Assembly: GCA_946478975.1 (NCBI GenBank)
Contig: CAMLEO010000006.1
Coordinates: 1 to 58,449 of the forward strand
Length of the DNA stretch: 58,449 nt
Direction of reading: 5' to 3'
Source of the DNA: an uncultured Steroidobacter sp.
GTDB taxonomy: Bacteria; Pseudomonadota; Gammaproteobacteria; Steroidobacterales; Steroidobacteraceae
Shown piece after piece: positions 1-58,449 of this stretch (position 1 is its first letter; each line of letters opens with the position of its first letter). The position numbers and the translations under genes are program-made. Below the pieces are notes generated by a model. It searched no databases. It saw nothing but the letters and a program-made list of their open reading frames with translations, and was not told where the DNA came from.

Positions 1-995
1 GCGTCGCGCACGATCAGCGCGTCGCCACGTTGAAAGTGGCCGTCCACGCGAGTCACGCCCGCAGGCAATAAACTCTTGCCGCGCCTGAGCGCAGCGACTG
101 CGCCGTCGTCGACGTACAGTTCGCCCGCAGGCTGCAACGTTCCGGCAATCCATTGCTTGCGCATGGTGCCGGGCGTAGCGGATGGATAGAACCAAGTGCA
201 GCGCGCGCCTTCTGCAATCCGGCGCACGGGATGCAGTTCTCGGCCGAGCGCCACGCACATATGGCAACCGGCACCGACTGCGATTTTCGCGGCGACAACC
301 TTGGTAGTCATGCCGCCGGTGCCGACCGCGGAAGACGAGCCGCCCGCCATTTTTTCGATATCCGCAGAGATCGTGCGCACCTCCGGAATGAACTGCGCAT
401 TGGGATCGCGCGTGGGATCGGCCGTGTACAGGCCATCCACATCGGATAACAAAATGAGGCAGTCCGCGCTGATCATCTGGGCGACGCGCGCCGCCAGGCG
501 GTCGTTGTCACCATAACGAATCTCCGCGGTCGCCACGGTGTCGTTCTCGTTGATCACCGGGATCGCACCGAGCTTGAGCAAGGTGCGCATGGTGTTGCGC
601 GCATTCAGATAGCGGCGGCGCTGCTCGGTATCGCCGGGGGTCAGCAGAATTTGCGCGACGGTCAAATCGTGCTGGCCGAGCACGTCGGTCCATGCGTGTG
701 CCAGGCTGATCTGGCCGACGGCGGCCGCGGCCTGTTTTTCGTCCAGTTTGAGCCGGCCGGGCGGGAATGCCAGCTGCCTGCGGCCCAGGGCGATCGCGCC
801 CGAGGACACCAGGATCACTTCCTGCCCGCGGCGGCGTAATTCGGCGATATCGGCAGCCAGGGTCAGCAGCCAGTCGCGCTTGACCGTGCCGGTGGCGGCA
901 TCCGCCAGCAACGCCGAGCCGACTTTGATGACGACACGGCGCGCCTGCGTCAGCGGCAGCGCTTGGGCGGAACTTTGTGGCGGTGAAGTCGTCAT
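1..995 (-). CDS. proB: Glutamate 5-kinase, 3' end cut by window edge
   Basis: ATP-dependent phosphorylation of glutamate, the first committed step of proline synthesis in the cytoplasm. About 331 residues are visible of a usual 367-380. The N-terminus has the amino-acid-kinase start [11 protein letters not shown], followed by [11 protein letters not shown], the substrate loop [21 protein letters not shown] and the GTGGMTTKV stretch. The last visible part enters the C-terminal PUA domain ([25 protein letters not shown]). The ATG at 995 gives the normal N-terminus MTTSPPQ. The gene continues past position 1, so its end and any downstream partner cannot be seen. A longer open frame in another frame over 508-1335 is a shadow. 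Confidence 0.95.
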
Positions 996-1086
996 GGCTT
1001 GAAAGCAGCAAGGCGCGGCAGTGTAGGCAGGCCCCCAACCCTCGTCCACTGCGGCCCCGCAACGCGCGCCGTTGCTGTTTCACTGC

Positions 1087-1115
1087 TTGGCAGTCTTGGA
1101 GAATGCCCCTAATAT
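1087..1115 (+). promoter_or_regulatory. Sigma-70-like promoter of the DUF6763-phr pair
   Basis: TTGGCA (1087-1092) and TAATAT (1110-1115) are separated by exactly 17 bp. The -35 box matches the consensus at five of six positions and the -10 at four of six. Transcription would begin near 1122, about 58 nt before the GTG at 1180. The leader would carry a small hairpin, CCGGTG-aaca-CACCGG (1123-1138). This is a consensus match only. Confidence 0.5.
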
Positions 1116-1179
1116 TCCGCCGCCGGTGAACACACCGGTTCGCCGTCGGTTTGAGCCCGTCTTGTTTGAGGTTAGCTGC

Positions 1180-1524
1180 GTGGCCAGAGATTACGACCCG
1201 GTCCAGGGAAAATGGTATGAAGATCTCGAAGAGAACGAGGTCTTCAAGGTCCTGTCGGTAGACCCGGACCAGGAGCTGGTCGAGGTCCAGTACGAAAACG
1301 GCGATATCGAGGAGATCGACCTCGATACCTGGCATGAGCTCGACCTCGAGCAGGCCGAGGAGCCGGAAGGCTGGGCGTCCGACGACGAGGAAGAAGAAGA
1401 GGAAGAAGAGGAAGAGGAAGAAGAGGACGACTGGGACGAGGACGAAGACGATTGGGATGACGACGAGGACGAAGACCTCGACGACGATGAAGACGACGAC
1501 TACAACGATCGGGACGACGCCTGA
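1180..1524 (+). CDS. DUF6763-like small protein with long acidic tail
   Basis: A 114-residue protein of unknown function. Residues 1-55 (ARDYDPVQGKWYEDLEENEV and the following VQYENGDIEEIDLDTWHEL) resemble the small cytoplasmic family DUF6763 of gammaproteobacteria. From about residue 62 to the end the chain is almost only Glu and Asp. I chose the GTG at 1180, preceded by GAGG about 9 nt upstream, over an in-frame upstream start at 1072 that would add 36 unrelated residues and lie before the predicted promoter. The stop overlaps a possible CTG start of the photolyase, suggesting translational coupling. The family assignment is from memory of the motif. Confidence 0.75.
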   Translation: MARDYDPVQGKWYEDLEENEVFKVLSVDPDQELVEVQYENGDIEEIDLDTWHELDLEQAEEPEGWASDDEEEEEEEEEEEEEDDWDEDEDDWDDDEDEDLDDDEDDDYNDRDDA

Positions 1525-2933
1525 AGCGCGTCCGCTGCGTTCATCGTACCGCTCTAGTTTGGTTTCGCCGGGACCTGCGACTCACCGATAACAGCGCCCT
1601 GCTCCACGCCCTGGAGCAGGCCGAGCACGTAGTCCCCGTGTTCGTTTCGGAACAAGAACACGAATGGGCCGCCGGCGCTTCGAGCCGCTGGTGGCTGCAC
1701 CACTCCCTCCTCGCACTGGCACACTCGATCAGGAAGATTGGCGGACGCCTCATCGTCCGCCGCGGCCGTTCGCTCGATGCGATTCGAGAGTTGATTCAAC
1801 AGACCGGCGCGACGCTGGTGTGCTGGAACAAACTCTATGAACCCGCCGCCCTCGCACGCGATGCCGAGCTCGCAAAGGCACTCACTGCCGATGACGTGGC
1901 CGTCGAGCAGCTCAATTCCACCTTGCTGTTCGAGCCCGGCACGATTCTGAATGGGCAGCAGCTGCCCTATCGCGTGTTCACACCGTTCTGGCGCACGGTG
2001 GAAAAGCAGCTGGCGATGTTGCCTGCACCTCGGCGCGCGCCTCGCAAGCTGCCTGCGATCAAACACTCGCTCGCCAGCGTTCCCATTCAAGAGCTGTCGT
2101 TGCTGCCCAAGATCCGTTGGGATGCAGGGTTCGCCGAATCCTGGATCCCGGGCGAGAACGGCGCGCTGAAACAACTGCGCCGCTTCAGCAAACACGCCGC
2201 TCACTATTCAAAAGGACGCGATCGACCCGACATCGAGCAGACCTCGCGCTTGTCGCCGCATTTACATTTTGGAGAGATCGGTCCGCGGCAGATCTTCGCT
2301 GCGCTTCACGAGCATCACAGCTATTTGCGGCAAGTGGGCTGGCGCGAGTTCGCGCATCACCTGCTGTTTCATTTTCCAGCGACCACCGATCAGCCGCTCG
2401 ATCGACGTTTTGCCAGGCAACGCTGGCGGCGCAGTCGGGCCGAGCTCAAAGCCTGGCAGCGAGGACGCACCGGCATTCCGCTGGTCGATGCAGGCATGCG
2501 TGAACTGTGGCGCACCGGCTGGATGCACAACCGCGTGCGGATGATCACGGCCTCGTGGCTCACCAAAAATCTTCAGATCCATTGGCTCGAAGGCGCGCGC
2601 TGGTTTTGGGACACGTTGGTCGATGCCGATCTCGCCAACAACACGCTCGGCTGGCAATGGGTCGCAGGCTGCGGAGCGGACGCGGCGCCCTACTACCGAA
2701 TTTTCAATCCTGTGCTGCAGGCAAAGCGCTTCGATCCGCAGCGCCAGTACATCCGCCGCTGGCTTCCTGAAATCGCGCGCCTGCCGGATCGCTGGATTCA
2801 TGAACCATGGGCGGCACCCGAAGCCGTTTTACAAAGCGCCGGCGTGCAGTTGGGTGTCACTTATCCGCGACCGATGGTGAATGTCGGGGAATCTCGCAAG
2901 CGTGCACTGAGGGTTTACTCCGAGCTGATTTAA
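1521..2933 (+). CDS. phr: Deoxyribodipyrimidine photolyase (class I cryptochrome/photolyase family)
   Basis: Flavin enzyme that repairs UV-induced pyrimidine dimers with light. The N-terminal antenna-binding domain starts with the hallmark LVWFRRDLRLTDN at about 1554. The C-terminal FAD domain carries WREFAHHLLFHFP, GRTGIPLVDAGMRELWRTGW, MHNRVRMITASWL and DADLANNTLGWQWVAGCG, the FAD- and lesion-binding core, followed by YYRIFNPVLQAKRFD. The first ATG, GTG or TTG in frame is the GTG at 1638, which would delete about the first 30 conserved residues. The only start-like codon ahead of the conserved block is CTG at 1521, overlapping the upstream stop. I therefore annotate from 1521; the start is uncertain. 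Confidence 0.88.
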   Translation: MKRVRCVHRTALVWFRRDLRLTDNSALLHALEQAEHVVPVFVSEQEHEWAAGASSRWWLHHSLLALAHSIRKIGGRLIVRRGRSLDAIRELIQQTGATLVCWNKLYEPAALARDAELAKALTADDVAVEQLNSTLLFEPGTILNGQQLPYRVFTPFWRTVEKQLAMLPAPRRAPRKLPAIKHSLASVPIQELSLLPKIRWDAGFAESWIPGENGALKQLRRFSKHAAHYSKGRDRPDIEQTSRLSPHLHFGEIGPRQIFAALHEHHSYLRQVGWREFAHHLLFHFPATTDQPLDRRFARQRWRRSRAELKAWQRGRTGIPLVDAGMRELWRTGWMHNRVRMITASWLTKNLQIHWLEGARWFWDTLVDADLANNTLGWQWVAGCGADAAPYYRIFNPVLQAKRFDPQRQYIRRWLPEIARLPDRWIHEPWAAPEAVLQSAGVQLGVTYPRPMVNVGESRKRALRVYSELI

Positions 2934-2991
2934 CCGTGTGAATCCGTGCGTCGCGGCCCGTGCGAAAACCCCCACCGAGGAACGCACGAGC

Positions 2992-3966
<975 letters not shown>

Positions 3967-4006
3967 GAAACAGCATCTTGTTCACACTTACCGGGCACGT
4001 CCACAC

Positions 4007-5302
4007 ATGCGTATCGCAGTCATTGGCGCAGGAATCGCAGGTCTCTACGCAGCCTGGCGGCTGAGCCGCCAGCACGAAGTCACAGTGTTCGAAGCCGGCA
4101 GCTACGCCGGCGGCCATACCAACACGGTCGATGTCGAATGGCAGGGCAAGCAGTACGCCATCGACACCGGCTTCATCGTGTTCAACGACTGGACCTACCC
4201 GAATTTCATGGCGATGCTGAAAGAAATCGGCGTCGCCTGGCAGCCCTCCAACATGAGCTTCAGCCTGAAGTGCGAGCGCACCGGGCTGGAATACAACGGC
4301 ACCTCGGTGAACGCGCTGTTCGCACAGCGCTCGAACATCGTCTCGCCGTCGTTCCTGCGCATGATCTACGACATCCTGCGCTTCAATCGCGAGTCTCGCG
4401 CGCTGCTGAAGACGGACGACAACAAGCTGACGCTGAGCGAATACCTGCGCCAGAACGGTTACTCCGAGTCGTTCGCCGAGCGTTACATCCTGCCGATGGG
4501 CCGTGCGATCTGGTCCGCCGAAGCGGACGCGATGCTGTCGTTCCCGGCGCGCTTTTTCGTGGACTTCTTCGAACGCCACGGCTTCTTGAACATCGACAAT
4601 CGCCCGCAATGGCAGGCGGTCAAAGGCGGCTCGCGCGAGTACGTGCGCAAGCTGCTGTCGGTGATAAAGGCCGATGTGAAATTGTCGACGCCGATCGACA
4701 GCATTCGCCGTCGCCCCAACGAGGTCGAAGTCTGCACGCGCAAAGGTGAAGTGCATCGCTTCGACAACGTGTTCATCGCGTGCCACAGCGATCAGGCGCT
4801 CGCCATGCTGAGCGACGCGACGCCGGCCGAACGTGAAGTGTTGAGCGCGTTCCCGTACGCGCCTAACGAAGCAATCCTGCATACGGACATGAGCATTCTG
4901 CCGAAGCGTCCGCTGGCGCGAGCTGCGTGGAACTACCACGCGCTCAAGAATCCGCAGCAGCCGGTCGCGCTGACGTACGACATGAACATCCTGCAGACGC
5001 TGGATGCGCCGACCAGGTTCCTGGTCACGCTGAATCACGCCGATGCGATCGATCCGAGCAAGATCATTCAGCGCATCGCCTATCACCATCCGGTGTATCT
5101 GCCCGCCGGCGTCGCCGCGCAGGCGCGTCACCGCGAAGTGAATGGCGCTCGCCGCACTTATTACTGTGGCGCCTACTGGCGTTACGGTTTTCATGAAGAC
5201 GGTGTCGTCACCGCGATGCGCGCGCTGGAACATTTCCAGTGGGATCAGACGGCGCGCACCGAATCCCCCGAACGAGATCAGCCCGCCGCCGGCGTGGCCT
5301 GA
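4007..5302 (+). CDS. FAD-dependent amine-oxidase-type oxidoreductase of the lipid operon
   Basis: A 431-residue flavoprotein. The N-terminus MRIAVIGAGIAGLYAAW gives the Rossmann GxGxxG at residues 7-12, followed by the acidic end of the second strand (VFEAGSYAGGHTNTV). Proteins of this type sit beside DUF1365 and Cfa-like genes in many proteobacteria and act on fatty acyl or related lipid substrates. In Rhodobacter the furan-fatty-acid pathway (UfaD, UfaO) uses genes from this kind of neighbourhood. The substrate here is unknown. ATG at 4007 was chosen because the Rossmann fold begins immediately; the open frame extends upstream into the desaturase gene without meaning. Confidence 0.85.
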   Translation: MRIAVIGAGIAGLYAAWRLSRQHEVTVFEAGSYAGGHTNTVDVEWQGKQYAIDTGFIVFNDWTYPNFMAMLKEIGVAWQPSNMSFSLKCERTGLEYNGTSVNALFAQRSNIVSPSFLRMIYDILRFNRESRALLKTDDNKLTLSEYLRQNGYSESFAERYILPMGRAIWSAEADAMLSFPARFFVDFFERHGFLNIDNRPQWQAVKGGSREYVRKLLSVIKADVKLSTPIDSIRRRPNEVEVCTRKGEVHRFDNVFIACHSDQALAMLSDATPAEREVLSAFPYAPNEAILHTDMSILPKRPLARAAWNYHALKNPQQPVALTYDMNILQTLDAPTRFLVTLNHADAIDPSKIIQRIAYHHPVYLPAGVAAQARHREVNGARRTYYCGAYWRYGFHEDGVVTAMRALEHFQWDQTARTESPERDQPAAGVA

Positions 5303-5329
5303 TCTTCTCTCACAAGCAGGGTTCCTCTC

Positions 5330-6123
5330 ATGCACAGCTGTATCTACAACGGTTGGGTGAGACATCGCCGCTATGAGCCGGCCGGTCATCAGTTCCGTTA
5401 TGAACTGTTCATGATGTACCTGGACCTGGCCGAGCTGCCGCACTTGTTCGACGAGTACTGGTGCTGGTCGGTGAAGCGGCCGGCGCTGGCGCAGTTCCGG
5501 CGCTCCGATTATCACCACACCAACGATGCCACCTACGACGCCGATGAGGTCAGCCTCGACGAATCGGTCCGCCGCACCGTCACCAGCAAGACCGGCCGGC
5601 GCCCCGACGGGCCGATCCGCATGCTCACGCACATGCGCTACTTCGGCTACGTGTTCAACCCGGTGACGTTCTATTACTGCTTCGACAGTGCCGGCGAGAA
5701 AGTGCAAACCATTCTCGCTGAAATCACGAACACACCCTGGAAGGAACGTCACGCGTACGTGCTGCCGACTTCGGCCGCGACCCGCGCCGACTCGGTGCTG
5801 CGCTTCGAGTTCGGCAAGGAATTTCACGTGTCGCCGTTCTGGCCGATGGAACAGAGCTACGACTGGCGCCTGAGCATACCGAGCGACCACCTGCACATTC
5901 ACATGGAAAATCTGCAGCAAAAGGAAGGCCATCTGCGTCGTGCATTCGACGCGACCTTGACGCTGCAGCGAGAGGAGATTTCCAGCGCGGCGCTGTCACG
6001 CGCGCTGGTGAAATATCCGCTCATGACCGCAAAAGTTTCCGGAGCGATCTATTGGCAAGCCCTGCGCCTGTGGCTGCAGCGCACGCCGTTCTTTACACAT
6101 CCGAAATGGGGCCCCGTCAAATC

Positions 6124-6127
<4 letters not shown>
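5330..6127 (+). CDS. DUF1365 domain protein
   Basis: A 265-residue cytoplasmic protein of the DUF1365 family, whose biochemical role is not established. Typical family features are visible: a start around YNGWVRHRRYEP, MLTHMRYFGYVFNPVTFYYCF (around residues 98-118) and EITNTPWKERHAYVL. It lies 27 bp after the FAD oxidoreductase, and its stop overlaps the next start in ATGA (6124-6127), so it is translationally coupled to the methyltransferase. Conserved pairing with Cfa-type enzymes implies a role in modifying phospholipid acyl chains. Confidence 0.88.
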
Positions 6128-7383
<1,256 letters not shown>

Positions 7384-7395
7384 AGTTGGCGGCAC

Positions 7396-7824
7396 ATGCT
7401 GCCGCTGCGCCTCGCCATCTTCGCTGCTGTCTTTGGCATCGCTCTGTCCGGGCTGTTCTGGCTGCTCGGCAACCTGAGCGAGCCGGAGCTGCTGCGCTCG
7501 AAGAAGGCCGTGGTGGTGAAGGGCTGCGATGCCATCGAAGATGACACCGCGGCCCGCCTGTGCCCGCAGCTGTTCTGCCAGAAATATTTGCTCGACTCGA
7601 AGGCCGTCGAGCTGCGCTACCGATTCGAAGTCACCGTCGACCGGCGCTCAGGCGGCCAGCATCTGATCGGCGGGGTCGCCAAGCCATTCATCGCCGGCAA
7701 AGGCAACCACCTCAATATGAATTTCGTCTGCCTGCTCGAAAACCAGCAGGTCGTCTCCGGCCGCACACTCGCGGCGAGCGAGCTACAGCAGCTGGCGACG
7801 AGCGATCTCAGCGAAGCACGCTAA
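7396..7824 (+). CDS. Hypothetical membrane-anchored protein after the lipid operon
   Basis: A 142-residue protein I do not recognise. One hydrophobic stretch (about residues 5-26, IFAAVFGIALSGLFWLLG) looks like a membrane anchor or uncleaved signal. The rest is soluble, with three cysteines near LCPQLFC at about 55-61. It starts 12 bp after the methyltransferase stop on the same strand, so it is probably the last gene of that operon. No catalytic motif is evident. Confidence 0.7.
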   Translation: MLPLRLAIFAAVFGIALSGLFWLLGNLSEPELLRSKKAVVVKGCDAIEDDTAARLCPQLFCQKYLLDSKAVELRYRFEVTVDRRSGGQHLIGGVAKPFIAGKGNHLNMNFVCLLENQQVVSGRTLAASELQQLATSDLSEAR

Positions 7825-7874
7825 GCCACCGTTCAGCTGAGCTTCACGATACTCGCGCGATCACGGAGGATCCG

Positions 7875-8591
7875 ATGCCAACTACATTCATTCGCGGCCT
7901 CGCCATCAACCTGGTGACGCTGACCCTCATTGGCTGCGGCCCCCAGCCAAAACCGTTTCTCGCCAAGACCCCCGAGCAGATCAAACAACTCACCGACGTG
8001 ACGGACGGCTCCCTCGCCGTGGTCCGCAATCCGGGAGACAAAGAAGCCTTGCAGCGCGCGTTAGCGGCCCTCACCGCGGCGCGCGGCCAGTATAGTCAGC
8101 ACAGAGACGCGATTCTGACCCAAGCCAACGTCGAGATGGTCGGATGCATCGAGGCGCAGGAGACACTGGTCCCGAACGCTCAAGTCATGATCGAGAAGCG
8201 TGACGAAGCGGCGGGTCAACATGATGAGGTCGCAGTGAAACGCCGCGACGCCCTGCTCTGGTCGTTCGAGTCGGACATAGTCCAGTGTACCGCCAGGAGC
8301 AGCATCGCACTCATCGATGCGGAGCGTCGCCCCGCAGCGCTCAAGCACGGCGCGATCGTGATTTCCGAGAGCTATGCGAACGCAGAGATCGTCCGTGCCG
8401 TGCTCGGTTTGAACGTGGCATTGCTGCTGAAAGATCAGATCCGAGCCTACGAGACCGTCCTCGCACGGCTCGGCCCCAAGCATTCAATGCCCTTGATCAC
8501 CGATGCCTTGCCAAAACTCAAAGCGACGCTGGCCGCGCTCGAATCGAGCACTGCTCATAAAGAACCTGCCTCGGGCCAGTTGGACCAGTGA
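7875..8591 (+). CDS. Hypothetical lipoprotein
   Basis: A 238-residue protein of unknown function. The N-terminus has a lipoprotein signal with lipobox LIGC (Cys at residue 20), so lipid attachment in the envelope is likely. The remainder looks helical and rich in Ala and charged residues (for example RALAALTAARGQYSQHRDA). ATG at 7875 has a good Shine-Dalgarno GGAGGA about 4 bases upstream; the open frame extends upstream but lacks a signal there. Its 3' end overlaps the convergent gene below by about 37 bp. Confidence 0.75.
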   Translation: MPTTFIRGLAINLVTLTLIGCGPQPKPFLAKTPEQIKQLTDVTDGSLAVVRNPGDKEALQRALAALTAARGQYSQHRDAILTQANVEMVGCIEAQETLVPNAQVMIEKRDEAAGQHDEVAVKRRDALLWSFESDIVQCTARSSIALIDAERRPAALKHGAIVISESYANAEIVRAVLGLNVALLLKDQIRAYETVLARLGPKHSMPLITDALPKLKATLAALESSTAHKEPASGQLDQ

Positions 8592-9310
8592 CTGTTGGGT
8601 TTGAGCGTCGGTATGTATCGTGACGGATCGCGAGTCGCGAGCACCTCGGCAATCAAGCGATACGTTTCATAAGAGCTCGGCGCATCGCCGATCGGGCCAG
8701 GGTCACTGGGTGAATGCATGTAATACCAGCGGCGGTGATGCCACTGATCGATGATCATCAGTTCGGGTAAGCCGTTCGGCAGGTGCTTGCGCTTTTCCGC
8801 ATCCGTCGCGCGGCATACATCGGCGTATTCGTAGGCGATGTACCGCCCCAGGTCCTGGGCCTTCGCATTCCTGGGCCAGGGCCCGCCGCCGATCTTCGGC
8901 ACGAAGGTGCCGCCGTTCGCCGGCACTTGCACATGCCGGTCGCGCACCTGAATTTCAATCGGGGTCGCCGATGTTTCGAAGTGCTCGACCGCCGCATGCA
9001 ACGCGCCGTTTTCGATCAATGGAATGAATTCAAAGTTGTACGTGAACTGATTCCTGTCCCCCGCGGGCGGCAGGCGCACCAGGCGATTTCCAAACGAGGT
9101 CACCGTCAGCAGAAATGAGGCCGCCGGACGGTCGTAACCGCTGACCTCGGAAACCAGCGCCCAATTTGTTTCGTTGGCGTACAGCGTCAGGCGCGAGTTT
9201 GCCGTGTAAACATACGGATGCCCCAGGTCGATGAACGCCCAGGTCGGGTTCTCTTTCAAGCATCGATCCAGGAACCCGACAACATCGGCCGCGGTAAACG
9301 TCCCTGTCAT
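8555..9310 (-). CDS. Hypothetical protein (DUF7003-like)
   Basis: A 251-residue cytoplasmic protein with no signal peptide. The segment GHPYVYTANSRLTLYANETN followed by WALVSEVSGYD resembles the DUF7003 family, whose function is unknown. The sequence is rich in Trp and Tyr near its end (DQWHHRRWYYMHSP). It overlaps the lipoprotein gene tail to tail. The family name is from memory of the motif; the gene call rests on composition and length. Confidence 0.72.
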   Translation of the reverse strand: MTGTFTAADVVGFLDRCLKENPTWAFIDLGHPYVYTANSRLTLYANETNWALVSEVSGYDRPAASFLLTVTSFGNRLVRLPPAGDRNQFTYNFEFIPLIENGALHAAVEHFETSATPIEIQVRDRHVQVPANGGTFVPKIGGGPWPRNAKAQDLGRYIAYEYADVCRATDAEKRKHLPNGLPELMIIDQWHHRRWYYMHSPSDPGPIGDAPSSYETYRLIAEVLATRDPSRYIPTLKPNSHWSNWPEAGSL

Positions 9311-9323
9311 ATGTCCTCGCGGA

Positions 9324-10799
9324 TTACGCGGAAGGCGCTCCGAACCAAACCGTCAAAGCGTCGGTGAGACCCTGCTGGGTCGAGTCGCCCGTCCAGGCTA
9401 CATATCCATCGGGACGAATCAATACCGCTGCGGGAGCGGGCACAACGCCGAGCACCGGCAGCTCCCACGCGCCCTGATACGTTGCATCGACCAACTGAAC
9501 GCGATTGCTCCAGGGAGCGATATCGAAGCTGCCGGGCTCGCCCAGGTTGAGCAACACCGGCCGGGCCTGGTGCAGAAAAGCAAACATTCGCACCGGCCCC
9601 CGCGACGTGACCAGGTCGAGGTCCGGCATGCGACGGCCGAGCAGCGGGTGGCCTTCGCCTGAGTCATAACGAATATCCAGACCCGAGACTTCCCCGACCA
9701 TGCGCTTGCGAGGCTCCTCCATGCGGAGAAACTCAGCCACGTAGTCACCTACAGCCTTGCTGTGATCGTCCGGACGCCGCAGAACAACCTGCATCATGGT
9801 ATTGCGCAGGACGCGAGCGCCGACGGGATGGCGTTCGGCATGATAGGTATCTAACAAACTTGCCGGCGACGTCCCCTTCACCACCTGCGCCAGCTTCCAG
9901 CCGAGATTCACCGCGTCCTGCACACCGAGATTGAGCCCCTGCCCGCCCGTGGGCGCATGCACGTGCGCGGCATCGCCAGCGAGCAGGACCCGTCGATCGC
10001 GATATGTCACCGCCTGGCGTGCCATATCGTCGAAGCGGGAGATCCGCGTCGGCGTGTGAATTCCGTAATCGGTCCCGTACGTGGCGTTGAGCCAGTCCTT
10101 GATATCGCGCAGCGTCGGTTCGCTGGTGATGCCGACTCGTTTCTCCGTGAGCACGATGCGCGCCCGGCCGTCTTCCATCTTGCCGATGCCATGAGTGCCG
10201 AACGCGTCGTGACGAAAGCCCCACGCGGGCTCCTGCGACCAGCTCACTTCGGCGATCAGCCAGCTCATGGTCGCATCCCAGCCGCGAAACTCGATGCCGG
10301 CAGCCTTGCGGATCGTACTGCGCCCGCCGTCGCATCCGACCAGATATTCCGCCCGCAGCAAACGTCCGTCGGACAGCTGGACATCCACGCCAGCCTCGCT
10401 CTGCGCGTAACTCTTCACTTCGCAGCCACGATAAACGGGAACGCGCAGCTCCTCGACCCAGCCGGCCAGGATGCGCTCGATATGTTTCTGCCACAGCCCG
10501 AGCGTGTAATTGTGCCGGGTGGGAAAGTCGCTGATGTCGAGCGTCCCATGAAGATACACGACCGGCTGCGGCTGGCCCTGCGAGATGAAACGCTCGGCAA
10601 TGCCTCGCTGATCCATGACTTCGACGGAGCGAGAATGCAGACCGCCCGCACGTGAATCGCCGACTTCGTTATTCTCACGCCGCTCGACGATTGCGACATC
10701 GACGCCCGCCAACGCCAGTTCCGCCGCCAGCATCAGCCCTGTCGGTCCGCCTCCGGCAATCGCCACCGCATGCGCAATCCTCGCCATACTTGCATTCAT
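9324..10799 (-). CDS. Class A FAD monooxygenase (rifampicin/aromatic hydroxylase type)
   Basis: A 491-residue flavoprotein hydroxylase. The FAD Rossmann motif GGGPTG is at residues 16-21. The DG motif is in VGCDGGRSTIRKAAGIEF and the GD motif in VLLAGDAAHVHAPTGGQGLN, followed by a thioredoxin-like C-terminal domain ending in IRPDGYVAW. The nearest described enzymes hydroxylate aromatic compounds or inactivate rifampicin; the substrate cannot be told. ATG at 10799 follows GGGAG by about seven bases, better than the ATG ten codons upstream. It is divergent from the helicase gene. Confidence 0.88.
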   Translation of the reverse strand: MNASMARIAHAVAIAGGGPTGLMLAAELALAGVDVAIVERRENNEVGDSRAGGLHSRSVEVMDQRGIAERFISQGQPQPVVYLHGTLDISDFPTRHNYTLGLWQKHIERILAGWVEELRVPVYRGCEVKSYAQSEAGVDVQLSDGRLLRAEYLVGCDGGRSTIRKAAGIEFRGWDATMSWLIAEVSWSQEPAWGFRHDAFGTHGIGKMEDGRARIVLTEKRVGITSEPTLRDIKDWLNATYGTDYGIHTPTRISRFDDMARQAVTYRDRRVLLAGDAAHVHAPTGGQGLNLGVQDAVNLGWKLAQVVKGTSPASLLDTYHAERHPVGARVLRNTMMQVVLRRPDDHSKAVGDYVAEFLRMEEPRKRMVGEVSGLDIRYDSGEGHPLLGRRMPDLDLVTSRGPVRMFAFLHQARPVLLNLGEPGSFDIAPWSNRVQLVDATYQGAWELPVLGVVPAPAAVLIRPDGYVAWTGDSTQQGLTDALTVWFGAPSA

Positions 10800-10861
10800 T
10801 ACGTGACTCCCTCTCGCGTCGTGGGCCATGAGGTCGGCGATGCTGAGTCACGCCGGGGGCC

Positions 10862-10890
10862 TTACCGCAAGCCCCCCGGCTCGTTATACT
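10862..10890 (+). promoter_or_regulatory. Candidate promoter of the helicase gene
   Basis: TTACCG (10862-10867) and TATACT (10885-10890) are spaced by 17 bp. The -10 matches five of six consensus positions and the -35 three of six. Transcription would begin about 12 nt before the ATG at 10909, leaving a leader just long enough for the GGGAAGAG ribosome-binding site. Sequence match only. Confidence 0.4.
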
Positions 10891-10908
10891 CTGAAGTGGG
10901 AAGAGCAG

Positions 10909-12054
10909 ATGCCTCAAACAACATTCGCCGAACTACAGCTGGCGCCTGAGCTCATCGGCGCGCTGGACCGGCAGCAGATCTCGATTCCCACGCCCATTCA
11001 GAGTGCAGCCCTGCCGGTGTTAGCCGCCGGCCGCGACGCTTACCTGCATGCCGAAACCGGCACGGGCAAGACGCTCGCTTACCTGTTGCCCATCTTCTCG
11101 CGCCTCGACCTCGGCCAGGCCGCAACCCAGGCCGTCATCATTGCGCCGACGCATGAGCTCGCGATCCAGATTCATCGGCAAAGCTGCGATCTCGCGCAGA
11201 ATGCCGGCTGGGCGGTGCGCTCGCTGCTGCTGATCGGCGGCACTTCGAGCGCGCGCCAGATCGAAAAGTTGAAAACCAAGCCTCACATCGTGGTCGGCTC
11301 ACCCGGCCGCATCGCCGAGCTGCTGGCCAAGGGCAAGCTCAAGGCACAGCACCTTCGCAGCATCGTCATCGACGAAGTGGACCGCGTGCTGAGCGAAGAA
11401 AGCCTGCTCAGCGTTCGCGCCATCATTCAGGCGGCGCCGCGCACTCGGCAATTGATATTTGCGTCGGCGACGCTCGAACGCGAGAGCACGGCGATTGCGC
11501 AGGAGCTCGCGCCGGACCTGCTCATGCTCGAAGCGGGCGCGGCGCCAGTCAACGAAAACATCGAACATTTGTATCTGGTCTGCGAGGAGCGCGATAAACC
11601 CGACGAGCTGCGCAAGCTGTTGCACGCACTCGCGCCGGAACGCGCCATCGTGTTTCTCCATCGCAACGACGGCGTCGAGCGGATCGCACTCAAACTGGCG
11701 CATCACAAAATTCCCACTGCGGATCTGAACGCGGCGCTCGGCAAAGAAGAGCGCAAGCACGCCATGGATGGCTTTCGCAAAGGTGAGATTCGAGTGCTGG
11801 TCGCCTCCGACATCGCGGCACGCGGCCTGGATATCAAGGGCGTCACGCATGTTTTCAATCTCGACGCGCCGACGCTGAGCAAAGCGTATCTGCATCGCGT
11901 CGGCCGCACCGGCCGCGCCGGCGCGAAAGGACTGGCTGTGACATTGATGACCGAGACCGAGGAGCGGCTGGTCCGCCGCTACCAGGAAGAACTGGGGATC
12001 GACATGCGCTGCGTGCGCATGCGCGGCGGGGAGCTGATTGCATGCCAGCGGTGA
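10909..12054 (+). CDS. DEAD/DEVD-box ATP-dependent RNA helicase
   Basis: A 381-residue minimal helicase that unwinds or remodels RNA using ATP. Motifs in order: F-x-Q-like start, AETGTGKT (48-55, Walker A), APTHELA (Ia), GSPGR (Ib), IDEVD (motif II, 154-158), SAT (III), then the second RecA domain with ASDIAARGLDIKGV and HRVGRTGRAG. Motif II is DEVD rather than DEAD, which keeps the two metal-binding acids. It lacks the C-terminal extension of RhlE or DeaD. The end overlaps the next gene by 13 bp. Confidence 0.92.
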   Translation: MPQTTFAELQLAPELIGALDRQQISIPTPIQSAALPVLAAGRDAYLHAETGTGKTLAYLLPIFSRLDLGQAATQAVIIAPTHELAIQIHRQSCDLAQNAGWAVRSLLLIGGTSSARQIEKLKTKPHIVVGSPGRIAELLAKGKLKAQHLRSIVIDEVDRVLSEESLLSVRAIIQAAPRTRQLIFASATLERESTAIAQELAPDLLMLEAGAAPVNENIEHLYLVCEERDKPDELRKLLHALAPERAIVFLHRNDGVERIALKLAHHKIPTADLNAALGKEERKHAMDGFRKGEIRVLVASDIAARGLDIKGVTHVFNLDAPTLSKAYLHRVGRTGRAGAKGLAVTLMTETEERLVRRYQEELGIDMRCVRMRGGELIACQR

Positions 12055-12671
12055 TTCCAGATCCAAAGAAGATCAGGAGTTTTCGCTCGGCCGCAGAGTT
12101 CGAGCAGTGGCTCAGCAAACATCACGCTCGCGAAACCGAGCTGTGGCTGCGGATTTTCAAGAAAGATTCCGGCAAGCCGACGGTGACTTACGCCGAAGCG
12201 CTGGATGTAGCGTTGTGCTGGGGCTGGATCGACGGGCTCAAGAAATCCTATGACGAAAGCTCGTTCCTGCAGCGCTATACGCCGCGCAAACCCAAGAGCA
12301 TCTGGAGTCACATCAACCGTGAGCACGTGGCACGACTGACGACTGCGGGACGCATGACGCCGCACGGCCAGAAGCACATCGACGCGGCGAAAGCCGATGG
12401 CCGCTGGGATGCAGCGTATGCACCGATTCGCAGCGCCTCCGCAGATACGATTCCCGAAGACCTGCGCGCCGCCATCGACGCCAATGCACACGCGCGAAAA
12501 ACGTTTCAGTCACTCAACCGGCAGAATCTTTTCGCGCTCATATTCCGGACCAACAACATGAAAACGCCCGCCGGCCGGGCCAAAAAGATCGAGACCTTGG
12601 TCGCGATGCTGGCCAAAGGCGAAACCATCGTGCCGCAGCGCCCGAGCAAGAAAACCAGCGCAAAGAAATGA
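12042..12671 (+). CDS. YdeI/OmpD-associated family protein
   Basis: A 209-residue cytoplasmic protein of the YdeI family, found widely in bacteria without a settled biochemical role. Family landmarks visible: FRSAAEFEQWLSKHHARETE, VTYAEALDVALCWGWIDGLKK, RYTPRKPKSIWSHIN, and a Lys-rich C-terminal tail. It overlaps the helicase stop by 13 bp, so the two are likely co-translated. Confidence 0.85.
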   Translation: MPAVIPDPKKIRSFRSAAEFEQWLSKHHARETELWLRIFKKDSGKPTVTYAEALDVALCWGWIDGLKKSYDESSFLQRYTPRKPKSIWSHINREHVARLTTAGRMTPHGQKHIDAAKADGRWDAAYAPIRSASADTIPEDLRAAIDANAHARKTFQSLNRQNLFALIFRTNNMKTPAGRAKKIETLVAMLAKGETIVPQRPSKKTSAKK

Positions 12672-12719
12672 TAGCCTTTGCGCCGCGAATCGCCGCACTC
12701 AAGGAATAGGAGAAGATCG

Positions 12720-13067
12720 ATGAGGATCGCAATTGTCCCGGCGCTACTGTGTACCCTGCTGGCTGCCACCACTGCCCAGGCCAGCACCGAATTGATCGGC
12801 GTGGTGCGCACAGTAAACATCAACAAGACCTGGGGCGGGATCCTGATCCAGCTGGAAGGCGCGCCCGTGTTCGAGTCGGGCTCGGCCTGCGCCAACACCT
12901 TCGCGTTCTCGGCCACGTCCGATGAGCTCACCAATCATCTCCTGGCCGCTGCCCTGGCGGCGAAAGCGACTGGCGAGCAGATCCGGATTGCGACCAGCGG
13001 CTGCGTCACCAGCAACCACGGCCTTGCGCCGAAAATCGAATGGCTCGACGTCGGCTCTCGCCTCTGA
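12720..13067 (+). CDS. Small secreted hypothetical protein
   Basis: A 115-residue protein with a clear Sec signal (MRIAIVPALLCTLLAATTAQA, cleavage before Ser-22). The mature part is about 94 residues with two cysteines that could form a disulphide (SACANTF and TSGCVTS). The arrangement resembles small periplasmic proteins such as DUF5992, but I am not sure. AGGAGA lies 5-10 bases before the ATG at 12720. Its 3' end overlaps the next frame. Confidence 0.72.
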   Translation: MRIAIVPALLCTLLAATTAQASTELIGVVRTVNINKTWGGILIQLEGAPVFESGSACANTFAFSATSDELTNHLLAAALAAKATGEQIRIATSGCVTSNHGLAPKIEWLDVGSRL

Positions 13068-13516
13068 GCCCCCGAGAACAGCACAACCGACGGGTCCTGC
13101 GGCAACTCTGCAGGGCTCGCGATCTGCTGGCGGAAGCACGCTCGCCGGAGGTTTCGGTGAGAGAGGCCGCGGTCGAGGCCGGCATGTCGTCGTTTCATTT
13201 CATCCGCACGTTCTCGACGATGTTCGGCGAGACGCCGCACCAGTTTCGAACACGTGAGCGATTGAACGTCGCCCAGAGATTACTGGCGCGCGGCCAGTCG
13301 GTGACCGACGTGTGCCTGGACGTGGGCTTCAGCAGCGTCGGATCGTTCAGCACGCTGTTCTATCGAGAGATCGGCATGTCGCCCGCGGCTTATCATCGAA
13401 GCCTGCGCTGCGCAGTGTATGTGCCGGACTGGCGACCCCACCCGCCGAACTGCCTGCTCTGGATGGGCGGCCCCGACGCAATCGCAATTTTCGAGAAGAC
13501 CTTTCGTGGCGTTTGA
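13040..13516 (+). CDS. Small AraC-family transcriptional regulator
   Basis: A 158-residue protein consisting almost only of the AraC DNA-binding domain. The first helix-turn-helix is in VSVREAAVEAGMSSFHFIRTF, the second in QSVTDVCLDVGFSSVGSFSTLFYREIGMSPAAYH. There is no sensing domain. It lies just ahead of a VOC-family gene, a pairing often seen where the regulator controls the dioxygenase/glyoxalase-type gene. The start is uncertain: ATG 13040 overlaps the preceding gene by 28 bp. Confidence 0.82.
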   Translation: MARRRLSPLSPREQHNRRVLRQLCRARDLLAEARSPEVSVREAAVEAGMSSFHFIRTFSTMFGETPHQFRTRERLNVAQRLLARGQSVTDVCLDVGFSSVGSFSTLFYREIGMSPAAYHRSLRCAVYVPDWRPHPPNCLLWMGGPDAIAIFEKTFRGV

Positions 13517-13557
13517 GCGATGCTCACGGCTCGCAGGAATCAGCAACGGAGCGGCCC

Positions 13558-13947
13558 GTGAGAATCAAATTGAACGCCATCTTCGTCGATAACCAGGACA
13601 AGGCGCTGCGGTTCTACACCGACGTGCTCGGTTTCAAGAAAAAATCCGACTTCCCCGTCGGCGGCGCGCGCTGGATCACTGTCACTGCGGCTGAAGGTCC
13701 CGACGATCTCGAACTGGTGCTGGAGCCCAACAGCCATCCCGCCGCCAACGCGTATCAAGCCGCGCTATTGAAGGACGGCATTCCGTGCACCGCCTTTGAA
13801 AGCGCCGACATTCACGCGGAGGTCAAACAACTCAAGGAACGCGGCGTGACGTTCACGACCGAGCCGATCGACGCCGGCACAGTCATCCTCGCCATCTTCT
13901 CCGACACCTGCGGCAATCTGCTGCAGATCTATCAGCACAAGGCCTGA
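13558..13947 (+). CDS. VOC-family protein (glyoxalase/dioxygenase fold)
   Basis: A 129-residue single-module vicinal-oxygen-chelate protein. It opens with LNAIFVDNQDKALRFYTDVLGFK and closes with FSDTCGNLLQIYQ, the two conserved ends of this fold; such proteins bind small metabolites or antibiotics or catalyse metal-dependent isomerisation. GTG 13558 has CGGAG eight bases upstream. It follows the AraC regulator by about 40 bp. No specific substrate is inferred. Confidence 0.83.
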   Translation: MRIKLNAIFVDNQDKALRFYTDVLGFKKKSDFPVGGARWITVTAAEGPDDLELVLEPNSHPAANAYQAALLKDGIPCTAFESADIHAEVKQLKERGVTFTTEPIDAGTVILAIFSDTCGNLLQIYQHKA

Positions 13948-13994
13948 TCAGCTTTGCCGCAAGCTTTCCTCGAATCGCGAATGTCTCCTCGATG

Positions 13995-14948
13995 TCATCC
14001 CGGCCCGAGAAAGCGGCGCACGTGCTCCGCAATTTCATCGCTCGCCGTGTCGAGCGCGAAATGGCCGGCATCCAGAATGTGAATTTCAGCGGCAGGAACA
14101 TCGCGTCGGTACGCCTCGGGCTCGGAGATATCGAACGACGGATCGAACCTGCCCCACAGCACCAGCAGGCGGGGCTGGTTGGCCCGCAACCACTGCTGCC
14201 ACTTGGGGTAGGACGCGACGTTGTTTCGATAGTCGTAGAACAGCTCGGTTTGTATATCGGCCTGGCCGGGCTGACTGAGGAAGGCGAATTCGTCCGTCCA
14301 AAGATCCGGATCGTAGCGCTCGATGCTCGGATCGCTGCCGACATGCCGTATGCGCGTGGTCTCGAACGACAGCAGGTTCTTGCGAAGCTCAGCCTCGTGC
14401 GCCGCTCGATCGGCCCAGAAGGCGCGACGCGCTTTCCAGTTCGGCCCGAGCCCCTGGTCGTGAGCCACGGCGTTTTGCACGATCAAAGCTTCGACTCGCT
14501 CGGGATGTGACAGCGCCATTCGGAACCCGACCGGTCCACCGTAATCCTGCATGTACAGCGTGTAACGGGGCAGACCGAGCGTTTCAGTGAACCGGGTGAT
14601 GAGCGCGGCGTAACGATCGAAAGTGTAAGTGAAGTCCTTTGGCGCCGGCCAATCGCTGTGACCAAAGCCCGGGTAGTCAGGCGCCACCACGTGATAACGA
14701 TCCGACAACCGTCCGATCAGCGATTCGAACATCCGCGATGACGACGGCAGTCCGTGTAACAGCAGCAGTGTCTTCGCATTCTTCGGGCCGGCTTCTCTGT
14801 AGAAGATGGACAACCCATCGATCTTCACCGCGCGATATTGGGTCAGCTGCTGCATGGAGGCCTCCTGGGCCGGCAGCGCCGTCGCCACCGGCGCAAGAAT
14901 CGAAATCACGACAAGTGCGCAGCAGTGCCATGAGCCTCGTGGTCGCAT
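13995..14948 (-). CDS. Exported alpha/beta hydrolase, epoxide-hydrolase/haloalkane-dehalogenase type
   Basis: A 317-residue hydrolase with a signal peptide (residues 1 to about 27, ALVVISILAPVATALPAQ). The oxyanion segment is HGLPSSS (65-71). The nucleophile elbow is MQDYGG with Asp-135 in place of serine, the signature of epoxide hydrolases and haloalkane dehalogenases. The third acid is in WGRFDPSF (Asp-269) and the base in DAGHF (His-296). Periplasmic location fits the signal. ATG 14948 is chosen because the signal starts there; the frame is open 29 codons further upstream. Confidence 0.88.
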   Translation of the reverse strand: MRPRGSWHCCALVVISILAPVATALPAQEASMQQLTQYRAVKIDGLSIFYREAGPKNAKTLLLLHGLPSSSRMFESLIGRLSDRYHVVAPDYPGFGHSDWPAPKDFTYTFDRYAALITRFTETLGLPRYTLYMQDYGGPVGFRMALSHPERVEALIVQNAVAHDQGLGPNWKARRAFWADRAAHEAELRKNLLSFETTRIRHVGSDPSIERYDPDLWTDEFAFLSQPGQADIQTELFYDYRNNVASYPKWQQWLRANQPRLLVLWGRFDPSFDISEPEAYRRDVPAAEIHILDAGHFALDTASDEIAEHVRRFLGPG

Positions 14949-15129
14949 GATATGAATCTCGCGATTTTGAATCAGGTGCTCAAGGCTAACACTGATACTC
15001 CCATTCGCCACCTGCCGAAACACTGTTAGAAACATCGACAGCGGCGCGAACGGAACTTACTTGCAGCGGGTGGCTTTTAGTTTCGTCCGCGGCGATCCGG
15101 CGCAATGGGAATGCGAAAGGGAGGATCCG

Positions 15130-17361
15130 ATGTTCACTGGAGTGTCGAGCAGCGGGCGGTCCGGCTGCCTGTGTGCGATTTTTGTTACGGGTGTGTGGGC
15201 TGGAACAGTCGCAGTGAGCGCGAACGCCGCGCCGCTGGTTCTGGAAGAAACAACGAAAATTCCCACTCCGGATCCCGAGTACGTCTGGCCGATCAGCCTC
15301 GCCGTGGATGGCGACTGGCTGCTCGCGAGCGGCATCAAGTACGACTGGGATACCTATATCAGCGACAGCTCGACCTGGCTGTATCACCGCGAGTCCAGCG
15401 GTACCTGGACGCTGGTCGGCAAGTTGGTGCAGTCCTTTTCGCCCGAGGAAGAACCGAAGCCGGGCCCGCGTGTGGCGATGCGCGGCGGCGTGGCCGCCAT
15501 CATCAAGGAAAGTGGCAGTTGGATTTTCGAACGTTCCGGCACTACGTGGAGCGCCGTGCCTTCGCCAATGCAGACCGATGGCAGCGACGTCGCAATCGAG
15601 GGCGGCACGATTGTCGTCACCTCGGGCCACTGCGACCGACAGACGAACGCGTATCGAAAAGCAGGCAGTGGCGCCTGGACGCTGGTGCGTAATACGCCGC
15701 CGGAGCCCGATGATCTCTGCGAAGACAATGATCCGGCCCCGGGCAGCGGCAACAGCGCCAGCGACATCGATGTTTCCGGCAATGCTGTGATCGTCGCGAC
15801 CTTTGCGCCGCCGGGTTCAGCGCGAATCTTCGAGGGCCCGTACGGCGCGCCGCCGACGATGACGCAACTGTTCGCGCCGCAGGAGCCGCCGGGTTTTGGC
15901 AACCTCGTTGCGATCGACGGCAATTTCGCGCTCGTCAATCATCATCCGCTGACGGGCATCGAAGCATTCACTCGCAATGCCGGCGGCCAATGGCTTCACA
16001 GCGGATCGTTACAGCGGCCCGATGCGCTGGATATTCTCGCGCCAGACCGCATCAGGATGTCCGGCGCGCTCGCGATCGCGAGCCAGGTGAGGGATTCGAC
16101 GTATGAGGAGGCCCTCGGCTCCGCCTCAGTTTTCGAGCGCAACACCGATGGCACCTATCGATACGCGGCGAAACTCATCCCCAGCAACAAGCCCGCGTTG
16201 GGCGGTTTTTTCACCGCCAGCGACATCGATAACCGAAGAGTGGTTGCGGGCTGTTCCGACACGGCGAATGCATATGTTTTCGATCTGCCGGCCACCCTCA
16301 CCAATCCCGCAACGATGCAGGACGATTTCCAGGACGGCAACGCCAGCGATTGGACGCCGGTCGCCGGCGGCAGCTTCACGGTGGCGACGACCAGTGCGTC
16401 GCGCGTGTATCGGCAATCGAACACCGTGAGCAAGGTGACTTCGTTGTGGAACAACACGGATCGGAAGAATCAAAGCATCGAAGCCGATATCAAGCCCACG
16501 CAGTACGCCAGCACCACTGGTGACAAATGGTTCGGCCTGGCGGCGCGTTACACCGACGCCAACAACCATTACTACGCGACGCTTCGCAACGACAACACCG
16601 TGCTGCTGCGAAAGATGGTCAACGGCGCGTTCACCACGCTGGCTTCCGCATCCTTGCCCATTGCCTTGAATCGCAGCTATCGCGTGCGGCTCGAAGCAAT
16701 CGGTACGCACATTCGCCTGTTCGTCGATAATGCCCTGCTCGCGGAAGCGAGCGACGGCGCGCTGACTCACGGGCAGGCGGGTGTCATGATGTATAAAGCG
16801 CAAGCGGACTACGACAATGTCCTGGTGAGCTCGAATCCGCGCACGTTGCTGTTCAGGCATAGCTTCGGCGATTTCGCCCACAACGACTCGACCGCCTACT
16901 GGGAGACGCTCGGCACCTGGACGCAATTCGATTCGACGTTCATACAAAGCGACGTCGCATCGGGAGCGCGCGCCATCACGGGCATTACAACGGCAGATCA
17001 AGTCGTGCAGATGCGCATGCGGAGCACATCGAGCGCGGGCACGAACAATTGGTTTGGCCTCGCGACGCGCTATCGTGGCGAAGGCAACTATTACTACGTC
17101 ACATTGAGAAACAACAATACGGTGTCGCTGCGCAAGCAGGTGAACGGCGCCATTACCGAGCTGGACTCGGAAGCGCTCACGATCACGCCGAACACCTGGT
17201 ACAAGGTGCGCATGGAAGCTGTCGGAACGAAGTTGCGCGTCTACATCGACGACGTGCTGAGACTGGATGCGACCGACGCGTCGCATGCCACGGGCCGCTA
17301 CGGCCCCATGATGTATAGAACAGCCGCGCAATACGACGACATCCTTGTCGTCGAGCCGTGA
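15130..17361 (+). CDS. Large secreted protein: beta-propeller-like region plus two tandem LamG-like domains
   Basis: A 743-residue extracellular or periplasmic protein of unknown function with an N-terminal signal ending about residue 35 (VSANAAP). Residues 40-390 contain repeated units like LAVDGDWLLASG and VAIDGNFALV, as in FG-GAP-type beta-propellers. Two homologous domains of about 180 residues follow, beginning DDFQDGNASDWTPV and RHSFGDFAHNDSTAYW. Both contain a WFGLA-ARY or WFGLA-TRY core, Y-ATLRN or Y-VTLRN, and a terminal YDN or YDD. They look like concanavalin-type lectin folds. No catalytic residues are evident. Confidence 0.82.
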   Translation: MFTGVSSSGRSGCLCAIFVTGVWAGTVAVSANAAPLVLEETTKIPTPDPEYVWPISLAVDGDWLLASGIKYDWDTYISDSSTWLYHRESSGTWTLVGKLVQSFSPEEEPKPGPRVAMRGGVAAIIKESGSWIFERSGTTWSAVPSPMQTDGSDVAIEGGTIVVTSGHCDRQTNAYRKAGSGAWTLVRNTPPEPDDLCEDNDPAPGSGNSASDIDVSGNAVIVATFAPPGSARIFEGPYGAPPTMTQLFAPQEPPGFGNLVAIDGNFALVNHHPLTGIEAFTRNAGGQWLHSGSLQRPDALDILAPDRIRMSGALAIASQVRDSTYEEALGSASVFERNTDGTYRYAAKLIPSNKPALGGFFTASDIDNRRVVAGCSDTANAYVFDLPATLTNPATMQDDFQDGNASDWTPVAGGSFTVATTSASRVYRQSNTVSKVTSLWNNTDRKNQSIEADIKPTQYASTTGDKWFGLAARYTDANNHYYATLRNDNTVLLRKMVNGAFTTLASASLPIALNRSYRVRLEAIGTHIRLFVDNALLAEASDGALTHGQAGVMMYKAQADYDNVLVSSNPRTLLFRHSFGDFAHNDSTAYWETLGTWTQFDSTFIQSDVASGARAITGITTADQVVQMRMRSTSSAGTNNWFGLATRYRGEGNYYYVTLRNNNTVSLRKQVNGAITELDSEALTITPNTWYKVRMEAVGTKLRVYIDDVLRLDATDASHATGRYGPMMYRTAAQYDDILVVEP

Positions 17362-17368
17362 CTCGACC

Positions 17369-17794
17369 CTACTTCGCGAACAGCTGCGACATATCCTTGA
17401 ACGCCTTGAACTCGAGCGCATTACCGCACGGGTCGAGCAGAAACATCGTCGCCTGCTCGCCCACCTGGCCGCGAAAGCGAATGTGAGGTTCGATCACGAA
17501 CTTCACCTCGAACGAGCGCAGCCGGTCCGCCAGCGCCTCCCAATCGTTCCACGCGAGCACCACGCCGAAGTGCGGCACCGGCACGTCGTGCCCATCGACC
17601 GGATTGGTATGCGCCCGCTCCTGGTAGCTGGTCTTTGGATGCTCGTGAATCACCAGCTGATGCCCGAAGAAATCGAAGTCCACCCATTGCGTGCTCGACC
17701 GCCCTTCCGCCAGTCCGAACACCTCGCCGTAAAAACGGCGCGCGGCGGGGAGATCGTGGACGGGGATGGCGAGGTGAAAGGGGGTGAGGCTCAT
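17369..17794 (-). CDS. VOC-family protein (second)
   Basis: A 141-residue vicinal-oxygen-chelate protein. The N-terminus [20 protein letters not shown] gives the first metal-ligand His, and the C-terminus has [16 protein letters not shown] with the last Glu ligand. An internal HFGVVL supplies another candidate His. It ends only seven bases from the convergent large secreted protein. ATG 17794 fits the family start; the upstream extension of 15 codons is unrelated. Confidence 0.85.
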
Positions 17795-17825
17795 GGACGC
17801 CAATACTAACAGGGCGCCGCTCGTA

Positions 17826-19397
17826 TCACGAAATGACACCCGCCCGGCCGCTCTCCACCGCGAAAGAACGCAATGTCCGCACCGTCGTTCTTGGATCGGT
17901 ACGATCCGAGATGGCGTGGAATATCACGCTCGTTTGAGCGGCAGTGATGTCGGCACAAACATAGCCGCGCACGCTCTTGTCGAAGAAACGAACGTGCGGA
18001 TTCTCGGGCAGGGCCGTGGCGAAATCGAAGGTCGGTGGATTGGCGCTGATGGAGCTGCCGACGAACTCGGTTGCGACCGTGGGCGAGTTGGGATCGTTGA
18101 AGTCGAGCTTCAGGTCGTTGGCCCAGAACGAATGAATGTCACCGCCGACGACCAGCGGATTCGCAACACGGGCTTCGTGCAAGTGACGCAGCAGACGCGC
18201 GCGGCTCGCGGGGTAACCGTTCCAATCGTCGGCCCAGAAGATCGCTTCGCCCTCAGCGTTACGACGGCGCATCTGCGCCATCATCAAACTCTGGGCGATG
18301 ATGTTCCAGCGAGCTTGCGATTGCGCGAGCCCGTCCTGCAACCATACTTCCTGCGCAGTGCCGAGCATCGAGCGTTGTTGTGAATACAGCTCGGCACATT
18401 CGTGCTCCGTGATCACACGGCCCGGCTTGCGGTCCGGCGGGCCGTAGCATGGCGGACGCGAGCGATACTGACGCGCGTCGGCCATGAAGATCTCCGCCAG
18501 GTTGCCGAAGATGAAGCGATCGTAGATGCGCAGGAACGGCCCGTCAGGAACGCGCGCCGGCGTCACGGGCATGTGTTCGTAGAAAGCTTTGTAAGCAGCC
18601 GCGCGCCGCTTGGCAAACTCCGCGGGATCATCAAACGTTTGCGACAGCAGGTCGGCGTAGTCGTTGTGAACTTCGTGATCGTCCCACGTCACTAACGCTG
18701 GCGAGGTCGCATGCAGCTGCTGCAGATCCTCGTCGAGCCGATACTGCGCGTATCGATTGCGATAACCCTGCAAGTCGACCGGCTCGACCCCACCGCTGTG
18801 CCGACGCACGAGACCGGTAGCCGCCTTGTCGACGTACTCGTAAATGTAATCGCCGAGATACAGCACGACATCCGGCAGCTCCGCCGCGAGATGTCGATAC
18901 GCCGAGAAGTAGCCTGTTTCGTAGTTCGAACAGGAAACATAGCCGACGCGCAGCTTGTCGAGCTGCGCGCCAGGCGCGGGCAGAGTCATCGCCCGGCCAA
19001 CGCGGCTGATCGCATCGCCACTGCTGAAGCGATACCAATACGGCCGCCCCGGCTTGAGCCCACGCACCAGGTGATGAACTGAATATGCGTAGCGCGCCTT
19101 AGCGACGGCAGTGCCTGATTGCACCACGCGACGCATCGCCTCGTCCTCGGCGATCCCGAAGCGAATCGGAATGTCACCGCCGATCAAACCGCCAACGAGT
19201 GCAGGGTCTGTCGAGAGCGGATCGGGCGCAAGGCGCGTCCAGATGACGAACCCATCGCTGGTGAGCGCACCGGCAGCGACGCCGAGCGTGAACGGAAACT
19301 GCCGCCACTTCGGAACGCTCGCAAGCGCGATGCCGGGCGCTACGGCGAGAGCCGCCGACGCGCCCAGCGCGCCGATCAGTTGGCGTCTGGTAAACAC
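17826..19397 (-). CDS. phoD: PhoD-family alkaline phosphatase/phosphodiesterase, Tat-exported
   Basis: A 523-residue secreted metallophosphatase that releases phosphate from organic esters. The Tat signal has RRQLIG at residues 4-9. The PhoD N-terminal domain ([21 protein letters not shown]) precedes the metallophosphatase domain with [31 protein letters not shown] and [11 protein letters not shown], which carry the metal ligands. It begins 15 bp after the TonB-dependent receptor gene and is surely co-transcribed with it, behind the candidate Pho box near 21930. Confidence 0.93.
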
Positions 19398-19412
19398 CGC
19401 TGAGCCAACGGT

Positions 19413-21854
19413 CTAGAAGCTCGTGTGCATCGTCACCTGGAACGTGCGCGGCGCACCGACGGCATACAGCGGCAACGTTGCCGGCGTCGTCGAGAAGCGG
19501 CTGGTCGCCACGCTGCCGAGATAGTCCTTGTCGGCGAGATTGATGACATTTAACTGCACGAACGACTCGCGACCGAACATCGGGAAGTTATAACGCAGGT
19601 CCGCATCGAACACGGTGTACGACGGCGCCGCCTGATCGTTCACGTCGGTCGAGAAGCGCTCGTCGACATACTTTCCCTGCAGGCCGAGCACGACCGGTCC
19701 GAGTGCATATTCAGCGCGCGTAGAGAACGTCCACTCCGGCGTTTCCACCAGCTGCTTGCCCTTGGTGGGCAGCGTCGCGGTGGCGCTGAGCGGCAGGTTC
19801 TCCTGCACTTCGCTGTTGTTATAAGAAGCCGAGCCGTACAGCGACAGCCCTTCCACCACCTGGGCACCGACCGCCAGATCCACGCCCCACAGATCCACCG
19901 GGCCGACGTTGCGATCAACGCTGAAGCCCAGGTCCGGATCGAAGCTGGTGACGATGCGGTTCTTGTAATCCGACTTCCACAACGCGGCGGAGGTCGTCAC
20001 GCGGTCCGTCTGGAAACGATAGCCGACATCGAACGAGTTGGTCTCTTCGGGCTGCACGTCGAGAATCTGCACGTTGTACAGGTTGTCCGTGCGCGGTGCC
20101 GACAAGCCCTTCGCATAGCTCGCGTAGAACTGATGCTCCGCGCCCCACGGCTGCAGCGACACGCCGAGGTTCGGCAGCACTTTGTCGTATTTCTTGTCGC
20201 CCGAGTACGGACGCAGATAAATCGTCGACACGCCGCCGGAAGCAACGCCAGCAAATGTCACCTGCTGCGGATTCGCAGTCGCGGTCGGTGTCTGCGTCGT
20301 GCAGTACTGCGTGCCCGGCGCCGTGCCGTTCACTTGCGTGTAGCAATACTGATTCAGCTCACGTTCGAACTTCGGCGCACGCAAGCCCGCGCTCACGCGC
20401 ACTTTGTCGTCCAGCATCTTGCCGGTGTAGCTCAGCGCGACCTGGTTGAGACGAGCGACCGAGTAACGATCGCGGCCGCGCAGGTCGGCGCCATCTGCCG
20501 ACTTCACCGGCGTGCCATTGCGTCCTCCGAACACGTTCTCCGGATCGCCGTTTGCTTCCAGGAAGCCGAACTGGCCGGTCTGCCGATGCTTGCCGTAATC
20601 CAGCGTGTACGCGAGGCGCAGCAGGTTGGCGTCGTTGAGCGCCCACAGCAGTGAAGAGTTCAAACTGTAGCGACGTGTGTTGGTGGTGTTCGGCGTGTAC
20701 AGACCAACCGAGTCGAGCACGTCGCCATCGCCGTTCAAATCCACCCCGGGCGCGGTGGTGTTTCCTCGCAGTCGGCGATCGCCTTCCGAAGTAACGGTGT
20801 AACCGCCGCCGTTCGCGAGCGTGTACTGGAACGAAGGATCGACCGTGAGGCGCAGCGAATCGGTCAGGCCGAAGCTCGACTGCAGGCGAATGTTTGCTGT
20901 ATCGGACGGGTTGGTGCGCACGTTGTAGTAGTTTGTACAGGTCACACCCACGGCGCCTTCGTTCTGCGCCGTGCCGGCGCGAGGCGCGGCCGCACCTTTG
21001 TTACAAGTTGCGTCGTTGTCGAAGTCGTAACCGTTCGCGGCGATGTCCTGCAGGCTCAGGTTGCGATAGAAGTCGTTGCGATTGCGGTTGCCGTGAAACG
21101 CGAGACTGACGAAGTTGTCCTCGCCGAATTCCTGGAAGATGCGGCCGTTGACCTGGATTTTCTCCAGCTCGCCCGGGCCTTTGAACTTGTCGTACGCCTG
21201 ATACGACGCGGCCAGGTAGCTCGTCGTGCCCCACGGCCCGAACGCGCCGCTGTCGGCCATGATGAAATAACGTTGATACGAATCGCTGCCGAACGAAGGC
21301 TGCACCACCAGGCCGGGTTCCTGGCTCGGCCTGCGCGTGACGATGTTGATCGTGCCGCCGGTTGCTGAAGCAGTCGGGCTATCGACATCGGAGGTGCCGA
21401 GATTGACGGTGACTTTGTCGACGATCTCCGGATCCACCTGCTGATTGGTGTACATCGCATAGTTGCCGGTGTCGTTGAGCTGAATGCCATCGAGCATCAA
21501 CGAAATGCGCGGCCCGTCGAAGCTGCGCATGCGCAGGTTGCCGCCGCTCGAACCGTACGGATCGGAGTTGGTGAAGTTCACACCCGGCACGAGGTTCAGC
21601 GACTGAATCACCGACTGGCCCGCGGTCTGCGTCTTGATATATTCGGCGCTCACCGTGCTGCGCGACTTCGGCACCGACTCGTGTTGAATCAAGCCGACGC
21701 TGTCGCGAATCGTCTCGCCGGACACAACCACTTCTTCGAGCGCGCCTTCTTCAATGCTCGTCGCCGTCGACTGCGCCCACGCCTGCGAGCACGCCAGCAA
21801 CACACCCGCCCCCGCGAGCAATTGACTCGCAAGCGCCCACTTCAACTTCGTCAT
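19413..21854 (-). CDS. TonB-dependent outer-membrane receptor
   Basis: An 813-residue ligand-gated outer-membrane porin. Signal peptide about 1-27 (ending SQAWAQ); TonB box around residues 40-46 (LEEVVVSG); plug domain with QSVIQSLNLVPGVNF, RMRSFDGPRISLMLDGI and GTINIVTRRP; then a 22-strand-type barrel ending in aromatic Phe (VTMHTSF). The partner gene phoD and the Pho-box-like repeat suggest uptake of an organophosphate or its products rather than iron, but the ligand is not readable from sequence. Confidence 0.92.
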   Translation of the reverse strand: MTKLKWALASQLLAGAGVLLACSQAWAQSTATSIEEGALEEVVVSGETIRDSVGLIQHESVPKSRSTVSAEYIKTQTAGQSVIQSLNLVPGVNFTNSDPYGSSGGNLRMRSFDGPRISLMLDGIQLNDTGNYAMYTNQQVDPEIVDKVTVNLGTSDVDSPTASATGGTINIVTRRPSQEPGLVVQPSFGSDSYQRYFIMADSGAFGPWGTTSYLAASYQAYDKFKGPGELEKIQVNGRIFQEFGEDNFVSLAFHGNRNRNDFYRNLSLQDIAANGYDFDNDATCNKGAAAPRAGTAQNEGAVGVTCTNYYNVRTNPSDTANIRLQSSFGLTDSLRLTVDPSFQYTLANGGGYTVTSEGDRRLRGNTTAPGVDLNGDGDVLDSVGLYTPNTTNTRRYSLNSSLLWALNDANLLRLAYTLDYGKHRQTGQFGFLEANGDPENVFGGRNGTPVKSADGADLRGRDRYSVARLNQVALSYTGKMLDDKVRVSAGLRAPKFERELNQYCYTQVNGTAPGTQYCTTQTPTATANPQQVTFAGVASGGVSTIYLRPYSGDKKYDKVLPNLGVSLQPWGAEHQFYASYAKGLSAPRTDNLYNVQILDVQPEETNSFDVGYRFQTDRVTTSAALWKSDYKNRIVTSFDPDLGFSVDRNVGPVDLWGVDLAVGAQVVEGLSLYGSASYNNSEVQENLPLSATATLPTKGKQLVETPEWTFSTRAEYALGPVVLGLQGKYVDERFSTDVNDQAAPSYTVFDADLRYNFPMFGRESFVQLNVINLADKDYLGSVATSRFSTTPATLPLYAVGAPRTFQVTMHTSF

Positions 21855-21918
21855 CGTGTCCTCGTTGTATTCGCGCCACGCAGCCGTGCCGCTGCAAGGG
21901 CGCGCATTCCAACAAAGA

Positions 21919-21939
21919 CGTGTGACGCGCGTGTGACGG
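21919..21939 (-). promoter_or_regulatory. Candidate Pho box (PhoB site)
   Basis: On the minus strand the sequence CCGTCACACGCGCGTCACAC contains GTCACAC twice with an 11-bp period (7-bp repeat plus 4-bp spacer). This is the spacing of the PhoB box (CTGTCAT-N4-CTGTCAT), and the GTCA cores match. It lies about 65 bp upstream of the TonB-receptor start. The spacer is GC-rich, unlike the E. coli consensus. Confidence 0.5.
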
Positions 21940-21947
21940 TTACACGC

Positions 21948-22247
21948 TCAGAACCAGTAGCGCCTCATCTCGCTCAAAAAGGCAGAGGTGATCGGGAATC
22001 CGGAACGTGAGCCGATCACACTGTCGATTCCGCATCGAGGACACAGCGCCGTTTGTCCCTTGCCCCGGTCGTCCGCGTCGACCCAATCGTGGATTGCATT
22101 CGGTGCGAACGTCGCAACACAGTAGAAGCATCCACAAATATCGCTCGCTTCGATCTCCGCCCGATGCTCGGCCGAATGAGCATGCGCCTCCCGAATCGGC
22201 GCCGGGAATTGAGCGATGTGAGCTTTGTGACGGTCCTGCCAGGTCAT
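21948..22247 (-). CDS. Small Cys-rich cytoplasmic protein
   Basis: A 99-residue soluble protein. Two cysteine pairs, CGCFYC (38-43) and CPRC (69-72), suggest a zinc-ribbon-like site; they are followed by GIDSVIG and GFPIT and a terminal MRRYWF, features of a conserved bacterial family usually labelled only as a cytoplasmic protein. The ATG at 22247 overlaps the stop of the ADP-ribosylglycohydrolase gene in ATGA, implying coupled translation. Open frames reaching further upstream on this strand run inside that gene and are not used. Confidence 0.8.
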   Translation of the reverse strand: MTWQDRHKAHIAQFPAPIREAHAHSAEHRAEIEASDICGCFYCVATFAPNAIHDWVDADDRGKGQTALCPRCGIDSVIGSRSGFPITSAFLSEMRRYWF

Positions 22248-23176
22248 GCCCCGCGTCCGTGCGGCGCGCCGTGTGCTGCTGCAAAGAGTCGTCGTGCTGT
22301 GTGATCGATGTACTCGGACATCGCAAGTCGCGTGCGCCACGAACGTGGTATCGAATCGACGCCGTAGTACGCGCCCGCCAGCTGACCACAGATTGCTGCT
22401 GTCGTATCTGCATCGTCGCCAAGATTGACGGCGCGCAGAATGGCGCTGTCGAAACTGGAACTAGACATGAACGCCCACAGCGCGGCGCCCAGCGAATCGA
22501 TGCAGTAGCCCGAGCCTTTGATCTCCGCTTCGCTCAATGATGAGTAGTTACGATGGACGAGAGCTTTGACCGCAGGCTCACGAATGCCGTCGCCCGCACG
22601 CGACAACAGCTCGTCGCGAGCGACGCCCTGCAGAATTGCCTGTAGCAGCTGCGCCATCAAGCGGCAACATTCCACCGGCTCCGGCGCTGCGTGAGTCGTT
22701 CTTGAGCTGGCCTCGGCATGGTGCAAACAGGCAGCCGAATCGGCAGCGAAAAAGAGCACGACGGGCGCGAGCCTCATGAGCGATCCATTGCCGCCGCTGC
22801 TCGGGCTGGTCGAGCCAGCGAATGGCTCGCGAGTTTCCAAATATCGCCTCAGCGCCGTCTGAGTTGCGACGCCGATATCGAAACATTCACCCGTCGAGCT
22901 CAAGTATCCATGCTGCCACCAATTGCAGTAGCGGTTCATCTGATCCCGTGCATCGAATGCATTTCGATACAGCAGACTCTCTGCGAGACACAACGCCATC
23001 GACGTGTCATCGGTCCACTGCCCTGGCTGCAGATTGAACGGGCCGCCGCCCACCATGTCGGTCACCGCCGCAAACGATTTCGGCGCCATGAATTCGACCG
23101 TGGTGCCGACGGCATCACCGCATGCGAGACCCATCAGGGCGCCGCGATAACGATCTTCCAGGCAGGGCTTTGACAT
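22244..23176 (-). CDS. ADP-ribosylglycohydrolase family protein
   Basis: A 310-residue enzyme of the DraG/ARH family, which removes ADP-ribose from proteins, nucleic acids or small molecules using a di-magnesium centre. Metal-binding segments are visible: PGQWTDDTSMAL (about 51-62), GNGSLMR (about 128-134), and LGDDADTTAAICG near residue 265. The N-terminus DRYRGALMGLACGDAVG is typical. It is coupled by a four-base overlap to the small Cys-rich protein. The target is unknown. Confidence 0.9.
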   Translation of the reverse strand: MSKPCLEDRYRGALMGLACGDAVGTTVEFMAPKSFAAVTDMVGGGPFNLQPGQWTDDTSMALCLAESLLYRNAFDARDQMNRYCNWWQHGYLSSTGECFDIGVATQTALRRYLETREPFAGSTSPSSGGNGSLMRLAPVVLFFAADSAACLHHAEASSRTTHAAPEPVECCRLMAQLLQAILQGVARDELLSRAGDGIREPAVKALVHRNYSSLSEAEIKGSGYCIDSLGAALWAFMSSSSFDSAILRAVNLGDDADTTAAICGQLAGAYYGVDSIPRSWRTRLAMSEYIDHTARRLFAAAHGAPHGRGA

Positions 23177-23366
23177 TGACGTTCGGCGGCTACGGTTGCT
23201 TGATCAGTTATCTGCGCCAAGGCGATAGTATCGAAACCGCCACCTGAATTCGATGATGCGCCGAGCCTACCGAGGCTGGCGCGCGCCACCGATGCCTCAC
23301 GACCTCCGCGCCTGAGCACATCGTCCACCTCCGCGCAATATTCCGCGCCATTGCGCGCGAGCGAAT

Positions 23367-23402
23367 GCAGGCTCGCGCCGCCATTTTCAGCGCGAGCCTG
23401 CA
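23367..23402. repeat. 12-bp inverted repeat (hairpin) upstream of tcmP
   Basis: GCAGGCTCGCGC at 23367-23378 and GCGCGAGCCTGC at 23391-23402 are perfect reverse complements separated by a 12-bp loop. No T-tract follows closely in either direction, though GACCTGACTACG follows on the plus strand. It could be a factor-dependent terminator isolating the cassette or a cruciform. Confidence 0.5.
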
Positions 23403-23457
23403 TCGAACCCGCCCTGACCTGACTACGCTCCTTATTGCATTCACAACAATTCGTCGA

Positions 23458-23477
23458 TACTGTTTATAAACACAGTT
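23458..23477 (+). promoter_or_regulatory. LexA (SOS) box upstream of tcmP
   Basis: The sequence TACTGTTTATAAACACAGTT fits the gammaproteobacterial LexA operator CTGT-N8-ACAG exactly, with an AT-rich centre and the favoured flanking TA. It ends 37 bp before the tcmP ATG at 23515, where a repressor would block transcription. Confidence 0.75.
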
Positions 23478-23514
23478 CCGCCAAATCTTCGTGATTCGCT
23501 TAGAGGGGAACTCA

Positions 23515-24387
23515 ATGGACAACGATGAAATAAGAGTTGATCCGACGGATGGCTTACCGGCAACTCCCGTCGGCGAGTGGGTAACCGACAAACACGGCTT
23601 GTTGAAGCTGTACATCGAGATCTCTCGTGGCGTGCGCTCCAAGTTTGTCGGACCGCGCAACGCAGGCGCTACATTCATTGATCTATTTTGTGCGTCCGGT
23701 CGCTCGTTCATTCGCGGCACCGATAACTTTGTTGACGGTAGCCCATTAGTGGCATGGCGGACGTCGATGGAGTGCAGAGCTCCCTTCACGGCCATCCACA
23801 TCAATGACAGCAGCGCCGATCTGCTGGCTGCCGCGGAAACACGGCTCAAAGGAATCGGTGCACCGGTCATCGCCTACGGAGGTGCTGCCGAGCTCGTCGC
23901 TGAGATTCTGGTCCGTCGCCTGAATCCTCACGCCTTGCACTTTGCATTGATTGATCCATACAAGTTGTGGCTACCGTTTCCAATGCTGACAACTCTTGCC
24001 ACGATGAAGAGAATGGACCTGTTGATCCACGTTTCAGCAATGGACCTGCAGCGCAACTGGGGACGCTACTCGAGCACTCCGGACTCGCCGTTGCACTCAA
24101 TGGCTCCCAACTGGCATAAATATGTGAGGCTTGATCAACCCGAGGAAGCGGCGCGCCTGGCGTTCATCCACTACTGGATAGACCTCCTGAAGCAGCTCGG
24201 GTTCGAAGGAGATGTACGATTTGAGCTTATTAAGGGCTCAAAAGGACAGCCTCTGTATTGGCTCGTGCTCGTGGCGAAGCATGAGATTGCGCTGAGCTTC
24301 TGGAAAAAAGGCAACGCAGTACAGAAAGACCGGGGATATGTTTTGAATCCGACAGGATTGAGCCATGACTTCAGCCAGCAACATTGA
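23515..24387 (+). CDS. tcmP: Three-Cys-motif partner protein TcmP
   Basis: A 290-residue protein matching the TcmP family, which occurs next to DUF5131 genes. It has a Rossmann/methyltransferase-like motif FIDLFCASGRS (54-64) and ALIDPYK (144-150). The function of the family is not established. ATG 23515 has GAGGGG six bases upstream, better than the GTG eight codons earlier. It overlaps the DUF5131 gene by 23 bp. A LexA box lies 37 bp upstream of the ATG. The gene is less GC-rich than its neighbours, which suggests transfer. Confidence 0.87.
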   Translation: MDNDEIRVDPTDGLPATPVGEWVTDKHGLLKLYIEISRGVRSKFVGPRNAGATFIDLFCASGRSFIRGTDNFVDGSPLVAWRTSMECRAPFTAIHINDSSADLLAAAETRLKGIGAPVIAYGGAAELVAEILVRRLNPHALHFALIDPYKLWLPFPMLTTLATMKRMDLLIHVSAMDLQRNWGRYSSTPDSPLHSMAPNWHKYVRLDQPEEAARLAFIHYWIDLLKQLGFEGDVRFELIKGSKGQPLYWLVLVAKHEIALSFWKKGNAVQKDRGYVLNPTGLSHDFSQQH

Positions 24388-25084
24388 ATGGACCGAATAC
24401 ACGTGGAACCCGGTGACCGGCTGCCTGAAGGTCAGTCAGGGTTGCAAGAACTGTTATGCGGAGAGAATGGCTAAACGGCTCAAAGCGATGGGTTCTGCGC
24501 GATACACGCGGGGTTTTTCACCGACGCTCCATTGGGATCTATTGGACTCCCCGCGGACGTGGAAAAAGCCGCGACTGGTTTTCGTCAACTCAATGAGTGA
24601 TTTGTTTTTGGACGACGTTCCGGACGAATTCATTCGAAGGGTCTTCGACACGATGGCGGCTTGTCCGCAGCATACGTTCCAAATCTTGACAAAGAGAAGC
24701 GAACGTTTGCGACTGATGGCACCACATCTTCACTGGTCGCAGAATGTTTGGATGGGGGTAAGTGTTGAAGATTCGCGCGTGACGACGCGGATCGCCGACT
24801 TAGCTTGCGTACCTGCCGCTGTTCGATTCCTATCCTGCGAACCCCTAATCGGTCCATTACATGAGATCCCATTGAACAACATTCACTGGGTGATTGTCGG
24901 TGGCGAATCAGGGCCGCGAGCACGCACCATGAAAGAAGAATGGGTCAGATCGATTAGACAACAATGTTTCGAAGCAAAAGTCCCATTCTTCTTCAAACAA
25001 TGGGGTGGAGTTCGCAAGGATATCTCGGGGCGCATGCTCGACGGGCGCATCCACGACGAGATGCCCTGCCGGATGTCAGCTTGA
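24365..25084 (+). CDS. DUF5131 (phage Gp37/Gp68) three-Cys-motif protein
   Basis: A 239-residue protein of family DUF5131, named from phage gp37/gp68. Near the N-terminus are Cys-20, Cys-27 and Cys-30 (C-x6-C-x2-C in GCLKVSQGCKNC), the three-Cys motif, which could bind an iron-sulfur cluster. Further family marks are FVNSMSDLF (about 75-83), ILTKR, GVSVED, FLSCEPL, VIVGGESG and FFFKQWG. The family has been compared with radical-SAM enzymes, but the spacing differs from CX3CX2C. AGGA precedes the ATG, and the gene is coupled to tcmP by a 23-bp overlap. It ends 23 bp from convergent lctP. Confidence 0.88.
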   Translation: MTSASNIEWTEYTWNPVTGCLKVSQGCKNCYAERMAKRLKAMGSARYTRGFSPTLHWDLLDSPRTWKKPRLVFVNSMSDLFLDDVPDEFIRRVFDTMAACPQHTFQILTKRSERLRLMAPHLHWSQNVWMGVSVEDSRVTTRIADLACVPAAVRFLSCEPLIGPLHEIPLNNIHWVIVGGESGPRARTMKEEWVRSIRQQCFEAKVPFFFKQWGGVRKDISGRMLDGRIHDEMPCRMSA

Positions 25085-25107
25085 TGCGGCTGGCGCTTCC
25101 TCGTTAC

Positions 25108-26757
25108 CTAGTGAACCAACGCCGTCAGCGGCCACACGTAAGCCTGACCGAGCACCAGCAGGCTCACCAGCAGCGCCAGGGCGATGCTGTGGAAGAAGAC
25201 GTAGCGCAGGATCTCACTTTCGTGGCCGTACCAGCGGGTGGCGGTGGAAGCGACGACGATGCTTTGGGCGTCGATCATCTTGCCCATTACGCCGCCGGAG
25301 CTGTTGGCAGCGGACATGAGCACGGGGTTGAGGCCGAGTTGTTCGGATGTGACTTTTTGCAGGCCGCCGAATAGAACGTTCGAAGCCGTGTCCGAGCCCG
25401 TGAGCGCCACGCCGAGCCAGCCGAGCATGGTGCCGAACAAAGGATACAACCAGCCGGTGCGAGCAAACGCCAGGCCCATGGTCGCATCCGCACCCGAGTA
25501 GCGAGTGACGTAGCCGAGCGCGAGCATGGCTGCGATGGTGAGCAGCGACCAGCGGACCACGACCAGCGTTGCGCCGTATTCGCGAACGAAGTCGCGCACG
25601 GAGAATTTCATCAGCACGCTGCTGATCAACGACGCCAGCAGGATGCCGCTGCCGGTCATCGAGAGCACGTTGAAGTTATAAACCGCGGCTTCAGGCGTCG
25701 GCGACGCGACCACCGGCGGCACTTTCTGCACGAGCTCATGCAGCCCCGCCACCGGCAGCTTGATCGAGAACAACGAATCGAGCCACGCCTTCACCTGCGG
25801 AATGCCCCACAGGAACACACACACGCTGAGCACGATCCAGGGCAGCCACGCGTTGAATACCTCTTGCGAAGTGTGAGCTCTCGCAGCCGGCTCGCTCGCG
25901 GCGCGCTGCTCCGAGGATCCATCGCGATTCGCAGATCGCCAGATGCTCGCCGGCCGCCACACGCGCAGGAACAGCGTGAGCGCGCTCATGGAACAAACAG
26001 CGGCCACGATGTCGACCAGCCATGGTCCGTGAAAATTGGAAACGAGATATTGAGGAATGGCGAACGCCACACCAGCGATGAGAATCGCGGGCCACACTTG
26101 CAGCATGCCTCGCCACCCGGCGAACGCAGCGATCAACCAGAACGGCACGATCAAAGAAAAGAACGGCAGCTGCCGGCCGATCATTCCGCTCAGCGCATGC
26201 AAGTCGAGGCCCGTCACGGTCGAGAGCGCAATCACCGGGGTGCCGAGCGCGCCGAATGCCACGGGCGCAGTATTCGCGATCAGTGACAATCCCGACGCCG
26301 CCAGCGGCGAGAAGCCGAGGCCGATCAACATCGCTCCGGTCACCGCCACCGGGGTGCCGAATCCCGCAGCACCTTCGAAGAACGCGCCGAAGCCAAACGC
26401 GATCAGCAGCAGTTGCAGCCGACGATCCGGCGTGATCGCCGCGATGCTCTCCTGGAGAATCTGAAACTGGCCGCGACGCTCAGTCAGCCGATAAAGAAAA
26501 ATCACATTCAGCACGATCCAGCCGATCGGCATCAGCCCATACGCCGCACCGAACGCCGCCGCTCGCGCCGCCATGCCGGCGGGCATTTCAAAAGCCAGGA
26601 TGGCGATGAGCAGCGAGCTGGTGATTCCGAGCAGCGCCGCGACGTGCGCCTTCAACTTCAGGAACGCGATGGAGCCCAGGAGCACAACGACCGGCACCGC
26701 CGCCGCCAGCGTGGACACGACAGGATTGCCGAAGGGATCGTAACCTTGCGCCCACAT
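25108..26757 (-). CDS. lldP: L-lactate permease (LctP family)
   Basis: A 549-residue inner-membrane proton symporter for lactate, possibly glycolate. It has about 13 hydrophobic segments, with family motifs FGAFFEGAAGFGTPVAVTGAML (about 124-145), NTAPVAFGALGTPVIAL (about 165-181) and, near the end, GSDTASNVLFGGLQ and NSSGGVMGKMIDAQSI. Full length for the family. It follows a small membrane protein by 23 bp on the same strand, and no lactate dehydrogenase is adjacent. Confidence 0.93.
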   Translation of the reverse strand: MWAQGYDPFGNPVVSTLAAAVPVVVLLGSIAFLKLKAHVAALLGITSSLLIAILAFEMPAGMAARAAAFGAAYGLMPIGWIVLNVIFLYRLTERRGQFQILQESIAAITPDRRLQLLLIAFGFGAFFEGAAGFGTPVAVTGAMLIGLGFSPLAASGLSLIANTAPVAFGALGTPVIALSTVTGLDLHALSGMIGRQLPFFSLIVPFWLIAAFAGWRGMLQVWPAILIAGVAFAIPQYLVSNFHGPWLVDIVAAVCSMSALTLFLRVWRPASIWRSANRDGSSEQRAASEPAARAHTSQEVFNAWLPWIVLSVCVFLWGIPQVKAWLDSLFSIKLPVAGLHELVQKVPPVVASPTPEAAVYNFNVLSMTGSGILLASLISSVLMKFSVRDFVREYGATLVVVRWSLLTIAAMLALGYVTRYSGADATMGLAFARTGWLYPLFGTMLGWLGVALTGSDTASNVLFGGLQKVTSEQLGLNPVLMSAANSSGGVMGKMIDAQSIVVASTATRWYGHESEILRYVFFHSIALALLVSLLVLGQAYVWPLTALVH

Positions 26758-26780
26758 GCGAGCCTCCCGTTAATGCAATG

Positions 26781-27134
26781 TCATGCCGTCGCGGCGCGCG
26801 TCCTGTTCCATGCCCATTTGAGCACCACACAATTCAGAAGCGGTGACGGCAGCAGAGCGAACCCCACCAGCAGACCTTTCGCTTCGCCGACAGAAATACC
26901 GACCCCAGCATAGGCAATGGCGAGCGCAATCATCAAAGCATTGAGAAAAATAGTGCCGCCGATGAGCAGCCGGTTCGGCCGGCTCTTGAATGCGAGCAAT
27001 GCTGCCGAGTACGGCAGAAGAAGCAACACATTGCTGCCGTCGACCGCCGCCGAGTACCGAACCCCCAGAATCAGTGACACGATGCCGAACAGCGCGATCA
27101 TGATCCAGTTCAGAACGACCGCCGCCTTCCTCAT
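26781..27134 (-). CDS. Small membrane protein (hypothetical)
   Basis: A 117-residue protein with three or four predicted membrane segments (about 5-25, 35-50, 57-77 and 85-105) and no recognised motif. It is 23 bp upstream of lldP and 11 bp downstream of the next gene, so all are probably one transcript. Confidence 0.68.
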   Translation of the reverse strand: MRKAAVVLNWIMIALFGIVSLILGVRYSAAVDGSNVLLLLPYSAALLAFKSRPNRLLIGGTIFLNALMIALAIAYAGVGISVGEAKGLLVGFALLPSPLLNCVVLKWAWNRTRAATA

Positions 27135-27145
27135 GACGACCTTCC

Positions 27146-27475
27146 TTAGAGTTGGCGCTCCGCCCCCGCGCCGAAATGCTCACGCACAATGGATGCGAGC
27201 TCCTGGATTCCATGCGCCTGCCGCTCGCCTGCAGGCACAAACAAAGCATCGTCACCAGGCTTGGGAGGCAGCTCCAGACTGACCCAGTATTTGTTCTTGC
27301 GATTGTCGTGTGTCGAGATATAAGCCAACACACCGTGATCGTCCGGACGTGCGACGCCGGTCGCAAAAATATCGTCCCAGTGATCCACCACGTCAAACGC
27401 GCCGTCGCCGAGCTCGGCTCGCAGCTCGGTCAACATTCGCGTTATAGATTCATCCTTGTTCACGTTCGCACTCAT
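27146..27475 (-). CDS. Hypothetical cytoplasmic protein
   Basis: A 109-residue acidic soluble protein. Features include ELGDGAFDVVDHWDDIF, NKYWVSLELPPKPG and a C-terminal SIVREHFGAG. I do not recognise a family. ATG 27475 is preferred over a GTG five codons upstream; neither has a strong ribosome-binding site. It lies in a same-strand run with the S24-like gene upstream and a membrane protein downstream. Confidence 0.65.
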   Translation of the reverse strand: MSANVNKDESITRMLTELRAELGDGAFDVVDHWDDIFATGVARPDDHGVLAYISTHDNRKNKYWVSLELPPKPGDDALFVPAGERQAHGIQELASIVREHFGAGAERQL

Positions 27476-27503
27476 CGATACACCGCGCACTCAATTCCCC
27501 CAC

Positions 27504-27809
27504 TCAGGCTTCCACCTTGATGCAGCGGCCATAAATGGCATTCGGCCCGATCCAGCCGTTGATGAAACCGCGGTTGTTTCCAATCTGGAACTGCTGGCCC
27601 CGAATGGCTTTGACCAGATGAAGATACTCGTTGCCGGCAACTTTGCAGAGCACGATGTCTCCGACTTGAAGGACCGACGCATCGGTGATCGGCTCCACGG
27701 TGCAGAGCTGGCCGGACTCGATCTTGCCCGTCATGGACCCGCCCGCGGGCCGGAACGCGACGGTTTCTCCGGCTTTCAATCTTGCAATGTAGCCTGTGGC
27801 CCAACCCAT
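27504..27809 (-). CDS. S24/LexA-type peptidase domain protein without DNA-binding domain
   Basis: A 101-residue protein that is essentially only the self-cleavage fold of LexA/UmuD/phage repressors. Candidate catalytic residues are Ser-25 in PAGGSMTGKIESG and Lys-67 in HLVKAIRG, with VGDIVLCKV between. It lacks the N-terminal helix-turn-helix and any Ala-Gly cleavage site I can see, so it may be a derived binding domain. It heads the run of genes leading to lldP. Confidence 0.7.
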   Translation of the reverse strand: MGWATGYIARLKAGETVAFRPAGGSMTGKIESGQLCTVEPITDASVLQVGDIVLCKVAGNEYLHLVKAIRGQQFQIGNNRGFINGWIGPNAIYGRCIKVEA

Positions 27810-27855
27810 ATATTCTTATTGTTCCCCTGCTTTGCGGGCGAAGAATACACCGCCA

Positions 27856-28518
27856 CTACTGTTGCTCGCACGGTGGTCTGGAAGCATCGCGCTGCCCCCA
27901 GGAGAGTGGCGTTGTGCACAACAGCCTGAACTTCGGCGCCGGCGAGCTCTGCACGACCTGCACGATGGCATACAGCGTCTTCGCTCCATACACCGCGACT
28001 TCATACGTGGCCGGCTCATCCCGACCTTGGGTGTATCCAAGCAGATCGGCCTCCCCACTGCCGCCGACCGCCCGCATGACCTCTGCATTATGACGAACGA
28101 ACTCGACCACCAACGCCCGCTCGTCAGCCACGGCATCTCGGGGCTCATGCGAGCGGAACAGAAACGACATCGATCCCAGAACCACAGCCACGATACCGAG
28201 CGCCCACGGGCGGGCCGCTTGATCCGCAGGTGCTGCGAAGGGCAGCGAGATCAGCAAGCCAACAGCAAACACCGCCAACGACCAGAACACCACGACGGGA
28301 AGTATCGGTGCGTCCGATGAGACGCCGATCAGGCCACTGGTGAAGTCAATGATGGCAGTGGATAAGTGCGTGACAACCGGCGCCGTCCCATCACCTCGCA
28401 CCATGAGAATGGCGGCAAAGATGAATGCAAACAACGCCACTGCAAACACAGCAGCGCACTTGCCCGCGATCGTGATCGCGTGGCTGAGGCGGGATACAAA
28501 AGGATGCCGGTGATCCAT
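27856..28518 (-). CDS. Hypothetical membrane protein
   Basis: A 220-residue protein with three predicted membrane segments (about 20-42, 70-92 and 103-121) followed by a soluble domain with SFLFRSHEPRD and a YEVAVYGAKTLYAIVQVVQS helix. The C-terminal tail is hydrophilic. Unknown function. ATG 28518 is used; the GTG immediately upstream is also possible. Confidence 0.68.
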   Translation of the reverse strand: MDHRHPFVSRLSHAITIAGKCAAVFAVALFAFIFAAILMVRGDGTAPVVTHLSTAIIDFTSGLIGVSSDAPILPVVVFWSLAVFAVGLLISLPFAAPADQAARPWALGIVAVVLGSMSFLFRSHEPRDAVADERALVVEFVRHNAEVMRAVGGSGEADLLGYTQGRDEPATYEVAVYGAKTLYAIVQVVQSSPAPKFRLLCTTPLSWGQRDASRPPCEQQ

Positions 28519-28652
28519 CACAGGGTGCGAAGCTTACCCGCAGGCAACGCAACCTGCATGCTCAACATAGACAGGCTCCGTCATCGATTGCCAGTAGCTT
28601 CGGGACAAGAACCGGAGCGCGCGAGCGCGGCAGACTCACGATAATCGCCCTC

Positions 28653-29630
28653 ATGACAATAGTTAACAAAGACTCCGCACTGGCGATCCTGGCACTCACC
28701 ATCGCAGCTACCGCCGCTTCGGCCGCACCAGTCGAACGCCAATCGCTCGACGACGCGTGGTGGACCGGCCCGATCATCGCCGCGGGCGCAGGCACCCTGC
28801 CCCAAGGGCACGCGCTCGTCGAACCGTACCTCTACGATGTGATTCGTTATGGTCGTTACGATGACGGCGGCAGCGAACGAAGCGCGTCGCGCACCCATTA
28901 CTACGGCTCGCTGACCTACCTGCTCTACGGCGTCACCGATCGCTTTACGGCAGGACTGATCCCAACGTTCGGATACAACGACGTCAGCGACGGCCGGGAC
29001 AGCTCGGGAATTCAAACGGGCGACATCACCATCCAAGGCCAATATCGCCTGTCGCAGTTCACTCCCGGGCGCGCGATCCCGACGATCTCTTTCGTCGCCC
29101 AGCAAACCCTGCCGACCGGCAAGTACGATCGTCTCGGCACACACCTGAACGACGGACTCGGCGCGGGCGCGTACACGACGACGCTCGCGCTGTTCTCGCA
29201 ATATTATTTCTGGATGCCGAACGGCCGCATCCTGCGCAGCCGCTTCAACGTCTCCTATGCATTCTCGGATGACGTGGACGTTGCAGACGTCAGCGTCTAC
29301 GGCACATCCAACGGCTTCCGGGGCACCGCACGACCCGGCGATGTGATCAGCGTAAATTCCGCCTGGGAGTACAGCATCACGAGTGAGTGGGTGTTCGCGC
29401 TCGACCTCATGTATGAGCACAACGCGAGCACCCGCCTGACCGGCACCACGAACGGCGCACAGCGCATCGACGAGAACTCCGGCTCGGCATGGCGCTTCGG
29501 CCTCGCGCCTGCGATGGAATATAACTTCAACAGCCGCATCGGCATCATCGCTGGCGCCCGCTGGTTCGCCGCCGGCCGCAACACCAGCGCGACGATCACG
29601 CCGGTGGTGGCAATCAACATGGTTTATTGA
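28653..29630 (+). CDS. Outer-membrane beta-barrel, MetA-pathway-type transporter family
   Basis: A 325-residue exported protein with a signal peptide (about 1-25, ending TAASAAP). The rest alternates short amphipathic strands rich in Tyr, Gly and aromatic residues (YGSLTYLLYGVTDRFTAG, ISFVAQQTLPTGKYDR) and ends GARWFAAGRNTSATITPVVAINMVY, a typical barrel end. It resembles the phenol-degradation MetA-like transporter family whose function is uncertain. The ribosome-binding site is weak. Confidence 0.75.
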   Translation: MTIVNKDSALAILALTIAATAASAAPVERQSLDDAWWTGPIIAAGAGTLPQGHALVEPYLYDVIRYGRYDDGGSERSASRTHYYGSLTYLLYGVTDRFTAGLIPTFGYNDVSDGRDSSGIQTGDITIQGQYRLSQFTPGRAIPTISFVAQQTLPTGKYDRLGTHLNDGLGAGAYTTTLALFSQYYFWMPNGRILRSRFNVSYAFSDDVDVADVSVYGTSNGFRGTARPGDVISVNSAWEYSITSEWVFALDLMYEHNASTRLTGTTNGAQRIDENSGSAWRFGLAPAMEYNFNSRIGIIAGARWFAAGRNTSATITPVVAINMVY

Positions 29631-29631
29631 G

Positions 29632-30864
29632 CTAGACCGTGCGCCCGCCGTACTCGTCGGCGCGTTCTTTTTCTTCGGCGATAAAGCGCTCGAAACTCGG
29701 CCCGGCAACGCGGCCTTCGAGCGCGCGAGCCTGAGCATCGAGTTGGCGGATTGCCGCAAGCCGCTCGTCGTTTCCCAACCTGGCGCGACCGACTGCATCT
29801 TTGAGCACGCGAATGGTTTGATCGTAGACCTTGAGCGGCACAGGAAACGGATGGCCATCCTTTCCGCCGTGCGCTAGCGAGAAGCGAGCGGGATCGGAAA
29901 ATCGCGCAGGCGCGCCGTGCATCACCTCAGCGACAAATGCGAGTGCCGCGACGGTGCGAGCTCCGACGCCCGGCGTGAGTAACAGATCAGCGAAATCCTT
30001 TGGCCCGCGTTCCGCCGCAGCGGCAAGTGCGGCGTGCAACCGACGAAGCACGACATCCGATGCGTGCACTTCATGATGAGCAGGCAAGCGCAGGTGAGGT
30101 GTCGATGGATCCGGCATCGGCTCGGATTCAGGAAACAAACTCAGCGCCGCATTCCCTGGATCCCGCCAGCGTTTCAGCAGAGCGACCGGCTTGTCCGGCC
30201 CGGCGTGCACGAGTTCGAGCCCGGCCTGTCGGTTCCGCTCAGCACGTGCGTCGGCAAGATTGATGATCGAACCCTGGTTGCGCCCTTCGATCGCCGCATG
30301 CGGTGAGTCCAGGAAGCTGCGCAGATTCTCCGAGAGCCAGTGATAACGTCGCGCTTCACGCCGCTGCTCATTCATGCCCTGCTGGACGACGCACCAGCGC
30401 CCTTCGGCACTCACGATGAAAGCATGCAAGTAAAGATCGAACCCATCTTGCACCGCTGCGCTGTCGACCTTCGCCACCAAGCGACTGGCATTCGTGAGCG
30501 GCACGGCATCGAGACCGATGCGATCGCCAAGTGTCATCAGCTCGGCCGGCGTCTGTCGTGACTGTGCGCCCTTGCCGCCGCAAACATAAATTCCAAGCTC
30601 CTGCTGCAGCGGGGCGAGTCCGCGCTTCAACGCACCGATCACGCTCGTGGTGATGCCGGAGGAATGCCAGTCCATTCCCATCACGGCGCCGAACGATTGA
30701 AACCAGAATGGATGCGCAAACCGGCGCAACAGCTCGTCCCGGCCGTATTCGAGCACGATCGCTTCGACGATCACGCGCCCCAGCTTCGCCATGCGTGCCG
30801 AAAGCCACGGCGGGACACGGCCGCCGTGTAGGGGAAGATCTGCGCTGCCAGTTCGTTTCGCCAT
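29632..30864 (-). CDS. DUF763 domain protein
   Basis: A 410-residue protein of the DUF763 family, found in archaea and some bacteria. The start MAKRTGSADLPLHGGRVPPWL and the later HPFWFQSFGAVMGMDWHSSG, ALKRGLAPLQ, GRNQGSIINLADARAERNRQ and LLTPGVGARTVAALAFVAEV are characteristic. The last segment resembles a helix-hairpin-helix DNA-binding unit (PGVGARTVAALA), so contact with nucleic acid is plausible. It ends one base from the convergent outer-membrane gene. Confidence 0.88.
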   Translation of the reverse strand: MAKRTGSADLPLHGGRVPPWLSARMAKLGRVIVEAIVLEYGRDELLRRFAHPFWFQSFGAVMGMDWHSSGITTSVIGALKRGLAPLQQELGIYVCGGKGAQSRQTPAELMTLGDRIGLDAVPLTNASRLVAKVDSAAVQDGFDLYLHAFIVSAEGRWCVVQQGMNEQRREARRYHWLSENLRSFLDSPHAAIEGRNQGSIINLADARAERNRQAGLELVHAGPDKPVALLKRWRDPGNAALSLFPESEPMPDPSTPHLRLPAHHEVHASDVVLRRLHAALAAAAERGPKDFADLLLTPGVGARTVAALAFVAEVMHGAPARFSDPARFSLAHGGKDGHPFPVPLKVYDQTIRVLKDAVGRARLGNDERLAAIRQLDAQARALEGRVAGPSFERFIAEEKERADEYGGRTV

Positions 30865-30931
30865 GCTTCGTGCGATAGTACTCGAACCTTCCCGCGGACG
30901 GTGCGGTCACATTGCTTCGAGGTAACGAGCC

Positions 30932-32053
30932 ATGTCAGTAGAAGCCTGGGTTTCCAAAGCACACGCACTGGGCGCCAGCGACTTGCACCTCGAAGCAGGC
31001 ACGCCAGTGTTCGTTCGCGTCCGCGAAGAGCTGCTGACGATCGGCGAGAGCGTCGCGGGGCCGCAGCTCGCGGCGATGACCAAAGACCTGCTCGGCGAGG
31101 AACTCGCGGCCCAAGTGACACGACAGGGCTCAGCAGATATTTCAGCAACCGTCGGCGGCGTTCGATGTCGAATCAATGTCTATCGCACGGTGCGCGGGCT
31201 CGCGATGGCAGTGCGACTGCTGAGTTCATCGACAAACGACCTTCGACGCAGCAACCTGCACCCCGATCTGCGCAAGCTCGTCGAAGCGCGCGCCGGCCTC
31301 GCGATCGTTTCCGGCCCGACCGGCTCGGGCAAGTCCACGACCCTTGCAGCGCTGATCGAAGAGATCAACTCATCGCGCGCCCGTCACGTCATCGTGCTCG
31401 AAAGCCCGATCGAATATGTGTTCGAGAATCGTCGCTCCGTCATTCGGCAACGTGAGATCCCACGGCACTCGCCGAGTTACGAACAAGCGATCACCGATGC
31501 GCTGCGCGAGAATCCGGATGTGCTCGTGATCGGCGAGATGCGCACGCCTGAAGTCATGCGCCTGACTCTGAACGCGGCGGAAACCGGGCATCTCGTGCTC
31601 GCCACCATGCACTCTGCCACTTGCGCCGAGGCAGTCACTCGCATGTGCATGTCGTTTCCAGCGGAGATTCAAGGCAGCATCCGCGCGCAGCTGGCAGATT
31701 GTTTGGTTGGCGTCGTGTGCCAGCGCCTGGAATTCCTGAGCAGCGTGCAACTACGCGTGCCCCGCTGCGAAATGCTGTTCGCAAGCACCGCTTCTCGCGG
31801 CGCCATCCGCGCCGGGCAGTTCAGTCAACTCGCAACGGTGATTCAAGCCGGCGGCGAGGACGGCATGTGGACGTTCGACCGCTACGATCGCTGGATCGCG
31901 CACAAGAGCGACTGGATGCTGCCAAACAAATCTTCGCCCACCCAGCCGATCGTGAGCAGACAACCCGCCGCTCTGCCGCCGCGCCAGGACGATGTCACAG
32001 AAATCGTCATCGACGATGCGCCGGACCTCAAGGAGATTGCGAAGCGGATCTAG
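30932..32053 (+). CDS. Orphan PilT-like secretion/pilus ATPase
   Basis: A 373-residue hexameric-ATPase family member of the PilT/GspE type. N-terminal ALGASDLHLEAG fits the PilT PAS-like region; the ATPase core has GPTGSGKST (Walker A, about 129-137), IVLESPIEYVF (Asp box with Glu), VLVIGEMRTPEVMRL (Walker B) and HLVLATMHSAT (His box). C-terminal about 100 residues are divergent. No other pilus gene is nearby, so it is either a retraction ATPase paralogue or has another role. GAGG precedes the ATG. Confidence 0.88.
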   Translation: MSVEAWVSKAHALGASDLHLEAGTPVFVRVREELLTIGESVAGPQLAAMTKDLLGEELAAQVTRQGSADISATVGGVRCRINVYRTVRGLAMAVRLLSSSTNDLRRSNLHPDLRKLVEARAGLAIVSGPTGSGKSTTLAALIEEINSSRARHVIVLESPIEYVFENRRSVIRQREIPRHSPSYEQAITDALRENPDVLVIGEMRTPEVMRLTLNAAETGHLVLATMHSATCAEAVTRMCMSFPAEIQGSIRAQLADCLVGVVCQRLEFLSSVQLRVPRCEMLFASTASRGAIRAGQFSQLATVIQAGGEDGMWTFDRYDRWIAHKSDWMLPNKSSPTQPIVSRQPAALPPRQDDVTEIVIDDAPDLKEIAKRI

Positions 32054-32279
32054 GCTCGATCCTCTCGATCCAATCGCAGCCGAGCGAGCCCGGCCTGGCG
32101 TAGATCGTTGCCGAGCTCCTGCCCTGCAGGCGCTGATAGGTCGAGGAATTGATCTCGATGGTCAGCCGCTGGCCCTCGTGCCCTTTGCGCCAGTCTCCGC
32201 AGTAAACATAGTAGTAATGATGCTCGCCGCCGCGCCGTCCGTTGGAAATGCGATGGTCGACGACCACATCGGCACTCAT
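32028..32279 (-). CDS. Short hypothetical protein (YYVY fragment)
   Basis: An 83-residue frame overlapping the upstream 72-residue frame by ATGA at 32276-32279. It contains HHYYYVYCGDWRKGHE, LTIEINSSTYQRLQ and ARPGSLGCDWIERIE. These resemble C-terminal domains of larger envelope proteins, so it may be a detached piece. It overlaps the end of the PilT-like gene by 26 bp. Alternatively it is a small independent protein. Confidence 0.45.
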   Translation of the reverse strand: MSADVVVDHRISNGRRGGEHHYYYVYCGDWRKGHEGQRLTIEINSSTYQRLQGRSSATIYARPGSLGCDWIERIEPRSASQSP

Positions 32280-32494
32280 TGGGTTCGCGGGCTGAAAATC
32301 GGAAAGTGCAGACCCGCGGGAGCGGCCATGCCCAGCCGCACCAGACGCAGGTGGCCTTTGTTACGAACCTCCTGAACGTCAAACCAGTGACCGCCGACGC
32401 GCTCCGCTGCACCTCGCCACGCAGCCGCGAGACGCACTCTCAAACCCCAGAGCGTGGACGCGACCAGCGTCAATATTCCGAACGAGAACCACAT
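32276..32494 (-). CDS. Short membrane-anchored hypothetical protein
   Basis: A 72-residue frame with one N-terminal hydrophobic helix (MWFSFGILTLVASTLWGLRV), then HWFDVQEVRNKGHLRLVRLG and PAGLHFPIFSPRTQ. The second half resembles the start of longer membrane-anchored proteins of which most is missing. It begins three bases after the DKNYY gene stop and overlaps the next frame by four bases. With the following frame it may represent a larger gene that has suffered an internal deletion. Confidence 0.45.
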   Translation of the reverse strand: MWFSFGILTLVASTLWGLRVRLAAAWRGAAERVGGHWFDVQEVRNKGHLRLVRLGMAAPAGLHFPIFSPRTQ

Positions 32495-32497
32495 CGC

Positions 32498-33259
32498 TCA
32501 GCCGCCTGGGAGCCCATTCGCCATGGCGAGGTGCTGCGCAAATTCCTCGGCGCTCACGATCTCGTCATTGACGTAGGAATTGTTCTTGTCGCGCGCGAAT
32601 TGAATGCCGGGGCCGCTCTGCACGACTTCGAAGGTGGCGTAGTCGGCGGCCTTGATGTGCCGGTTCAAGTAATAGATTCGTTGCTGATCTTTGCTGTAAT
32701 AGCCCTTCAGCCTGTGCCAGGTATCCGGCTTGGCACTCGGCAGCGGCTGGCCGCCGTGGAATACAAACTGATGGTCGCGTGCAAAGTGACCATCGTTCAA
32801 GGATTGGAACGTGCCCGGCGTCGCCTTGCGCACCGGCTTCGGCGTGCCTTCGTAATCGTAGTAGTAAACGCGAGACTTATCTTTTCCATAGCCGTAAGGC
32901 ACGCGCATTTCATCTAACGAATTCACGCCGTCGTCGCAGACTTCGAACGACTCCGCATCGGCATCCTTCACCACGCCGCCCAGCGTCCACACCAGGCGGC
33001 CATCGGTGACGTAGCAATGATTCAACGCTCGAAACGTAGCAGCATTGCCATCCCGCAGCGCCTTGCCGACGCAGTAACAGCGCTTGTGATCCTTGGCAAA
33101 ACCGTTGAGATAAAACCTGAACGAGTCCGCATCGGCACCGCGAACCTCATCCTCACCATACATAACCTTGCGCCCCTGGATCCAATACTGCGTTCGCTCG
33201 TCGCGCGGACGATAGACATCTCCCGGGGTGAGTTCTTGAATGTCGTCAGGCAGCGGCAT
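32498..33259 (-). CDS. DKNYY-repeat protein
   Basis: A 253-residue protein of the DKNYY family, made of short repeats carrying a (K)D-x-x-x-x-YY pattern, for example YGKDKSRVYYYDYEG, FARDHQFVFHGG, YSKDQQRIYYLNRH and FARDKNNSYVND. Function unknown; such proteins often bind at surfaces. ATG 33259 follows GGACGAG by a few bases; the upstream extension to 33331 has no similarity. It heads a short same-strand run with the two small frames below. Confidence 0.83.
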   Translation of the reverse strand: MPLPDDIQELTPGDVYRPRDERTQYWIQGRKVMYGEDEVRGADADSFRFYLNGFAKDHKRCYCVGKALRDGNAATFRALNHCYVTDGRLVWTLGGVVKDADAESFEVCDDGVNSLDEMRVPYGYGKDKSRVYYYDYEGTPKPVRKATPGTFQSLNDGHFARDHQFVFHGGQPLPSAKPDTWHRLKGYYSKDQQRIYYLNRHIKAADYATFEVVQSGPGIQFARDKNNSYVNDEIVSAEEFAQHLAMANGLPGG

Positions 33260-33366
33260 GTCTCGTCCGGTCCGTGATGGGTGACCCAAGCAAATATACC
33301 CGCTCGGCAAGCGCCTGAATCGAATGTTCACTTGCCCAGCGGACAGCGCTGGCGCAGGTTGTGGAT

Positions 33367-34149
33367 ATGAAGCGCCGCACGTTCGTCAGTCTTGCAGGCA
33401 CCGCCGTCACTATGATGGGGCTACCCAACCTGTCGCGCGCTCAAGCGAAGGGAACGGTCTTTCTCATCGCGCATGGCGCTTGGTCGGCGGGATGGGCCTG
33501 GAAGAAGATGCATCCGCTCATGGCCGCGGCGGGGCATCCCCTCTTCACGCCTACCTATACCGGGCTCGGCGAGCGCGAACACCTGGCGAATCCCGCCGTC
33601 GATTTGAACTTGCACATCCAGGACCTGCTCGGCGTCATCAAGTGCGAGCAGTTGCGCGATTTCATTCTGGTTGGCCACAGTTATGGCGGCATGGTTGCAA
33701 CCGGCGTTGCCGATCGCGTTCCGGAGCGCATTCGAAAGCTCGTGTATCTGGATGCTTTCGTGCCGACGGACGGTCAGGCTCTGATGGATCTCATTCCGCC
33801 GGCGACGGCAGAGCGCATGCGAGCCGGAGCAAAAGCAAACGATGGCTGGCGCATTCCCGCCAATCCGATACCGCCGGACACAGCGCCGGCAGATGCCGAA
33901 TGGCTTCGCTCACTGCGCATGCCGCAGCCGATCAAGACGTTCGAGACTGCACTTCGGCTTCGCAACGGCGATACAAAAATTCCGCGGACGTATATCTATT
34001 GCAAGCGCGCCTCGCCGGAAGACACGTTTCGGCCGTTCGCGGCGCGTGCCCGGCGCGAAGGCTGGAACTATCACGAAATCGACGCGAGCCACTCACCGCA
34101 TGTAACAGCGCCAGAAGCGCTGACGGCGCTGCTGCGCTCGATCGCCTGA
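33367..34149 (+). CDS. Exported alpha/beta hydrolase, esterase type
   Basis: A 260-residue serine hydrolase. The N-terminus KRRTFVSLAGTAVTMMG is a Tat-like signal. The catalytic elbow is VGHSYGGMVA (Ser about residue 105). The oxyanion segment is IAHGAWSAGWAW (about 35-46) and the final His is in IDASHSPHV. Closest known types are salicylate/pyrethroid-like esterases. The GTG two codons upstream is an equally possible start. A hairpin at 34169 follows and may end its transcript. Confidence 0.87.
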   Translation: MKRRTFVSLAGTAVTMMGLPNLSRAQAKGTVFLIAHGAWSAGWAWKKMHPLMAAAGHPLFTPTYTGLGEREHLANPAVDLNLHIQDLLGVIKCEQLRDFILVGHSYGGMVATGVADRVPERIRKLVYLDAFVPTDGQALMDLIPPATAERMRAGAKANDGWRIPANPIPPDTAPADAEWLRSLRMPQPIKTFETALRLRNGDTKIPRTYIYCKRASPEDTFRPFAARARREGWNYHEIDASHSPHVTAPEALTALLRSIA

Positions 34150-34159
34150 GCAAAGCCAA

Positions 34160-34198
34160 ACAAAAGAAAACGGCGGAGCCCTCGCGGACTCCGCCGTT
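34160..34198 (-). terminator. Rho-independent terminator (strong on minus strand)
   Basis: A perfect 10-bp stem, AACGGCGGAG (34169-34178) with CTCCGCCGTT (34189-34198), and a 10-nt loop. On the minus strand it is followed by TTTTCTTTTGTTTG, a good U-tract. On the plus strand only TTCCTTG follows. It therefore ends a minus-strand transcript coming from the right, and perhaps weakly the esterase transcript. No long gene lies on the minus strand upstream of it, which points to the short unit at 34212-34401. Confidence 0.8.
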
Positions 34199-34211
34199 CC
34201 TTGCTCGAGCA

Positions 34212-34253
34212 TCATTCCATACGGATCAAGGTCAACCCGAACGGCAACTGCAT
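34212..34253 (-). CDS. 13-codon frame in the short unit (doubtful)
   Basis: An ATG-started 13-residue frame, MQLPFGLTLIRME, lies between the 21-codon frame and the terminator. Its ribosome-binding site is poor (GGAC about 11 bases upstream). It is included because it sits inside the inferred transcript; it may have no meaning. Confidence 0.2.
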   Translation of the reverse strand: MQLPFGLTLIRME

Positions 34254-34335
34254 CGAAGCGTCCGTCCGTTGGACATCGATCGCGCGCGTGGCGAAAGCCT
34301 GCACGCATCCTCGGGCCTGCCGGCCGACGCGTCGA

Positions 34336-34401
34336 CTAGCGACGAACCTCGCCAACCTGCTTACCCAGAGTTGCGATCGAACCAACGTTTGAATTAGCCA
34401 C
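34336..34401 (-). CDS. 21-codon small protein with near-maximal Shine-Dalgarno
   Basis: GTG-started frame encoding MANSNVGSIATLGKQVGEVRR then TAG. The 13 bases AAGGAGGTGATCC at 34416-34404 are the complement of the 3' end of 16S rRNA, ending two bases before the GTG. Such long complementarity is rare by chance. A candidate promoter lies at 34478-34507 and a terminator at 34160-34198, so the transcript would be about 310 nt. The protein is hydrophilic with no membrane segment. No homologue is known to me. It could be a regulatory leader, a small protein, or a peptide precursor. Confidence 0.5.
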   Translation of the reverse strand: MANSNVGSIATLGKQVGEVRR

Positions 34402-34403
34402 TT

Positions 34404-34416
34404 GGATCACCTCCTT
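34404..34416 (-). promoter_or_regulatory. Exceptionally strong ribosome-binding site
   Basis: AAGGAGGTGATCC on the minus strand pairs with the complete anti-Shine-Dalgarno tail of 16S rRNA. The GGAGG core is eight bases from the GTG at 34401, normal spacing. On the plus strand the same 13 bases read as the 16S 3' terminus, with two more matching T residues to the left, but no other rRNA sequence is present. Confidence 0.7.
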
Positions 34417-34468
34417 CAGTTGCCGTGGGCTCGTTGTCGACGCGTGCCGCCCACCGAAGCCGCGCGCC

Positions 34469-34558
34469 CATACCTGAATTCTGTCCATAGCCGAATGGCG
34501 ATGACAAGCGGATTTTCAAGGGTCGGGGTTTGACCCCACGCAGGGAAATTCAGGTATG
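34469..34558. repeat. 12-bp inverted repeat flanking the divergent promoters
   Basis: CATACCTGAATT (34469-34480) and AATTCAGGTATG (34547-34558) are perfect reverse complements 66 bp apart. The left arm overlaps the candidate -10 of the minus-strand short unit, the right arm the candidate -10 of gntP. This arrangement suits one regulator binding two half-sites and looping. Confidence 0.6.
34478..34507 (-). promoter_or_regulatory. Candidate promoter of the short ORF unit
   Basis: On the minus strand TTGTCA (34507-34502, five of six matches) and CAGAAT (34483-34478, four of six) are 18 bp apart. The start would be near 34471, about 55 nt upstream of the strong ribosome-binding site. Confidence 0.4.
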
Positions 34559-34574
34559 TTACCGCTCCCGGTAA
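34530..34574 (+). promoter_or_regulatory. gntP promoter and palindromic operator
   Basis: TTGACC (34530-34535) and TATGTT (34555-34560) are 19 bp apart. Overlapping the -10 and expected start is ATGTTACCGctccCGGTAAT, with palindrome TTACCG-N4-CGGTAA at 34559-34574. The half-site TTACC resembles gluconate (GntR, LacI family) operators, though the centre is four bases longer than the classic form. Regulation by a LacI/GntR-type protein is likely; the regulator is not in the window. Confidence 0.5.
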
Positions 34575-34593
34575 TCCTGACGCCCGTGACTGC

Positions 34594-35904
34594 ATGACGC
34601 TCATAGCCATCGCCGCCGCCGTCGGCCTGCTCATCATCCTCATCGCCGCAGGGCGCATTCCGCCGTTCGTCGCTTTCATCATCTCCGCGATTGCCGCGGC
34701 TTTGATGCTGAATCTGCCGCTGGAGCAGATTCCCAAGAGCGTGGAGCGCGGCATCGGCGACATGCTCGGGCCGCTGTCCATCATCATCTGTCTCGGGGCG
34801 ATGTTCGGCAAGCTGATTGCGGACAGCGGCGCGGCGGAGCGCATTTCTCAGTCGCTGATCTGGCTGTTCGGCCAGAAGCACATTCCGATCGCCATGGCGC
34901 TCACCGGCTTCATTGTGGGCATTCCGCTGTTCTACAACGTCGGCTTCGTATTGATGGTGCCGCTGATTTTCTCGGTGGTGTATCGATCGAAGCTGCCGGC
35001 GCTGTATGCGGCGATTCCGATGCTCGCGGGCCTGTCGATTTCGCACGGTTTCCTGCCGCCGCATCCGTCACCCTCGGCGCTGGTGACACAGTTCGGCGCA
35101 GACATGGGTGTGACGCTGATCTATGGCTTGCTCGTGGGCATCCCGACGCTGATCGTCGCCGGCCCGCTGTTCGCAATGTCACTTCGCAACGTCAACGCGA
35201 CCTTGCCGGAGCTGTTCAAGCCGACGGAAATGAGCGACGCGGACCTGCCCGGCACCTTCAACAGCTTTGCGTGCGCCCTGCTGCCCGTCGTGTTGATCGC
35301 GTCGGCGACCGGCCTGTCTTACGCGCAGGTCGCGGGGCGAGCATTGCCGGTCGTGAATTTCATCGGCAATCCGATGATCGGGTTGTTGCTGTCGCTGGCG
35401 ATTGGAACTTACACACTCGGCTACGCGCGCGGACTACCGGTGCGCAAGTTGATGCAGAGTTATTCCGACGCAGTTCGCGACATTGCGGGCATTCTGCTCA
35501 TCGTCGCGGGTGCCGGCGCGTTGAAACAAATCTTTGTCGACGGCGGCGTGAACAACGATCTAGGCGCGCTGCTCGCGAATCTTCCCATCCATCCGCTGCT
35601 GCTGGGCTGGTTCGTCGCGCTGGTGATTCGCATCGCACTGGGCTCCGCGACAGTCGCTGGTCTCACCGCTGCCGGCATCGTGGCGCCGCTCGTTCAGGCC
35701 AGCGGCGTGGACCCGAACTGGATGGTGCTCGCGGTCGGCGCCGGCAGCCTGATGTGCTCGCACGTCAACGATTCGGCGTTCTGGATGTGCAAGGAATATT
35801 TCAACCTGAGCCTGATCGATACGTTCCGCAGCTGGTCGTTGATGGAAACCATCGTCGGCTCGGTGGGCATCGTGTTCATCATGGTGTTCAGTCACTGGTT
35901 CTAA
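34594..35904 (+). CDS. GntP-family gluconate/organic-acid:H+ symporter
   Basis: A 436-residue inner-membrane permease with about 12 hydrophobic segments. Motifs include VGLLIILIAAGRIPPFVAF, GIPLFYNVGFVLMVPLIF, SHGFLPPHPSPSALV (the conserved PPHP segment), SATVAGLTAAGI and a terminal HVNDSAFWMCKEYFNLS. The family carries gluconate and similar sugar acids; the operator in front supports that. No kinase or dehydratase is adjacent. The ribosome-binding site is weak. Confidence 0.92.
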   Translation: MTLIAIAAAVGLLIILIAAGRIPPFVAFIISAIAAALMLNLPLEQIPKSVERGIGDMLGPLSIIICLGAMFGKLIADSGAAERISQSLIWLFGQKHIPIAMALTGFIVGIPLFYNVGFVLMVPLIFSVVYRSKLPALYAAIPMLAGLSISHGFLPPHPSPSALVTQFGADMGVTLIYGLLVGIPTLIVAGPLFAMSLRNVNATLPELFKPTEMSDADLPGTFNSFACALLPVVLIASATGLSYAQVAGRALPVVNFIGNPMIGLLLSLAIGTYTLGYARGLPVRKLMQSYSDAVRDIAGILLIVAGAGALKQIFVDGGVNNDLGALLANLPIHPLLLGWFVALVIRIALGSATVAGLTAAGIVAPLVQASGVDPNWMVLAVGAGSLMCSHVNDSAFWMCKEYFNLSLIDTFRSWSLMETIVGSVGIVFIMVFSHWF

Positions 35905-35915
35905 CGCGCGGGCGG

Positions 35916-37610
35916 TTAGAACTCTTCCCAGTTCGAGTCGTCGCCACTCGCTCGCGCAAGCGGCGGAGGATTCGAAGCGCGCTTGGCAGTCGGCACTGGC
36001 GCTGGGCGTTTCGCTGCAACTTTCACGGGCGCGGGCCGGTGTGCGATCTCGACAGGCTTGCGTACGCCACCGCCGTTGACTCTGAAGAACGCAACCTGGC
36101 GGACCAGGTCTTCCGCCTGCGTCTGCATGCTCTTGCTCGCGGCCGATGCTTCTTCCACCAGCGCGGCGTTCTGTTGTGTGGCTGTGTCCATCTGCGTGAC
36201 GGCGTCGTTCACCTGATCGATACCCGACGCCTGCTCCTGGCTCGCAGCGGAGATGCCCTCGACGATGTCTGTAACCTTTTTGATGCTGGCCACGATCTGG
36301 CCGAGCGCTTCGCCGGACTGATTCACGTAGTCCGAGCCGTTTTTCACTTTCTCGACCGAATCGTTGATGAGATCTTTGATCTCCTTCGCGGCCACGGCGC
36401 TGCGTTGTGCAAGCGTGCGCACTTCAGTGGCGACCACAGCGAATCCACGCCCCTGCTCGCCGGCACGGGCAGCTTCGACAGCGGCGTTCAGCGCCAGCAG
36501 ATTTGTTTGAAACGCGATCTCGTCGATGACGCCGATGATGTCGGCGATCTTGCGGCTCGACGAATTGATCTCGCCCATCGCCTCCACGGCGCGATTGGCG
36601 ATGTCGGCACTGCTGCTGGCCTGCCCACGCGCGGAGCTCGCAAGCTGGCTCGCCTGCTTCGCACTGTCGGCATTCTGTTTCACAGTCGCCGTCATCTCTT
36701 CCATGCTCGATGCGGTTTCCTCCAGCGCCGCAGCCTGCTGCTGTGTGCGTCCGGAGAGATCGTCGTTGCCTTCCGCCAGCTGGCGCGCCGACGAGCCGAC
36801 GCGATCGGCGCTTGCGAGCACGTCGCTGACGATGCTCACCAGCTTGGTATCCATGGTCTTGAGCGCCTGCAGAAGCTGGCCGAACTCATCGCTGCGATCG
36901 ACGTGTATATCGTGCCCCAGCTCACCCGCGGCAATCTTGCCCGCGACGCTCATTCCCTGCTGCAAGGCTACCAGGATGGAACGAGCCAGCAGCCAGCCCA
37001 GCAGCAGCGCAACGCCGACGCCCACCGCCATCATCACTTCCATGATGAGGCTGTTGGTTCGATACAGCTCATCGGATTGTTTCTTCAGCTGCGCGGCGCG
37101 ATCAGTCAGAAACGACAGCAGACGATCGCCGCGCTCCATCGTATCGGTGGTCGTGCTGCGCGACTCGTTGGCGATGATGCCGGCCGCCGCGTCAAAGTTG
37201 CCCTGGTCCAGTGCCGCAAGCACTCGCTCGTTGATCTGGAGCAAATGCTCCCGGCTGTCGGCAAACTCAGCGCCGAGCTTGTCTTCCTCGGTCGTCAAGT
37301 CGGTGGCGCGATAGTCTTCCCAAAGCTGTTTGATGCGCGCACGGTTCTCGGAAATTTTACCCTTCGCCGCGCTCACAGCTGCGGGCGTACGAGCGAGGGC
37401 GGCAGCGAGAATCTCTTCGTTGACCGCTCGCTGGCGGGAAATGATTTCCGCGACCTGCGATTCGGCGACGAAATAGTTGTCGTAATTGAATGCCAGCGCA
37501 TCGTTCAATTTACGCGAGCTGACGTGGCCGACCGCGCCAACCGCAAGCAGCACCGCGATCAGCACACCGATCGTGCCCAGAATACGCTGTTTGGTCGATA
37601 AAGAGCCCAT
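35916..37610 (-). CDS. Methyl-accepting chemotaxis protein (4HB sensor)
   Basis: A 564-residue chemoreceptor. Membrane segments at about 10-30 and 185-208 enclose a periplasmic four-helix-bundle-type sensor. Then HAMP (about 210-265) and a long signalling coiled coil with the conserved hairpin [33 protein letters not shown]. The C-terminus ends NWEEF, a variant of the CheR/CheB-tethering NWETF pentapeptide, so the receptor is probably adaptation-competent. ATG 37610 follows GGGGGA; a TTG five codons upstream is not used. Confidence 0.93.
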
Positions 37611-37832
37611 GACGTCCCCCGACAAAGCAATGACTGAAATTCATCGAGCCTGCAACGTGCAGACTCCAGCCGCGTCGTGAACAGCGCTCTATGGGCAGCT
37701 TGTCGGCGCTTGTGAAAGCGACTTGAGGGACTGGCTCAACCCACAACCAAGGGGTTCCACGTAGCCCGGACGCAAATGCAGGCAGCGCCCACGGGCGTGT
37801 TGAGAGAATGTCTCATGGGTGTGTGACTCGGT

Positions 37833-38969
37833 TCACCGCGAGCGGCCGCGTGCGGTGACCGGCCAGATCTCCACCAGCGTGTCGCCGCTCACAATGTGAT
37901 AGGCGTCATAAAGATTCACGGTCGGATCGCAGTGTGGAACGGCCAGTCGCACCAGGTCCGCAAGCTTCCAGACATTCTTCATCTCCGGATCCACGACCGC
38001 GCCGTGCTCGTCGCCCATGAAGTGATACACACTTCCCTGCGGAGCGCCGGAGATCACCACCGGCGAGCCGGCGTCGGTGGCGAAGGCTTTATAGCCGGCG
38101 TCGATGGTCGCCATCCCCGGCGTGTTTGCGCTCACGACTCGCGCATCGACGAACAAGGAATATTCGTAAGGCGAGGCACCTCGATGGGCGAGATCGCAGT
38201 CCGTGTACTGGCGATCCATGAAAACATACGAGCCGACCTGCCACTCATTGAACACGCCCAACGCGGCATCGATGAAGTGCGTACCCGTGCCGCTGCCAGT
38301 GATTACTCGAGGCGCGCCTCCTTGGGCCGTGAGCTCCGCGATTATCGACTGCAGGTACTGCATGCGATCGCGAATTGCGTCGAAGCGCTCCTGGTAACTG
38401 GCGATGTGCTGCTGACGCCCGCAGTACATCTGCACGCCGCGATAGCGCAGGTTCGCATGCTCACGAATTGAGTTGAGGAGTTGTACGGCCGCCGCGCCCG
38501 AAGGCACACCGGTGCGCCGAATGCCTGGGTCCACGTCGATCAACACATGCAGCGGACGACTCATGCTCGCCGCGAGCGCGGTGACGTTTGCAACGTTATC
38601 GACAACGACCGCCAAGTCCCGAACTCGTTCGTTCAACGCATTCAGGCGAGCGATGGCCGGAGCGGAAACCACCGGCGAGGTGATGAGAATCGAATCGATG
38701 CCGCCGTCAGCAAGTGCTTCGGCTTCACCGAGCTTCGCGCAACACAGCCCAACTGCACCCGCCGCGATCTGACGCCTGGCGATGTCCACGCTCTTGTGCG
38801 TCTTCGCATGCGGCCGCAGTGACACGCCATGAGCGCGAGCGAGCTCGGCCATCTTGCGAATGTTTCTATCGAGCGCGTCGCGATCGATGACCAGCACGGG
38901 CGTGTTGAGCTCTGCACGCGAGCCGGGCCGTCCGATCAGCGACTGGTGCAATCGCATGTCATCGAGCAT
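37833..38969 (-). CDS. DSD1-family PLP enzyme (D-amino-acid dehydratase/aldolase type)
   Basis: A 378-residue enzyme with an alanine-racemase-like barrel. The PLP lysine is Lys-56 in LRPHAKTHKS. The C-terminal metal-binding part has VPHCDPTVNLYDAYHIV, with the His and Cys typical of D-serine dehydratase and D-threonine aldolase. ATG 38969 has AGGACG about six bases upstream; an ATG at 38990 overlaps the preceding stop but lacks a ribosome-binding site. It is last in a four-gene operon with MFS, TetR and FAD oxidoreductase genes. Confidence 0.88.
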   Translation of the reverse strand: MLDDMRLHQSLIGRPGSRAELNTPVLVIDRDALDRNIRKMAELARAHGVSLRPHAKTHKSVDIARRQIAAGAVGLCCAKLGEAEALADGGIDSILITSPVVSAPAIARLNALNERVRDLAVVVDNVANVTALAASMSRPLHVLIDVDPGIRRTGVPSGAAAVQLLNSIREHANLRYRGVQMYCGRQQHIASYQERFDAIRDRMQYLQSIIAELTAQGGAPRVITGSGTGTHFIDAALGVFNEWQVGSYVFMDRQYTDCDLAHRGASPYEYSLFVDARVVSANTPGMATIDAGYKAFATDAGSPVVISGAPQGSVYHFMGDEHGAVVDPEMKNVWKLADLVRLAVPHCDPTVNLYDAYHIVSGDTLVEIWPVTARGRSR

Positions 38970-38986
38970 GTTTCGTCCTGAATGCC

Positions 38987-40258
38987 TCATTGCGCGCGCA
39001 GCGGGAACAGCCGCGCGAGATGTCCGTTCGTGAACTTACCATGAGGATCGATTTCGCTTCGCACCGCCTTGAACGCAGCCGCGCGGGGATACAAAGAGTC
39101 GACATCCTCAGCCGTGAGCGTATGGCGCTTGGCCCAGTGCGGCCGTCCACCCGCCGAGCGAAAGATCGGCTCGGCCTGCGCGAACAGGTCACGCCAGGGC
39201 ATCTTGCTGTATTGATGCATGGAAATCGACGCGCCGGGGCCCGAGTTGAATGGGCTGAGCCAGATGTCGTCGCCCGCAACCCAGCGGAACTCGAATGGGA
39301 ACGTGACCGGCAGACGCTTCTTGCGCACCCACGCGATCGCTTCTTGCAGCACTGCCAGGCCCGCATCGCGCGGCAGCTCATATTCCATTTCTTCGAAAGG
39401 CACCGTGCGCTCGGAAGGAAAGATCAAATATGCCGGGCCCGTGCGGCGCGTGTTCTTGATGGCTCTCATCATCAAGCGCTGCAAAGGCCTCGTGAGCCAC
39501 GGCAGCGCGGCGGCCACATCACAGCAGCGACGAAAGATGCTCTCCTCGTCACGGCTGGGTTCGTATTTGCTGCCGGCTGGGTCGACGGGATGCAGCGTCT
39601 TCATGATGGCGCATTCGGCGTACGGAAAGATGAAAAACTCGGCATGGCGATGAATCGCAGCCAGCGAGCCAAACTCCTGCAGAGGCGCTACGCGGATGGT
39701 TTCTTCCAGATGCATGCAAGGCACGACATCCACTCGAATGCTGAGCGCAATTCCGAGCAGCCCCAGCGATAGTCGCTGTGCTTCAAACAAATCCGGCCGC
39801 TGCTCCCGGCTGCATTCGACGATGGAGCCATCCGCCAGCATCAGACGAAACGCCCGAGCGAACGTCGACAAGCTGCCCAGCTCCGCGCCAGTGCCGTGCG
39901 TGCCGGTCGATATCGCACCGGCCAGCGACTGCGGATTGATGTCGCCTTGGTTCGGCAATGAATAGCCCAGGTTCCACAGCTCGCGCGTGAGCTGTCGCAG
40001 ACTCCAGCCTGCCGGCGCCCAGGCGCTCTTTGCATCCGGGGCAAGCTCGATTCGACCATCGAGCTTGTCGAGCTGGATCAATGTTCCCTCTGTTTCGCAC
40101 AGAGGCATGAATGAATGCCCGGCGCCAAACACGCGCACCTTGTCGGCCGCGCGAACGATCGCAGCGAGCTCTCGCTCCGTGCGCGGATGTTCGAGGCGCG
40201 CCGGCGAGGCCAGCACGCTGCCGGACCAGTTGCTCCAGGTTTCGGTCATGACACTCAC
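38987..40258 (-). CDS. FAD-binding aldonolactone oxidase family oxidoreductase
   Basis: A 423-residue flavoenzyme of the sugar-lactone oxidase (D-arabinono-1,4-lactone/L-gulonolactone oxidase) family. FAD-binding PCMH domain: VRVFGAGHSFMPLC (about 42-55) and LPNQGDINPQSLAGAISTGTHG (about 100-121). The family C-terminal segment is seen as SAGGRPHWAKRH, where the Lys and His are conserved. The start GTG at 40258 overlaps the TetR stop; the ATG three codons later is an alternative. Substrate likely a sugar acid or lactone but not readable. Confidence 0.87.
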   Translation of the reverse strand: MSVMTETWSNWSGSVLASPARLEHPRTERELAAIVRAADKVRVFGAGHSFMPLCETEGTLIQLDKLDGRIELAPDAKSAWAPAGWSLRQLTRELWNLGYSLPNQGDINPQSLAGAISTGTHGTGAELGSLSTFARAFRLMLADGSIVECSREQRPDLFEAQRLSLGLLGIALSIRVDVVPCMHLEETIRVAPLQEFGSLAAIHRHAEFFIFPYAECAIMKTLHPVDPAGSKYEPSRDEESIFRRCCDVAAALPWLTRPLQRLMMRAIKNTRRTGPAYLIFPSERTVPFEEMEYELPRDAGLAVLQEAIAWVRKKRLPVTFPFEFRWVAGDDIWLSPFNSGPGASISMHQYSKMPWRDLFAQAEPIFRSAGGRPHWAKRHTLTAEDVDSLYPRAAAFKAVRSEIDPHGKFTNGHLARLFPLRAQ

Positions 40259-40893
40259 GGCCCCAGCAGCGTGCCACTCAGAATGCGCGCTGTTTCTTTG
40301 ATGACTTCTTCGCGTTTCAGCAATGTTTCTTCGGTCATCATCTCGTCGGCGGCAAAGCCGAGCTCAGTGGCGATGCGCACCCGCCGCCACAGTACTTTTT
40401 TCGGCAGATCCGGGAACAGCGGCGCGTAGGCCTTCACCATGCGATCGGTCACGAGTCGATGCGACTCGATACGAACATGCGCCAACTGTGGCACTGCTCG
40501 CAGCGCGCGCAACGTCCACACGGCGCCCGGCTCGGCGGCCGTGACTTCAGCGGTTGATCGCAACAGATCTTCGATGTGAGCTCTCAGAGCATCCACGCCT
40601 TCCGGTGTGTGTCGTTCGAGCCAGGCGAACAGTGCTTCGTTTTGCCGCTCCATCAAGCGACGGCCGAGTGCTTCGAGCACGGCGTACTTATCCGCGAAAT
40701 ATCGATACAGCGCGGGCGGCGTCACGCCGGCGCGAGCGCAAATCAGGTTCGTGGAAATCCGTTCGATGCCGACTTCCGCAAGCAGCTGCCCGGCGACATC
40801 GAGCAAACGTTCGCGCGTCTGCAGCGAGCGCACCTGTTTCGGAGCGACCGTCGCGGGCCGAACAGCAGCAATTTTCTTTCGTGCGAGCGGCAT
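40255..40893 (-). CDS. TetR-family transcriptional regulator
   Basis: A 212-residue repressor. The DNA-binding domain is at about 25-72 (TRERLLDVAGQLLAEVGIERISTNLICARAGVTPPALYRYF), followed by an all-helical ligand-binding part. It is inside the operon it probably controls, three bases after the MFS gene, and the palindrome at 42107-42122 is its likely operator. The inducer is unknown. Confidence 0.9.
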   Translation of the reverse strand: MPLARKKIAAVRPATVAPKQVRSLQTRERLLDVAGQLLAEVGIERISTNLICARAGVTPPALYRYFADKYAVLEALGRRLMERQNEALFAWLERHTPEGVDALRAHIEDLLRSTAEVTAAEPGAVWTLRALRAVPQLAHVRIESHRLVTDRMVKAYAPLFPDLPKKVLWRRVRIATELGFAADEMMTEETLLKREEVIKETARILSGTLLGP

Positions 40894-40896
40894 GAG

Positions 40897-42066
40897 CTAC
40901 ACCGCCGTCGACAATCCAGCACGCCGGCCGCGCAGCACGACGATGAGCAGAACACTGAGCACGAGCGCCACTGCGCCGAACAGCAGCGCACCGCGCACGT
41001 CGGTGTCGCTAACGATGAATGACGCGAACAATGGGCCCAAGCTGCCGCCGAGCAGCTCAGCACCGCCGATCAACACTGCCGAACGGCGGCTCGGATCTGC
41101 GGCAATCACCATCGGCACCAGGAACGGCAACGAGAACAACCACAGCCCGCCGAACAATCCCGCCGTCAACAAGAACGTCACCGGCGATGCGCCCCACAGG
41201 AAACCGACGATACAAAGCACGTTGGCAGCGGACACCACCACGAGTGTGGGGAACCAGCGGAGCCGGCCGGCAAATGCAGTCGCCGCCATCCCGCCAAGAA
41301 CCTGGCACGCCAAAGAAATGGAAACAGCCGTGCCGGCAACACTCGCCGCATGACCGTGCTGTCGTGACATCGGCTCGACATACACCCACACACCGAAGAT
41401 GAAGGCCGAGTACAAAAAGCACGCGGCCAATGCGGGCCAGCCTCGTGGCGGCGGCATGTTGGTCGCCGCGGAATCTTCCACCAGGGGAGCCAGTCGATCC
41501 ACGAGCTGGGTCGCGACGACTGCAGTAACAGCACAGAGAACGGCGAGCACGATGAAGCCGCCATTCGCGCCGTAATCGTCCACGACCCATGCGGTCAAGC
41601 CGGCGGCGATCAGAAATTGAATCAATGTTTGTGAAGTGAGATAGGCGCCGGACCAGCGCTCCGGCATCGGCGAGCGCGCAATCATCGCGATGGTGATCCA
41701 GATCAGCACGCCGCTCGGCACGCCGGCCAGCGCTCGCACTAATGTCACACCGGAGCCGCTGACGCGAGTGGTCAGCAAATCCAATCCACACAGCGCCAGC
41801 GCCGAGAAGATCGCGATGACGCGCAGGCGCTCGGCCCGCCAGCGTGCGCCGGCGTATGCGCTCGCCAATCCCATCATCAGCAACTCGGCCGTCGCGGCTT
41901 CGCCGATCTCGGCTGCGCTGATGCGCCCTTCGCTCTCCAGCGTACCGAGCAGCAGCGGCTGCAGGCCGGCGATGAGAATGCCGCAAATGCCGACGCACAG
42001 ATTCGCGGCGATCTGCGCCGGCGACGGCTGCTCGCCGATCCAGCGTTCATCGGCTGTCTCGCGCAT
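40897..42066 (-). CDS. Major facilitator superfamily transporter
   Basis: A 389-residue membrane protein with about 12 hydrophobic segments (for example ICGILIAGLQPLLLGTL, GLDLLTTRVSG, GGFIVLAVLCAVTAVVA and LLFGAVALVLSVLLIVVL). It lacks a clear substrate-defining motif. ATG 42066 follows GGGGAG by six bases; the GTG two codons before it is not used. First gene of the operon with TetR, lactone oxidase and DSD1 genes, so it probably imports the compound they act on or exports a product. Confidence 0.88.
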   Translation of the reverse strand: MRETADERWIGEQPSPAQIAANLCVGICGILIAGLQPLLLGTLESEGRISAAEIGEAATAELLMMGLASAYAGARWRAERLRVIAIFSALALCGLDLLTTRVSGSGVTLVRALAGVPSGVLIWITIAMIARSPMPERWSGAYLTSQTLIQFLIAAGLTAWVVDDYGANGGFIVLAVLCAVTAVVATQLVDRLAPLVEDSAATNMPPPRGWPALAACFLYSAFIFGVWVYVEPMSRQHGHAASVAGTAVSISLACQVLGGMAATAFAGRLRWFPTLVVVSAANVLCIVGFLWGASPVTFLLTAGLFGGLWLFSLPFLVPMVIAADPSRRSAVLIGGAELLGGSLGPLFASFIVSDTDVRGALLFGAVALVLSVLLIVVLRGRRAGLSTAV

Positions 42067-42103
42067 GGACACTCCCCGGCCAGAAGGTAGCGATGACTAT
42101 TCA

Positions 42104-42125
42104 AACGATAGTTTTCGCTATCTTT
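42104..42125. promoter_or_regulatory. Palindromic operator between divergent MFS and FAD-dehydrogenase genes
   Basis: GATAG (42107-42111) and CTATC (42118-42122) flank a 6-bp centre TTTTCG, with partly symmetric A/T flanks. It sits between two divergent genes, 38 bp before the MFS start and 58 bp before the FAD-dehydrogenase start. The TetR protein encoded in the left operon is the obvious candidate ligand. Confidence 0.5.
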
Positions 42126-42179
42126 AATCCCGCCGCGCCAGTTTGGCAAGGGCCAGCGAAACCGCGCTAAGCTTTGCGC

Positions 42180-43595
42180 ATGAATCCAAGCGCTTCCCTA
42201 CTCGCCGAGCTGCGACGAATCGTCGGGCCGCAGGGCTATCTCGACCAGGCGTCCGACCTCGAACCGTACCGGGTCGATCACCGCAAGTTGTATCGAGGCG
42301 CAACGCCCCTGGTATTGCGACCGGACAGCACCGAGCAGGTGTCGGCGATCATGCGCCTGTGCAACGAGGCGCGCGTCGGGATCGTGCCGGTCGGCGGCAA
42401 CACCGGCTACTGCGGTGGAGCAACGCCGAGCGAGGACGGCTCGCAGATCGTGCTGTCGCTCGCGCGCATGCGGCGGGTTCGATCGGTCGATCCGCTCAAC
42501 TACACCATGATCGCCGAAGCGGGCTGCGTGCTCGCAGAAGTGCAAGCGGCGGCCGCTGCTGTGGACCGATTGTTTCCAATGAGCTTGGGCTCGGAAGGCT
42601 CCTGCCAGCTCGGCGGCAATCTCTCCACCAACGCCGGCGGCACCGCCGTGCTTCGTTATGGAATGATGCGAGACCTGATCTTGGGCCTGGAAGTCGTGCT
42701 GCCTGACGGTCGCGTGCTGGATGGTTTGAAGCCGCTGCGCAAGGACAACACGGGTTATGACTTGCGCGATCTGTTCATCGGCGCCGAAGGCACGCTCGGA
42801 ATCATCACGGCTGCGGCCTGCAAATTGTTTTCCCGGCCGGCCGCGACGGTGACTGCCTTCGTCGGCACCGACGATCCCCAGCACGCGGTGACGCTGCTCT
42901 CGCGCCTGCGAACGTTCACGGGCGACGCAGTGTCCACGTTCGAGCTGATCCCGCGCATCGCGCTGGAACTGGTGTTGAAGCACGTTCCCAACACGGCGAA
43001 TCCGCTCGACACGCATCATCCGTGGTATGTGCTGCTGGAGATCGGCATGGGCCGGCACGACGAATCGCTGCGCGGCGCGGTTGAAGCCGAGCTGGCGGAT
43101 GCGATGGAACAGGGCGAAATCCAGAACGCGGCGCTCGCGACCAGCGAATCACAACGCGAAATGTTCTGGCGCCTGCGCGAAACGATTCCCGAAGCGCAGC
43201 GAGCGATCGGCGCGAGCATCAAGCACGACGTGTCGGTGACGACCAGCGAGCTGCCGAGATTCATCATCGAAGCGTCGCAGCTGATCCGCTCGATATCGCC
43301 GCAGGGACGCATCGTTTCCTATGGGCACATGGGCGACGGCAACTTGCATTTCAACGTCAGCCGCCCGGCGGACGGCGATGACGAATCCTTCCTGCGTTTG
43401 GCTCCGAGCATCAACCGCGCCGTGCATGACTTGATCGCGCGTTACGGCGGCAGCATCAGTGCCGAGCACGGCATCGGCAGGCTCAAGCGCGAGGAGTTGG
43501 TGCGTTACAAACATCCGGTCGCGATCGAGGTCATGCGCTCCATCAAGCAGGCGCTCGACCCGAACGGCATCATGAATCCGGGCAAGGTGCTTTAA
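42180..43595 (+). CDS. FAD-binding oxidoreductase, D-2-hydroxyacid dehydrogenase type (GlcD/D2HGDH family)
   Basis: A 471-residue flavoprotein. FAD-binding PCMH domain: IVPVGGNTGYCGGATP (about 64-79), LGSEGSCQLGGNLSTNAGGTAVLRYG (about 138-163) and IGAEGTLGIITAA. C-terminal catalytic half has the SYGHMGDGNLHFNV His cluster (about 380-393) and SAEHGIGRLK, then DPNGIMNPGKVL. The family oxidises D-2-hydroxyglutarate, D-lactate or similar. It is divergent from the TetR operon. Its last four bases overlap the convergent phoX stop. ATG 42180 is chosen over TTG two codons upstream. Confidence 0.92.
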   Translation: MNPSASLLAELRRIVGPQGYLDQASDLEPYRVDHRKLYRGATPLVLRPDSTEQVSAIMRLCNEARVGIVPVGGNTGYCGGATPSEDGSQIVLSLARMRRVRSVDPLNYTMIAEAGCVLAEVQAAAAAVDRLFPMSLGSEGSCQLGGNLSTNAGGTAVLRYGMMRDLILGLEVVLPDGRVLDGLKPLRKDNTGYDLRDLFIGAEGTLGIITAAACKLFSRPAATVTAFVGTDDPQHAVTLLSRLRTFTGDAVSTFELIPRIALELVLKHVPNTANPLDTHHPWYVLLEIGMGRHDESLRGAVEAELADAMEQGEIQNAALATSESQREMFWRLRETIPEAQRAIGASIKHDVSVTTSELPRFIIEASQLIRSISPQGRIVSYGHMGDGNLHFNVSRPADGDDESFLRLAPSINRAVHDLIARYGGSISAEHGIGRLKREELVRYKHPVAIEVMRSIKQALDPNGIMNPGKVL

Positions 43596-45589
43596 GTCCC
43601 GACCGCGCCGCCGCCATCCTTGGTGATCGCGATCACGCTGGCGCGAGGCTGCGTGCCCGCCCCATCCGGCCAGTGGCTCTTCGGATTGGCGGTGTTGCCG
43701 CCCTCGCCCGGATGTTGAATGCTTAGAAACAAAGTCTCGCCGTCGGGCGAGAACTGGCAGCCGCACACTTCGCAGCCCACCGGCCCGCTCATGAACTGTT
43801 GCAAACGACCGCGCTCGGGGCCGGTCGTCGGGCACACCCAGCAGCCGTTGTTGCCGCCGCTGGGCTGCGCGCCATCGCTGACCATCCACAGATTGCCGGC
43901 GGGGTCGAAGCCGATGTTGTCCGGCGATCCGATCGGGCTCAGCTCCTTGCCATTCGCGTAGCCGGCAAAATAAACGCTGTCCGCTTTGAGCTGAGTCAAA
44001 TCGGTGACCAGGCGGCCGCCGGAGGGGTCGCCCGCGAGCAGGAACACTTCCCAGGAAAATTCCAGCGAGGTGTGATCGTCGTTGGCTTCGTGAATTTCGA
44101 TGATGTGTCCGAACGCATTCGGGCCGCGAGGGTTGGCCACGTTCGGCCCGGTATCGACCTCGCGACCGCCGTACGTCACGCTGCCCGACGCAACGGTGCG
44201 GCTCTCGTTGCGCGTGCAGGAGATGTAGATGCGGCCCGTCGTGGGATTCACCTCGACATCTTCGGGACGATCCATCGGCGTCGCGCCGAGCAGGTACGCC
44301 GCCATGCGCGCTTTGACGAGCACATCGGCTTGATCGCGAAAGCCCGCTGCCGCATTCAACGGTCCTTTGGGATCGAACACCAGCGGCAGCCATTGTCCTT
44401 TGCCGCTCGCATCGAACTTCGCGACGTGCAAAGTGCCCTGCTCCAGCAACTGACGATTCGCAGCGCGATTCTTGGCATCGAAGCGTCCGTTGGAAACAAA
44501 CTTGTAAACGTATTCGAACTTGTCGTCGTCGCCCATGTACACGGCGACACGTCCGTTGTGCGCGATTACCGGGCTCGCGCCTTCGTGAGCAAAGCGTCCT
44601 AACGCCGTGCGTTTGATCGGCGTACTGGCTGGATCGAGCGGATCGATCTCGACGATCCAGCCGTACCGGAACGGCTCGGTCGGGTTGGTCGCCAGGTCGA
44701 AACGCGCGTCGGCAACGTCCCAGTTGTACAGCGAGTGCGCCTTCCACATGCGAAAGCGGCGATGCGCATCGATGATGAACGGATCGACGTCGCCGCGAGC
44801 TTTGAGCTGGTCGAGGTTCGCGAAGTAGTCCTGAATGTTTTCTTCGGCGGCGAGATAGGTGCCCCAGGGCGTTTCGCCGCCCGCGCAGTTCGACATCGTG
44901 CCGAGCACGCGCGCACCGCTGGGATCATCTTTGGTCCGAAGCAAAGACGAACCGCGCGCCGGGCCGCCGATGTCGATCGGCGTGGTGGCAGTGATGCGCC
45001 GGTTGAAACGCGAGTTCTTGATGAACTGCCATCGGCCGCGTTCGCGGCGAATTTCGATCAGCGACACGCCTTGCGCCGCCTGCGCGACGGCGACGAGTTG
45101 CGGACGTTCCTTGATGTAGTCGCGAGTGGCGCTGCTGAATCCCGGATGCGCAGGAAACATCAGCCGATCGTCGGTGTACTCGTTGTTGACGCACAGTACG
45201 CCGTGATCGGGCCGGCCCGCGATGGGAAAGAAATGAATGGCATCGCAGTTCTGGCCGAACTGCTGACGCTGCCGCTCGGCGGCGCCAGGTTCGAACAAAA
45301 CTCCGCTGTCGAGCTTCGAGGCATCGAGATCGGGCACCGACGGCGACAGGCTCTGCCCCCAGCGAATCAGCACGTCGTAGCTGTAGCCCGGCGGCAGGAT
45401 CACCGCGTCGGCTTTGCTGGCTTGAATCGGCTTGAACCGCAGCGATGCGACCGGCTTGTCGGCGAGCACCGCTGGGCTCAGCAATGTCGAGGCGCTCAGC
45501 GCCACACCTGCTTCGAGCAGCGTGCGGCGACTGAGTCGTTGGGAGAGCAGCTCTTCGAAGGCAGGAGCGTCGGGCGTACGTTGCACCAT
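43592..45589 (-). CDS. phoX: PhoX-family alkaline phosphatase, Tat-exported
   Basis: A 665-residue calcium/iron phosphatase of the PhoX (DUF839) family, releasing phosphate from esters in the periplasm. Tat signal SRRTLLEAGVALSAS at about 20-34. Family marks: MSNCAGGETPWGTYLAAEEN (about 230-249), ARFDLATNPTEPFRYGWIVEIDP, DDKFEYVYKF, RPEDVEVNPTTGRIYI, and DNIGFDPAGNLWMVSDG. It lies 13 bp after an alpha/beta hydrolase gene on the same strand. I see no Pho box in front of that pair. Confidence 0.93.
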   Translation of the reverse strand: MVQRTPDAPAFEELLSQRLSRRTLLEAGVALSASTLLSPAVLADKPVASLRFKPIQASKADAVILPPGYSYDVLIRWGQSLSPSVPDLDASKLDSGVLFEPGAAERQRQQFGQNCDAIHFFPIAGRPDHGVLCVNNEYTDDRLMFPAHPGFSSATRDYIKERPQLVAVAQAAQGVSLIEIRRERGRWQFIKNSRFNRRITATTPIDIGGPARGSSLLRTKDDPSGARVLGTMSNCAGGETPWGTYLAAEENIQDYFANLDQLKARGDVDPFIIDAHRRFRMWKAHSLYNWDVADARFDLATNPTEPFRYGWIVEIDPLDPASTPIKRTALGRFAHEGASPVIAHNGRVAVYMGDDDKFEYVYKFVSNGRFDAKNRAANRQLLEQGTLHVAKFDASGKGQWLPLVFDPKGPLNAAAGFRDQADVLVKARMAAYLLGATPMDRPEDVEVNPTTGRIYISCTRNESRTVASGSVTYGGREVDTGPNVANPRGPNAFGHIIEIHEANDDHTSLEFSWEVFLLAGDPSGGRLVTDLTQLKADSVYFAGYANGKELSPIGSPDNIGFDPAGNLWMVSDGAQPSGGNNGCWVCPTTGPERGRLQQFMSGPVGCEVCGCQFSPDGETLFLSIQHPGEGGNTANPKSHWPDGAGTQPRASVIAITKDGGGAVGT

Positions 45590-45602
45590 GCGCCCTAGGA
45601 TA

Positions 45603-46964
45603 TTACAGGCCGCTGTGCTGGCGGAACCAAGTAATCTCCTGCTCGAAATAGCCCTGTTCGTAGCGCACCGGCTGGCGCTCGCCGTCCGGCTTCTGCTCGA
45701 AGCGCAGGATGCCGTGCTCGGCCTCGGGATAGATGAAATATTCGATCGGCTTGCCTGCGGCCTGCAGTTTCTTCAGCGCGTCCACACTCCACTGCGTCGG
45801 CGCGCTCGAATCTTTGCCGCCGAAGACCCAGAAGCTGGGCGTGTCGAGCTTCGCCAGGGTCTGCGCCGGATCGTACAGCCGATCGATGAACGTCACGTCC
45901 GAGCGGCCGTACTTCCACCACATATAGGGACGCGCGAGCCACAGCGGCATGTCGGTTTGCAGAATCATGCCGAACAGCGAGTCGCTGTGTTTCGCGGTGT
46001 CGTACCAGGGTTTGCTCTTGGCTGCTTCCGCGGCTTTCTCGAAATCGGCCCAGCGATTCTGGCCGCGGTCGAAAATGTCGCTCAAGATCGCCGCGATGCT
46101 GTCCATCTCGGCGATCTCTTTGTCGCCGAAGCCCTTCTGCTGGAACGCATACACATAGCCCCAGCGATCTTCGCCCAACACCGGGATGGCGACCCCGAAG
46201 CCGACGAACACGGTGCGAATGTTTCCATCCTTCAACGCGGCCAGCGGCGCGATCCAGCCGCCCTGGCTGAAGCCTGCGAGATGAATCTTGTCGCCGTCGA
46301 TTTCTTTGCGCGTGCGCAGATATTTGACGGCGGCGACCGCGTCGTCGGAGAGCACGTCGAAGTTCGCTGTGAACTCGCCTTCGGAACCGCCGGTGCCGCG
46401 TTTGTCGTAGGCGAATCCAGCGATGCCGTTGGCGGCGTCCATGTACGGATCGGAATATCGGTCCACGGCGCTGTAGTCTTCCGAGCCGTGCACGGGGATG
46501 ACGGCGGCGAACGGGCCGGCGCCTTCGGGCAGCACCAGCTTGCCTCGCAATGTGAGATTGCCGCTTTTGAATGTGACGATTTCTTCGTGCAGCGGCAGGC
46601 GGATGGCTTTGAGATCGACAGCTGTGTCCTGCGCGGTTCGATGCCAGCTCAAGCCAGCGATTTTTCCCTGCGCGTCGCGCTCGAAGTGCACGCGATTGGT
46701 GATGGGTTCGTGTTCGGCCCAGCCGTCGCCGCCTTCATAGGTTTCCGATTGTTTGTTGAGCCAGAGCGTGCCGGTTTCGCCGCTCATCTTTTTGAAACGC
46801 AGGCTCTCAGCGTCGCGGGGCGTGATCATCATCACTGTGCCGTCGTCGAATCGATAGGCGCCGGTGAAGCGCGTGTCGATGGGATGCTCGCGAGTCAGCG
46901 CATAGCGCGCCAGGCCGCCGATCAGCAGCAGCGCGACGATGGACAGCAGAATCTTTTTCTTCAT
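45603..46964 (-). CDS. Exported alpha/beta hydrolase
   Basis: A 453-residue serine hydrolase with a signal or anchor (about 1-22, KKKILLSIVALLLIGGLAR). A beta-rich N-terminal region precedes the hydrolase core with PVHGSEDYSAVDR (oxyanion), FAYDKRGTGGSEG, LAGFSQGGWIAPLAAL (nucleophile Ser), FGGKDSSAP (acid) and EAEHGILRFE (His). Probably an esterase or peptidase-like enzyme. ATG 46964 is used instead of a GTG three codons upstream. It is probably co-transcribed with phoX. Confidence 0.85.
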   Translation of the reverse strand: MKKKILLSIVALLLIGGLARYALTREHPIDTRFTGAYRFDDGTVMMITPRDAESLRFKKMSGETGTLWLNKQSETYEGGDGWAEHEPITNRVHFERDAQGKIAGLSWHRTAQDTAVDLKAIRLPLHEEIVTFKSGNLTLRGKLVLPEGAGPFAAVIPVHGSEDYSAVDRYSDPYMDAANGIAGFAYDKRGTGGSEGEFTANFDVLSDDAVAAVKYLRTRKEIDGDKIHLAGFSQGGWIAPLAALKDGNIRTVFVGFGVAIPVLGEDRWGYVYAFQQKGFGDKEIAEMDSIAAILSDIFDRGQNRWADFEKAAEAAKSKPWYDTAKHSDSLFGMILQTDMPLWLARPYMWWKYGRSDVTFIDRLYDPAQTLAKLDTPSFWVFGGKDSSAPTQWSVDALKKLQAAGKPIEYFIYPEAEHGILRFEQKPDGERQPVRYEQGYFEQEITWFRQHSGL

Positions 46965-47069
46965 TGCGTACAACCGTGTACGAGCCGCGGCGCAGCTCTC
47001 TTGTGCGGTTGGACGCGAGCGAAATGCGGAAGGTTGCTATGGGGTTCGAAGAGTCTCGCGGCTGCTTCG

Positions 47070-47408
47070 TTATGTTCCCTTCGGCGCCGTGACCATCATC
47101 CATTCCACGCCGGCCGGCGTGTCTCGTCCTGGCGGGGAATAGCGGAACGAGTTCACCCAGGCCGTCAGCGCCTGCTGCACGCACGTCGGACCCTCCGGCG
47201 CCTGAATGCGCCCCGTGCGCCCGTCGCTCAGCACCGAGAATTCCACGAAGAAACTGCCGCTTGCCCGGCAATCCGGCGCCAGCACCAGCGGCTGCGACTG
47301 GATCAACTGCAGCGCCGCCGCCGGCGCCGAAGTAGGTGTCGTCTGGCACCCGGCCAATGCCATGGCGCCGACAATCAGGAACAGCGCATAACGAGTCAGC
47401 TTACCCAC
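47070..47408 (-). CDS. Lipoprotein with TonB-C-like domain
   Basis: A 112-residue protein with a lipoprotein signal ending in lipobox LAGC (Cys-21) and a mature part of about 90 residues. SGSFFVEFSVLSDGRTGRIQ and CVQQALTAWVNSFRYSPP match the C-terminal domain of TonB. It lacks the membrane anchor and proline-rich spacer of TonB itself, so it is unlikely to be an energy transducer. Function unknown. Confidence 0.75.
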   Translation of the reverse strand: MGKLTRYALFLIVGAMALAGCQTTPTSAPAAALQLIQSQPLVLAPDCRASGSFFVEFSVLSDGRTGRIQAPEGPTCVQQALTAWVNSFRYSPPGRDTPAGVEWMMVTAPKGT

Positions 47409-47462
47409 GGGACCACCCTCGCCTGTTCGATGCCCCCAATGTGCTAGCTCATCGCTCGGCGG

Positions 47463-47774
47463 TCAAGCCGCCATGACTTCGCGCAGGACCTCCGGATGGC
47501 GGGCCACGATTTTCAACAACGTATCGGCTGCGCCGGACGGCTGCCTGCGGCCTTGCTCCCACTGCTGGAGCGTGCGAGGTGAGATCTGCAGTGCTGCCGC
47601 GAACTGGCTTTGGGACAGCCCACACTTCATGCGAGTGGCGATGATGTCGTTCGGAGCCACTTGATACCTGGCGCCGTTCTTACCCGCCTTTACGTCGCGA
47701 ATGGCCTGCAACAGTTCGCTGCCAATGTCGCGCTTCGCGTCCCGCGCCAGCAAATCTTTCTCACGACGTGGCAT
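47463..47774 (-). CDS. higA: XRE-family antitoxin whose toxin partner has decayed
   Basis: A 103-residue HTH protein of the HigA type. The XRE helix-turn-helix is in LSQSQFAAALQISPRTLQQWEQGRR (about 55-79). ATG 47774 overlaps the 3' end of the toxin remnant, as in intact toxin-antitoxin operons. The gene itself is intact. It presumably still binds its operator and may act as a stray regulator or antitoxin for related toxins, such as that at 48275. Confidence 0.82.
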   Translation of the reverse strand: MPRREKDLLARDAKRDIGSELLQAIRDVKAGKNGARYQVAPNDIIATRMKCGLSQSQFAAALQISPRTLQQWEQGRRQPSGAADTLLKIVARHPEVLREVMAA

Positions 47775-47890
47775 GACCCATCTCCTCCGCAATTTGCTTC
47801 AGCACGTGCGCGGGAATGTTGTCTCTCGCGCTCTTCGCAGTACTCCGGCCACAGTTTGGTGAACAGCGGGGACTCAATCACTGTGAGCAT
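47761..47890 (-). pseudogene. HigB/RelE-type toxin remnant with internal deletion
   Basis: The start MLTVIESPLFTKLWPEYCEE (frame from ATG 47890) matches the first 20 residues of RelE/HigB-type toxins, and in another frame the end SARDNIPAHVLKQIAEEM and HATS then TGA (47763-47761) matches the family C-terminus. The central 50-60 residues, including the catalytic core GG-x-RK-x-RW and the strand ending I-Y-x-x-K, are missing and the two parts are out of frame. The gene therefore cannot make a toxin. Confidence 0.82.
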
Positions 47891-48225
47891 GGCTTTTATA
47901 CTCCATTGGCGTATAGATCGCAATCCCTGACGGCGGCAAGCCGGCGCCAGTCAACCTGGATATAAAAACAGCACAGCTCAGGTGAGCAAGAACAAGCGAC
48001 TCATGGTTGCCGCGCGCACGCGCGCGCGAAACACGCGGCAGATGAAGCTCATCTTTAGTTAGGTGTTAGCGCGCAAGCCACTGCGCCCACCCCGGACCTG
48101 CGTACACCAAATGACGGCGCCAGATCGAGGGATTACGGGCGCGCTTTGTTAGAAATGACGCCTTTCTCGCGCCCTCCCCTCAGCTACCTTCGCTGCGAGG
48201 CACGTCACATGATTGGCGTGCGTCA
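47891..48225. other. Region between two toxin-antitoxin loci
   Basis: No convincing gene in this 335-bp stretch. It contains an alternating pyrimidine-purine run (GCGCGCACGCGCGCGCG, near 48014) that could adopt Z-form, and AGCGCGC/GCGCGCT arms around 48068 and 48147. GTTAGGTGTTAGC near 48059 recalls integron recombination sites but lacks a matching partner. Confidence 0.5.
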
Positions 48226-48254
48226 TTGACTCATGTACGTCACTGACATACTAT
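48226..48254 (+). promoter_or_regulatory. Promoter of the higBA operon
   Basis: TTGACT (48226-48231) and TACTAT (48249-48254) are spaced by 17 bp. The start would be near 48261, so the toxin start is ATG 48275, not the in-frame ATG at 48233. Overlapping the promoter is a near-repeat GTCATTGAC/GTCACTGAC (17-bp period), a possible autoregulatory site. Confidence 0.5.
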
Positions 48255-48274
48255 CCTACCTGGATCCGGAACCG

Positions 48275-48589
48275 ATGGTCTTCATTGAAACGCCGCTGTT
48301 CACCGCGGACGTGAAAGCATTGCTGCCGGATGATTCATACGCGAGGTTGCAGCGTGAGCTGATTGCGAGGCCTGATGCGGGGGATCTGATTCCCGGGACG
48401 GGAGGGCTGAGGAAGATTCGCTGGGGGTTGCCAGGGCAAGGCAAGCGCGGCGGGGCGCGGGTGATTTATTACTGGCGCGCGTCGAAGGCGCAGATCTGGT
48501 TGTTGGCCATCTACGGCAAAGGCGCAAAGAGCGATCTGTCAGCGAGAGACAAAGAGTTGATGCGGAAAATTGTGGAGCACTGGTCGTGA
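48275..48589 (+). CDS. higB: HigB/RelE-type toxin
   Basis: A 104-residue ribosome-dependent mRNA interferase-type toxin. Family features: MVFIETPLFTADVKALL start, DLIPGTGGLRKIRWG, GKRGGARVIYYW and IWLLAIYGKGAKSDLS, carrying the conserved basic and aromatic residues. ATG 48275 is chosen because an upstream in-frame ATG at 48233 falls in the promoter. The stop overlaps the antitoxin GTG start (48586-48589), so the two are coupled. Confidence 0.87.
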   Translation: MVFIETPLFTADVKALLPDDSYARLQRELIARPDAGDLIPGTGGLRKIRWGLPGQGKRGGARVIYYWRASKAQIWLLAIYGKGAKSDLSARDKELMRKIVEHWS

Positions 48590-48876
48590 GCAAGAAATTT
48601 TTCGAGAAGCTGCTCGAAAGCGTTGAGCAAGCGGACGAGATCATGCGCGGCACGCGCCCGCCTTCCCGTGTGTTCTACGTGGACAGCGCCGGGGTGCGAG
48701 AAATCCGCGCGCTGACGCAGCTGAGTCAGCCGAAGTTTGCGAAGCTGTTGCAGGTGGACGTGGGCACGCTGCGCAATTGGGAACAAGGGCGCAGGGAGCC
48801 GACCGGGCCGGCGAAGGCGCTGTTGAGGGCGATCAAGAACAATCCGCAGGCGGTGCTCAAGGCCCTCGCCGAGTAG
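48586..48876 (+). CDS. higA: HigA-type HTH antitoxin
   Basis: A 96-residue XRE-family antitoxin. HTH in LTQLSQPKFAKLLQVDVGTLRNWEQGRREP (about 42-71). The GTG start overlaps the toxin stop. It probably represses the operon together with the toxin. The toxin-first gene order is that of HigBA. A stem-loop overlaps its last codons and may end the transcript. Confidence 0.88.
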   Translation: MSKKFFEKLLESVEQADEIMRGTRPPSRVFYVDSAGVREIRALTQLSQPKFAKLLQVDVGTLRNWEQGRREPTGPAKALLRAIKNNPQAVLKALAE

Positions 48877-48885
48877 CGAGGGCCT
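48860..48885. terminator. GC-rich hairpin at the end of higA (possible terminator)
   Basis: AGGCCCTCG (48860-48868) and CGAGGGCCT (48877-48885) form a 9-bp stem around an 8-nt loop containing the higA stop. It is followed on the plus strand by CAAAAAAAG rather than T residues, so it is not a canonical intrinsic terminator in either direction. It lies between convergent higA and cysK. Confidence 0.4.
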
Positions 48886-48906
48886 CAAAAAAAGATCAAA
48901 CAAAGC

Positions 48907-49971
48907 TCACGCGGTGGCGAGCTTGCGTTCTTTCACCCCTTCGGCGAACACGCTCTGGCCAACTTGCGGAGCAAGCCCGGCAGCGTCGAGCAGGCCCTTC
49001 TCGGCGAGCCACTTGCGATTGAACAAGCGCGATTGATACTTCGCGCCGTTGTCACAAAGCACGGTGACGATGGTGTGGCCGGGGCCGAGTTGTTTGGCGA
49101 TCTGCACGGCAGCGGCAACGTTCACACCACTGGTGCTGCCCAGGAACAAACCCTCATCGCGCAGCAGCTGATAAACAGTCCGCACGCATTCCACGTCAGT
49201 GATGTGCAGAGCATTGTCGATCGGCGAGCCTTCCAGGTTCGCGGTAACGCGGCCGATGCCGATGCCTTCGGTGATTGAGCCGGGGCCGGTGGCCTTGAGC
49301 TCACCGTGGCGCAGCCAGTGATACAACGAGCTGCCCTGCGGATCCGCCAGTGTCACCAGAATCTTGGGATTCTGCTTCTTCAAGTAACGCGAGATCCCGC
49401 CAAGCGTACCGCCCGTGCCGGTCGCCGCGACGAACGCGTCGATCTTGCCGCCGGTTTGTTCCCAAATCTCCGGGCCGGTGGTCTGCTCGTGCGCGTCGCG
49501 GTTCGCGGTGTTGTCGAACTGGTTCGCCCAGATCGCATCGGGAATCTCGCCGGCCAGCCGACCGGCGATCTTCTGATAATGATTCGGATCGCTGTAAGGA
49601 ACGGTCTTCACGCGCAGCACTTCGGCGCCGAGCGTTTCGATCATTTGATACTTTTCGTTGGACTGGTTGTCCGGCATCACGATGATGCAGCGATAACCAC
49701 GCGTGTTGCACACGTGCGCGAGACCGATGCCCGTGTTGCCGGCAGTGCCTTCGACAACCGTGCCGCCCGGCTTCAACTTGCCGCTGCGCTCCGCCGCCTC
49801 GACGATGGCGCGCGCGGCGCGATCTTTCACCGAGCCGCCGGGGTTCATGAACTCGGCCTTGCCGAGAATTTCACAACCGGTGAGCGCGCTGAACCGGTTC
49901 AGACGGATCAGCGGCGTGTTGCCGATGGCATCGGCGAAGCCTTGACGGATGGGAGCAGTCTGGACGCTCAT
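48907..49971 (-). CDS. cysK: Cysteine synthase (O-acetylserine sulfhydrylase)
   Basis: A 354-residue PLP enzyme that makes cysteine from O-acetylserine and sulfide. PLP lysine is Lys-49 in MNPGGSVKDR, the substrate loop EGTAGNTGIGLA (about 74-85), and the phosphate-binding GTGGTLGG loop. The chain is longer than CysK of E. coli (323 residues). The ATG overlaps the stop of cysG by four bases. Operon order cysH-cysG-cysK. Confidence 0.93.
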   Translation of the reverse strand: MSVQTAPIRQGFADAIGNTPLIRLNRFSALTGCEILGKAEFMNPGGSVKDRAARAIVEAAERSGKLKPGGTVVEGTAGNTGIGLAHVCNTRGYRCIIVMPDNQSNEKYQMIETLGAEVLRVKTVPYSDPNHYQKIAGRLAGEIPDAIWANQFDNTANRDAHEQTTGPEIWEQTGGKIDAFVAATGTGGTLGGISRYLKKQNPKILVTLADPQGSSLYHWLRHGELKATGPGSITEGIGIGRVTANLEGSPIDNALHITDVECVRTVYQLLRDEGLFLGSTSGVNVAAAVQIAKQLGPGHTIVTVLCDNGAKYQSRLFNRKWLAEKGLLDAAGLAPQVGQSVFAEGVKERKLATA

Positions 49972-51413
49972 GCGGAGAGCCTTCCTTCGTTATCGGACGC
50001 GGGGGCCTGCAACGACTGCGTGTTGAACCAATGCAGCACATCGTGCAGGCGGGTGACTTCGCCAACGATCAATAGAGCGGGCGATTCGACCTTGGCATCG
50101 GCGACCTTCTGCGCCAGATCAGCCAAGCTCGCGGTGATGACGCGCTGAGTAGAGCGCGTTCCTTGTTCGATGATGGCGGCGGCGCGAGTCTCGGGAACGC
50201 CGTGCTCACGCAAGCGAGCAACGATCGTTTCGAGCTGGTTGAGCCCCATGTAAAACACAACCGTGTGACCCGGGCGCGAGAGCGCGGACCAATCAACGTT
50301 GTCCGCCTCGCCTTTGCAATGACCGGTGACAAACGTGAGCGCCTGAGCGTGATCACGATGCGTCAACGGAATGCCGGCGTAAGCGGCGGAACCCACCGCA
50401 GCGGTGATGCCCGGAACAACTTCGAACCGAATGCCTTCAGCCGCGAGTGCTTCCAGCTCTTCGCCGCCGCGGCCAAAAATGAAAGGATCGCCGCCTTTGA
50501 GACGGCAAACGCGCTTGCCTTCTTTCGCGAGCTTCACGAGCAGCGCGTTGATCTCTTTTTGAGAAACATGAGCCTTGCCCGCGGCCTTGCCGACGTTGAT
50601 GCGCTCGGCATCGCGACGCGCGAGATCCAGCACTTCGGCGGACACCAGGCGGTCGTAAAGAACCACATCGGCATTCTGAAGCGCACGCAACGCGCGCAGC
50701 GTCAGCAATCCAGGATCACCGGGGCCGGCGCCGACCAGCGCCACTTCGCCTGCAAACTTCGACTGCTTGGCGAAGCGAGTGAGCGAGGTGCCGATGCGTT
50801 CGAGAATGCCCTCGCCGGCCGCATCTTCACGGCCCGACAGCACATCGGACGCGATGCCGCCGTCGAAAAAGTTTTCCCAGAAGCGTCGACGGGTGCCGGC
50901 ATCTTCCAGCTTCGCTTTCACCGTCGGGCGCAACCGACCCGCGAGCTTCGCGAGCTCGCCCAAACGTTGAGGCAGGAAAGATTCCAGCTTCTCACGCAAC
51001 CGACGCGTCAGCACCGGCGCATCGCCGCTGCTGCCCACAGCAACCACCACCGGCGAGCGATCGATGATCGCCGGCATGATGAACCGCGACAGCTCGCGAT
51101 CGTCGACGACGTTCACGGGAATGTTTCGGCGCTCGGCTTGATGTGCAACCCACGCGTTCACGGACTGCTTGTCCGTCGCCGCGATCGCGAGGCGCATGCC
51201 GTCGAGGTGCTCGGGACGAAACTCGTCAGCGACATATGCAAGCGTGCCGGCCGCGGCTTTCTCAGCCAGCGAAGCAATCAGCTCCGGCGACACGACGGTG
51301 ACGCGAGCGCCGGTGCGCAGTAACAGATCGATCTTGCGCGCGGCGATCTCGCCGCCGCCGACGACCAGCACCGGCTCGTTCACCAGCCGCAGAAATATCG
51401 GGAAGTAGTCCAT
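49968..51413 (-). CDS. cysG: Siroheme synthase (bifunctional CysG)
   Basis: A 481-residue fusion enzyme making siroheme for sulfite and nitrite reductases. N-terminal precorrin-2 dehydrogenase/ferrochelatase: VLVVGGGEIAARKI (about 15-28). C-terminal uroporphyrin-III C-methyltransferase: VALVGAGPGDPGLLTLRA, VCRLKGGDPFIFGRGGEE and VVPGITAAVGSAAYAGIPLTHRD. ATG 51413 gives the standard MDYFPIFLRLVNEPVLVVGG start. It shares a four-base overlap with cysK and follows cysH by about 26 bp. Confidence 0.95.
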   Translation of the reverse strand: MDYFPIFLRLVNEPVLVVGGGEIAARKIDLLLRTGARVTVVSPELIASLAEKAAAGTLAYVADEFRPEHLDGMRLAIAATDKQSVNAWVAHQAERRNIPVNVVDDRELSRFIMPAIIDRSPVVVAVGSSGDAPVLTRRLREKLESFLPQRLGELAKLAGRLRPTVKAKLEDAGTRRRFWENFFDGGIASDVLSGREDAAGEGILERIGTSLTRFAKQSKFAGEVALVGAGPGDPGLLTLRALRALQNADVVLYDRLVSAEVLDLARRDAERINVGKAAGKAHVSQKEINALLVKLAKEGKRVCRLKGGDPFIFGRGGEELEALAAEGIRFEVVPGITAAVGSAAYAGIPLTHRDHAQALTFVTGHCKGEADNVDWSALSRPGHTVVFYMGLNQLETIVARLREHGVPETRAAAIIEQGTRSTQRVITASLADLAQKVADAKVESPALLIVGEVTRLHDVLHWFNTQSLQAPASDNEGRLSA

Positions 51414-51439
51414 GCTTCGGCGCTCCTCGCGCCGGTGCG

Positions 51440-52198
51440 TTATTGGGCGACCGCGCGACGCGGCTCGACCTTGAGCGGAATCACTCGACGGCGCGGCTGC
51501 AGACCGCACTCGCGAGACTCGGGGTTCTCCCACCACCACCGGCCCGAGCGCGGATCGGCACCCGGCTCGACCGCACGCGTGCAGGGCGCACAGCCGATGC
51601 TGGGATAGCCTTTGTCGTGCAGGGGGTTGTAAGGGAGGTTACGAGCCTTGATGTACGCCCACACGTCGGCCTCTGTCCAGTCGAGCATCGGGCTCACTTT
51701 CCACAGGCCGTAGCGATCGTCCCAGGCCAGCGGCTCGCCCAGCGCGCGCTCGGCGGACTGCTCGCGGCGGACGCCGGTCACCCAGGCCTTGTGGCCGGCG
51801 ATGGCGCGCTTGAACGGCTCGATCTTGCGGATGCCGCAGCAGGACTGGCGCTCGTCGACGCCGAGATAGAATCCGTTGATGCCATTGTCACGCACGTACT
51901 GTTGAATGGCTTCGGCCTGCGGCGAGAACACCTGGATGCGGCGCTGATAGCGGCGCTCCAGGCGGTCCAGCAGCGACAGGGTCTCATCGTGCAAGCGGCC
52001 GGTGTCGAGCGTGAACATCTCGATTTCCGGCGCGTAGGTGCTGATGATGTCGGTCAACACCATGGCTTCGGCGCCGAGGCTGTTGGAGTACACCACGTCC
52101 TGGTGCTCACGGACGGCTCGCTCCAGCAACGCACGCGTACCCTCGAGGAGGGTTTGCAGGCGGGGCGAGAGTGCTTGCTCTGTAGACGAGGGAGTCAT
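51440..52198 (-). CDS. cysH: Assimilatory adenylyl-sulfate (APS) reductase
   Basis: A 252-residue thioredoxin-dependent reductase converting APS to sulfite. Four cysteines bind the [4Fe-4S] cluster: Cys-120 and 121 in QSCCGIRK, and Cys-203 and 206 in IGCAPC. This marks it as the APS type rather than the clusterless PAPS reductase of E. coli. The catalytic Cys-231 is in RECGL, followed by Gln where His is usual. It is divergent from cysB. Confidence 0.93.
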   Translation of the reverse strand: MTPSSTEQALSPRLQTLLEGTRALLERAVREHQDVVYSNSLGAEAMVLTDIISTYAPEIEMFTLDTGRLHDETLSLLDRLERRYQRRIQVFSPQAEAIQQYVRDNGINGFYLGVDERQSCCGIRKIEPFKRAIAGHKAWVTGVRREQSAERALGEPLAWDDRYGLWKVSPMLDWTEADVWAYIKARNLPYNPLHDKGYPSIGCAPCTRAVEPGADPRSGRWWWENPESRECGLQPRRRVIPLKVEPRRAVAQ

Positions 52199-52238
52199 GA
52201 TCGGTCCTTATTCCGTGGCATGCACTCTAGCTAACCGC

Positions 52239-52292
52239 CTCATAACCAGGGAAAGACTGGTTTCTTCTGTCATGATGCGGGCCCGTTATGAG
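52239..52292. promoter_or_regulatory. Inverted repeat between cysH and cysB
   Basis: CTCATAAC (52239-52246) and GTTATGAG (52285-52292) are perfect 8-bp inverted repeats separated by 38 bp. CysB and other LysR-type proteins bind such separated ATAAC/GTTAT half-sites. The site sits 33-41 bp before both start codons, fitting control of cysH and autoregulation. Confidence 0.5.
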
Positions 52293-52324
52293 TGTGCGTC
52301 GCGTTCTAGCGCTACAGTAAGTGC

Positions 52325-53302
52325 ATGAAACTACAACAATTACGGTACCTGGCGGCGATCGTCGAGAACGACCTGAACATCACCGCTGCGGCGGAACGGC
52401 TGCACACTTCGCAGCCCGGGGTCAGCAAGCAGCTGAAGCAGCTGGAGGACGAGCTCGGGTTTCCGATTTTTCTGCGCCAGGGCCGCACCCTGACGCGGGT
52501 CACGCCGGCGGGTAAGCGCGTCATCGACCGCGCCCAGAAAATCCTGAAGGAAGTTCAGAGCATCAAGCGCCTGGCGGACGAGCAGAAGGGCGACGGCCGC
52601 GGCTCGCTGGCCATCGGCACCACGCATACCCAGGCTCGATATGTGTTGCCGCAGGTGATTCGCAAGTTCCGGGAGCGATATCCGGACGTGGAGCTGCATC
52701 TCCACCAGGGCACCTCCGAGCAGATCGCCGACATGGCCGCGCGAGACCGCATCGACTTCGCGATCAACACCGGCTCGCAGGAGCTGTTCACCAACCTGGT
52801 GCTGCTGCCCTGCTATCGCTGGCATCGGCGCATCGTCGTACCGCAGGGGCATCCGCTCGCCAACGAAGGCAAAGTCACGATCGAAACTCTCGGCAAATAT
52901 CCGATCGTCACGTACGTGTTCGGCTTCTCAGGGCCCTCCTCGCTGCAACAGATTTTCGCGCGCCATGGCATTACGCCGCACGTGGCGCTCACTGCCCGCG
53001 ATGCCGACGTGATCAAAACTTACGTGCGGCTCGGCATGGGCGTCGGCATCGTCGCGAGCATGGCGGTGGACCCGCGCGAGGACTCGGACCTGGTGTCGAT
53101 CGACGCGTCGCACTTGTTCCCGGCGCACTCGACCTGGGCGGGTTTTCACCAGGGCGCACTGTTGCGCAGTTATATGTATGATTTCCTCCAACTGCTCGCA
53201 CCGCATCTGACGCGCCGGCTGGTGGATCGCGCCGGTAACGCGGCCACACCCACCGACGTGGAAGCGCTGTTCGCCGACATCGAATTGCCGGTGTATCGCT
53301 AG
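52325..53302 (+). CDS. cysB: CysB, LysR-type regulator of cysteine biosynthesis
   Basis: A 325-residue activator that responds to acetylserine. N-terminal winged helix: MKLQQLRYLAAIVENDLNIT and AAERLHTSQPGVSKQLKQLEDEL (about 20-42). The effector domain has the CysB segments TTHTQARYVLP (about 99-109), YRWHRRIVVPQGHPL, DADVIKTYVRLGMGVGIVAS. Length and these motifs distinguish it from other LysR proteins. Divergent from the cysH-cysG-cysK operon. Confidence 0.95.
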   Translation: MKLQQLRYLAAIVENDLNITAAAERLHTSQPGVSKQLKQLEDELGFPIFLRQGRTLTRVTPAGKRVIDRAQKILKEVQSIKRLADEQKGDGRGSLAIGTTHTQARYVLPQVIRKFRERYPDVELHLHQGTSEQIADMAARDRIDFAINTGSQELFTNLVLLPCYRWHRRIVVPQGHPLANEGKVTIETLGKYPIVTYVFGFSGPSSLQQIFARHGITPHVALTARDADVIKTYVRLGMGVGIVASMAVDPREDSDLVSIDASHLFPAHSTWAGFHQGALLRSYMYDFLQLLAPHLTRRLVDRAGNAATPTDVEALFADIELPVYR

Positions 53303-53342
53303 AGCCCTCACGCTACGACAAGGACTGTCACATTCATCTTTT

Positions 53343-55145
53343 ATGTCAGATATTCTTCACCGTCCCAAAGGCCGCTCGCTCAAACCGCTGCGTGAGTTGT
53401 GGCCATACCTGCGCAAGTATCTGGGCCTGCTGAGCCTGGCGATGCTGTCGCTGGTGCTGGCATCGGTTGCGATGCTGGTCATCCCGATGGCGTTTCGCGA
53501 TCTCATCGACCGCGGCATGGCGGCGCAGGACGCCGCGACCATCAATAAATATTTCGTTGCCTTCCTGATCGCCGCCGCCGTGTTCGGCGTATTCGCGGCC
53601 TTACGTTTTTATTTCGTGACCTGGCTGGGCGAGCGCGTGGTCGCCGATGTGCGCTCGGATGTTTACAGCCGCGTCGTGCGCATGGACCCCACGTTCTTCG
53701 AAGTCACACGCACCGGTGAAGTGCTGTCGCGACTGACCACCGACACGACGCTGGTGCAATCCATCGCCGGCGTGAACCTGTCGATGATGCTGCGCTCGGC
53801 GCTGCAGCTGGTCGGTGCGCTGGCGCTGATGATTACCACCAGCCCGTCGCTGGCCGGCATGATCGTGATCCTGGTGCCGGTGGTCATTGCGCCGCTGATC
53901 ATCTTCGGCCGCCGCCTGCGCAACCTGTCGCGCGATTCGCAGGACAAAATCGCCGACACCAGCGGCCTTGCGGGCGAGACGCTCAATGCCATTCAAACGG
54001 TGCAGGCTTTCACGCTGGAGAAGCTGCACACCGAGCGCTACAGCAAAGCGGTGGAAGATTCGTTCAACGTAGCCCTGCATCGAAACAAAGTTCGCGCGGC
54101 GCTGACGGCCGTGGCCACGATGTGCGTGTTCGGCTCGATCACGTTCGTGCTGTGGCAGGGCGCGCACCGGGTGCTCGATCACGAAATGTCTGCGGGCGAG
54201 CTGAGTCAGTTCTTGATCTACGCGGTGTATGTCGCGATTGCCGCCGCAACGCTGAGTGAAATGTGGGGCGAAGTGCAGCGCGCCTCCGGTGCGATGGAGC
54301 GCCTGATCGAGCTGAAGAACGCCACGCCGACGATCAAAGCGCCGCCGAACCCGCGCGAGCTGCCGAATCCGGCGATCGGCAGCATCGGCTTCGAGAATGT
54401 GACATTCCGTTATCCCTCCCGGCCCGAGTCGGCCGCGCTCGATGGTTTCTCGCTGACCATTGCCCCGGGCGAGAACGTCGCGTTCGTCGGCCCGTCCGGC
54501 GCCGGCAAGAGCACGACCTTCCAGCTGCTGCTGCGGTTCTACGATCCGGCCAACGGCCGCATCAAAGTCGATGGCATCGATATCGCGTCCTTGAAGCCGG
54601 AAGACCTGCGCAGGCGTATCGGCCTGGTGCCGCAGGAAACCGTGTTGTTCGGTACCAGCGCGCGAGAAAACATTCGCTATGGCCGGCCTGAAGCAACCGA
54701 CGCAGAGATCGAAGCGGCCGCGCGCGCCGCCGGCGCCGACGCGTTCATTCGCGAGTTGCCGCAAGGCTATGACACATTCCTCGGCGAGAAAGGCATGCGA
54801 TTGTCGGGCGGCCAACGCCAGCGCATCGCCATCGCCCGCGCGATCTTGAAAGATCCGCCGATCCTGCTGCTCGATGAAGCAACCAGCTCGCTGGATGCGG
54901 AAAGCGAACGCTACGTGCAGCAGGCGCTGGAAGGGCTGATGGAACATCGCACGACTGTCGTGATCGCGCACCGACTGTCGACGATTCTCAAGGCCGATCG
55001 CATCGTCGTGCTCGACCACGGCCACATCGTGGCCATTGGCACGCATGCACAGCTGCTCGAATCGAACGAGCTGTACGCGCGCTTGGCGGCGCTGCAGTTC
55101 GCGGATCTATCGCCTTCGCCCGAGCGCCTGCAGGCGAACGCGTAA
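53343..55145 (+). CDS. MsbA-type ABC exporter (fused permease and ATPase)
   Basis: A 600-residue half-transporter that works as a homodimer. Six membrane helices span about 25-310, then the ATPase: Walker A GPSGAGKST (about 386-394), signature LSGGQRQRIAIARA, Walker B ILLLDEATSSLD and H-loop VIAHRLS. This subclass (TIGR02204-like) probably exports lipids or hydrophobic compounds. It stands alone on the plus strand between cysB and the slipin gene. Confidence 0.9.
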   Translation: MSDILHRPKGRSLKPLRELWPYLRKYLGLLSLAMLSLVLASVAMLVIPMAFRDLIDRGMAAQDAATINKYFVAFLIAAAVFGVFAALRFYFVTWLGERVVADVRSDVYSRVVRMDPTFFEVTRTGEVLSRLTTDTTLVQSIAGVNLSMMLRSALQLVGALALMITTSPSLAGMIVILVPVVIAPLIIFGRRLRNLSRDSQDKIADTSGLAGETLNAIQTVQAFTLEKLHTERYSKAVEDSFNVALHRNKVRAALTAVATMCVFGSITFVLWQGAHRVLDHEMSAGELSQFLIYAVYVAIAAATLSEMWGEVQRASGAMERLIELKNATPTIKAPPNPRELPNPAIGSIGFENVTFRYPSRPESAALDGFSLTIAPGENVAFVGPSGAGKSTTFQLLLRFYDPANGRIKVDGIDIASLKPEDLRRRIGLVPQETVLFGTSARENIRYGRPEATDAEIEAAARAAGADAFIRELPQGYDTFLGEKGMRLSGGQRQRIAIARAILKDPPILLLDEATSSLDAESERYVQQALEGLMEHRTTVVIAHRLSTILKADRIVVLDHGHIVAIGTHAQLLESNELYARLAALQFADLSPSPERLQANA

Positions 55146-55146
55146 C

Positions 55147-55881
55147 TCACCGATCGAGCAACGGCTTGATCAGGTCCAGCGGCAGCGGAAACACGAGCGT
55201 CGTGGTCCGCTCGTTGGCGACATCGGTGAGCGTCTGCAAATATCTGAGCTGCATGGCGCGAGGTTCGGCGCTCAGCGCCTGGGCAGCCTCGACCAGCATC
55301 GCCGCTGCCTGTTTCTCACCTTCGGCATGAATGATCTTGGCGCGCCGTGTGCGCTCCGCTTCCGCCTGCTTGGCCATGGCGCGGATCATGGTTTCGCTCA
55401 GGTCCACGTGTTTGATCTCGACGTTCGCCACCTTGATGCCCCATGCATCGGTGGCGTGATCCAGGATCTGCTGGATGTCGACATTCAAGCGCTCGCGCTG
55501 ACTGAGCATCTCGTCGAGCTCGTGCTGACCGAGCACCGAGCGCAGCGTCGTCTGCGACAGCTGGCTGGTCGCCTCGAACGGGTTGGCGACTTGAATCACC
55601 GCACGTGCCGGATCGACGATGCGGAAGTACACCACCGCATTCACTTTCACTGAAACGTTGTCGCGCGAAATCACATCCTGCGTAGGAACGTCGAGCACGA
55701 TGGTACGCAGGTCCATTTTGACCATTCGCTGCACGATCGGAATGATCAGCACCAACCCGGGGCCGCGGGTTGCGGTGTAGCGGCCGAGCGTGAAAACCAC
55801 GCCGCGCTCGTATTCGTTCAGGATGCGGATGGCGCTGATCACCAGGAAGATCAGCAGCAGCGCGGGGATGATGAGATACAT
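55147..55881 (-). CDS. Slipin, SPFH/stomatin-family membrane protein
   Basis: A 244-residue protein. One membrane helix at about 2-18 ([15 protein letters not shown]) is followed by the SPFH domain ([52 protein letters not shown]) and a coiled-coil tail ([27 protein letters not shown]). It forms large assemblies that organise the membrane. It pairs with the NfeD protein encoded 10 bp upstream, a common pairing. Confidence 0.92.
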
Positions 55882-55891
55882 CGTGCGCTCC

Positions 55892-57277
55892 TCACAGGGG
55901 TGAAAGCTTTTCCTCGGCGACGACTTCCAGCGTCAGCCCGTCGACGCGCAACACTCGCAGACGCTGACCTTTCCTGATCGGATCGCGAGTGACGGCGCGC
56001 CACGTCTCGCCATGAATGTCGACCAGGCCGGACGTTTCGAAATCATTCAAAGCAATGGCCGTTTCCTGCAACAGCTGCTCGGCACCAGTCATCACGCGAG
56101 TCTTGCGCGATCGCATGAACACATGCGCCATCAACAGCATGAGAATTCCCGCACCGAGGGCGATGCCGCCGATCAGCCCGCGAGCGATCTGGAACCCGGG
56201 CACGCCTTTGTCGAACAGCAGAATCGAGCCGATCACGAACGCGATCACGCCGCCGGTGCCCAAAACAAAGCTCGGTGCGAATGCTTCGCCGACGATCATT
56301 GCGACACCGAGCGCCAGCAGTGCAACGCCGGCATAGTTCACCGACAGCACTTGGAATGCATATAAAGCCAGCAGCAGGCTGGTCGCGCCGACGACGCCCG
56401 GCAGAACGGCGCCCGGGTTGTAACCTTCGAGCAGCAATCCATAAATGCCGGCGAGCATCAGCAGATAAGCGACGTTCGGATTGGTGAGCACGCTCAGCAG
56501 CTGCGTACGCCAGTCGGCGGTGAACTCCTCGACGATGATGCCGTCGGTGTCGAGCTCGACGGTGCCGAACTGCGTGTGCACCGAGCGGCCGTCGATCTGC
56601 CTCAACAAATCGGGCAGATCGGTGGCGATGAGATCGATGACTTTCTGTTCGAGCGCATCGGTCGCGGTGAGACTCGCGGCCTCGCGCACCGCCTGCTCTG
56701 CCCAATCGGCGTTGCGATTGCGCAGTTCCGCTAGTCCGCGAATGTATGAAACCGCATCGTTGATGGCTTTGCGCTCGTGAGCCGAGCCGGGCTCCGGCGC
56801 CGACTTCTCCTTGTCGTCGGTTTTCTTTTCATCCGGCGGATGTGAGTTGCTGTCGCCGCCGATCTGCACTGGCGTCGCGGCACCCACGCTCGTGGCGGGC
56901 GCCATCGCGGCGATGTGACTCGCATACAAAATATATGTGCCGGCGCTCGCGGCGCGCGCTCCGGACGGAGACACATAAGTGACAACGGGAACCGGCGACG
57001 CAAGGATGGCTTGGATCATGTCGCGCATCGCGGTGTCCAGCCCGCCCGGCGTATTCATTTCCAGCACCAGCAGCTGCGCCCCACGCTGCCTCGCGTGCGT
57101 CAGCCCCCGCTGCAGGAAATCGCTGGTCGCAGGGCCAATGGCGTCGCGTATTTCCATATGCACGAGGGCATGTGACTGCTGCCTGGGGGAGCGCGGCCTG
57201 GTCTCACTCTGCTCCTGCGCCGCACAGGCGAGGCCTGTCAGCAACACGAGAAGCCAGCTCACCAGCGCCGCTTTCAT
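55892..57277 (-). CDS. NfeD-family membrane serine protease
   Basis: A 461-residue protein, the protease partner of slipin. Signal peptide about 1-19. ClpP-like domain about 38-220: [35 protein letters not shown] (with Ser of SAGT as nucleophile), and [10 protein letters not shown]; the insert [20 protein letters not shown] is charged and disordered. Then four or five membrane helices (about 260-385) and a soluble NfeD/OB domain ([38 protein letters not shown]). It cleaves slipin in related organisms. Confidence 0.93.
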
Positions 57278-57347
57278 GGACCGCCCCAGCTAAGGCACCG
57301 CCGACTTCAATGGGATTCCCGAACACCGGCGATGGTTCCTCAGGCCG

Positions 57348-58337
57348 TCAGGAAATTGCGCTCCCGCCGCTGGGAATCACGGACGGCACCCTCGGTGCCA
57401 GCTTTACGGCGCTGGGTGAAAAGCCGGTGTAGCGCTTGAACGCGCGACTGAACGCCGCTTCGGATTGATAACCCAAACGTGCGGCCAGGTCGCCGACGCG
57501 GGCGCCGTCGGATTTCAGCAGGCTCAGCGCAACCTGCATGCGCCATTGAGTCACATATTGCATCACCGGTATGCCGACCAGCTCGACGAAGCGAGTGGCG
57601 AATGCGGAACGTGACATCGCGACTTCTTCGGCCAGTGACGCCAGGGTCCAAGGCCGCGAGGGATCGTCGTGAATCAGCGCGATGGCCCGGCCGATTTGTT
57701 TATCGCGCAGCGCCTGCAGCCAGCCGGTCGAGGCGGCGGGGTCCTTTTCGATCCAGCCGCGGATCGCATGCATCACCACCACGTCGGCGAGCCGCGCCAG
57801 CAATGTCTCGCGCCCGATCTTGGAATCCACCGCCTCTGCGGCCATGAGCTGCAACGTGCTGTGCAGCCATTCCTTGTGCGCCGGGCTCATCGCTTCGGAG
57901 CCGATCACTGGCGGCAGCATTGTCAGCAATTGGACGGCACCGGGATTGTCGACTTCCATGGTGCCGCAGACGATTTCGGTCGGTGCACCGCCGCCCGCAT
58001 GCCGAATGATTTCGTAACGCTCGCTCAAATATTCACGAGGCATATCGAACAACGGCACGGTGTCAGCGCCGGGCTGGCTGTGCAGCGAATGTCTGGTGCC
58101 GCACGGGACCAGAACAAAATCCCCTCGTTGCAACAGGCGCAGCACCGAGCCGCCGACGCTCAGCCAGCAATGGCCGGCCATTACGACGTGAAACATCAGC
58201 ATGCCGGGAAACGCCGGCAGTTCGAGACCCCAGGGCGAAGTGAAATAACAGCGCGAATACAGCGTCGCGCTCATTCGCAACAGTTGCAACGAATCGCTCA
58301 GCGGATCGAGCGGGGGCCGGGGCAACTGCGCTTTCAT
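57348..58337 (-). CDS. AraC-family transcriptional regulator with cupin sensor
   Basis: A 329-residue regulator. The N-terminal cupin-6-type sensing domain (about 1-200) includes FPGMLMFHVVMAGHCWLSV and GDFVLVPCGTRHSL. The C-terminal double HTH is SLAEEVAMSRSAFATRFVELVGIPVMQYVTQWRMQVA and VGDLAARLGYQSEAAFSRAFKRYTGFSPSAV. Such proteins usually control an adjacent divergent gene, but the window ends before one can be seen. Confidence 0.9.
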   Translation of the reverse strand: MKAQLPRPPLDPLSDSLQLLRMSATLYSRCYFTSPWGLELPAFPGMLMFHVVMAGHCWLSVGGSVLRLLQRGDFVLVPCGTRHSLHSQPGADTVPLFDMPREYLSERYEIIRHAGGGAPTEIVCGTMEVDNPGAVQLLTMLPPVIGSEAMSPAHKEWLHSTLQLMAAEAVDSKIGRETLLARLADVVVMHAIRGWIEKDPAASTGWLQALRDKQIGRAIALIHDDPSRPWTLASLAEEVAMSRSAFATRFVELVGIPVMQYVTQWRMQVALSLLKSDGARVGDLAARLGYQSEAAFSRAFKRYTGFSPSAVKLAPRVPSVIPSGGSAIS

Positions 58338-58400
58338 AAAGCCAGTATGCTGCCCCGAAGTTCGGCGAGTCCATTACCGCCGGGTGAGCGCGGATGGCTT

Positions 58401-58427
58401 TTCGAGGCGACTTAACGTCGCCTCGAA
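58401..58427. terminator. 11-bp stem-loop at the window end
   Basis: TTCGAGGCGAC (58401-58411) and GTCGCCTCGAA (58417-58427) form a perfect 11-bp stem with a 5-nt loop TTAAC. No T-tract follows on either strand. It may be a factor-assisted terminator of a gene beyond the window or a symmetric binding site upstream of the AraC gene. Confidence 0.4.
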
Positions 58428-58449
58428 CCGCGCGAACGCCGGTACACGG

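Follow-up and report, generated by a model that had tools for sequence, protein, structure and literature searches.

A putative LexA operator upstream of tcmP-DUF5131 suggests SOS control of a mobile, possibly DNA-repairing radical-SAM-like module

The tcmP-DUF5131 gene pair in a 58,449-base stretch of DNA (the window) is, very probably, under LexA control, as judged from a putative operator upstream of tcmP (Table 1) and from boxes at related loci. Our leading explanation, which we hold with somewhat more belief than doubt, is that the pair is a mobile radical-SAM module that serves DNA repair or damage tolerance and has repeatedly been recruited to the SOS response.

Table 1. Features of the tcmP-DUF5131 cassette, in window coordinates
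Feature	Position	Strand	Remark
Putative LexA (SOS) operator TACTGTTTATAAACACAGTT	23458..23477	+	Core CTGT-N8-ACAG at 23460-23475
Likely ribosome-binding site AGAGGGGA	23502..23509	+	Read from sequence; 5 nt before tcmP ATG
tcmP, 290 aa, methyltransferase-fold (RlmJ-like) partner protein	23515..24387	+	TIGR04474
DUF5131 gene, 239 aa, radical-SAM-like protein, C20-x6-C27-x2-C30	24365..25084	+	PF07505

As the original prediction held, the operator fits CTGT-N8-ACAG exactly, with 37 bp between it and the tcmP ATG, and tcmP overlaps the DUF5131 gene, by 23 bp. It is the one exact CTGT-N8-ACAG in the window. Dinucleotide shuffles of the window contained a mean of 0.46 matches, and because 32 of 100 held at least one, the core by itself is not rare in a sequence of this length; in the 300 bp upstream of tcmP, the core was present in 56 of 20,000 shuffles. 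What counts is the position of the core upstream of tcmP, not its occurrence in the window. The full 20-mer agrees at 16 of 20 positions with the E. coli LexA consensus. Around the cassette, a consensus scan found no sigma-70-type promoter, and terminator and Rfam scans returned no matches.

The LexA of the host can be judged from a relative. A search with the window's DUF763 protein against 340 genomes of the class of G003 (a Betaproteobacteria record, the genome of locus L002) matched 10, the best being G295 at 77% identity; the gene for this protein (window 29632-30864) serves well for recognising relatives of the host. The lexA promoter of G295 (L332) contains GGGTGGTTATAAATACAGTT, which lacks a good left half-site and is identical to the window box at 15 of 20 positions, a level reached by none of 2,000 shuffles and none of 1,950 random window regions; CTGTCCAAAACAACAG, in the same promoter, begins 23 bp before lexA. 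These words make it likely that the host LexA reads CTGT-N8-ACAG, G295 being the closest compared relative by one marker protein. No box was found in the G295 recA promoter, and the TcmP-matching genomes of the 369-genome sample from the class of G002 do not include G295. A second lexA in G295 (L334) stands before ImuA-/ImuB-like frames, named by reading rather than by a family test, and is associated with a palindrome around AGACGCTCGTCT, unlike the box of the first LexA. Synteny between the window and two host relatives, compared in search of an empty insertion site, gave a good match for the DUF763 gene alone, with two other window genes at 31%.

We then asked how widely the pairing and the boxes recur. 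Scanning the genome collection with the DUF5131 protein gave at least 584 loci, of which the best 80 were kept; these, the window and the samples from the class of G002, the class of G008 and the order of G003, with duplicates dropped, gave a pooled set of 131 DUF5131 loci. TcmP adjoins DUF5131 in 113 of them, with tcmP first in 67, DUF5131 first in 27, convergent genes in 16 and divergent genes in 3; the remaining 18 have no adjacent TcmP. Exact boxes were counted in the interval that reaches from 250 bp before the first gene to 90 bp into it. CTGT-N8-ACAG occurred there seven times in six loci (the window, L001, L002, L121, L257 and L261, the single site of L261 scoring for each of its two genes), where the rate across the 131 loci predicts 0.60; the box of L260, in which tcmP is broken, is outside the seven-match count. 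GAAC-N4-GTTC likewise gave seven matches, in seven loci (L050, L061, L069, L128, L149, L162 and L262), against 1.12 expected.

Sample by sample, the counts were as follows. In the class of G002 (369 genomes), TcmP scored above cut-off in 20 genomes, with DUF5131 beside it in all 20 and an exact box in two (L121 and L118, the latter being the L001 locus of the centre genome and so included by design); L131 carries a near-copy of the lexA box of its own genome. In the order of G003 (300 genomes), 17 had TcmP above cut-off and four an exact box (L257, L260, L261 and L259, the last being the L002 locus of the centre genome), L254 has a box with one mismatch, L255 has two such boxes in front of the lexA in its gene string, and L267 is cut by a contig end. 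A TAG interrupts tcmP in L259 and L260, with the LexA box and DUF5131 present, and the DUF5131 gene of L260 is also split. Among 296 genomes of the class of G008 (Crossiella), 18 had TcmP and three had GAAC-N4-GTTC before DUF5131 (L149, L162 and L153, the centre genome), and in the genus of G001 (Mycobacterium, 98 genomes; TcmP above cut-off in 17), CGAAC-N4-GTTCG starts 24 and 41 bp before DUF5131 in 2 of 19 loci. Boxes in actinobacteria, mycobacteria and UBP9 are mostly of the host's own LexA type. Four actinobacterial loci (L147, L148, L157 and L159) share a palindrome, CGCACATATGTGCG, about 40 bp before DUF5131; a change at a single symmetric position separates it from CGAAC-N4-GTTCG, and it may represent a further operator.

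Further comparisons were less telling. The recA promoters of 23 chosen genomes held an exact CTGT box in five cases, a GAAC box in four and a one-mismatch CTGT box in three; ten were without a box and one lacked a usable frame. A word comparison between lexA and cassette promoters in 85 genomes placed five at rank 0 of 25, barely above the roughly 3.3 expected by chance, so that it is weak as a count and telling only through the identity of the top words; matches in G705 and the AT-rich G721 were discounted as probably due to chance. The Salinispora cassette has a box class of which the Salinispora lexA promoter shows no exact copy. On viral contigs, neither box class occurred in any of 80 loci, which is not a strong negative control because the expectations (0.19 and 0.76) are too low. 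Near one tcmP-DUF5131 locus, a perfect CTGT-N8-ACAG (L285 3070-3085) lies about 290 bp before a gene at 3373-4332; an SRAP-like reading of that gene, from its start, had no NCBIfam match and was not used.

The DUF5131 tree places these boxes in context. The tree holds 145 proteins, with the window inside a starred set of 15 rows; an SOS link is seen in 20 rows, requires 15 changes of state, and is not recognised in the other 125. Either the link has come and gone many times or it is masked in hosts with unfamiliar LexA motifs, and in these comparisons SOS control does not extend to the family as a whole. Within the window's clade, members from the class of L001 and L002 with tcmP and upstream DNA number six, the window included, and five carry a perfect box: the window, L001, L002, L261 and L260. 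The tree omits L260 for its split DUF5131, the pieces of which are 79-91% identical to L001-L003; L003, like L267, is cut by a contig end. Neither L115, which has tcmP, nor L008, in which no tcmP was found, has a box even with one mismatch, and clade members assigned to other phyla lack an exact CTGT-N8-ACAG. Absence of the box from related loci, which would have refuted the original prediction, is not what we see: L001, L002, L260 and L261 have one, and L115 of the same clade has none; since one boxless member fits gain and loss across the tree, L115 leaves our assessment unchanged. The boxes at the four related loci support the proposed LexA control of tcmP-DUF5131.

Elsewhere the pair is tied to damage-response genes by position. 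In L281 (G804), lexA (TIGR00498, 230 bits), a 117-aa protein, tcmP, DUF5131, imuA (NF033429, 219 bits), imuB (IMS domain) and dnaE2 (PRK05672, 913 bits against a cut-off of 939, the gene being cut by the end of the stretch) follow one another in the same orientation, and two boxes with one mismatch each lie immediately ahead of lexA. The 117-aa protein between lexA and tcmP (5773-6126) has no Pfam or NCBIfam match. The deltaproteobacterial L043 strings together lexA (220 bits), an ImuA/RecA-like gene, an IMS-like gene (both of these matches below cut-offs), tcmP and DUF5131, and the ignavibacterial L023 has lexA, tcmP and DUF5131. An IMS-domain gene lies upstream of DUF5131 in L012, L282 (G992) is near ruvC, and a LexA-like repressor diverges from tcmP in L223 (G111) and L286 (G778). 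Between these repressors (L223 4074-4766 and L286 5177-5755) and tcmP lie GAACGTTCGTTC / GAACGATCGTTC, and the repressors are possibly dedicated regulators. Open reading frames of the window had no match to the ImuA, ImuB or DnaE2 of L281 or to four LexA sequences.

A mycobacterial parallel comes from the literature. In mycobacterial loci DUF5131 adjoins TcmP, and by analogy we take Rv2734 of M. tuberculosis to be a DUF5131 protein. Excerpts of published work place Rv2735c after recX, at least partly co-transcribed with recA-recX (PMC3062782), assign a three-Cys-motif-partner domain to BCG_2748c of BCG, where recX is BCG_2749c (PMC7387457), and group Rv2734, Rv2735c, recX and recA in one cluster of mitomycin-responsive genes (PMC5057432). 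With the BCG_2748c domain beside recX in the excerpt, Rv2735c is taken as TcmP; the available passages do not name Rv2735c and Rv2734 as a TcmP-DUF5131 pair. A signature search for RecA found none near the cassettes of 19 mycobacterial loci, covering about 5 kb to either side or less where a contig ended; support for the recA link therefore comes from the M. tuberculosis papers. The view that such regulation had not been described therefore holds in part: a search with subscription journals mostly outside it found no description of LexA control under the names DUF5131 or TcmP, but, in the passages of those papers, the M. tuberculosis homologues are linked to recA co-transcription and to a mitomycin cluster (PMC3062782, PMC5057432).

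The DUF5131 protein scores 335 bits against PF07505 (cut-off 28.9), and the predicted C-x6-C-x2-C is present, its three cysteines being invariant across 60 aligned sequences. An AlphaFold2 model (pLDDT 90) predicts a radical-SAM-type barrel with clustered cysteines near the start, and its closest fold is spore photoproduct lyase, a radical-SAM DNA-repair enzyme; RlmN matches about 3 Z units lower. The score against TIGR04471 (radical SAM mobile pair A) is 84.5 bits, under the cut-off of 355. The canonical radical-SAM motif is C-x3-C-x2-C, which is replaced by C-x6-C-x2-C in the 60 sequences; given this spacing, we propose radical SAM as the way in which DUF5131 works, not as canonical membership. 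The DUF5131 profile matched no SplB chain among solved structures at E up to 1.

For TcmP, which scores 122 bits against TIGR04474 (cut-off 53), profile and model comparison back the methyltransferase fold that had been proposed. Its closest predicted fold is RlmJ, to which the profile match is weak. The sequence reads FIDLFCASG near the start and LIDPYK at the position of the catalytic DPPY of RlmJ, where the family consensus reads FLDPxG; the catalytic motif is thus absent from both. Weak TIGR04474 matches in many genomes (L132-L141 among them) and in E. coli may be RlmJ.

Collectively, we envisage TcmP-DUF5131 as a small, probably acquired operon repressed by LexA. In the SOS response, RecA filaments formed upon DNA damage trigger LexA cleavage; here this would free the box upstream of tcmP, and both proteins would be made together. 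From fold and motif, DUF5131 would most likely carry a [4Fe-4S] cluster on C20, C27 and C30, reduce S-adenosylmethionine to a 5'-deoxyadenosyl radical and, much like spore photoproduct lyase, turn this radical on a damaged nucleobase or a crosslink. TcmP, with a diverged RlmJ-type nucleic-acid methyltransferase fold, would most likely bind and present the substrate, or methylate it. The module would be mobile, and put under damage control repeatedly, through gain of a box or a place beside lexA or imu genes. GC content falls from about 0.62 in the surroundings to 0.577 in the 23-24 kb block and 0.520 in the 24-25 kb block, so the pair in the window looks acquired. At E up to 1e-5, DUF5131-family matches, a number of them distant, occur in 406 plasmid records and 159 phage records. 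A bolder version, which we advance tentatively and consider rather less probable, is that TcmP-DUF5131 is an unrecognised, widespread SOS-inducible direct-reversal repair system, with an SplB-like radical-SAM enzyme and an RlmJ-derived partner that finds and flips lesions, carried about by plasmids and phages and connected on separate occasions to LexA, to lexA-imuABC and to the tubercle recA operon.

An SOS-induced anti-phage defence, in which damage upon infection raises expression and the two proteins modify or unmodify nucleic acid to stop the phage, seems to us unlikely, but deserves the most attention among the alternatives. PADLOC models of candidate system PDC-M41 match both adjacent proteins (DUF5131 at 386 bits, TcmP weakly at 36 bits), PDC-M30B matches DUF5131, and low GC would suit acquisition. 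Among the families met most often in the 136 flanking genes scanned, as listed down to the 25th family for each database, are Pfam TIR_2 (3), AAA_21 (3) and MmeI (2) and PADLOC type I restriction specificity (3), such neighbours occurring at a minority of loci. A DarG antitoxin gene (439 bits, L223 2984-4021) adjoins the LexA-like-tcmP-DUF5131 unit of G111, and part of a published report lists the Sinorhizobium meliloti TcmP (SMa2243) beside the Hna defence gene SMa2245 (PMC12445080). In the window, the cassette is flanked by ADP-ribosylglycohydrolase and lactate permease genes, and an ADP-ribosylglycohydrolase-type gene is also near the cassette in L003. Against defence, the lexA-imuA-imuB-dnaE2 and recA-recX contexts belong to repair and mutagenesis, the closest fold of DUF5131 is that of a DNA-repair enzyme, and the viral-contig copies carried no SOS box.

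An RNA target is more doubtful still. The pair would then modify rRNA or tRNA during the damage response, by likeness to RlmJ, which N6-methylates A2030 of 23S rRNA, and RlmN, a radical-SAM enzyme; yet RlmN falls below spore photoproduct lyase as a fold match, and the SOS-linked contexts feature lexA and imu, not RNA modification, in a survey of protein-coding genes at the related loci. That the box stands upstream of tcmP by chance, without LexA action, is very improbable: the number of matches expected in the window, the many relatives with no recognised SOS link and the boxless L115 would allow it, but the position of the box, its extended match to the E. coli consensus and its presence in L001, L002, L260 and L261 argue otherwise.

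The pair is recorded from Proteobacteria to Actinobacteria. Should it prove to be a radical-SAM module that is induced by damage and serves repair or tolerance, it would add an enzyme class to the SOS response and assign a role to two proteins encoded near recA in M. tuberculosis; this reading predicts that DUF5131 cleaves SAM and that the pair affects survival in a damage-dependent way.

Several known systems invite comparison. PADLOC files the pair as a candidate defence system, and the PDC-M41 and PDC-M30 labels mean no more than that. RlmJ resembles TcmP in predicted fold and weakly in profile, but TcmP has DPYK here (DPxG in the consensus) in place of DPPY and is paired with DUF5131. The lexA-imuA-imuB-dnaE2 mutagenesis cassette contains tcmP-DUF5131 in G804, and lexA and Imu-like genes adjoin the pair in L043, whereas in the window no imu homologue was found and the pair has its own box. 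Rv2735c, the presumed TcmP gene of the M. tuberculosis recA operon, belongs with its neighbour to the mitomycin-responsive cluster and is reached by read-through from recA, whereas the window's tcmP has a putative box of its own. SplB is the closest fold to that predicted for DUF5131, which has no detectable sequence match to it, has x6 in place of x3 between its first cysteines, is smaller and has a TcmP partner at most loci. Finally, accessory SplB-like radical-SAM photolyases occur in the SOS regulon, according to passages of two papers (PMC3765255; PMC8565304), in the first of which the term PF07505 does not occur. These photolyases and DUF5131 would both be radical-SAM repair-type proteins, LexA-controlled or in SOS operons, with DUF5131 differing as a separate Pfam family, in its C-x6-C-x2-C motif and in its usual methyltransferase-fold partner.
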